From positions 1-38,586 of the forward strand of contig DYNA01000003.1 in the NCBI GenBank assembly GCA_020721325.1: a stretch of DNA of 38,586 nucleotides, written 5' to 3'. Under the pieces are notes generated by a model. It did no database searches. It saw only the letters and a program-made list of their open reading frames with translations, and was not told where the DNA came from. This DNA comes from Paludibacter propionicigenes (GTDB lineage Bacteria; Bacteroidota; Bacteroidia; Bacteroidales; JAIFNL01). Below, piece by piece: positions 1 through 38,586 of the stretch. Position 1 is the stretch's first letter. Each line of letters starts with the position of its first letter. A program made the position numbers and the translations under genes.

Positions 1-1140
1 TTACTTTTCATTAATTCCCCACCACTTATTGCTCAATTTTGCGTTGCCTTGTATCAATTTCAAAACTCGCCACGAAGTATTTTCTACTTTATATTCTTGA
101 GGAATTTCCTTCTTTTTTAATTCAATTTCTTCATCTATAACTATTTGCACCGAATTGAGTACTATTTCAGTATCGAAACCACTCAAAATCATGCTTCCAG
201 TATCTTGCGCTTCGGGGCGTTCCATCGATTGACGGATAGAAATAGCCGGAAAATTTAAAATGGCTGACTCTTCGCTTATCGTTCCGCTATCGGATAAGGT
301 ACATTTTGCATTTTTTTGAAGAGAAATATAATCGAAAAAACCAAAAGGTTTCAAGAATTTTATGTTTGAATTTGTTTCGATGTTTTGAAGCTTTTCCAAT
401 CGCTTACGTGTACGCGGGTGAGTTGAAACAATGATTGGAAGCGAATAATTGGCTTCTAAATCATTGAAAAGGGTTAAAATTTTTCTTAAATTCTTTTCCG
501 AATCTACATTTTCTTCTCTGTGAAAACTGGCTACAAAATAATTTTTTGCTTCCAGATTCAGCTTTTCTAAAATGGTTGAATTTTCTATTTTGTTTTTAAA
601 ATAATTCAAAACTTCGGGCATAGGCGAACCGGTCAAATAAATTCGATTGTGAAGCAAACCTTCAGCAAGTAAATGTCTTCGGGCATTTTCGGTGTAAACC
701 AAATTAAAATCCGACAGATGATCCACTACTTTACGGTTTATTTCTTCCGGTACATTCAAATCAAAACTTCTGTTTCCGGCTTCCATGTGAAAAATCGGAA
801 TGTGCATTCGTTTAGCCATATACGACGATAAACTCGAATTGGTATCGCCCAAAATAAGCAAAGCATCGGGTTTTTCTTTGAGCAAAACTTCTTCGGTTTT
901 TTTAAGCACATCGCCAACCGCACTTCCTAAACTTTGTGTATCAATGTTCAGAAAATAATCGGGTTTTCTGATTTCTAAATCCTCAAAAAACACTTCATTA
1001 AGCTCATAATCATAATTCTGTCCAGTATGAACCAAAATATGATGCATGTACGTATCCAAAAGTGGTATTATTCTCGAAAGTCTGATTATTTCAGGTCTTG
1101 TTCCTACAACAGTTAGAATTTTCAATTTTTGCTTAGTCAT
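1..1140 (-). CDS. capG: Non-hydrolysing UDP-sugar 2-epimerase, WecB family, CapG/FnlC type (UDP-L-FucNAc branch)
   Basis: 379 aa; KLKILTVVGTRPEIIRLSRIIPLLD...HILVHTGQNYDYELNEVFFEDLEIRKPDYFLNI is the CapG/FnlC-type N-terminus; GDTNSSLSSYMAKR and HMEAGNRSFDLNVPEEINRK motifs; lies in a capsule locus. Confidence 0.85.
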   Translation of the reverse strand: MTKQKLKILTVVGTRPEIIRLSRIIPLLDTYMHHILVHTGQNYDYELNEVFFEDLEIRKPDYFLNIDTQSLGSAVGDVLKKTEEVLLKEKPDALLILGDTNSSLSSYMAKRMHIPIFHMEAGNRSFDLNVPEEINRKVVDHLSDFNLVYTENARRHLLAEGLLHNRIYLTGSPMPEVLNYFKNKIENSTILEKLNLEAKNYFVASFHREENVDSEKNLRKILTLFNDLEANYSLPIIVSTHPRTRKRLEKLQNIETNSNIKFLKPFGFFDYISLQKNAKCTLSDSGTISEESAILNFPAISIRQSMERPEAQDTGSMILSGFDTEIVLNSVQIVIDEEIELKKKEIPQEYKVENTSWRVLKLIQGNAKLSNKWWGINEK

Positions 1141-1296
1141 TAATTAAACTGTTAAAATATTGATTTTGTTTGAATTAAAAAAATATTTTCGATTGGTATT
1201 TTCACAGCTTCGCCTCCTCAGTCCCATTTTTTAAGAACGAATAAGCAATTTATTTTAAAGCAAAATTAACTATTTTTCACAAATAAACAAACTTAT

Positions 1297-1806
1297 TTAG
1301 TTCCGTATTTTTGTGTCAGATTGACTTATATTTATAAGTAGCGAATAACCAATGTTTTCAATTCGAAGAAGCAATTGTTTTTTACCAGAAATTGTAACAA
1401 TTTCGCCCATAACACCCGATAAAATGCCTTTGATTATTTCTACTTTTTGCCCTATTTTGAAATTTTCGGTACTTACTTTAAACTTAACTTCATTCAGCAA
1501 AGTTTGTTTGATTGCTTCAATTTGATATTCAGGAATAGCAACAGCTTTGCGCTCGAATGTAATATATTTTACTACTCCTTTGACAGTCAATACTTCGAAA
1601 AATTCTTTTTCCGAAACAAAAACAAAAAGATAAGAATTAAATAAAGGAACTTCTATAACTTTCTTTCTATCAGACCATTGGCGCATTGTTTTGATAAGTG
1701 GACAATAATGCTCAATTCCTTTTGCTAAAAGTTCCGCAGCCACCTTTTTTTCATTTCTTGGCTTTGTATAAATCACATACCATTTATATTCTGGCGTTTT
1801 TTCCAT
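1297..1806 (-). CDS. NusG-paralogue transcription antiterminator, UpxY/RfaH-like
   Basis: 169 aa; WYVIYTKPRNEKKVAAELLAKGIEHYCPLIKTMRQWSDRKKVIEVPLFNSYLFVFV is a NusG N-terminal domain; IGQKVEIIKGILSGVMGEIV is a KOW motif; lies in a polysaccharide locus. Confidence 0.88.
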   Translation of the reverse strand: MEKTPEYKWYVIYTKPRNEKKVAAELLAKGIEHYCPLIKTMRQWSDRKKVIEVPLFNSYLFVFVSEKEFFEVLTVKGVVKYITFERKAVAIPEYQIEAIKQTLLNEVKFKVSTENFKIGQKVEIIKGILSGVMGEIVTISGKKQLLLRIENIGYSLLINISQSDTKIRN

Positions 1807-2028
1807 GCAAATCTTTTGTTTTCTTAAATACGTTAAGCAACTATAAATCGCTAAATTTTTTTTTTAGATTTTTATTTATAAAAAACTAATTTTTCTGCAT
1901 TACAAAAAAATAAACAATTACATTTCAAACTATTAACAAAAAAAATAAACGAATTTCTAAGTAAAGAATATTTGAAAAAAAATAAAAAATAATTGCCAAA
2001 ACGAAACAAATTCCTTCAAAACGACAAA

Positions 2029-3057
2029 TTAAAATACGGAATTATTTTCCAAATCTTTTTGTATTATTTCTAATTTTAAAAGAAGCTTTTTTAAATTTTC
2101 TACATCTAATCGAATCGTGTTATGTGAATGATATTCAGATACTTTACCAACCAGTTCGTTTCCTTTTTCAAAATATTGTTCGTAATTCAAATCTCTATTA
2201 TCTGCGGGAATTTTATAATAATTGCCCAAGTCAATGGTTTTTACCATTTCTTCTTGACTTACAAGGGTTTCGTAAAGTTTTTCGCCATGTCGAGTGCCAA
2301 TTATTTTTATTTCATTCTCAGCTTTGTAAAGTTCCTTCATGGCTTGCGCCAAATCGCCCATTGTAGCTGCCGGAGCTTTTTGAACAAAAATATCGCCCTG
2401 TTCCCCATTTTCAAAGGCATACAGAACCAAATTAACGGCTTCTTCTAAAGTCATCATAAATCGAGTCATTTCGGGATTGGTTACCGAAATGGATTTTCCC
2501 TGTTTTATTTGTTCCATAAAAAGCGGAATTACCGAACCGCGCGAAGCCATTACGTTGCCGTAACGCGTTCCACAAATTACCGTATTATTTTCTGTCAAAT
2601 TCCGGCTGCGGGCTACAAACAATTTTTCCATTAAAGCTTTGGTCATTCCCATAGCATTTACGGGGTAAACCGCTTTATCGGTACTCAAACAAATAACTTT
2701 TTTAACTTTATTTTCAATGGCTGCTTTTAACACATTTTCAGTACCTAAAACATTGGTTTTCAATGCTTCAAGTGGAAAAAATTCACACGAAGGAACTTGT
2801 TTTAATGCTGCGGCATGAAAAATATAATCTACATCTTTTACTGCCATTTCTATGGAAGAAAAATCGCGTACATCGCCTAAATAAAATTTTACCTTTTTAT
2901 TATTTATTTTTCGGCGCAAATCGTCTTGTTTTTTTTCATCGCGGCTAAAAATTCGTATTTCAGCTATATCGCTGTTTACAAATCGATTAAGAACGGCTTT
3001 TCCAAAAGAACCTGTACCGCCGGTTATAAGTAAAGTTTTATTTTTAAATAGATTCAT
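2029..3057 (-). CDS. capE: UDP-GlcNAc 4,6-dehydratase (5-epimerising), CapE/FnlA-type extended SDR
   Basis: 342 aa; LLITGGTGSFGKAVLNRF Rossmann motif; IFSRDEKKQDDLR; HAAALKQVPSCEFFPLEALKTNVLGTENVL; STDKAVYPVNAMGMTKALMEK. Confidence 0.88.
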   Translation of the reverse strand: MNLFKNKTLLITGGTGSFGKAVLNRFVNSDIAEIRIFSRDEKKQDDLRRKINNKKVKFYLGDVRDFSSIEMAVKDVDYIFHAAALKQVPSCEFFPLEALKTNVLGTENVLKAAIENKVKKVICLSTDKAVYPVNAMGMTKALMEKLFVARSRNLTENNTVICGTRYGNVMASRGSVIPLFMEQIKQGKSISVTNPEMTRFMMTLEEAVNLVLYAFENGEQGDIFVQKAPAATMGDLAQAMKELYKAENEIKIIGTRHGEKLYETLVSQEEMVKTIDLGNYYKIPADNRDLNYEQYFEKGNELVGKVSEYHSHNTIRLDVENLKKLLLKLEIIQKDLENNSVF

Positions 3058-3155
3058 TGTATTTTTTTATTCTTTTTTTATCCTTTTTTTATAAAAAATT
3101 TGTCAAAAATAAATATTTTTTTACAAATCAAAAATTTTATTTTTTACCAAAAACA

Positions 3156-5603
3156 TTATTTCCTTTTTCGTGCAGAAAAAAGTTTTTGCCAAATATTTTT
3201 TTTATCTTCTTTAAAATACTCATTACCATAGCCATATCCGTAACCGTAACCGTAACCGTAACCGTAACCGTAGCCGTAACCATATAGTTTTGATTGTTTG
3301 ATACCGTTAAATATTATTACAGTTTGCCCGATATTGTTTTCGTTAATTTCGTGTAAAACAGCCGATAAAGCACGTTTTTGAGTGTGATTTTGACGGGCAA
3401 CAAAAATGTTAATATCGCTATATTTGGCTAAAATCAAACCATCGGCTACCACACCTATCGGAGGAGAGTCTATAATTATGCACTCGTATTTTTGTTTTAA
3501 TATTTCAAACAATTCTTTTGTTTTCTCCGAAGCAATAAGTTCTACCGGATTTGGTGGAACAGGACCTGCCGGATAAATATCTAAATTCTCTATCTCCGAA
3601 TGATACACAATTTCTTCGAGTGTAGAATGATTGATTAAGTAAGTCGAAAGCCCTATTTCGTTGGTAAAATCAAAAGCTTTTTGTATTTTGGGTAAACGCA
3701 AATCGAAACCCAAAAGGCATGTTTTTTTGCCAAAAGATGCAAAAACGGAGGCTAAATTAATCGAATTAAACGTTTTTCCTTCTTTCGACATGGTAGAAGT
3801 TACCAAAATGACTATGTTTTCTTTTCCTTTAATATAATATTGCAAATTGGTATAAAGCGACCGAAACGATTCGGCAATGGTTGATTTGGGTTTTTCTATA
3901 AAAACTTTTGTAATAGTTTCTTTGTATTGAATTATACCTGCAATTACCGGTTTATTTGTTATCTTTTCAATTTCCATTTTGGTCATAATTCTATCTAAAA
4001 ACAACATTCTAATGTAAAGATAAATAGTTGGAATAATTATGCCCAATGCTAAGAATATCAAATATATAACTCTATGTTTTACCGATATTTTTACTGCCAT
4101 TTCGGGGCGAGCAAAATCTACTACGCTACTATTGGGAGTGTTTGAGGCTTTTGCAATTTGTGATTCGGCTCGTTTCTGGAGCAAAAAATTGTATATTTCG
4201 TCATTTAATTTGAATTTTCGTTCAAATCCGAATAACTTTTGTTGTGTTTTTGGCAACTTTTGAGCTTCTTTTTCTAATTCTTTAATACGTTGTTGTGCGC
4301 TTTCGAGCGAAATTTTGTTGGAAGTGATTATATTTATTAAATTGCTTTTAATCAGTATTTTAGTACTTTCAATTCTACTTTCTAACGCATAAACGCTTTG
4401 AGTTTTTTCTACCGTATTATTTAATAGTGAAACTCGGTTTGACGTCATTTCTATTAAATCGGTAACTAATTTATTTAGAACCACATCAGAAACACCCAAA
4501 GTTGAGGGAATCATCAAATCATCTAAGTTTTTATTATCGTTAATGGATTTCAATAAATAGTCATAATACTTTGATTGTGTGAGCAATACAGCTTTTTCTT
4601 TTTGCAAATCGGTTAGTTTTTCAAAAAGCTGTTGCGAATGTATGCTAATGTCCATTATTTGATTGGCACTTCTAAAATTTTGCAATTCATTTTCTGCAAA
4701 AGTTAAGGAATCGGATATGTCAGTTAGCTGATTATCAATAAATTCAATGGTATTTGTAGCGATTTTATTTTTGGTATCTAAATTATTTTTTGTGTAAATT
4801 AATGTCAATTTATTTAAAAAATCGGTTATTTTTTCTGAATTTGTTCCGTGAACTGAAAGCTCTAAAACATCAACTTCTTTGTCTAACTGCTCGATAAATA
4901 AATTTTGTTTATAGTATAAAACCAAGTTATTTAATGTGTTAAAACTAAATCCAAATATTTGTTCATCATTTTCAATGCGAATAAAATCGCTGCGCTTTAC
5001 CAATTTAAAAGTAAAATAATCTGTTTTTATCAATTCATCAAAACTATAAGTGCCAGAAAAATTCAAATTATTAATCGAACCAATCGATTTTTGTAGAGTG
5101 TATGAATACAAATTTCCTACTTCATTAATGACCGAAATAAAAAAAGTATTGTCGGATAATATTTTAACACTAAATGTGGCATCAACCAACTGAGGTGCAA
5201 GAGTATCGTATTCAATTATAAAAGGAGAATTTGTGTAAATTTCATTTATATCGTAATCGTTTATTAAATAGTAATTTACATAAAAATTTAAACTTTGTAT
5301 AGTTCGTTCAATCATGGAGTAAGATTGCAGTAAAACTTTTTCGTTCATAATATTTTTCTTTTCAGAAAATAAGTCCATTTCCCCTAAAACTTTTTCGGTA
5401 GAAAATGAGTTTGATGATTCTTGAACCATCAAAGTGGTTTTAACCTCATAGATAGAAGTAGTAAATTTTGCAAAATAATAAGCTCCAATTGTTGCAAAAA
5501 CAACAAAAATTAAATATAAATACCAATTTTGGAGCATTTTTATAAAGAAAGCTAAAAAATCAAAACTTTCTTCTTCAAATTCGTATAGTTTATTATTTTC
5601 CAA
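3156..5603 (-). CDS. Wzc-like polysaccharide co-polymerase / bacterial tyrosine autokinase with (YG)10 C-terminal tyrosine cluster
   Basis: 815 aa; N-terminal Wzz-type domain with TM, coiled-coil middle, BY-kinase ATPase motifs (VTSTMSKEGKTFNSINLA, LLGFDLRLPK, CIIIDSPPIGVVAD), then YGYGYGYGYGYGYGYGYGYGNEYF. Confidence 0.93.
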   Translation of the reverse strand: MENNKLYEFEEESFDFLAFFIKMLQNWYLYLIFVVFATIGAYYFAKFTTSIYEVKTTLMVQESSNSFSTEKVLGEMDLFSEKKNIMNEKVLLQSYSMIERTIQSLNFYVNYYLINDYDINEIYTNSPFIIEYDTLAPQLVDATFSVKILSDNTFFISVINEVGNLYSYTLQKSIGSINNLNFSGTYSFDELIKTDYFTFKLVKRSDFIRIENDEQIFGFSFNTLNNLVLYYKQNLFIEQLDKEVDVLELSVHGTNSEKITDFLNKLTLIYTKNNLDTKNKIATNTIEFIDNQLTDISDSLTFAENELQNFRSANQIMDISIHSQQLFEKLTDLQKEKAVLLTQSKYYDYLLKSINDNKNLDDLMIPSTLGVSDVVLNKLVTDLIEMTSNRVSLLNNTVEKTQSVYALESRIESTKILIKSNLINIITSNKISLESAQQRIKELEKEAQKLPKTQQKLFGFERKFKLNDEIYNFLLQKRAESQIAKASNTPNSSVVDFARPEMAVKISVKHRVIYLIFLALGIIIPTIYLYIRMLFLDRIMTKMEIEKITNKPVIAGIIQYKETITKVFIEKPKSTIAESFRSLYTNLQYYIKGKENIVILVTSTMSKEGKTFNSINLASVFASFGKKTCLLGFDLRLPKIQKAFDFTNEIGLSTYLINHSTLEEIVYHSEIENLDIYPAGPVPPNPVELIASEKTKELFEILKQKYECIIIDSPPIGVVADGLILAKYSDINIFVARQNHTQKRALSAVLHEINENNIGQTVIIFNGIKQSKLYGYGYGYGYGYGYGYGYGYGNEYFKEDKKNIWQKLFSARKRK
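3226..3285 (-). repeat. Hexanucleotide tandem array (10 units; five identical central CCGTAA units on + strand, i.e. TTACGG on the coding strand) encoding (Tyr-Gly)10
   Basis: Read directly: ccatag ccatat ccgtaa x5 ccgtag ccgtaa ccatat; in frame within the wzc-like gene. Confidence 0.97.
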
Positions 5604-5633
5604 TGTTCAAAAATATATTTTAGGTTTAAAAAT

Positions 5634-6425
5634 TTATTTGTTTATGTATGTAAAAATAACTAAAAGCGAAGTTACTGTTGCTAAAACCACTGAAATGGTA
5701 CTCATAAATGGAAAAGAATCTTGCTGCCAAAAAACAGCTCTAAGAGGCTCAATATAAACTACATCATTGGGTTGCAAATAATAATTTTCATTTTCCAGTA
5801 CTTCTACTTTCGTTAAATCAATTGTAAAAATTTTATTTTCATTATCTATGTTACGAATAATTTTTACCGTATTTCTGTTTGCCTGTTTTTTTAAATCACC
5901 CGCTAATCCCAATAAATCATATATTGACATTTTATCTTCATATTCAAGTTGATAGCGACCCGGACGATTGACTTCTCCCAAAATTGTAATAAACCCATCG
6001 GCTAACCGAACTTGTACATTTACCTGATTATAAAATCTACTCAATTTATAAATTAAAGTATCATTTATTTCTTTGATAGTTAGATTTTTAGCTGTTATTT
6101 TACCGATTTCCGGCAAAGTAATATTACCTTGAATATCTATGAGATATACATCTTTATATTTTGATGCAAGTCCTTGTGTTTGAATGATTTGATTACCACC
6201 CAATAATGCCATTTGAGTTTCATTATTCAAACTCGAAATATTGATGTAAAGATTATCTCCGCTTTTAAGTTTATATTCTTCATAAAAAGCTAAATAGCTG
6301 TTTTTTAGCGCGTTTTCATCTGTTTGTAAATAGCGTACTTTTTTTGAAGGAATACACGAAATAGTTAATAGTAAGATACTTACAATATAAAAATATGGTT
6401 TTTTCATTACGCTGCTAAATTTCAA
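5634..6425 (-). CDS. Polysaccharide export outer-membrane lipoprotein, Wza family
   Basis: 263 aa; LLLTISCIPSKK lipobox; YKLKSGDNLYINI polysaccharide-export domain; VNVQVRLADGFITILGEVNRPGRYQLEYEDKMSIYDLLGLAGDL SLBB-like; C-terminal TM. Confidence 0.9.
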   Translation of the reverse strand: MKFSSVMKKPYFYIVSILLLTISCIPSKKVRYLQTDENALKNSYLAFYEEYKLKSGDNLYINISSLNNETQMALLGGNQIIQTQGLASKYKDVYLIDIQGNITLPEIGKITAKNLTIKEINDTLIYKLSRFYNQVNVQVRLADGFITILGEVNRPGRYQLEYEDKMSIYDLLGLAGDLKKQANRNTVKIIRNIDNENKIFTIDLTKVEVLENENYYLQPNDVVYIEPLRAVFWQQDSFPFMSTISVVLATVTSLLVIFTYINK

Positions 6426-6456
6426 TTAACAATGGTTTTATTTTAAATCTTTTTTA

Positions 6457-6487
6457 CAAATATAAAACCAATTTTATCAAATGCAAC
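6457..6487 (-). promoter_or_regulatory. Candidate Bacteroidota promoter for the wza-wzc-capE operon (-33 GTTG, N19, -7 TATATTTG)
   Basis: On the minus strand GTTG (6487-6484), 19 nt, TATATTTG (6464-6457), matching TTG/TTTG-N19-TAnnTTTG; about 30 nt upstream of the wza ATG. Confidence 0.65.
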
Positions 6488-6523
6488 TTTTTTTTATTTC
6501 TTTGGTAAAAAAAGCCATGTTTT

Positions 6524-7162
6524 TTATGAAATTTCAAATATTCTCCTTAGAATGGGTGTAAGCCCATTAAAGAAAAATTCTACTGCTATCACCATGACTA
6601 TCAAGCCCATAATACGCATTAAAACTTTGTTGCCAGTTTCGCCCAAGAATTTGATTATTCGCGATGACGCAAGTAAAATAAAGTACGTGAGAAAGCCCAT
6701 TATTAAAATAACCGAAATTAGAATAGCCTTTTGCTCAGGCAATTGCGAATCTTCCATTAAAATTATTGAATTGGCAATGGCTCCCGGTCCACAAATCATA
6801 GGAATGGCAAGAGGTGTTATTGAAATATCACTAACATACTCATTAATAGTTTCTTCTGCTACTCGCATTCGTCCTAAGCGGGCATTGAGCATGTCTTGAC
6901 CTACAAAGAAAAAGATAATTCCACCTGCTACTTTCAAGGAATCGACTGAAATACCGAAAAACTTAAATAAAAACTGTCCGGAAAAAGCAAAGGCTATCAT
7001 ACTTAAAAATGCTACAATAGATGCTTTTTTGGCTGTTTTATTACGTTCTGCTTCTGATAAATTTGCAGTCATTGTCATAAAAATCGGCATTACACCCAGT
7101 GGATTAATCAGTGTGAAAAATGATGTAAAAACTAAAATGCCAAAAGTTAAATATTCAGTCAT
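6524..7162 (-). CDS. MarC family integral membrane protein
   Basis: 212 aa; six-TM protein; FTSFFTLINPLGVMPIFMTMT and ITPLAIPMICGPGAIANSIILM are MarC signatures. Confidence 0.88.
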   Translation of the reverse strand: MTEYLTFGILVFTSFFTLINPLGVMPIFMTMTANLSEAERNKTAKKASIVAFLSMIAFAFSGQFLFKFFGISVDSLKVAGGIIFFFVGQDMLNARLGRMRVAEETINEYVSDISITPLAIPMICGPGAIANSIILMEDSQLPEQKAILISVILIMGFLTYFILLASSRIIKFLGETGNKVLMRIMGLIVMVIAVEFFFNGLTPILRRIFEIS

Positions 7163-7258
7163 TAAAATAAAATAATTTTTATAATAAAATATAATTTTAA
7201 ACTAAAGTATATATTAATTTAAACCGTAATGTTTTTAATTCTATATTTTAGTTTATTG

Positions 7259-8314
7259 TTATTTGAAGATAAATTCTACCGAAACTGGTAAATGGTCGCT
7301 AAAACCTCCATAATAATTTGTGCCTCCATAAGTTCTGTTGGGAGATTTTTCACCTTTATTATTTGTAAAAAGAATCCAATCCTTTTTAAATATTTTTGCA
7401 GCATTATAAGTGCAAGAAAGTCCTGATTTATTGTTTAATAATGAATGACTTACAATTAAATTATCAAGCATATTCCATTCTCCTTTGAAAAGATAAGTTC
7501 CTTCTCCATTTTGTTTTAAATCGTACATTAAATTGTAAAGTTCTCCGGTATTTTTATTTTCTTTATCTCCGGTAGCACGGAGAGTTTCTAAAATACTTTT
7601 ATTAGTAGGTTCATCGTTCATATCGCCTATAATCAGTATCTTAGCTTCTGAAAAAACTTTTTGTATCGAATCTACTTTATTTCTAAGCAATTGAGCTGCG
7701 TAGATTCTTTTTGTATCGGATTCTTCTCCACCTCTTCTTGAACTCCAATGATTTACAAATATATGTAGTGTATCTTTTTCTTTTACCAACGTTTTTACAT
7801 ATAAAATATCGCGGGTTGTAAAATCGGGTTCTGTTTCAATTTTTACCGGAATATTTTCATTGTATAAAGCTTTAAAAATAAAAGTATTTAAAACCAAAGC
7901 TACATCAATTCCTCTGAAATCGGGACTTTCGTGATGTATTATTTCATAATTTTTACTATCGAGAGGCGAAGTTTTTATTAAATCTTCTACAACTTTTTTA
8001 TTTTCAATTTCTATTAAACCTATTAAATCGGGTAGTTGAGTGCTATCTAAAGATGCTAAAACTTTTGCTAAATCTTTTAATTTTTTATCGTATCGCTCTT
8101 GAGTCCAGTTATTTTTGCCTGCGGGTGTAAATTCTTCGTCTGCTTTTTGGGCATCGTCTATTAAATCGAATAAATTTTCTACATTGTATTCGGCTACTAA
8201 AACTGTCTTATTATCAGTTGATTGGCTATTTTCGCGCTGTTGAGCACACGAGGAAAATACGAAAGTTGAAATTATAAATAAAAAACCATAAAAAAATAAA
8301 GTAATTTGTTTCAT
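7259..8314 (-). CDS. Endonuclease/exonuclease/phosphatase-fold lipoprotein
   Basis: 351 aa; FSSCAQ lipobox; VLVAEYNVENLFDLIDD, DLIGLIEIENKKV, VNHWSSRRGGEE, LIIGDMNDEPT, GGFSDHLPVSVEF motifs. Confidence 0.85.
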   Translation of the reverse strand: MKQITLFFYGFLFIISTFVFSSCAQQRENSQSTDNKTVLVAEYNVENLFDLIDDAQKADEEFTPAGKNNWTQERYDKKLKDLAKVLASLDSTQLPDLIGLIEIENKKVVEDLIKTSPLDSKNYEIIHHESPDFRGIDVALVLNTFIFKALYNENIPVKIETEPDFTTRDILYVKTLVKEKDTLHIFVNHWSSRRGGEESDTKRIYAAQLLRNKVDSIQKVFSEAKILIIGDMNDEPTNKSILETLRATGDKENKNTGELYNLMYDLKQNGEGTYLFKGEWNMLDNLIVSHSLLNNKSGLSCTYNAAKIFKKDWILFTNNKGEKSPNRTYGGTNYYGGFSDHLPVSVEFIFK

Positions 8315-8361
8315 AAAAAGTAATTTTATAATTTAATTTGTAAAAATTTTAATTAAGTAAA

Positions 8362-9249
8362 ATGAAGCTTTTCAAATTAAAAATCAGTCATTTACTAAAT
8401 TCAATCGGTTTTAAAATTTTTCTTATTTTGCTTTTTACTTTTTCTTGTGCAAAAAATAATTCCGATGAATGGGCTTATAAACAATTAGTGAAATCAAATA
8501 AATTATTAGAAATCAATAATTTAGAAATCAGACCTTTGGTTCAGCAAATGTTTTATAAACGTTGCAAACATACAAATAATTTTCGTAAAGAAGTGAATGA
8601 ATTGGATAGTCTTTCTATTATTTTTTTAAAACAAATTTCTATTTTTTTGAAAAATTCAAATATTAAAAAAAATGACTGGCAAACAATTTATTCAGACTAT
8701 TTTATTTTGCAAAAAAAATACTATTTATTTATTAAAAATATCCCTGAATGGTCGATAAATTCTTATAAAATAATAATAGGTAAATATCAGAAAACGGATA
8801 GTGAGTTATTTCCTGAAGTATTGTTAAAAATGCAAAATGATGTATTAATCAATCAATCAATGCTTTACGATTTTATTCTTTTCTATTCCGTTTGCCAACA
8901 TAAGCCAAGCCAATTTTTAAGTGTTGTTGCGAATGATAATAAATTAAATGTAAGTTCTACAAATCGTTTTTCAATGCAATTAATTTGTGATATTTCTTCC
9001 GAAAAAGATTCCTTATCTAAACAAATTACTGATTTACAGATATTTAAAAATGATAAACTATTTCAATTATTACCTGAAATTAAAATAAATAACTGTGATA
9101 CTGCTTTGATTCAAGCTCAAATAATATTAAAAAACTTACCAACTGGAATTTACAAGTTAAAAGGTAATTTTATCCTTAAAAGATTGAATAGAAATGATTT
9201 AAAAGAAATTAAAAATATTTTGCCTTTTGAGTTAATTTTTAAAAATTAG
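8362..9249 (+). CDS. Hypothetical lipoprotein
   Basis: 295 aa; N-terminal hydrophobic segment plus lipobox-like TFSCAK; no recognised domain; divergent from the upstream gene by 47 bp. Confidence 0.6.
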   Translation: MKLFKLKISHLLNSIGFKIFLILLFTFSCAKNNSDEWAYKQLVKSNKLLEINNLEIRPLVQQMFYKRCKHTNNFRKEVNELDSLSIIFLKQISIFLKNSNIKKNDWQTIYSDYFILQKKYYLFIKNIPEWSINSYKIIIGKYQKTDSELFPEVLLKMQNDVLINQSMLYDFILFYSVCQHKPSQFLSVVANDNKLNVSSTNRFSMQLICDISSEKDSLSKQITDLQIFKNDKLFQLLPEIKINNCDTALIQAQIILKNLPTGIYKLKGNFILKRLNRNDLKEIKNILPFELIFKN

Positions 9250-9501
9250 GTAAAATATTAAAAGCCATATTATTAAAGCTAAATAGGTATATGAAAAATA
9301 GCTTGTTTTCTGATTTTTGTGCCGAATAGTGTACATAAGTATCAGATTTGCAAATACTCCTCCCAAAAATTCAAAAATATGCAATGTTTTTTCTGGGATT
9401 CTCCGCTTTTTTTGTTGGGCTTTTATTTTATCGGCTATAAAAAAAATAGCCGATAAAACATTGATAATTAGTAAATAAGCTAAAATATAAGTTAAATTCA
9501 T
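9232..9501 (-). CDS. DUF1294 family small membrane protein (start trimmed to the internal Met; the ORF track starts at 9549)
   Basis: MNLTYILAYLLIINVLSAIFFIADKIKAQQKKRRIPEKTLHIFEFLGGVFANLILMYTIRHKNQKTSYF: DK.KA, RIPE, GG, RHK pattern typical of DUF1294. Confidence 0.75.
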   Translation of the reverse strand: MNLTYILAYLLIINVLSAIFFIADKIKAQQKKRRIPEKTLHIFEFLGGVFANLILMYTIRHKNQKTSYFSYTYLALIIWLLIFYLIFKN

Positions 9502-9535
9502 TTTTTTTATTTTGTATTTATTGTTTGTATTTTTT

Positions 9536-10786
9536 TTAGCTCGAAGCACTATTGAATCGATAGCCTTTTGCCTTAATCGGACTGATGCACATTACCGGTA
9601 TTTTAAAATTATTTGCGATAATTTTTTGTTCATCTGTTCCAGATAAATAGTCGCTTGCAGAAATATCTTTGGTGGTAATAGTTAGAATTAAATCGGGTTT
9701 TATTTGTTCTATCAAAATATTTACGGCTGTTACAATATCTTTAAGTTCCTTAAATTCATGCACTTCATAATTTATTTTGTATTGTTTCATAAAACTTTGT
9801 ACAAAATTGACATTGTTTTGCAAACGTTTTTTAACTCCCTCCACTAAATTTGCAGTCGGTACGCAGAGATGAAATTTTACATCAAAAAATTTTGATAAAA
9901 ACCGAACTTGATTCATTTTTTGCCGTATTTCTTTTCTGTCATCAATGGGTAAAATTACATTCTTAATGTGTTGATTTTTAGGCTTATCCTGTATTACTAC
10001 AAAGGGGATTTGAGTGCCGGCAATAACTTTTAATGCTTTGCTTCCGGTAAATTTCTGAAAACCAGTAATGCCATGCGTACCCATTATAACCATTTGAGCA
10101 TCAAGCTCTGAGGCTATTTCGTTTATGCTTTCAAATATACTACCCGATTTAACGATTACTTCCGAAACTTTATTGAATTTTTGTTTCACGTTGGTTGCTA
10201 CTTCATTTAATTTTTGAAGGGCTTCAGGTACATCTTTATCTTTTTTTACTAAATGCAACAAAGTAATGAAACCTCCAGTAATTTCGGCATATTGAATGGC
10301 ATGTTCCAATGCGTATTCGGCTATTGGAGTAAAATCCCAAGGAACTAATATTTTGGCGGCTCCAACTATTTCTGTAGCTTCAAACTCCTGATTTTCATTT
10401 AATTGTATGTTAATAATTCTCTCTAAACGCGATAGAACCATATTGGTTTTGGTCATAAATCCGGCGGCAATTTCATTGGTTACATCGGTATAATCCATGT
10501 AATCAAGCTCATAGGCTTGTTTATAAACTTGTGCAAAAGCCAAAACATCACTTTCGAAAAAATTAATTTTATCGACAATATGACTTTCTAACCAATCTTT
10601 TAATTGTTGATATTCAACCAATTGAAAGTTTTTTTTGTCCGCAAGAGCTAAAACTTTATAGTAAATAGAAAAATACATGCGATTGATAGCAGCTCTGTTG
10701 CTATGATGTTCTAAAAGCAATTCGGCTGCCTGCTGAGCTTCTGCCGATAGCTCCAATCTGAAATTTACTAAATCACTATGAATCAT
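9536..10786 (-). CDS. N-terminal HEPN-like domain fused to two universal stress protein (UspA) domains
   Basis: 416 aa; HSNRAAINRMYFSIYYKVLALA resembles the HEPN helix (SRAYYAMFHA-type); then AAKILVPWDFTPIAEYALEHAIQYA...VIMGTHGITGFQKFTGSKALKVIAGTQIPFVVI (Usp1) and NVILPIDDRKEIRQK...PVMCISPI (degenerate Usp2). Confidence 0.8.
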   Translation of the reverse strand: MIHSDLVNFRLELSAEAQQAAELLLEHHSNRAAINRMYFSIYYKVLALADKKNFQLVEYQQLKDWLESHIVDKINFFESDVLAFAQVYKQAYELDYMDYTDVTNEIAAGFMTKTNMVLSRLERIINIQLNENQEFEATEIVGAAKILVPWDFTPIAEYALEHAIQYAEITGGFITLLHLVKKDKDVPEALQKLNEVATNVKQKFNKVSEVIVKSGSIFESINEIASELDAQMVIMGTHGITGFQKFTGSKALKVIAGTQIPFVVIQDKPKNQHIKNVILPIDDRKEIRQKMNQVRFLSKFFDVKFHLCVPTANLVEGVKKRLQNNVNFVQSFMKQYKINYEVHEFKELKDIVTAVNILIEQIKPDLILTITTKDISASDYLSGTDEQKIIANNFKIPVMCISPIKAKGYRFNSASS

Positions 10787-10938
10787 ATTTTTAATTAAGT
10801 TTTTTTAGATGCTGTTTGATTTTATTTTTTTATAAAAATAGAATTTCTTTTTATTATAGAAAAATTTTTCTTTTAAAAATAGTGATTACTTTTTTCATTT
10901 TTTTTACTTTTAAAAGAGATAACTTTAAAGATTTTAGT

Positions 10939-11658
10939 TTACATAAAAACCTTATTACGAGCTATTTCCAATGTTTCGGGTTTGCCTGCATCTAACCAAA
11001 AATCGTTGTTATGTACAAAAGCATTGATTAAATATTGATTGGATAAATCTAAAAATTCTTTGAATATAGAAAATTTTCCGGTATTTTGCATTACATCAAA
11101 AATTTTTGTATTTATAACATGCAAACCACTAAAAGACAGCTCATTATAAAAATTATTGGGGCGAGTAATAATTTCTGCACCGCTTTTTAAATTTCGCCAA
11201 CCCGATAATCTATTTTGCTCATCGAATAATAATTTTCTTTCGTTTGCTCTATTTTGGGCTGCTACTGTTGCTAATGCGCCGCTTGATATGTGAAAATCTA
11301 TCATTTCTTTGATATTTATGCTCGAAATAATGTCCACATTGTGCAGTAATACAAATTTTTCGTTTATAAAATAACTTTTAGCATGTAAAATTGCTCCTCC
11401 GGTATCTAAAAGTTCATTCGTTTCATCAGAAATTTTAATTTCACATTCAAAATTTTTATTTTCAGTCAAATATTTTGTAATTTGGGCTGAAAAATGATGA
11501 ACATTTATTACTATTTGATTGATTCCAATTTTTTTTATTGTTTCAATGCAATGTTGAAGCATGGTTTTACCATTAATTTCAACAAGGGCTTTTGGTTTTT
11601 CTTGGGTTTCATTTTTTAAACGGCTTCCTAAACCGGCTGCAAATATCATTGCTTTCAT
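10939..11658 (-). CDS. Sugar nucleotidyltransferase (NTP_transferase, MurU/GlmU-N-like)
   Basis: 239 aa; MKAMIFAAGLGSRLKNETQEKPKALVEINGKTMLQHCIE; LLHNVDIIS; FWLDAGKPETLEIAR. Confidence 0.88.
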   Translation of the reverse strand: MKAMIFAAGLGSRLKNETQEKPKALVEINGKTMLQHCIETIKKIGINQIVINVHHFSAQITKYLTENKNFECEIKISDETNELLDTGGAILHAKSYFINEKFVLLHNVDIISSINIKEMIDFHISSGALATVAAQNRANERKLLFDEQNRLSGWRNLKSGAEIITRPNNFYNELSFSGLHVINTKIFDVMQNTGKFSIFKEFLDLSNQYLINAFVHNNDFWLDAGKPETLEIARNKVFM

Positions 11659-11678
11659 ATAGAATCTGATGTTTCTTT

Positions 11679-14069
11679 TTAAAATTTTATTACTATTTCT
11701 TTATTTTCATAAAAATTTATAGTAAATTCAATTTTTTTAAGTTCTTCATTATAACTCCATTCCACTTTTTCATTTTTTACCGAAATACTTTTTGGTTTTT
11801 GAGTAGCATTATGGATTACAAAGGTTATTTCTTTATTTTTGGTTGAATATAATTTTTCAATGTATTCAATATCTATTTTAAGTGAATTTGATTTATTTTT
11901 TGCTGAAAATTCAATCAATTCATACAAAGATTTTTCATACGTTTTTGGTGTTTTGCCATCGTCGTTGAAAAGTTTATATTCTGATTCTGAGTTTGTTTGG
12001 CTTAAAAAATAGTGCATTTCAAATTGACTTAATGAATATAATTCAGTATTTTTGGCTTCTTTGAGCATAGGCAAAAAGGTTCCTCCGCGCACAAAAGCAG
12101 GAATATAATCTATTGATAATTTGATAGTTGAAGTTTTACCACCGACATAACTTTTTTCTGTATAAAAGTCAAACCATTCTGAATTTTTTGGAAAATATAC
12201 ATCTTGAGTTTTTAAATTTGGTGCTTTTACAGGTGAAACTAAAAAAGCATCTCCCCATAGATAAGCATCTTGATAATCAAGTAATTCAATATTGTTTTCT
12301 TCTTCAAAAAACAATGGAATCATAAGCGGTTTCCCCGATATTGAATTTTGATATGCCATCGTATAAACATAAGGTAAAAGCTTATATCTCAAGTTAATAG
12401 CGTTAATTGCATGTTGTTTTGTAGTATCATTTTGAAAGACGGGTTCCGGTGCAATGGACTCTTGTGCATGAGGTCTAAATATTGGTTGAAATACTCCGTA
12501 CTGTAACCAGCGTATATATAACTCATTATCAATTTGTTCTCCGCCAGCAAAACCTCCTAAATCGGAGTGCATATAGGCAATGCCTTGCATTCCCATTTGC
12601 AATGAAATTTCGGGTTGCGAATACAAACCGCCCCAAGAGCGCGCTACATCGCCAGTCCAAGGAATGATGCCATAGCGTTGCGTTCCTGCAAAGCCTGAGC
12701 GCATTAAAATAAATGGGCGTTCATTGGGAAAATCGCGCTCGTAACCTTCGTAAATCATTTGCGCCCAGCAATGTCCGTAAGCATTATGCACTTGGTCGGC
12801 AGTGCCTACGCTGTGTATAAGGTCGCTGGGGTGAACTTCGGGTTCGCCTAAATCGCCCCACCAGCCTGAAATACCTTGGGTTGCAAGGTCTTTATAAATA
12901 TTCCAAAACCAATTTCTACTTTTTGTTTCAAAAACATCAATTAAACCGGTATTTCCAAAATAAAAGTCATAAGTATAAGGTTCACCGTTTGTTTTTTTTC
13001 CAAGTACTTTATTATCAGTTGCTTCTGTCCAGCGCGAAGACGTTGTTAATATGAAGGGTTCGGTAACTAAAATGGTTTTGATGTTTTGCTTTTTTAAATC
13101 TGAAATCATCGCTTCCGGATTTGGAAAACTATCTCTGTACCAGTCTAATGTACCCATTGTACCCATAATTTCTTTGCCAAACCAATATATGTCTAAAATA
13201 ATAGCTTCTACCGGAATGTTCTGTTTTACAAATAGTTGCGCTGTATTTAATACTTCTTTTTGTGAATGATAACCAAATCGACTCGAAAAATTTCCAAAAG
13301 CCCAAAGTGGCGGTAATGGCTGGCGTCCGGTAAGTAAAGTCAATTCGCTTACTAAATCGAACCAATCGTTTCCAACAGTAATATAATAATTCATAGCACC
13401 TGAAACTGCTTCAAATACTAAATTATTATTTTTTTTGCTATCTAAGTCAAGAACACCTTTTGCCGGATTGTCGAATAAAATGGCGTATTTTTTTGAAGAA
13501 ATGACGATTGGAACACTGTAATTCATTTGTTTGGAATGGGTTTCAAAGCCATAATGCGCTCTGTTATATAGTGGTAGCCTATACCCGCGCCTATTCATTC
13601 CCAAAACTCGCGAACCGCCTCCAAAAAGTTTTTCCGTTTCTGTTAATTTAAATTGAAATTTACTTAAAGTATCCGTTACTAAGCATATTTCATTTTCGGA
13701 AATTAATATTTCATCGTTATAAAAATATTCAATTTTAAATGGAAATTTATAAATTTTTATACTTATTCCTTTGGTTTTATAAGTTATAAATTGTTCATTT
13801 TCATTGAGTTCGTAATCTAAATGCTTTTCTTTTTTGGATACACCAAACGATTCGTACTTTTTTTCACCTTCAATTGGAATAAATCGAGTTTGCATGGTTT
13901 TTTCGCCGAAAGGCTTTATTCGGTAGATTCCGGTATTCAATTCGATAACCAACTCGTTTTTTTCAACCTGAAAACTCTTAAATTGAGATTGTTCGGTTTG
14001 TGCAAAAAGTAAACTTCCCGATAAAAGTAGCAGAAGTGTAAAAATCTGATAATTAAATATTTTAATCAT
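11679..14069 (-). CDS. Glycoside hydrolase family 31 (alpha-glucosidase / alpha-transglucosylase-like), secreted
   Basis: 796 aa; signal peptide; PLPPLWAFGNFSSRFGYHSQKEVL, AIILDIYWFGKE, GISGWWGDLGEPEVHPSD, FILMRSGFAGTQRYGIIPWTGDVARSWGGL, DLGGFAGG. Confidence 0.92.
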   Translation of the reverse strand: MIKIFNYQIFTLLLLLSGSLLFAQTEQSQFKSFQVEKNELVIELNTGIYRIKPFGEKTMQTRFIPIEGEKKYESFGVSKKEKHLDYELNENEQFITYKTKGISIKIYKFPFKIEYFYNDEILISENEICLVTDTLSKFQFKLTETEKLFGGGSRVLGMNRRGYRLPLYNRAHYGFETHSKQMNYSVPIVISSKKYAILFDNPAKGVLDLDSKKNNNLVFEAVSGAMNYYITVGNDWFDLVSELTLLTGRQPLPPLWAFGNFSSRFGYHSQKEVLNTAQLFVKQNIPVEAIILDIYWFGKEIMGTMGTLDWYRDSFPNPEAMISDLKKQNIKTILVTEPFILTTSSRWTEATDNKVLGKKTNGEPYTYDFYFGNTGLIDVFETKSRNWFWNIYKDLATQGISGWWGDLGEPEVHPSDLIHSVGTADQVHNAYGHCWAQMIYEGYERDFPNERPFILMRSGFAGTQRYGIIPWTGDVARSWGGLYSQPEISLQMGMQGIAYMHSDLGGFAGGEQIDNELYIRWLQYGVFQPIFRPHAQESIAPEPVFQNDTTKQHAINAINLRYKLLPYVYTMAYQNSISGKPLMIPLFFEEENNIELLDYQDAYLWGDAFLVSPVKAPNLKTQDVYFPKNSEWFDFYTEKSYVGGKTSTIKLSIDYIPAFVRGGTFLPMLKEAKNTELYSLSQFEMHYFLSQTNSESEYKLFNDDGKTPKTYEKSLYELIEFSAKNKSNSLKIDIEYIEKLYSTKNKEITFVIHNATQKPKSISVKNEKVEWSYNEELKKIEFTINFYENKEIVIKF

Positions 14070-14159
14070 ATTGGACTTGTTTTTGAATTAAAAAAAGATA
14101 GACAAATTTAAAAAAAATATTAAAAATCTACTTTTTTTTTGCAAAAAAACAAGAAAAAT

Positions 14160-14795
14160 TTATCTATACGAGGGGCAATCACACGCTTTGTGTTTTCTGT
14201 TTGGTTTCTTTTTTTTGTATTTGAATAAGTGTTTTACTCCAAATGCAAATGTAAAACCCTCTAAATCAATATGATTCAATGAAAATGTGAGATAATTCAT
14301 TTTTGAATAATAATAGTTGTATTCTATTTCGCCACTGAGTAAAAAAAGTTTGTACTGATAAGGTGTAATTAAATTATACTTATCATTTTCTATATAATTT
14401 GGCAAATTTGACCAATCTTTGTGATAAAAAAGTGTTGCACCCAGACCCAAAGCCAGCGTATGCCTTTTGTGATTTAAAACGTAGGCTCTTATTCCAAAGT
14501 GAGTAAATCCGGCTATTTTTCCCATTTTGTCTAAATAAATTGATTGCATGGGTTTTAGGGAAACCATGTTGGTATTTATAAAAAATTCGCTTGAAAATAT
14601 TATTCCGGGTTCAAAAGTAAAAACGCCATTTTTATCTAACTTTGATTTTGCCAAAGCTGAATTTTCATCTGAAAATGGGTGTAACCCAAGACCAAAAAAT
14701 TTTAAGCTGTAATTATTTTGAGAAAATCCTTCTTTTTTTATAAAAAAAATAAAAAAGAAAATTAAAAAAAGCGGTATTTTTGAAAATAAATTCAT
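14160..14795 (-). CDS. Hypothetical outer-membrane beta-barrel-like protein
   Basis: 211 aa; N-terminal signal; alternating amphipathic strands (GIRAYVLNHKRHTLALGLGATLFYHKDW, YLTFSLNHIDLEGFTFAFGVKHLFKY). Confidence 0.5.
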   Translation of the reverse strand: MNLFSKIPLFLIFFFIFFIKKEGFSQNNYSLKFFGLGLHPFSDENSALAKSKLDKNGVFTFEPGIIFSSEFFINTNMVSLKPMQSIYLDKMGKIAGFTHFGIRAYVLNHKRHTLALGLGATLFYHKDWSNLPNYIENDKYNLITPYQYKLFLLSGEIEYNYYYSKMNYLTFSLNHIDLEGFTFAFGVKHLFKYKKKKPNRKHKACDCPSYR

Positions 14796-14851
14796 TTCTA
14801 CATTTTTAGTTAAACATTTATTTAATCTTTTATTCCAAATTTTATACCTAA

Positions 14852-16351
14852 TTAATCATTTTTTTCAATTTCTTGTTGTTTTTTTGATAAAATTTCCATT
14901 TCTGAAGGGGTAAAACGTCTAATTTTTATATTCAAATAGGCAAAAAGGATACTCATAAACGGGCTGATGATGCTAAAAAATGTGTAAGGAGCGTAAACCA
15001 ATGTGGGAACTCCCAAAACGGTTGATTGCACCGCTCCGCAGGTGTTCCAGGGGACTAAAACCGAAGTTACCGTTCCTCCGTCTTCGAGTGCGCGGCTCAA
15101 AACTTCGGGTTTTAAGCCCATTTTTTCGTAAGTTTTGGCGTACATTCTGCCCGGAACTACTATTGAAATGTACTGGTCGGAGGCGGTTGTATTCATAAAA
15201 ATACTGGTTGCAATGGTTGAAGCAACCAGCGAACCTGTTGATTTTGCGTATTTTACAATCGAATTTGCAATTGTAATCAGTAAACCGGCTGATTCCATAA
15301 TTCCGCTGAAAATCATGGCTGTAAGAATTAACCAAATTGTAGCGAGCATTCCACTCATTCCACTCGATGAAAGTAGCTCATTTACAAAAGGGTTGGTAGA
15401 ATTTAACGCAATATTTCCATACATGGTTTTTAAAAGTGCAATGTAGGAAGCCGAAGCGTAATTGCCTTGAAATTGAGCTATTTCGTATATTATTTGGGGC
15501 TGAAAAATGATAGCAAAAATTCCTCCGGCTAAAGTCCCTATAAATAAAGCTGGAACCGGAGGCATTTTTTTTATGATAATTATAATTAAAAAAATGGGAA
15601 CTATAAACAAAACCGGACTAATGTAAAAACTTTGCTTTAATGCTATAAGTATCTCATTTACATTGGTTTCTGATGAACTCACTTCTGTATTAATTCCGAT
15701 TATAAAAAAAATAATTAGTGTTAAAATAAGCGAAGGAATTGTTGTATAAAGCATGTAACGCACATGCGTAAAGAGGTCAGTACCAGCCATTGCCGGTGCT
15801 AAATTGGTGGTGTCGGAAAGTGGGGAAAGTTTATCGCCAAAATATGCACCCGAAATAATGGCGCCTGCTATTATTCCTTCGTCTAAACCTAACGTTTTGC
15901 CAATACCGAAAAGTGCAATTCCAATAGTAGCAATCGTTGACCACGAACTGCCCGTAGAAAGCGACACAATGGCTGCTATTATAACTGAAACTACTAAAAA
16001 AAACTTGGCATTTAATATTTGCAAACCGTAGTAAATCAGAGCTGGCACAATTCCACTAATAATCCAAGTTCCTGCTAATGAACCAATTAGAAGTAATATC
16101 AGCATTGATGGCATGGCAGCACCAATACTTTTTACAATCGAATGGCGTACATCTTGCCAACTTCTGCCCAATCGAACGGCAATTATTCCGGCTACAGTTG
16201 AGGCAAAAATCAATGCCATCTGGTTGGCTCCTCCCAAAACATCGCCGCCAAAATAGTCTAAATACTTGATATTTAGCACTAAAAGACCGATTAAAATCAA
16301 AACAGGAAACAAAGCCTGAATTAAATTTGCTTCTTTATACTTTTTATTCAT
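14852..16351 (-). CDS. nhaC: Na+/H+ antiporter, NhaC family
   Basis: 499 aa; multi-TM; STGSSWSTIATIGIALFGIGKTLGLDEGIIAGAIISGAYFGDKLSPLSDTTNLAPAMAGTDLFTHVRYM is the NhaC core. Confidence 0.92.
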   Translation of the reverse strand: MNKKYKEANLIQALFPVLILIGLLVLNIKYLDYFGGDVLGGANQMALIFASTVAGIIAVRLGRSWQDVRHSIVKSIGAAMPSMLILLLIGSLAGTWIISGIVPALIYYGLQILNAKFFLVVSVIIAAIVSLSTGSSWSTIATIGIALFGIGKTLGLDEGIIAGAIISGAYFGDKLSPLSDTTNLAPAMAGTDLFTHVRYMLYTTIPSLILTLIIFFIIGINTEVSSSETNVNEILIALKQSFYISPVLFIVPIFLIIIIIKKMPPVPALFIGTLAGGIFAIIFQPQIIYEIAQFQGNYASASYIALLKTMYGNIALNSTNPFVNELLSSSGMSGMLATIWLILTAMIFSGIMESAGLLITIANSIVKYAKSTGSLVASTIATSIFMNTTASDQYISIVVPGRMYAKTYEKMGLKPEVLSRALEDGGTVTSVLVPWNTCGAVQSTVLGVPTLVYAPYTFFSIISPFMSILFAYLNIKIRRFTPSEMEILSKKQQEIEKND

Positions 16352-16558
16352 TGCTTTTTTTATTTTGCAAGATAAAAAGTTTTTTTTTAGAAAAAAGATT
16401 TTTTTGAATTTTTTTTAGAGTCTAAATTATAAAATATTGAATTTCAATGATAAAAATGTTTAATCTCTTTTTTTATTTTGTAAATTGAAAAAAAAATTGT
16501 AAAATGAAAAGGTTTTTAAAATGCGTGTTTAATTTTTTGAAATTGAATTATAATAAAA

Positions 16559-16603
16559 AAAAAATTCGTTTACTTTTTAAAGTTGAAAGGAAACGAATTT
16601 TTT
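16559..16603 (-). terminator. Intrinsic terminator hairpin downstream of leuD
   Basis: Perfect 13-bp inverted repeat AAAAAATTCGTTT (16559-16571) / AAACGAATTTTTT (16591-16603), 11 bp past the leuD stop; A/T-flanked, so it could act on both strands. Confidence 0.75.
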
Positions 16604-16613
16604 AAAATAAACG

Positions 16614-17204
16614 TTAATAAATGACTTGAAATTTTTCGATTTCAGCTTTCATATTTATCAGATAATCAATATCATCGTAGCCATTCAAAAGGCATTCCTT
16701 TTTATAAGCATTGATTTGAAAATATTCAAAATTTCCTGTTTCTAAATTTGTAAATTTTTGTTCTACCAAATTAATTTCAAATTGCGATTTAGAATTTTTA
16801 TAAATGGTTTCAAATATTTCATTTTCAAATTTTTGTGTAATTTGAACCGGAAGTAAACCGTTATTTAGAGCATTATTTTTAAAAATGTCGGCAAAAAAGC
16901 TCGATACTACAACTCTAAAACCATAATCGAAAATTGCCCAAGCAGCATGTTCGCGACTTGAACCACTTCCGAAGTTTTTTCCGGCAACTAAAATTTTACC
17001 GGAAAACTTTTTATTATTGAGAACAAAATCAGGGTTTGGATTTTCGTTTTCTTTGTAACGCCAATCGCGAAATAAATTTTCGCCAAAGCCTTTTCTATCG
17101 GTTGCTTTTAAAAAACGAGCCGGTATAATTTGGTCTGTATCAACGTTTTCTATTTGCAAAGGAACTGCCGAGTCAATAAAATTATTAAATTTTTCTCTTG
17201 CCAT
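16614..17204 (-). CDS. leuD: 3-isopropylmalate dehydratase small subunit
   Basis: 196 aa; PLQIENVDTDQIIPARFLKATDRKGFGENLF, GKNFGSGSSREHAAWAIFDYGFRVVVSSFFADIFKNNALNNGLLPV. Confidence 0.96.
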   Translation of the reverse strand: MAREKFNNFIDSAVPLQIENVDTDQIIPARFLKATDRKGFGENLFRDWRYKENENPNPDFVLNNKKFSGKILVAGKNFGSGSSREHAAWAIFDYGFRVVVSSFFADIFKNNALNNGLLPVQITQKFENEIFETIYKNSKSQFEINLVEQKFTNLETGNFEYFQINAYKKECLLNGYDDIDYLINMKAEIEKFQVIY

Positions 17205-17252
17205 TTTTTTTGATTTATCAATTTACTTTTTAGAAGTTTAATACCGAAAAAC

Positions 17253-18629
17253 TTATATAATTTTTCCGGCAATAGCCACTTTTGCTGCTGTTAATGGACT
17301 TGCTAACAGTGTTTTAGCTCCTTGTCCTTGCCTGCCTTCAAAATTTCTGTTTGAGGTAGAAACACAGTATTCACCCGTTGGAATTTTATCTTCGTTCATA
17401 GCTAAACATGCCGAACAACCCGGCTGGCGAAGCTCAAAACCGGCTTCGATTAAAATTTTGTTCAAACCTTCTTCAATTGCTTGTTTTTCAACTTGTTTTG
17501 AACCCGGAACTATCCAAGCTGTAACATTTTCAGCTTTATTTTTTCCTTTTACATAATTTGCAAAAGTGCGCAAATCTTCTATGCGTCCGTTGGTGCAACT
17601 GCCTAAGAATACGTAATTTACAGGCGTTCCGCTCAAACTTTTTCCAGCCTCAAAATTCATATAATTTAAAGCTTTTGTAAATGACGGTAAACTCTGATTA
17701 TCAATGCTTTTCAAAGCAGGTACTGACTCCGAAATTTTTATTCCCATACCGGGATTTGTTCCAAAAGTAATCATGGATTCTATATCGGTGGCATCGAAAA
17801 ATAATTCTTTATCAAATTTTGCATTTTCATCGGAAACCATATTTTTCCACTTTTTTACTGCTTCTTCAAAATCGGCTTCTTGTGGTGCAAATTTTTTACC
17901 TTTTAAATAATTGAAAGTGGTTTGGTCTGGGGCTATTAAGCCTCCCCTCGCTCCCATTTCTATGCTCATGTTGCATACGGTCATTCTGCCTTCCATTGAT
18001 AATGAGCGAATTGCAGAACCCGCAAATTCAATAAAATAACCCGTTCCGCCACTTGCCGAAATTTTGGAAATAATGTAAAGAATGATGTCTTTGGCTTCAA
18101 CTTCAGAATTTACTTGCCCTTCTACGTTGATTCTCATGGTTTTAGGCTTTGGTTGCATGATGCACTGACTTGCCAAAACCATTTCTACTTCGCTTGTGCC
18201 AATGCCAAAAGCTACACAACCAAATGCTCCATGTGTAGAAGTATGGCTATCGCCGCAAACTATAGTCATTCCGGGCTGTGTAATGCCCAATTCGGGTCCA
18301 ATGACATGCACTATTCCGTTGTATTCGTGTCCGAGACCGAACAGTTCTATGCCGTGAGTTTGGCAGTTTTCCGTTAGTTTGGCTACTTGCAAGCGCGACA
18401 TTTCGTCTTTTATTGGCAAATGCTGATTTTGAGTTGGAACGTTGTGGTCGGCTGTGGCTGTGGTTAAATCGGGTCTAAAAACCTCAATTCCACGATGTTG
18501 CAAACCATCAAATGCTTGTGGACTCGTTACTTCGTGTATGAAATGTCTGTCAATGAACAAAACACTTGGTCCATCGGCTATTTTTTTTACTACGTGTGAG
18601 TCCCAAATTTTATCAAATAATGTTTTCAT
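17253..18629 (-). CDS. leuC: 3-isopropylmalate dehydratase large subunit
   Basis: 458 aa; [91 protein letters not shown]. Confidence 0.97.
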
Positions 18630-18756
18630 TTTTCAATCAATTATTTTTTGCGAAAGCGAAAAAATTAAATTTTTACATAAAAAAAATGTATTTTATTTTA
18701 TAAAAAATTATCTTTTTTTAATAAAAATTTAATTTTATTATAAAAAAATAGAATAA

Positions 18757-20256
18757 TTATTCGTCGGCTATTTTGGAAATAGCATCTACGAATGCTTCCA
18801 CCGATGCCGTTAAAATATCGGTATCTGAGCCAAAGCCGTAGTACAAATCGTTTTTGTATTTTATTTGTACGTGAACTTTTCCCATGTCGTCGCTACCGCC
18901 TGTAATGGCTTGAATAAGAAACTCTTCTAAGTGAACGCGCTTTTTTACAATGTTTTTTACGGCAGTAAAAGCAGCATCTATCGGACCGTTTCCAGCTGCC
19001 GAGGTGGTATAAATTTCGTTGTCAATTCGTAATTTAACGGTAGCTGTGGGTGTAACGGTTTTTCCGCTTAAAACTTGCAAAAGTTCAAGTTTGAATTTTC
19101 GGGTTTCTTTGCGTTCTTTTCCGGCTAAAAGTAATAAATCTTGGTCGTTGATTTCTTTCTTTTTGTCGGCAAGAGTTAAAAATTTTTCGTAAATATCGTC
19201 AATTTGTTCCTTACTAAACTTATAACCAAGTACTTCCAATCGATGCGTTAAAGCTGCACGCCCGCTACGCGAAGTGAGTATGATGCTCGAATTGCGCACG
19301 CCAACATCGGCAGGGTCGATGATTTCGTAGTTTTCGCGATTTTTTAATACGCCATCTTGGTGAATACCAGAGGAATGCGCAAAGGCATTGCGCCCAACAA
19401 TGGCTTTGTTGGGTTGCACGGGCATACTCATCAGGCGCGAAACCAATTTGCTGACTTCCATAATTTGCTTGGTTTGAATGCCGGTGGTTAAATTTAGCTC
19501 TTTATGGCTTTTTAAAATCATGGCTATTTCTTCGAGCGAAGTATTTCCGGCGCGTTCGCCAATTCCGTTGATGGTAACTTCTACTTGTCGCGCTCCGTTT
19601 TGCAAACCGGCTAAGGTGTTGGCGGTTGCCATGCCTAAGTCGTTGTGGCAGTGAGTAGAAATGATGGCTTTGTCGATGTTTGAAACGTTTTCGCGGAGGT
19701 ATTTTATTTTTGCCCCGAAATCTATTGGCAAAGCGTAACCCGTTGTATCTGGGATATTTACAACGGTTGCACCGGCTTTGATAACGGCTTCAATTACTCT
19801 TGCCAAATATTCGTTTGGAGTTCTTCCGGCGTCTTCGGCGTAAAATTCAACGTCTTCCACGTATTTTTTTGCCAATTTGACTGCTGCCACGGCGCGCTCT
19901 ATAATTGCCTCATAATTTGAGTTTAACTTATTGAAAATGTGATAGTCGGAAGTTCCGATTCCGGTATGTATTCTACCTCTTTTGGCATATCGCAAGGCAT
20001 CGGCAGCTACTTCAATGTCTTTTTCAACGGCGCGTGAAAGTGCGCAAATGGTAGGAAATTGTACCGCTTTAGAAATTTCTACTACCGATTGAAAATCGCC
20101 CGGACTGGAAATTGGAAAACCGGCTTCGATAATGTCCACGCCCAATTTTTCGAGGGCTTTGGCAACTTCAATTTTTTCAATGGTATTGAGCTGACAGCCC
20201 GGTACTTGTTCGCCATCGCGTAGGGTTGTATCGAAAATAAAAACTTTTTCAGACAT
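18757..20256 (-). CDS. leuA: 2-isopropylmalate synthase
   Basis: 499 aa; [69 protein letters not shown]-terminal LeuA dimer/allosteric domain. Confidence 0.95.
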
Positions 20257-20398
20257 AAATAAATATTTGTAATATCTTAATAATTAATACTTTGCAAATT
20301 TATAAATCTTTGCATTTTCATTGATGGTTTATGAAACTTGTAAAAAAAATTATGTTTGAAGAATTTAAACATAAAAAATGCTGATATTCAAGTTTCTA

Positions 20399-20446
20399 AC
20401 AAAGGGTTTTAGTATCTGCAACAGAGCAGAAGAACCAATTCTTTGT
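20399..20446. promoter_or_regulatory. Candidate structured RNA element: three nested stems in the leuA/usp intergenic region
   Basis: ACAAAG-GGTT-TTAGTA-TCTGC-AACAGA-GCAGA-AG-AACC-AATT-CTTTGT: perfect nested complementarity of 6, 4 and 5 bp in an otherwise A/T-homopolymer region. Confidence 0.45.
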
Positions 20447-20893
20447 ATAAGGATAATTCGGAAATAAAAACTTGTCGCATTTCTTTTTTTTGTTAAAAAT
20501 GATAAAAATTATGATGTGCAAGATTCAAAAAGATTTTTACTTTAAAAAGTAAATTTTATCAAAAAAAATCGAATTAACTATTATTTAATATTAAAATGAT
20601 TGAAAAAAGTTTTATTTTATTAAAAAAAGGTGTTTTTCAAAAAAATATTGTTTTTTTTGCTATTTTGAAAAAAAAATTGTAAATTTCGATTTTCTTTGTA
20701 AAAATTAAAAAATTAACATTTTTTAGGAATTTGTTTTCTTTTTTTTTTAATAATGGAAAAAAGTATTGAATTGAAAATTAAGGAATGGTTAAAAAAAGCA
20801 ATTTTATTTTGTCAAACTATTTTTTTATAAATCAAAAAATGAATAAATTGTTTATTTTTATGTTTTTAAAAAAAAGAAAAAGCGATATTTTTT

Positions 20894-22006
20894 ATGGAAA
20901 ATAATTTAATTACTATTGCCACGCGCTCAAAGGAAAGAGCTGAAATAATTGAACAGCGATTTTTAATTTTGGGAATAGCTTGCGAATTGGAAAAAGTAGA
21001 TACTTTAAATAATTTAATATCAGAGGCTTATGCTATAAAAATAAATCTGCCCAATGTTGAGCAAGCTGTTGATATTTTGCTCGAAATTAGGCAAGAATAT
21101 GGCAAGGACAGTTTAAATATGTACGATATAGCTAAAAAAGTGGAGAGAATCCTTGTTCCGATTGATTTTTCTGACAATTCGGAAAAAGTGGTGGGTTTTG
21201 CTTTGCAAATGGCTTCTGAATTGAATGCGGAGCTGATGTTGTTGAACGTTTTTAGTGTCCCAATTGTATCTAACTTGGTTCAAACCAATACTTTAGCTTA
21301 TAATATCGGTATGGATTTTTCTTTGAACGAGTTGAGTAGATTTCAAGAAGCTAAAATGCTTGATTTTAAAGAAAAAATGGAGTTGTTGTATCAGGAAAAA
21401 TTTTTGAAAACGAAAGTACAATATAAAGTGGTTCAAGGAAATACGGAAGATGAGATTTTACAAATTAGTCTTATGTATCGGTCGGGGGCAATCGTTTTGG
21501 GAATGCATGGTTCAGATGCCAGTTTTGAAAAAATTTTGGGTTCGGTAACCGAGAAAATTATTGAAAAAGCTCAGATTCCGGTTTTAGTAATTCCGGAGAA
21601 ATACAATTATTCTGAAGTTTATCAAATAACTGTTTTGTATGCGTTAAACCTTGAAATAGCTGATTATAAGGCAATTAAAAAACTTATTAATTTACTCTAT
21701 CCATTTAAACTTATTATAAAGTGTATTCATTTTTGCAAAAAAAATAATTCACCGGAGTTGGAGCAAAAATTAGTTGAGTTTCAAAATTATTTTCAAGAAA
21801 ATTATCCGCAGAGCAAAATTTTTTGTGAAATTATTTATTCTCACGACCCTAAAATTGCTATTTTAGACTATATTACTTCTCAAAAAATAGATATAGTTTC
21901 GTTGATAACGCACAAACGGACTATTTTTGAAAGCATTTACAATCCGAGTATTACAAAAAAAATATTGCAAAAAATTGAAATTCCGCTTTTAGTTTTTCAT
22001 ACTTAG
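20894..22006 (+). CDS. Universal stress protein (two UspA-like domains) with N-terminal DUF2007-like domain
   Basis: 370 aa; LITIATRSKERAEIIEQRFLILGIACELEKVDT resembles DUF2007; VERILVPIDFSDNSEKVVGFALQMASEL; VLGMHGSDASFEKILGSVTEKII carries G-2x-G-9x-G(S/T). Confidence 0.82.
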   Translation: MENNLITIATRSKERAEIIEQRFLILGIACELEKVDTLNNLISEAYAIKINLPNVEQAVDILLEIRQEYGKDSLNMYDIAKKVERILVPIDFSDNSEKVVGFALQMASELNAELMLLNVFSVPIVSNLVQTNTLAYNIGMDFSLNELSRFQEAKMLDFKEKMELLYQEKFLKTKVQYKVVQGNTEDEILQISLMYRSGAIVLGMHGSDASFEKILGSVTEKIIEKAQIPVLVIPEKYNYSEVYQITVLYALNLEIADYKAIKKLINLLYPFKLIIKCIHFCKKNNSPELEQKLVEFQNYFQENYPQSKIFCEIIYSHDPKIAILDYITSQKIDIVSLITHKRTIFESIYNPSITKKILQKIEIPLLVFHT

Positions 22007-22353
22007 CTCAATATAAGCAGTTTATAGATTTTTATAAGAACGAAAATTTTATTTTTTTGTAGAAAATTGAAATTAAATTTTATACTTTCATATTTTTTTG
22101 TAGATTTACATTCGCTTTTGTGAATGATTTTTAGAAATAACTTTTTATAAAGTACTGAATTTCAATTGTTTTTATAGAAAAAGCTTTTTTTTTAGTTTAA
22201 TTTTTTTTTTATAAAATAGAAAAAATAAAAATGTTTGTTTTTTTTAGAAAAAAAATTTAAAAAAGTAAAAGATTTAATTTTTGCAACAAAATAAAAATCA
22301 ATTGTTTAAAAGTAGTGTTTTATGAAAAAAAAATAAATAAAAGATAAAAAAGT

Positions 22354-24573
22354 GTGATGATGCATAGAAAACTCAAATTTATAAGTTTCTTTATTTTATT
22401 GGTATTTTTTACTAATTTTTTAACGATTGCTCAGCAGCTAAATTCGGAGCAAAAAGCAAAAGCCGACTCGCTCGATAATGCTGCAACCGATTTAATTTAT
22501 CAAGGCTTGTTCGATGGCGCAGTAGAAAATTTGTTTGAAGTAGGAAAAATTTATTACAAAGCAAAAAATTTAACAAAAGCGACCGAGTTTTTTGAAAAAG
22601 CAAAAAAATTGGGCAAAAATACCGGAAACAGCCAGCGACAAGTTAAAATAAACAATTATTTAACTCAAATTTACCACGACAACGGCGATTTTGAAAGTGC
22701 TTTGGGCATTTACAAAGACAATTTACTTTTCTACCAAAAAAATGGTCAGAAAAAAAATGAAGCCGAAGAAATGTTGAAGATTTCCGATGCTTTAGCAGCC
22801 ATCGAACGCACTCCCGAAGCCATTCAAAATGGCGAACAAGCCCTAAAAATTGCCGAACAAACCAAAGACTCGGCTCTGATTTTCGATTGTTTTTTAAACT
22901 TAGCCGACAATTATAAAAAGGTGAATAACGACGGCAAATATAAGTACTATATCAATCGTATTCAGCAATTTAACTATTCAAAATATAAAAATATTGACGT
23001 TTCGGCAGAAGACCCTGAAAAACTCCAAAGGCTCAAAGAATACAACCAACGCGAAAAACGCAAAAAAGCCGACCTTCTGGCGCAAATGGACTCACTTTCG
23101 AAAGCACGTGAAAAAACGCTTGCCGACACTCAAGAAGAAAGCGAGCTAAAAGATGCACGAATCAAGCAGCAAAATATTATTCGCAATTTTATCATTGCCA
23201 TATTATTTATTGTTTTTTTATTTTCCATTCTTTTCTTTTATCAAAATCAACAGCGAAAAAAAGCGAATATTTTGTTAGAAGCTCAAAATGTGGAGATTAA
23301 CAAACAAAAAATTGAACTCGAACGTCTTTCGATTGTAGCCAGTGGAACGGACAATGCGGTAATGATTATGGACGCCGAAGGCAATTTTGAATGGGTAAAT
23401 GAAAGCTATACGCGCCTTTTCGGAATGAGCCTCGACCAGTTGGTAAACACAAAAAGTAAAAATATTATCGGGCAAAACACACCGACTGATGTTAAAAATT
23501 TGATTTTGGAAGGAATAAAAGATAGAAAAACCGTAAGTTACAATCTAACCACGCAAACGCCTAAGGGCAAAAGCATTACGGTTCAAGCCACCATAACTCC
23601 CATACTCAATGCCGAAGGAAATATTAGCAAATTGATAGCCATCGACTCCGACATTACAAAAATAGTAGAAGCCGAAGCCGAAATCAAGCGACAAGCATTT
23701 GAAATTATGCAAAAATCGGAAGAATTGCAACTCATTAATCACCAATTAGACGCTCAAAATAAGCACATTACAGGCAGTATAACTTATGCACGCAACATTC
23801 AAAACGCCATAATGCCTTCAAAAGTAGAAATGAACCATTTCTTTGAAACATTTTTAATTTACAAACCCAAAGACATCGTTTCGGGCGATTTTGCATGGTT
23901 TTCAAAAATTGAAAAAAGCGAAAATCACAAAGCTTACTGTTTTGTTGCCATAGTCGATTGCACCGGACATGGAGTTCCCGGCGCATTTATGTCGATGATA
24001 GGCAGCCGATTACTCAACGAAATAGTAAACGAAAAACGAATTTTAGACCCTGCCGAAGTTCTCGAACTACTCAATTTAGGTGTTCAAACGGCTTTGCGCC
24101 AAAAAGATACCGATAACAATGACGGCATGGACGTTTGTTTGTGCAGGTTAGAAAACGTAGAAACACCCGAAAACTTAGACAAAAACAAAGGCGAAGACCG
24201 AAAAATTTTAGTAACCTTTTCGGGAGCAAAACGCCCATTATTTTATTTTAAAGAACAAGACGAAATAGAAACCATACGCGGCGATAGAAAATCCATTGGC
24301 GGAGTTCGTTCCAAACGCAGCTCAATCAATTTTACAAATACCGAATTACTTTTGAAAAAAGGTGATTTGCTTTATTTAACCACCGATGGAATGATAGACC
24401 AAAACGGCATAGACCGTAAACGTTTCGGTTCATCACGTTTTATTGAAGTTTTGGCACAAATGCGCCATTCCGACCTCGAACAGCAAGGGAAAGCTTTGGA
24501 AGAAGCATTGCGACAATACCAAGACAAAGAAGAACAACGCGATGATATAACGGTTATGGGAATTAGACTTTAA
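22354..24573 (+). CDS. Membrane TPR-PAS-PP2C (SpoIIE-type) protein phosphatase, SiaA/RsbU-like
   Basis: 739 aa; signal/TM N-terminus, TPR region, TM (FIIAILFIVFLFSILFFYQNQ), PAS (VASGTDNAVMIMDAEGNFEWVNESYTRLFGMS), SpoIIE phosphatase (KPKDIVSGDFAWF, AIVDCTGHGVPGAFMSMIGSRLLNEIV, LYLTTDGMIDQNG, DDITVMGIRL). Confidence 0.9.
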   Translation: MMMHRKLKFISFFILLVFFTNFLTIAQQLNSEQKAKADSLDNAATDLIYQGLFDGAVENLFEVGKIYYKAKNLTKATEFFEKAKKLGKNTGNSQRQVKINNYLTQIYHDNGDFESALGIYKDNLLFYQKNGQKKNEAEEMLKISDALAAIERTPEAIQNGEQALKIAEQTKDSALIFDCFLNLADNYKKVNNDGKYKYYINRIQQFNYSKYKNIDVSAEDPEKLQRLKEYNQREKRKKADLLAQMDSLSKAREKTLADTQEESELKDARIKQQNIIRNFIIAILFIVFLFSILFFYQNQQRKKANILLEAQNVEINKQKIELERLSIVASGTDNAVMIMDAEGNFEWVNESYTRLFGMSLDQLVNTKSKNIIGQNTPTDVKNLILEGIKDRKTVSYNLTTQTPKGKSITVQATITPILNAEGNISKLIAIDSDITKIVEAEAEIKRQAFEIMQKSEELQLINHQLDAQNKHITGSITYARNIQNAIMPSKVEMNHFFETFLIYKPKDIVSGDFAWFSKIEKSENHKAYCFVAIVDCTGHGVPGAFMSMIGSRLLNEIVNEKRILDPAEVLELLNLGVQTALRQKDTDNNDGMDVCLCRLENVETPENLDKNKGEDRKILVTFSGAKRPLFYFKEQDEIETIRGDRKSIGGVRSKRSSINFTNTELLLKKGDLLYLTTDGMIDQNGIDRKRFGSSRFIEVLAQMRHSDLEQQGKALEEALRQYQDKEEQRDDITVMGIRL

Positions 24574-24632
24574 TAACATGAAGAATTATTTTTGTAAAAA
24601 AAAAAAAATAAACCCTTTTTTTTTAAAATAAT

Positions 24633-24663
24633 TTTGTTGAATAAAAATTAAAGAATATATTTG
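24633..24663 (+). promoter_or_regulatory. Candidate Bacteroidota promoter upstream of siaB (-33 TTTG, N19, -7 TATATTTG)
   Basis: TTTG 24633-24636, 19-nt spacer, TATATTTG 24656-24663: exact match to TTTG-N19-TAnnTTTG. Confidence 0.7.
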
Positions 24664-24698
24664 CATTATAAAAAAGTTGAATATAAAAATATAGAAAA

Positions 24699-25265
24699 TT
24701 GGAAGCAAACCATTTGGAAAAAAAGCCACTCGAAACAAATAAATTTGACTTATTCAAATACCACAGTTTGTTTAATCAAAATGTCCAAATTTCGTATAAA
24801 GGACCTTTTGAAAGTAAAGTACTTTCTGTTTTAGGAAATTACATAAAATTTACCATAGGTAAAAATCCGAAAGCAAGCAAAAAAATATTCAATATTTTTA
24901 TAGAACTTGCTCAAAATATCGCACACTATTCAGCCGAAAAAAACCTTTTTGGCGTAGAAGAAGGTGTTGGGAGTTTGGTAATAGCCGAATACTCTGATTA
25001 TTACGCATTTTCAACGGGCAATATAGTAAAAAATGAAGACGTTATCGTTATAATTGAAAAGATAGAACTTATCAATTCGCTTGATAGAGAACAACTTAGA
25101 GAATATAAACGAGTTCAGCGCAATTTACCCCAACGCGAAAAAGGAAATGCCAACATTGGCTTAATTCAAGTAGCCCTAACTTCGGCAAATCCTTTGGACA
25201 TTGAAGTAACTTTAATAGACGACAAATATTCGTTTTTTGCCATAACCGTTAAAGTAGATAAGTAA
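24699..25265 (+). CDS. siaB: SiaB family protein kinase (TTG start in this call)
   Basis: 188 aa; NIFIELAQNIAHYSAEKN...GVGSLVIAEYSDYYAFSTGNIVKNEDV...NIGLIQVALTSANPLDIEVTLIDDKYSFFAI is typical of the SiaB/DUF6272 family; next to siaC. Confidence 0.82.
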   Translation: MEANHLEKKPLETNKFDLFKYHSLFNQNVQISYKGPFESKVLSVLGNYIKFTIGKNPKASKKIFNIFIELAQNIAHYSAEKNLFGVEEGVGSLVIAEYSDYYAFSTGNIVKNEDVIVIIEKIELINSLDREQLREYKRVQRNLPQREKGNANIGLIQVALTSANPLDIEVTLIDDKYSFFAITVKVDK

Positions 25266-25292
25266 AAAATAATCATTAAAATATTTTTTTAA

Positions 25293-25712
25293 ATGGAAAA
25301 TTTAATAGTTGAAGGTTCTCATGGAGTTTATTTTGTTCCATACGTAAATTTCAACGCCGAAACCGGTGAATGTGAGCTTGCCGGAGAGTCGTATTTAGAA
25401 GATACTGTATTGTTTTACAACCCATTGCTTGAATGGCTCGAAAACTATATCAATAAAAAACGAGAAGCCATAAAGTTTAACATAAAGCTAACTTATTTTA
25501 ATACAAGCTCTTCGCGTTGTTTGCTTGATATATTAAATTTACTCAAAGACTATGAAGACGAAGGCGGAGAAATAATAGTAAATTGGTATTACGACGAAGA
25601 AGATATGGACATGCAAGAAGAAATTGAAGACTACGAAATTGATACCGGACTTCATATTCATCTGATACCCGATGCCAATTTGGCAAAACACGAAGACGAA
25701 GAAATGGATTAA
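25293..25712 (+). CDS. siaC: SiaC family regulatory phosphoprotein (DUF1987)
   Basis: 139 aa; FNAETGECELAGESYLEDTVLFYNPLLEWLENYI...IKLTYFNTSSSRCLLDILNLLKDYEDEGGEIIVNWYYDEEDMDMQEEIEDY. Confidence 0.87.
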   Translation: MENLIVEGSHGVYFVPYVNFNAETGECELAGESYLEDTVLFYNPLLEWLENYINKKREAIKFNIKLTYFNTSSSRCLLDILNLLKDYEDEGGEIIVNWYYDEEDMDMQEEIEDYEIDTGLHIHLIPDANLAKHEDEEMD

Positions 25713-25726
25713 TTTTTTTAGTACAA

Positions 25727-25915
25727 ATGAACAATTTAGACCGAGATGATTTAATTTGTAACTGCATGGGCGTTACAAAAGGCGAAATTATTGATGCCAT
25801 AAAAAGCAAAAATTTAATTACGGTTCAAGATGTGAGCGATGAAACGGGCGCAGGTACTGGTTGTCATTCGTGTTTTGAAGATATTGAAGACATTTTGAAA
25901 GAAGTAAATCGATAA
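25727..25915 (+). CDS. BFD-like [2Fe-2S]-binding protein
   Basis: 62 aa; DLICNCMGVTKGEIIDAIKSKNLITVQDVSDETGAGTGCHSCFEDIEDIL: CxC...CxxC spacing of the Fer2_BFD domain. Confidence 0.85.
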   Translation: MNNLDRDDLICNCMGVTKGEIIDAIKSKNLITVQDVSDETGAGTGCHSCFEDIEDILKEVNR

Positions 25916-25962
25916 TTTTTTTCTTTTTTTGTAAAAAAAATAAAATTTTAAAAAAAGAAAAT

Positions 25963-26003
25963 AAAAAACCTTCAAATTTTAAAAAAAATATTGAAGGTTT
26001 TTT
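25963..26003. terminator. Bidirectional intrinsic terminator between the convergent sia cluster and the TIR-LRR-LETM1 operon
   Basis: 13-bp perfect inverted repeat AAAAAACCTTCAA (25963-25975) / TTGAAGGTTTTTT (25991-26003) with A-tract 5' and T-tract 3', placed between convergent stops. Confidence 0.85.
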
Positions 26004-26006
26004 TAT

Positions 26007-27293
26007 TTATTTATTTTTTACATCTGTTTCATTTTCATCTAAATATGCACTTGGATAAAGTAAATTTTTAGGAATAATTTTTAGCAGAAGCGGCAAAGTA
26101 ATAAAACTTCCGGGCAATAAAACGATTACAAGCATAGGAATGGTTTTTAAAATGTCCAAAATTTGCTTTTTCATTGTTTCACTTTCTTCGGCAGTTAAAT
26201 CGCTTTTTACCGATTTTGTTAGCAAAGCCATCAATTCTTTGCTTTCGCTAAACTCCTTACCCAATTTCTTTTTGTTATTTTCAATTGTTTTTTTCAAACT
26301 GCCAATAAATCGGTTGCTTACCAATTCGAAGCTTTTTTTTCCTTGCAGATAAGGTACTCGTTGCCAATTGTTTAGCACAAAAGATTCTACAGCCATTAGA
26401 CTATCGTTCAATTCTTCTTGCGAAAGCCCCAATTTATGGGTTAAATCGCGCAAAAATTTCAGTTCATAAGCCTCTACATCTTTGTCTGCCCAAACGGCTA
26501 TAACGGCTATTTCTAAAATGTATTTCTTTAATAACCAAGAAGATATATTGTTCAAATGAATATTTGACAATTTGGGCGGATAATGTAAATATTCTTTGGC
26601 TATTTCATAATTTTCTTTAGAAAGTTTAGAAGATTGCAAAATGAGATTGTAAAACTGAATTTCATTTTCTTCGAGTTTATTATCGGCATTTATGGCTATC
26701 GAAATGATTTGCAAAATAATCATAAAAACATTTTCGCGCTCTTCTTTTATCGCAGCATTTATTTTTAAGTTCTTATTTCTGAGCCAGATAGAGAAATAAA
26801 TTATGTCCACAAACAACAAACTGTTCAGAAAAAAACTTGCCCAAAAATTATCGAACGAAGTACGAAGCGAAAGCTGTTTTTCAATAAAATTTTCTACTTT
26901 TTTTGTCTGATTACTTTTTTTGTAAAACAAATTGTAAAAAATACTTCCTGAAAATTCGGGAAATAAAAATTTGTAAAAATGTTTTATTTCGTCAAGCATT
27001 TGTTTCTGGCTAAGTTCCGATTTATCAAAGAGTTTACTGCAAAGCAGCAAACTTTCGGTCATCGAAAGCTTGATTAGCTCTTGACTGGATAGCTCTTCAA
27101 TTTTTGGAGTTTTTATTTCGGGCAAATACAATGGATGTCCGTAGATAAAGCCCGTGGGCTGTATCATTTCGTACAACAAAATTTCATCGGTATCAACTGC
27201 ACTTCTACTAATTTTCAGTTCATTAGGAGTTTCAGCTATGTATTTGTCTCTGTTTTTTAAATATTTATCTAACCAACCTTTATCACTATACAT
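26007..27293 (-). CDS. TerB-like / LETM1-related protein (resembles 'LETM1-related biofilm-associated protein')
   Basis: 428 aa; two acidic helical segments (IISIAINADNKLEENEIQFYNLILQSSKL; AVIAVWADKDVEAYELKFLRDLTHKLGL) like TerB repeats; C-terminal LKTIPMLVIVLLPGSFITLPLLLKIIPKNLLYPSAY like the LETM1 domain. Confidence 0.75.
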   Translation of the reverse strand: MYSDKGWLDKYLKNRDKYIAETPNELKISRSAVDTDEILLYEMIQPTGFIYGHPLYLPEIKTPKIEELSSQELIKLSMTESLLLCSKLFDKSELSQKQMLDEIKHFYKFLFPEFSGSIFYNLFYKKSNQTKKVENFIEKQLSLRTSFDNFWASFFLNSLLFVDIIYFSIWLRNKNLKINAAIKEERENVFMIILQIISIAINADNKLEENEIQFYNLILQSSKLSKENYEIAKEYLHYPPKLSNIHLNNISSWLLKKYILEIAVIAVWADKDVEAYELKFLRDLTHKLGLSQEELNDSLMAVESFVLNNWQRVPYLQGKKSFELVSNRFIGSLKKTIENNKKKLGKEFSESKELMALLTKSVKSDLTAEESETMKKQILDILKTIPMLVIVLLPGSFITLPLLLKIIPKNLLYPSAYLDENETDVKNK

Positions 27294-27305
27294 ATTTGAA
27301 AAATT

Positions 27306-29333
27306 TTAATATTGAATTTGAATTTTGGGCAAAAGTAATGCTATTTTTTCACGTTCTTCTGTATTAATTGGATTATTTTTTAGAACCAAATAAACCAAAT
27401 TATTTAAGTTTATAATTTCTTGTGGAAGAGTTTCTAATTTGTTGCCTTCGAGATACAACGTTAGAAGGCTTTGTTGCTGAACAATTTCAGTTGGCAAAAC
27501 TTCCATATTATTATTTTCTAAATATAAATTTTCCAAAGCAAAATTTGCATTGAGCAATTCGATGGTTTTTGAAAAATTAAGATTTTTACAAGCATTTAAT
27601 TTTAAGGTTTTTAGCTGTTTCATTTTATACAAAATTTCCGGCAATTCGGTTATAGTAGAATCGGAAAGTTCAAAAATAGTCAATCCTTTTAAATTGAGGA
27701 ATTCTTTCGACACATCGCTAAAAAATTTTCCATGAATTAAAAGGGAGCTTAAATTTGTCGCTTTTTTTAATTTTAGAATTGATGAATTTAGATGTTCGAT
27801 ACTGCTGGTTTGCAATTTTACAACCAATAAGTTTTCATATTTCAAATTTGCTTTTGGAAATTGTGCAAATGTAAAATCGTCTATGTACAAAACCAAGAGT
27901 TTGTTGAAAATACGTAGTTCGTTTGAAAAGCTATTTATTTGATTATTAGATATATCCAAGTAAGTTAGCGAAGGCAAAAAGCTTAATATTTCCGGAAAAT
28001 GAACGAAATGGTTGTAGCTCAAATCCAAATTGCTTAGCTTTGGAAGCCGCGCAAATTCAAGGAAAAGTTCGGATATTTTATTGTTCGATAAATTCAAATG
28101 ACTTAAACTGTTGAGTTGCGAAAGGGAATTTGGAATAGTGGAAATTTGATTTTTACTGATATTGAGAAAACGCAATTCTTGAAAATTTCCAAAATTTTCA
28201 GGTAAATTTTGTATCCTGTTTTTTTCTAAATTTAACCGAAATAGTTTTGACAGATTTTCAAAATTATTGGGCAATTCAACCAATTTATTTTCTGAAATAT
28301 CTAAATGTGTTAATTCTGCAAGCATTGAAAAATACATCGGTAACCTGCTAATGAGATTGTTAGACAAATTCAATGTTTTTAAATTCACTAAATTGGCAAA
28401 AGATTCAGGTAAAACTTCTATTTTATTATAGCTTAAATCGAGATATTTTAAAAGAGTTAAATTTGAAATTGCTTCTGGTAAATTTTCTATTTTGCAATTA
28501 CTCAAATCTAAATAGTTCAGTTTTGTAAGCTCAAAAACTTCTTTAAGTTCTTTATTATCAATGGATTTTGTAATTTTAATTCCGGTCAGAGCATTCCAAT
28601 ATTCTTTGGGAATGCTATCGAGTGTGCTAACGCTTATTTTTATTTCCGATAAATTTTTTAATTCTTTTAGTTTTGAAAAAGCATCGTCCCAATCAATAAT
28701 TTCTGTTCCTATCAAATTGATACTCAGTAAGTTTTTGCATTTACTCACTTCTATCGGAAGACGAACTATTTCGGTATAAGACAAATTCAAGCTATCAATT
28801 TCCAAATAATTCAAACGTCCGTATTCGTTGTAAATATTTTTTCGCTTAGCTATTTCGCGTGTAACTTTATCAAAAACAGCCGTTTCCATTTTTGTTTGCA
28901 TTTTATTAGCCAGTTTGAGTGCTTTATTGAGCAAAGCCAAAGATTTCTCTTTCTCCTTCAAATTCAGCAACATAGCTTCATTGGCAATTGCCTCTTTTTC
29001 GCGAGCTTTTTGCAATTGCAAAAGGGCTTCTTGAGCTTGAATTTTAGCTTTTTCGGCTTCTTCAAGAGCCAAATTGCGTGCTTCTTGGTCTTGCCTAATT
29101 TTAATTCGGCATTTTTCTTTCCATTCAGAAAGTTCAGTTTTTTGAGCTTCGCTTTGCGCAAAATGCTCTTTTATCATATCAAATTGTTCAAATGCGTCCA
29201 AATAATTTCCTGTAAAATATTCTTTTTTGGCGTTTTCAAAATATTTATTGTAATCTTTTTCCGTAAATTGAGCGGTTGCAAGTTGAACTAAAAATATAAA
29301 TACTAAAAATAATATACTTTTTTTTGCTTTCAT
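27306..29333 (-). CDS. Signal-peptide leucine-rich-repeat protein with N-terminal helical/coiled-coil region
   Basis: 675 aa; MKAKKSILFLVFIFLVQLATAQ signal peptide; TPR-like/coiled-coil aa ~25-170; many 23-residue LRRs (LKYLDLSYNKIEVLPESFANLVNLKTLNLSNNLISRLP...). Confidence 0.9.
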   Translation of the reverse strand: MKAKKSILFLVFIFLVQLATAQFTEKDYNKYFENAKKEYFTGNYLDAFEQFDMIKEHFAQSEAQKTELSEWKEKCRIKIRQDQEARNLALEEAEKAKIQAQEALLQLQKAREKEAIANEAMLLNLKEKEKSLALLNKALKLANKMQTKMETAVFDKVTREIAKRKNIYNEYGRLNYLEIDSLNLSYTEIVRLPIEVSKCKNLLSINLIGTEIIDWDDAFSKLKELKNLSEIKISVSTLDSIPKEYWNALTGIKITKSIDNKELKEVFELTKLNYLDLSNCKIENLPEAISNLTLLKYLDLSYNKIEVLPESFANLVNLKTLNLSNNLISRLPMYFSMLAELTHLDISENKLVELPNNFENLSKLFRLNLEKNRIQNLPENFGNFQELRFLNISKNQISTIPNSLSQLNSLSHLNLSNNKISELFLEFARLPKLSNLDLSYNHFVHFPEILSFLPSLTYLDISNNQINSFSNELRIFNKLLVLYIDDFTFAQFPKANLKYENLLVVKLQTSSIEHLNSSILKLKKATNLSSLLIHGKFFSDVSKEFLNLKGLTIFELSDSTITELPEILYKMKQLKTLKLNACKNLNFSKTIELLNANFALENLYLENNNMEVLPTEIVQQQSLLTLYLEGNKLETLPQEIINLNNLVYLVLKNNPINTEEREKIALLLPKIQIQY

Positions 29334-29360
29334 TTTTTTCTATTTTTTTTACAAAAAAAA

Positions 29361-32348
29361 TTAAAAATATTCTTTCGAAATTCGTTCCAACGTATCGGCT
29401 TTCGCTTTATAGAAGCGTTGTTCGTTGAATAATCTGATTTCTCCCATTTTTTGAGCTGCTTTTTTACAATCTCTAATAGCTTTTCCGGCATAGTCTTTAA
29501 TGGTTTGTCTGATAAATTTGGATTTATAGTTTAGTTTTTCGGCTTTTTTTAATTCCAAAATTCCACCTATAAAATCTCCGTTCAAATAAAGTTCTATCCC
29601 TTTATTAAAATGTGCATCAAATTCATCTTTTTGTTTTAAAATATTCTCACATTTTTTTATTTTTTCTTTCAATTTTTTTTCATTTTTAAAACGCAAAGCA
29701 TCTTTATAATTTACAATTGCCTCAGAATAAGACTCTTGCTCGTAAAATTCTTCAGCTAAATTTAGATATTTTGTATATTGTTCATTTTCAAGCTTTTTGA
29801 GCGTATTGTTGGCATTATTGCGCTGTGAGATGCCGTAAATGCCAAAAGCAAGAGCAAAAATGGACGCCAAAGTTACAAAAATTAGCGAAATTCGTTGGCG
29901 TTGAGCGGCTTTTTCGGCGGCTTCGGTCTTTTGTCGTTCCAAGAAAATCAGTCGTCTTTGCTGTTCTTTTTCTTTGGTTTCGGCAGCCAATTGGGCTTTT
30001 TTACCCGCCGTGATGTATTCAATTTGTAATTCGGTTGGAGCAGGAACTTTCGGATTTTTCTTGTCCGCCGTACTTTCATTGAGCCACGATTCGGCAAGTA
30101 GTAACTCTTTGCCTCTCAGTAGATTACCCTCTTCTCGATTGTTCGATTCCCACAAAAGAGCTTCCTGCGAGTAGCGCGTATGCTTTTGAACGTAATCGCG
30201 GTCGGTATCGATGGTTCTAAGTAGCTCACTATAAGCCGAATGATAATCTGTTTTTTCAAAATCAATCCATTGAACTTTAGCCAAAGCCTCCGGTATTTTT
30301 TTAAGGTCAGTTTTGCTGAGTAAAATAGTGATAATTCGCTTATTATTCATTCGCGCATGCTCTACTTCCCCTTTGCAATAAGGTGAATCGATGGAATCAG
30401 GTGAAATAATAAATAAAAAGTTATCCGATATTTCAATTCCTTTAAAAATTTCTTTTTGAAAATTGGTACTCGAAGCAATACTTTCTTGGTCAAACCAAGT
30501 TGTTTTACCCGACATTTGCAAATCGTCGTTCAATCTACGCGCAAAATCGCTGTCCACGCGCGAATACGAAATGAAAACTTCCGAACGCAACATTCCCGAT
30601 TTTGCTTCGCTTTCGCCAATGTAGTCGCGGTGAATTTTCGAGGGTTTCGTGCGCTTTGTCAAACCAATTTTGAGCCAAGCCCGCGCCGCTTCTAAATTAT
30701 GACCGCGCAATAAAATACTCGGATTTCGCTTTTGGCGTTCCCATTTTAGAGCTTGAACCAAATAAATTTTATGTTGCTCAAAATAAGCACGTTGGTCGCT
30801 TAAAACCATAATTATCGAATCAATTCCCTTTTGAAAAGGCGATTTTTCTTTGCGAGAATTAACATCGGCTTCCACGTCTGCATGCGATTGAATATCAATG
30901 GATACTTTTTCTCTGCGGTCGATAAATTCAATGTATTCTATTCGGCGCAAGCTCGCTGGCAAAAGGTTTACATCTAATTGCTCCAAAAGAACCGAAACAA
31001 TTCTCTTTTTAAGTTTTACGGCATGTTGTAACTCTGTAATACAATATTGCGAAAGCAAAGAAGCTTGTGAGATGAGAAAAACAAAATAAGTAGCTTCTTC
31101 TATACCTTTTTCAACCACTTTTTCAAAACTTTGACCATGTTTCATGTCAATGTGGTCGCTCCAAGTAGTAAAATAATTCAAATGCAGCAAATTCTGAATT
31201 TTTTCTTTCACCTCCAAATCGCTTTTTTCATACGAAAAAAACACATCGGTCATTAAATTTTCGGCATTTTTTCGCGATTCGCAAATGTATTCGGCATGTA
31301 AATTCGTTGGAAAAGCAGGCTGTTGAATTTCAATACCTTTTTTATTTTTAAAAGTTTTTTTCAAAAGCCATTGTTCTGCTATTTTTCGCTCGGTTCCTAC
31401 CAATAAATAATTGGTTCTTTTCTGCGCCGATTCCCAACGAAGGGCTTTGTCTAAAATAAGTGTATGTTGCTGAATATAATCCTTTTGCTCATCTATCAAG
31501 TTGGTTAAACCCTCAAAAGCTTTGTCAAAATTATCCAATTGCAGCCATTCCGATAGCGCAACATTAAAATCTTCTTGCTCTCTAAAATAAATCCAATTTA
31601 ATTTTTCAATCTCCGGATGCATCTCATTCCAGCAATCCTTCGGTTCAACATGCAAAATTGGAATAATCCGCTTGTTGTATTTCAAAGCCAAAACCACTTC
31701 TTTCAAACAATAAATCGATTTTACCGAGTGTGGAGAAATTATAAAAACAAAATCATTTGCCCTGCGAATGCCATCGTCTATTTGTTGCTGAAAATCAACA
31801 CCTAACGGAATATCATTTTGGTCGAACCAAACCTTATAACCTCTATCAACCAAGCGGTTATGCAATTTGGTTGCAAAATGCAAACTGTGCCGCCTGCCAT
31901 AAGAAATGAAAACATCGTTGATGACACTCTCATCATAAAACAAACTATTTTGACGCTTGTTTGCCGAATTTAAAAACTGGATTACTTCTTCTAAAGTATT
32001 TTTTTTAATTGCCCCATTTGCCGTTACTATCCTGCCAATTTCTTCTAATTCAATAATTTGAGCTTTTGAAAATTCTTTGTCGTCATCTTTGGGCAAATAA
32101 CAAAAAATAGTTCTGTCGGGTTTTTTGTACGAATCGTCCACTACTTCGGCTATCGAATACCAACCAATCATTTTAGGCGAAATTACATAAAGGCAAAATT
32201 CACAATGCTCACGCTCGTAGATTTCGCGCTCTTGGTCGGCGGGCGTCCATTCTGCAACCACCGGATTAAAATAATCAACTTCCAGTTTTGGCATCATTTC
32301 ATCGCGCCAAGTAGAACCGGCAACTGTACCTCCAAGAAAAACTTTCAT
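29361..32348 (-). CDS. Multidomain protein: nucleoside 2-deoxyribosyltransferase-like domain + three tandem TIR-linker units + TM + TPR-like C-terminus
   Basis: 995 aa; aa 1-130 MKVFLGGTVAGSTWRDEMMPKLEVDYFNPVVAEW...LYVISPKMIGWYSIAEVV; TIR starts at DVFISY (aa 145), DVFFSY (aa 368), EVFISY (aa 590) with SIYCLKE217, SQYCITE439, SPYCKGE661; TM ISLIFVTLASIFALAFGIYGI (aa 820-840); TPR-like C-terminus. Confidence 0.9.
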   Translation of the reverse strand: MKVFLGGTVAGSTWRDEMMPKLEVDYFNPVVAEWTPADQEREIYEREHCEFCLYVISPKMIGWYSIAEVVDDSYKKPDRTIFCYLPKDDDKEFSKAQIIELEEIGRIVTANGAIKKNTLEEVIQFLNSANKRQNSLFYDESVINDVFISYGRRHSLHFATKLHNRLVDRGYKVWFDQNDIPLGVDFQQQIDDGIRRANDFVFIISPHSVKSIYCLKEVVLALKYNKRIIPILHVEPKDCWNEMHPEIEKLNWIYFREQEDFNVALSEWLQLDNFDKAFEGLTNLIDEQKDYIQQHTLILDKALRWESAQKRTNYLLVGTERKIAEQWLLKKTFKNKKGIEIQQPAFPTNLHAEYICESRKNAENLMTDVFFSYEKSDLEVKEKIQNLLHLNYFTTWSDHIDMKHGQSFEKVVEKGIEEATYFVFLISQASLLSQYCITELQHAVKLKKRIVSVLLEQLDVNLLPASLRRIEYIEFIDRREKVSIDIQSHADVEADVNSRKEKSPFQKGIDSIIMVLSDQRAYFEQHKIYLVQALKWERQKRNPSILLRGHNLEAARAWLKIGLTKRTKPSKIHRDYIGESEAKSGMLRSEVFISYSRVDSDFARRLNDDLQMSGKTTWFDQESIASSTNFQKEIFKGIEISDNFLFIISPDSIDSPYCKGEVEHARMNNKRIITILLSKTDLKKIPEALAKVQWIDFEKTDYHSAYSELLRTIDTDRDYVQKHTRYSQEALLWESNNREEGNLLRGKELLLAESWLNESTADKKNPKVPAPTELQIEYITAGKKAQLAAETKEKEQQRRLIFLERQKTEAAEKAAQRQRISLIFVTLASIFALAFGIYGISQRNNANNTLKKLENEQYTKYLNLAEEFYEQESYSEAIVNYKDALRFKNEKKLKEKIKKCENILKQKDEFDAHFNKGIELYLNGDFIGGILELKKAEKLNYKSKFIRQTIKDYAGKAIRDCKKAAQKMGEIRLFNEQRFYKAKADTLERISKEYF

Positions 32349-33104
32349 TAAATTAGTTGCTTTGAGTTTAATTCTTTTATTTTTCTATAATAAAAAATTT
32401 CTTACTTTCGTAAAAAAAAAAAAAGATTTTTCTGTTCTTTTTTTATTTTATAATTCATAAATCTTTTTTTTAATTCATTGAAATACAAAATTATAAAACA
32501 CCTTACAAAAACTGCTTAATTTTTGTTAATCAATTATTTGCAAGTTTTCAAATTTTTTAAATGATATGAATTACATATTTATTTAAAAATTAATTTTAAA
32601 AATGTAAATATAGTAAATTATTCATTTTTTTCAAAATTTTTATATGAAATTAATTAAGTTTTTTTTAGAAAGAAAGAATTTTTTTATTTTATTTTATTAA
32701 AATATTGAAAATCAATATATAACATTTCTAAAAAAAATAAAAATCGTATAAAAAAAATCAATTCCAACTATTCAATCCATTTTCAATATATTTTTTAGTA
32801 AAAAAAAGACTATAATTTGCCGGAAAATTTTTATTTGGTCTAATTTTTGAAATTTTATAATAAAAGCCCAATGTGAAAGATTTGACAGAATAAAATAAGC
32901 GATTACTTTTTTTTTAAAATATTGAATTTTAACTTTTAAATGCTTTTTTTGTCTTATTTAAAGAATAGAAAAATTCAATAAAGTAATAAATAATTATAAA
33001 AACTTAATAAAAAATTACTTTATTTTACTATTTTATTTTTTTATTTTCTTTCAAAATTTCTTTTGCCAATGATTTATAATTAATATTCTTAATTTCATTG
33101 TTTT

Positions 33105-34790
33105 ATGAAAAAAAAATATCTATTTTCAATTGTATTTCTTTTTTTTGGCTTAAACCAAATAAATTTTGCTCAAAACAGTACTGCATTCAAAGGTCATTTA
33201 AAATCAATTAATTGCATCGAAATTAGCAACGATGGAGAAATACTAATTACAGCTTCAGACGACAAAACCATTCGTCTGTGGAATGCCAACGATGGAAAAC
33301 GTATCTGCACATTGAAAGGACACGAACAAGGAGTTACCTGCTTGGCTATCAGCCAGAACACTCAATATCTTCTTTCAGGTTCTAAAGACGGAAGCATTAA
33401 ATTATGGGATATTTTGCAACAAAAAGAAATTAGAACTTTTAAAGGACACAATGCCGAAGTTAAAAGTATTGTATTTTTTGATAATTCTGAAAATTTTATT
33501 TCCGGCGATGTTAATGGAACTCTTCAATATTGGAAAACGAACAAATCAAAAAGTTTAGAAACCATAGAAGCCCACAAAAACTCTATCAATCAGATAGTTA
33601 TAAGCCCCGATTTAAAGTATTTTCTTACCGCGTCTTCTGATAACAGCATCAAAATTTGGAATAAAAATTCTTTGAAAGTTTATAGAAATTATAGTATTGA
33701 CAATCAATTGATTAACTCGTTGGCTTTTACTTCCGATTCTCGCAATTTTTATTCGGCTGCATCTGACGGAACTGTGAAAATTTGGAGAATAAATTCATCT
33801 AAACATCTGAATACCATTGAAATCCATCAATTAGCAATCAATTCCATTCAGCTTAGTTCCGACGATAGATATTTATTTACTGCCTCCGACGATGGTACTA
33901 TAAAAACTACCGATTTAATTTCGCATGAAACTATTTTCACATATCATTCGCCCTATTTTGATGAACTTAAATCGCTGAAATTAAGCCCAAATCAAAAATT
34001 TTTATTTTTTACCAATTCTCAAAATATTCCACAGAAAATAAATGTTCAAACCGAAAAAAAAATTGCAAATGATTATAATTCAAATACTTGGGTTGTAATA
34101 GTTGGTATTACGGAATATCAGTATCGCCAGCCTTCAAAATACTCCGGCAACGATGCACTTCGTATTTACGGATTTTATAAAAGTCCTCAAGGTGGAGCAT
34201 TGAATGAACAGAAAATCAAGGTATTAACAAATCATCAAGCCGACGATAAATCCATTCTGCGTGCTATTGATGAAACTTTTTCGCAAGCCACTGATAGCGA
34301 CATAGTTATATTCTATTTTTCGGGTCATGGCGAAAACGAAGGTTTAGTGCCTTACAATGCAAACGATTTTAATAAAAATTTAAGTTATGAAATTTTAATA
34401 CATGCCATTGAAAAAAGTAAAGCTAAACATAAGATTTGCTTTATAGATGCTTGTTATTCAGGTAGTTTATCAGATGCTAATTATTTTACAAAAAAACAAG
34501 TCGAAAAATATTCAGAAAGCAAAAATTTTGCCTTTTTACTTTCTTCTAAAGCCGAAGAACAAGCTCTGGGTTATAGAAATTTGAATCAAGGTATTTTTAG
34601 CTATTTTTTGCTTGAAGGATTAAATGGAAATGCTAATTTAAACAGCGACAATTGTATAAACATCACTGAACTTTTTAATTATGTAGAGTATAAAGTGAAA
34701 AACTATACCGCAAATAATCAAAATCCGTTATTAATTGGAAATTTTGATGAAAATTTGCGCGTAAGTTTCATATTTAACACCGAAAATTAA
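33105..34790 (+). CDS. Exported seven-bladed WD40 repeat + caspase-like (peptidase C14 / metacaspase-type) protein
   Basis: 561 aa; signal peptide MKKKYLFSIVFLFFGLNQINFAQ; WD repeats ending in IRLW, IKLW, LQYW, IKIW, VKIW; caspase motifs WVVIVGITEYQ, VIFYFSGHGENEG (His), ICFIDACYSGSLSD (Cys). Confidence 0.92.
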   Translation: MKKKYLFSIVFLFFGLNQINFAQNSTAFKGHLKSINCIEISNDGEILITASDDKTIRLWNANDGKRICTLKGHEQGVTCLAISQNTQYLLSGSKDGSIKLWDILQQKEIRTFKGHNAEVKSIVFFDNSENFISGDVNGTLQYWKTNKSKSLETIEAHKNSINQIVISPDLKYFLTASSDNSIKIWNKNSLKVYRNYSIDNQLINSLAFTSDSRNFYSAASDGTVKIWRINSSKHLNTIEIHQLAINSIQLSSDDRYLFTASDDGTIKTTDLISHETIFTYHSPYFDELKSLKLSPNQKFLFFTNSQNIPQKINVQTEKKIANDYNSNTWVVIVGITEYQYRQPSKYSGNDALRIYGFYKSPQGGALNEQKIKVLTNHQADDKSILRAIDETFSQATDSDIVIFYFSGHGENEGLVPYNANDFNKNLSYEILIHAIEKSKAKHKICFIDACYSGSLSDANYFTKKQVEKYSESKNFAFLLSSKAEEQALGYRNLNQGIFSYFLLEGLNGNANLNSDNCINITELFNYVEYKVKNYTANNQNPLLIGNFDENLRVSFIFNTEN

Positions 34791-34796
34791 AAAAAA

Positions 34797-36473
34797 TTAC
34801 TTTTTATTCAATAAAAATAGATTGTTTTCACTCAAACAGACAATTCCACTTGAAGTATGGTACAATTTAGAGTGCATTGAAACCAATTCAGACTTAATTG
34901 TTGAAATAATTTCAAAATCGGGCAATCGTCTTATCAATATTTCATTGTCGGCAGCTTCATAAATAAAACCCAAATGGTTGCTTTTTTGAAATGCAAAATG
35001 CACAAAATCAGATAATTCAATATGGTCAATTAATTCAAATTGTAAACCGTTTATCTGAAAATATTTATTGATAACTTGTTTATTTTCAATGTATTGTACA
35101 ACTCCAATTTTACCAGATTGCTTTATTTTTTTTGGAATGATTGGCATTTTAACATTAGCTAAATTAGAACCGGTATCGTAAAATAAGCGATAAGTACCAC
35201 CGGTATTTTGAATAAAATTAGGAATTGAGAAAATATTTTCGCTAAAAATTTCAGTTCGTTTAACTTTTAAATTATTGTTATACAATGAATTAAGTTCAAT
35301 TGTGTACATCTGATTGCTTCCTATGCTTAGCAGAGTATTTCCATATTGAATTGACTTTTCATATTCTGGAAATTCAAAGTTTATTATTTCTAAAGCAGTA
35401 TTATTTCTTTCAATTTTATATAATTTTTTATCTTTTTTTGCAAAAAAGTAATTTTCTGATAAAAATATATTTTCAAAGTCTATTTTTTTTAATGTACAAA
35501 AATCATGTAATTGTCCTTTCTCGTTGGCACTAAAAAGAATAAAATTTTCAGTGGTTTCTGCATAGCCCTTGTTGCTAATAAATTCAATATCAATTATTTC
35601 GGTATGATTTAAAAATTGCTTAATAAATAAATTTGCATCGTTTAAAATGTTAACTATTTGTTTTTTAACAGTTTGAACTTGAAAATTGTCATTCAAATTT
35701 AGTAGAAACCTTTCTCCAAAAACAAAAATTCGTTCAAATAGATTTTGTAAATTTTTCCAAATAATTGGAGTATAAACTTTGGGTTTAATTATATCGGTAG
35801 CAAAAATTGGTATTTTTAAAATCATTCTATCTTGCATTTTTTTTATTGTTGCTGAAATTCCTTTGTATGGGTGTGCAAAAGTAAACAGGTAAAACACTTG
35901 TACTGCCAAAGCAAAATAATCGCTCTGTACAGAAACTATACCTTGATACAAATAATCTCGGATTTCTTCGAGCAAACGTCCTGAATGTGGAACATTTGGA
36001 ATTTGGTACGAATCGGTATCAATACATTTTAAAGTTCCGTTGAGATTGAAAAGAATGTTAAATTGATTGAAATCGCCAATTACAATATTCTCATTATGAG
36101 CTATTTTAATAGATTCAACCAGTTGTCGGGCTATTTTTAGTTTAAAATCGAGCGTTAAATTGAATTTGTCGCAGAAATTTTTGTTAAATAAATTGGAAAT
36201 TGGCAAATAATCGCTCGAAAGATATTCCATTGAAAACCCAACTATTTTATTATCAGCGGAATAAAATAATTCTTCAGGTATGACAAAAATTTGAGAAGGC
36301 AACTTTTTTAAATACCAAAAAACTTCTTCTGTTATACCATTTATTCCTTTGTGGTAAATTTTAACTACTTTGTTGTTATCAAATTTTATAATAGCTCCTT
36401 CTCCACCTCGTTGAATTTCAAGGTTTTCGTCTATTTGTATTGCTTTTTTGTTTTTAGTGTAAACGGTTATCAT
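34797..36473 (-). CDS. Ser/Thr protein kinase-like domain with C-terminal beta-propeller-like region
   Basis: 558 aa; RGGEGAIIKFDNNKVVKIYHK (Gly loop + Lys), NIVIGDFNQFNILFNLNGTLKCIDTDSYQ (catalytic D/N and DTD), QSDYFALAVQVFYLFTFAHPYKG; C-terminal half beta-rich and repetitive. Confidence 0.82.
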   Translation of the reverse strand: MITVYTKNKKAIQIDENLEIQRGGEGAIIKFDNNKVVKIYHKGINGITEEVFWYLKKLPSQIFVIPEELFYSADNKIVGFSMEYLSSDYLPISNLFNKNFCDKFNLTLDFKLKIARQLVESIKIAHNENIVIGDFNQFNILFNLNGTLKCIDTDSYQIPNVPHSGRLLEEIRDYLYQGIVSVQSDYFALAVQVFYLFTFAHPYKGISATIKKMQDRMILKIPIFATDIIKPKVYTPIIWKNLQNLFERIFVFGERFLLNLNDNFQVQTVKKQIVNILNDANLFIKQFLNHTEIIDIEFISNKGYAETTENFILFSANEKGQLHDFCTLKKIDFENIFLSENYFFAKKDKKLYKIERNNTALEIINFEFPEYEKSIQYGNTLLSIGSNQMYTIELNSLYNNNLKVKRTEIFSENIFSIPNFIQNTGGTYRLFYDTGSNLANVKMPIIPKKIKQSGKIGVVQYIENKQVINKYFQINGLQFELIDHIELSDFVHFAFQKSNHLGFIYEAADNEILIRRLPDFEIISTIKSELVSMHSKLYHTSSGIVCLSENNLFLLNKK

Positions 36474-36499
36474 TTTTTTTGAAAATATTATTTTTTACG

Positions 36500-37411
36500 T
36501 TAAAATAAATCAGCTATCAATTCATAATTTTTTATAGCATAAGCTAATTCGGGAGTTTCTTTCTTAAATAATTCATACATAGCCATTTGATTGGTTTTTT
36601 CCATTTTTACTTTTGAAACTACTCTTAAATTAACTGTTGTATAATGCTTATTTTCAATGGATTTTGAAAATATAACTTCCGACATTTTATTATTTGGATT
36701 AAAAATACCATTTAGTTTGATTTTTTTTTCTGAAAAATTTTTTTCCCATAAAGGCATAGAATAGCCAAAATGAGTGCAATTTAGACTAATTGATAAATTA
36801 TTTTTATCCACTATTTCATTTAAAATTTCTGATATATATTTATCAATCGCATCGTTAGATTCTTTCCCATAAGGATTTTTTTCAATAATCGATTGTAAAT
36901 TTGGGCAAGCTTTATTATAAACTTGTTCACTTTTTATTCCTTTTTGAATTAACTTTTGTTTGTGCAAATTAGATGAAATCGTTGTTTCGGTGGCAAATAT
37001 AATTACTTTATTATCAGGGTTTTTAATTAAAAAATCATACATTTCTTGAACTCCAAAATCGACGATTTCAATTACCGGAAAATTTATTTTTTTTGAAAAT
37101 TCTGTTTCGTGATACAAAACCGATAGTGTATTGCAGGCTATTAAAATAATATCAGGCTTAAAATTTTTTTCCATTCCGAAAAGTGCTTTATTGAAAATTT
37201 CAATTTTTAAGCTCTTGTTTTTCAATTTATTATAACCAGAATTAATATCAAATAAAGCATCAGCAAAAATTAAATCAATGTGACTATATTTTTTTATAAC
37301 TTTCGCTTTTTTCAAAATATCTTCAACTACTGATAAACCGCCTAAACCTGAGTCTGTTACAACAATTCTAATATAATTATTTGTTTTCATGCAAATTGCT
37401 TTTTTTTCCAA
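36500..37411 (-). CDS. Glutamate racemase-like (Asp/Glu racemase superfamily) protein
   Basis: 303 aa; IRIVVTDSGLGGLSVVEDIL, DIILIACNTLSVLYHET, SLNCTHFGYSMPLW: the two catalytic-cysteine motifs are present but divergent from MurI. Confidence 0.75.
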   Translation of the reverse strand: MEKKAICMKTNNYIRIVVTDSGLGGLSVVEDILKKAKVIKKYSHIDLIFADALFDINSGYNKLKNKSLKIEIFNKALFGMEKNFKPDIILIACNTLSVLYHETEFSKKINFPVIEIVDFGVQEMYDFLIKNPDNKVIIFATETTISSNLHKQKLIQKGIKSEQVYNKACPNLQSIIEKNPYGKESNDAIDKYISEILNEIVDKNNLSISLNCTHFGYSMPLWEKNFSEKKIKLNGIFNPNNKMSEVIFSKSIENKHYTTVNLRVVSKVKMEKTNQMAMYELFKKETPELAYAIKNYELIADLF

Positions 37412-37617
37412 ACAGAATTTTAAGAAAAATTGTGAATATGATTTTAAACAAAAATAATTATTTTTTTTGATTTTTAGCGGATAATTTTTTTTTTTGTAAT
37501 ATTTTATTTTATTTTTTTTATTTCTATAATTTTTATTATTTTTGAAAAATTCAATAATGAACCAAATGCTTTTTTAAAACCCCTATAAACCTTAAAATCA
37601 ATAAAATATTGAAAGGT

Positions 37618-38586
37618 ATGACAAAAAATGTTTTAATAATTTTCTTTTTTAGTATCATTTTATCGTGCGATATGCAAACCACTGATAATCAGATTAAACA
37701 GTACACTATCGAGCAATTTATGAATAGTGTAAATATTTTTGGAAGCTCATTCAATACCGATGAAACTAAAATTTTGATATCGAGTAATAAATCCGGTATT
37801 TATAATGCGTTTGAGATTGATTTAAAAGCAAAAATTCAAACTCAATTAACGCATTCCAAAGTGCAAGCTACTTATGCTATCAGCTATTTTCCTAACGACC
37901 AGAGGATTTTGTTAAAAGCTGATAATCAAGGAAATGAAATATTTCATTTGCTCCTACGCGCAACCGATGGCAAAATAACCGATTTAACTCCCGATTCTAC
38001 CGAAAGAGCCGAATTTAAAGACTGGAGCAGAGACGGGAAAAGTTTTTATTATACATCGACTAAACGAAATCCGCAATTTCAAGATGTTTACAAAATGGAC
38101 GTAACTAACTTTAAATCAGAGCTTATCTTTGAGAATAACGAAGGTTTAGAATTGGGAGCCATTTCTCCGACTGGAAAATATTTAGCTTTTTTAAAAATTA
38201 TTACTAACGACAATATTGATATATATCTTTATAATACTGATAATAAAGAACTTACATTAATTACTAACGAAGAGGGTGAGGTAAAAAATATTCCCTCTCA
38301 GTTTAGCTTAAATGAAAAGAACTTGTTCTTTTTAACCGATGAAAATTGCGAGTTTACTTATTTGAAAAAGTATAGTATTGAAAATAAGGAAGTGAGTGAA
38401 GTTTATAAAGAAAATTGGGATTTAATGTATGCCTATTATTCTTATAATGAAAAATATTTTATCGTCGGAATTAATAAAGAGGCTAAAACTGTTATTAAAG
38501 TATTTGATAATCAAACAAATAAGGAAATTATGTTTCCTAAATTCAGTTCCGGAAATATTACCTCGGTGAACGTTTCTAAATCGGAA
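37618..38586 (+). CDS. Partial: TolB/PD40-type beta-propeller lipoprotein, possibly the N-terminal part of an S9-like peptidase (runs off the window)
   Basis: Open for 323 codons to the window end; MTKNVLIIFFFSIILSCDMQ lipobox; propeller repeats such as IFGSSFNTDETKILISSNKSGIYNAFEIDL, AEFKDWSRDGKSFYYTSTKRNPQFQDVYKMDV, LGAISPTGKYLAFLKI. Missing from the ORF track because there is no stop. Confidence 0.75.
   Translation, partial: MTKNVLIIFFFSIILSCDMQTTDNQIKQYTIEQFMNSVNIFGSSFNTDETKILISSNKSGIYNAFEIDLKAKIQTQLTHSKVQATYAISYFPNDQRILLKADNQGNEIFHLLLRATDGKITDLTPDSTERAEFKDWSRDGKSFYYTSTKRNPQFQDVYKMDVTNFKSELIFENNEGLELGAISPTGKYLAFLKIITNDNIDIYLYNTDNKELTLITNEEGEVKNIPSQFSLNEKNLFFLTDENCEFTYLKKYSIENKEVSEVYKENWDLMYAYYSYNEKYFIVGINKEAKTVIKVFDNQTNKEIMFPKFSSGNITSVNVSKSE

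What the first reader, a model, noticed from the sequence alone, without database searches (positions are those of the whole stretch)
29361..32348. NDT-like + triple tandem TIR + TM + TPR protein with near-exact 222-residue internal repeats
The 995-aa protein contains three complete TIR domains. Each is followed by the same linker, of the form HTxxxxxALxWExxxxxxxLLxGxxLxxAExWL...Y(I): QHTLILDKALRWESAQKRTNYLLVGTERKIAEQWLL, QHKIYLVQALKWERQKRNPSILLRGHNLEAARAWLK, KHTRYSQEALLWESNNREEGNLLRGKELLLAESWLN. The putative catalytic glutamates fall at aa 217, 439 and 661, exactly 222 residues apart, so the whole TIR-linker unit was triplicated and every copy keeps its glutamate. The N-terminus adds a nucleoside-deoxyribosyltransferase-like domain, another nucleotide/N-glycosidic-bond fold. 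The chain then crosses the membrane once and ends in a TPR-like domain. Intramolecular TIR assembly could replace the filament formation other TIR NADases need.
Basis: partly seen in the sequence, partly recalled or inferred. Interest (0 to 1): 0.85.

Follow-up and report, generated by a model that had tools for sequence, protein, structure and literature searches.

The report
Membrane receptor with tandem TIR enzymes
A Bacteroidota protein carries three related but unequal TIR (NAD-cleaving immune) domains behind a second nucleotide-enzyme domain on the predicted inner side of the membrane, and is encoded next to an exported leucine-rich-repeat protein that relatives fuse to its outer side, so it looks like a bacterial counterpart, in layout only, of animal Toll-like receptors.

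Summary
Glutamates 217/439/661 are exactly 222 apart, but the copies are only 30-40% identical, so 'near-exact repeats' is wrong.

The triplication is old: in relatives the first, second and third units form three separate clades, five-unit arrays read 1-2-1-2-3, and unit 3 always borders the membrane. TIR1 alone is strongly constrained (65% mean identity versus 39% and 49%; SxYCxxE motif 26/26 versus 16/27 and 14/24), suggesting one working enzyme plus two helper TIRs.

Context points to a transmembrane receptor. The next gene encodes an exported LRR protein; in two relatives LRRs are fused behind the TM of NDT-TIR3. The same TM-TPR tail occurs in five nSTAND1 proteins, each followed by an exported LRR or WD40 protein and preceded by SIR2-like or TIR genes. 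Stand-alone NDT genes sit beside SLATT membrane-effector genes in 8 of 13 cases.

Best reading: an envelope-sensing conflict receptor, LRR/TPR outside, TIR/NDT inside, acting on NAD+. No activity was measured. I found no description of this architecture. New variant of TIR conflict systems.

The parts
29361..32348 (-). NDT-TIR1-TIR2-TIR3-TM-TPR receptor protein, 995 aa
   Evidence: ORF; Pfam; 75% full-length orthologues in two same-genus genomes
31959..32348 (-). NDT-like (Nuc_deoxyri_tr2) domain, aa 1-130; conserved GGT, WR, candidate nucleophile E68, N111
   Evidence: Pfam PF15891 31.8 bits; alignment of 11 relatives
31578..31922 (-). TIR1, aa 143-257, candidate catalytic Glu217 (codon 31698-31700); the constrained copy
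   Evidence: TIR_2; motif intact in 26/26; AF2 of TIR1+linker pLDDT 89.9; Foldseek to SARM1, SPARTA, AbTir
31278..31526 (-). helical linker 1, aa 275-357 (H..L...A..W...LL.G....A..WL)
30915..31253 (-). TIR2, aa 366-478, Glu439 (codon 31032-31034); diverged copy
30609..30851 (-). helical linker 2, aa 500-580
30255..30587 (-). TIR3, aa 588-698, Glu661 (codon 30366-30368); membrane-proximal copy
30009..30251 (-). helical linker 3, aa 700-780
29829..29885 (-). single transmembrane helix, aa 822-840; K/R-rich on its N side
   Evidence: hydropathy; N-side K/R exceeds C-side in 24 of 25 family members, p 1.5e-6, sequences related
29364..29813 (-). TPR-like tail, aa 846-995, predicted extracytoplasmic
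   Evidence: sub-threshold TPR; homologous to the tails of five nSTAND1-TM-TPR proteins
27306..29333 (-). exported LRR protein, predicted sensor partner; starts 27 nt after the TIR gene
   Evidence: LRR Pfams; signal-peptide-like N terminus, also in orthologues; colinear with the post-TM part of a fused homologue L118, E 4e-44
26007..27293 (-). LETM1-like/TerB-like protein, third gene of the apparent operon (12 nt gap)
   Evidence: NF040639 220 bits, below cut-off 250; syntenic in two genomes
33105..34790 (+). exported WD40-caspase-like protein, divergently transcribed neighbour
   Evidence: WD40 and Peptidase_C14; signal-peptide-like N terminus; syntenic
34797..36473 (-). protein-kinase-like protein, member of the conserved block
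   Evidence: weak Pkinase 22.7 bits, below cut-off; syntenic
36500..37411 (-). glutamate-racemase-like protein, member of the conserved block
   Evidence: Asp_Glu_race 41.8 bits; syntenic

Best explanation
It is a transmembrane immune-type (conflict) receptor. SHOWN by sequence: NDT + three TIR-linker units, one TM, TPR-like tail, next to a gene for an LRR protein with a signal-peptide-like N terminus. INFERRED: the TIRs and NDT lie in the cytosol; the TPR tail and the LRR partner meet outside the inner membrane and sense an envelope insult such as a phage, foreign molecule or damage. Sensing clusters or re-arranges the receptors. TIR1, the one TIR kept catalytically intact throughout the family, then cleaves NAD+. 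TIR2 and TIR3 are built-in neighbours that complete or restrain the TIR assembly, TIR3 always at the membrane. The NDT domain, a relative of TIRs, works on the same nucleotide/NAD-derivative pathway; its stand-alone versions sit beside SLATT membrane effectors. The result would be NAD+ loss or an ADP-ribose-type signal leading to growth arrest or death of the cell.
For: TIR fold and closeness of TIR1 to NAD-cleaving TIRs. TIR1 SxYCxxE motif 26/26, TIR2 16/27, TIR3 14/24; TIR-core mean identity 65/39/49% while linkers are about 39% in all three; invariant TIR columns 27/4/4. Position-specific clades and 1-2-1-2-3 order in five-unit arrays. TM about 10-80 aa after the last unit, N-in by charge in 24/25. 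LRR Rosetta stone: L118 = NDT-TIR3-TM-LRR colinear with the window's LRR protein; L117 likewise ends in LRRs. Same TM-TPR tail in five nSTAND1-TM-TPR proteins, each followed by an exported LRR (4) or WD40-Ank (1) gene and preceded by SIR2-like or TIR genes. Other relatives carry WD40, FGE-sulfatase, LamG or TPR after the TM. Block of six genes conserved in three genomes, window flanks differing. Conservation versus the L110 orthologue falls from TIR1 93% through NDT 82%, TIR3 70%, TPR tail 58% to LRR partner 51%, as for a fixed effector with a fast-changing sensor. SLATT-NDT pairs.
Against: No NADase activity, topology, binding or phage protection was measured. The window's three TIRs all keep their glutamates, so TIR2/TIR3 could be active here. 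The LRR could be released rather than bound to the receptor. The NDT domain carries E instead of the usual D at position 50. No full-length match to a catalogued defence system. The neighbours include a LETM1-related 'biofilm-associated' family, compatible with a non-immune role. The positive-inside margin in the window protein itself is small (5 vs 4 K/R).
Confidence: 0.6

Rival explanations
1. One reading: three equivalent active TIR NADases in one chain that pre-assemble a TIR filament, needing no oligomer partner.
For: All three glutamates present in the window protein; every occurrence of this linker in the order sampled is in arrays of three or more, apart from broken fragments.
Against: Family-wide, TIR2 and TIR3 lose the intact motif in 21 of 51 units and drift faster; TIR1 never loses it. 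The triplication is ancient, with distinct clades. The AF2 domain arrangement is unreliable (pTM 0.31).
Confidence: 0.15
2. A membrane-anchored regulator of development, surface growth or cell-envelope stress, not immunity; TIR/NDT produce a metabolite signal for housekeeping control.
For: Neighbour resembles a LETM1-related biofilm-associated family; the six-gene block is conserved in the genus; stand-alone NDT next to NadD or MgsA in some genomes.
Against: Patchy distribution (13 of 395 order genomes, 1 of 399 phylum genomes, the window's own included), plasmid carriage in other Bacteroidota and a cyanobacterium, swapping with nSTAND1/SIR2/CHAT/EAD7 modules.
Confidence: 0.2
3. All TIRs and NDT act as catalytically silent scaffolds or ligand sensors; another protein (for example the WD40-caspase) is the effector.
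For: TIR2/TIR3 decay in relatives; some TIR assemblies are scaffolds (PMC8635717); an exported caspase-like gene is adjacent and syntenic.
Against: TIR1 is the most conserved domain (93% to the orthologue, 27 invariant TIR columns) and keeps the full SxYCxxE motif in 26/26. The caspase-like protein appears exported, on the other side of the membrane.
Confidence: 0.12

Closest known systems
TIR-domain NADases of bacterial conflict systems (Thoeris ThsB, SPARTA TIR-APAZ, Cat1, TIR-SAVED; SARM1 in animals)
   Same: TIR fold, SxxSxYCxxE catalytic-Glu motif, best sequence and structure matches.
   Different: As far as I know these carry one TIR per chain and assemble through a separate domain or ligand; here three position-specific TIRs per chain, membrane-anchored, fused to an NDT-like domain.
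nSTAND1-centred conflict systems with SIR2/TIR/CHAT effectors (Kaur/Burroughs/Aravind class, PMC7159879, PMC8195603)
   Same: The same TM-TPR tail followed by an exported LRR/WD40 gene.
   Different: The window protein has no STAND NTPase; the TIR array itself is attached to the TM-TPR tail.
Animal Toll-like receptors (LRR ectodomain - TM - cytosolic TIR)
   Same: Predicted layout: LRR outside, one TM, TIR inside; a single chain in L117/L118.
   Different: Reverse domain order, three TIRs, an NDT domain, and a two-gene split in the window; no evidence of common descent as a receptor, so this is resemblance of layout only.
DrHyd/NDT and SLATT systems (TIR-DrHyd-SLOG class, PMC9503650)
   Same: NDT-like domain; stand-alone NDT genes beside SLATT in 8 of 13 cases; the literature places TIR/DrHyd as NAD-derivative makers and SLATT as a membrane effector.
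   Different: Fusion of this domain to a TIR array was not found in the papers searched.

Membership tests
TIR domain (PF13676 TIR_2) | profile score above the curated cut-off | tested here: met
   244 bits whole protein, cut-off 28; three stretches; each unit above cut-off alone
TIR NADase | catalytic Glu in the SxxSx[WYF]CxxE region | tested here: met
   E217, E439, E661 in the window; 26/26 TIR1s, partly lost in TIR2/TIR3
TIR NADase | NAD+ cleavage | not testable with these tools
   needs an enzyme assay
Nuc_deoxyri_tr2 / NDT-like (PF15891) | profile score above cut-off | tested here: met
   31.8 vs 30 bits, marginal; stand-alone relative 36.2 bits
Nuc_deoxyri_tr2 / NDT-like (PF15891) | active-site acidic residues kept | tested here: inconclusive
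   E68 kept in all but one of 11 aligned sequences, N111 invariant; position 50 is E in the window and D in most others; assignment to known NDT residues is from general knowledge
TPR repeat | Pfam TPR above cut-off | tested here: not met
   TPR_11 16.4 bits vs 26.8; helical in AF2
Thoeris | ThsA (SIR2-SLOG or other) partner gene next to ThsB TIR | tested here: not met
   no ThsA model match among the window neighbours scanned
nSTAND conflict system | STAND NTPase domain | tested here: not met
   no nSTAND match in the window protein; only the TM-TPR tail is shared
Toll-like receptor layout | LRR outside, TM, TIR inside | tested here: inconclusive
   predicted from charge bias and signal-peptide-like N termini and LRR fusions; not measured

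The most novel reading that the evidence does not exclude
A bacterial receptor with the working layout of a Toll-like receptor (extracytoplasmic LRR sensor, one membrane helix, cytosolic TIRs) in which the TIR signalosome is built into one chain with a fixed order: one enzyme TIR (T1), one partner TIR (T2), one membrane-proximal base TIR (T3), extendable as T1-T2 pairs, and coupled to an NDT enzyme and a SLATT pore as a second output.
Probability: 0.3. Interest if true: 0.9.

Novelty: new variant of a known kind. Interest (0 to 1): 0.7.

Why it matters
Known TIR enzymes need an oligomer to form their active site, and how many TIRs suffice and which contacts matter is hard to dissect. A natural chain with three ordered, unequal TIRs would let this be tested one domain at a time. 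If the predicted topology holds, it would also be a bacterial receptor with LRR outside and TIR inside, a layout known from animal Toll-like receptors that I did not find described for bacteria in the papers searched.

Tried and rejected
Recent triplication: rejected by the unit trees. Linker as an nSTAND1 module: only a weak partial match in one nSTAND1 protein (11 bits, E 7e-4 in a 49-sequence search) and not seen in the nSTAND1-TM-TPR proteins read; not claimed. Linker as a known fold: the PDB hits to the TIR1+linker model are TIR-domain structures and none of the ranks shown is a separate linker hit. Full-length AF2 to judge TIR-TIR packing: pTM 0.31 with five rows, not used for arrangement. 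Viral origin: no relative confirmed in viral contigs; in the phage collection the listed matches cover only the NDT domain. PHROGs had no NDT match. Papers on tandem/triple TIR, TIR+NDT, TIR+LRR+periplasm, SLATT+NDT gave no description of this architecture. L029 ('Thalassovita' MAG) is nearly identical to a Chondrinema plasmid copy in the unit tree and is probably a mis-binned Bacteroidota contig.

Full report
CHECK OF THE OBSERVATION. The ORF at 29361-32348 is on the minus strand and encodes 995 aa. Pfam finds TIR_2 three times and Nuc_deoxyri_tr2 just above its cut-off; TPR is sub-threshold. Glu217, Glu439 and Glu661 are exactly 222 apart. The units are only 30-40% identical and the linker spacing is 231 and 197, so these are diverged repeats and the equal spacing comes from cancelling indels. 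The gene is not an assembly artefact: two same-genus genomes carry 75% identical full-length orthologues.

FAMILY. Relatives were read from whole genomes of the same order, from Cytophagales and from plasmids. The common core is [NDT] - (TIR + helical linker) x3 - TM - variable tail. The fused NDT is present in the window, L026, L027, L030-L032, L062-L068 and L116-L118. It is absent in Flexithrix, Chondrinema, Bernardetia, the cyanobacterium Kovacikia, L035 and L069. L034 and L119 have a separate NDT ORF directly before the array, overlapping it by 4 nt in L034 and 27 nt away in L119. Two arrays have five units (L036, L119); L033 has three good units plus degenerate pieces; a Tolypothrix plasmid protein has a single unit. 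In 199 genomes of the order the linker never occurs singly except in short or broken frames of one genome. The array family is rare: 13 of 395 order genomes and 1 of 399 phylum genomes, the window's own included.

UNEQUAL TIRs. A tree of 54 units from the three-unit proteins puts all first, all second and all third units in one clade each (support 100/100, 98/92, 99/86). With 84 units including the larger arrays and the single-unit protein as outgroup, five-unit L036 reads 1-2-1-2-3, and L119's units 2-5 read 2-1-2-3 (its first unit is degenerate and was left out); the last unit, next to the TM, is always of class 3. In non-redundant sets TIR1 cores have 65% mean pairwise identity, TIR2 39%, TIR3 49%, while the linkers are equal (38-40%). 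The motif S-x-[YFW]-C-x-x-E is intact in 26/26 TIR1, 16/27 TIR2 and 14/24 TIR3; the glutamate itself is lost in 0, 2 and 2. I infer one enzyme TIR and two partner TIRs. In the window protein all three glutamates are present, so activity of TIR2 and TIR3 here stays open.

STRUCTURE. AF2 of TIR1+linker with 15 rows is confident (pLDDT 89.9, pTM 0.87) and shows a TIR fold with a following helical bundle. Its best PDB matches are SPARTA, SARM1, RUN1 and AbTir TIRs. The full-length model (pLDDT 64, pTM 0.31) supports TIR folds but says nothing reliable about their packing. The TIR assembly literature (PMC8635717) describes head-to-tail contacts needed to form the NAD site, which is the basis of the built-in-assembly idea; I did not test it.

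OTHER SIDE OF THE MEMBRANE. The array proteins read have a hydrophobic segment after the last unit, except two truncated ones (L064, L065); K/R is higher on its N side in 24 of 25, so the N-terminal part should be cytosolic. The next gene in the window (27306-29333, 27 nt after the TIR stop) encodes an LRR protein whose N terminus looks like a signal peptide, as in its orthologues. In L118 an LRR domain follows the TM of an NDT-TIR3 chain and is colinear with residues 140-436 of the window's LRR protein (E 4e-44); L117 likewise ends in LRRs. Other relatives end in WD40, FGE-sulfatase, LamG or TPR. Outside TIR arrays the TM-TPR tail occurs in five proteins of the order sample, all nSTAND1-TM-TPR. 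Each is followed by an exported LRR gene (L039, L164, L165, L166) or WD40-ankyrin gene (L167; ankyrin and WD40 read by eye) and preceded by a SIR2-like gene (L039, L164, L165, L166) or a TIR gene (L167). The SIR2-like call passes the Pfam cut-off in L165 and L166, is marginal in L164, and in L039 rests on 48% identity to L165. L039 also has a CHAT gene and L166's SIR2-like protein carries EAD7. So TM-TPR + exported repeat protein is a receptor cassette, and in the window NDT-TIR3 stands where nSTAND1 usually stands.

NDT LINK. Stand-alone NDT genes have a SLATT gene immediately upstream in 8 of 13 cases; NadD or MgsA genes are further neighbours in several. Of 199 genomes, 11 have NDT, 11 have TIR arrays and 9 have both (Fisher p 2.6e-12, partly because of the fusions). 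Published work groups TIR, DrHyd and SLOG as NAD-derivative makers or binders and SLATT as a membrane effector (PMC9503650; PMC7159879). Whether the fused NDT is an enzyme on the TIR product or a binder of it is open.

LOCUS. Six genes (26007-37411) are syntenic in G001 and G002, while genes on the window's flanks are not found beside the block there. Identity to the G001 orthologue falls from TIR1 93%, linker2 90%, NDT 82%, TIR2 78%, TIR3 70% to TPR tail 58% and LRR partner 51%, as expected of a fixed effector with a fast-changing sensor.

VERDICT. Most likely a membrane-spanning NAD-targeting conflict receptor, a new variant of TIR conflict systems. What would lift it further is a measured topology and a demonstration that TIR1 alone is the enzyme within a three-TIR built-in assembly. 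PADLOC and NCBIfam give only partial TIR matches for the protein, and the papers searched do not describe it.

Noticed in passing
L037:4833-6624; L123, L124, L126, L127, L131, L132, L134, L137: Stand-alone NDT-like genes directly downstream of SLATT genes, often followed by NadD or MgsA; looks like a small two-gene conflict module with no PADLOC match.
   Followed up: partly
L039:2-6216: Operon CHAT - SIR2-like - nSTAND1-TM-TPR - exported LRR in the same genus; apparently an uncatalogued receptor system, with relatives at L164-L167.
   Followed up: partly
window 33105-34790: WD40 protein with a C-terminal caspase-like domain (SGHG and DACYSG motifs) and a signal-peptide-like N terminus, i.e. 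a possibly extracytoplasmic caspase; divergent from the TIR gene and syntenic in two genomes.
   Followed up: partly
G071 (L066, L067, L116, L117, L118, L126, L148, L149): One genome holds at least five NDT-TIR3 paralogues with different tails (LRR, FGE-sulfatase, LamG) plus broken copies, suggesting a diversifying receptor family.
   Followed up: partly
window 22354-25712: SpoIIE-phosphatase, DUF6272 and SiaC-like genes in a row, a Sia-type partner-switch signalling cluster.
   Followed up: no
L029: Contig labelled Thalassovita (Alphaproteobacteria) carries a triple-TIR gene nearly identical to one on a Chondrinema plasmid; probably mis-binned.
   Followed up: partly
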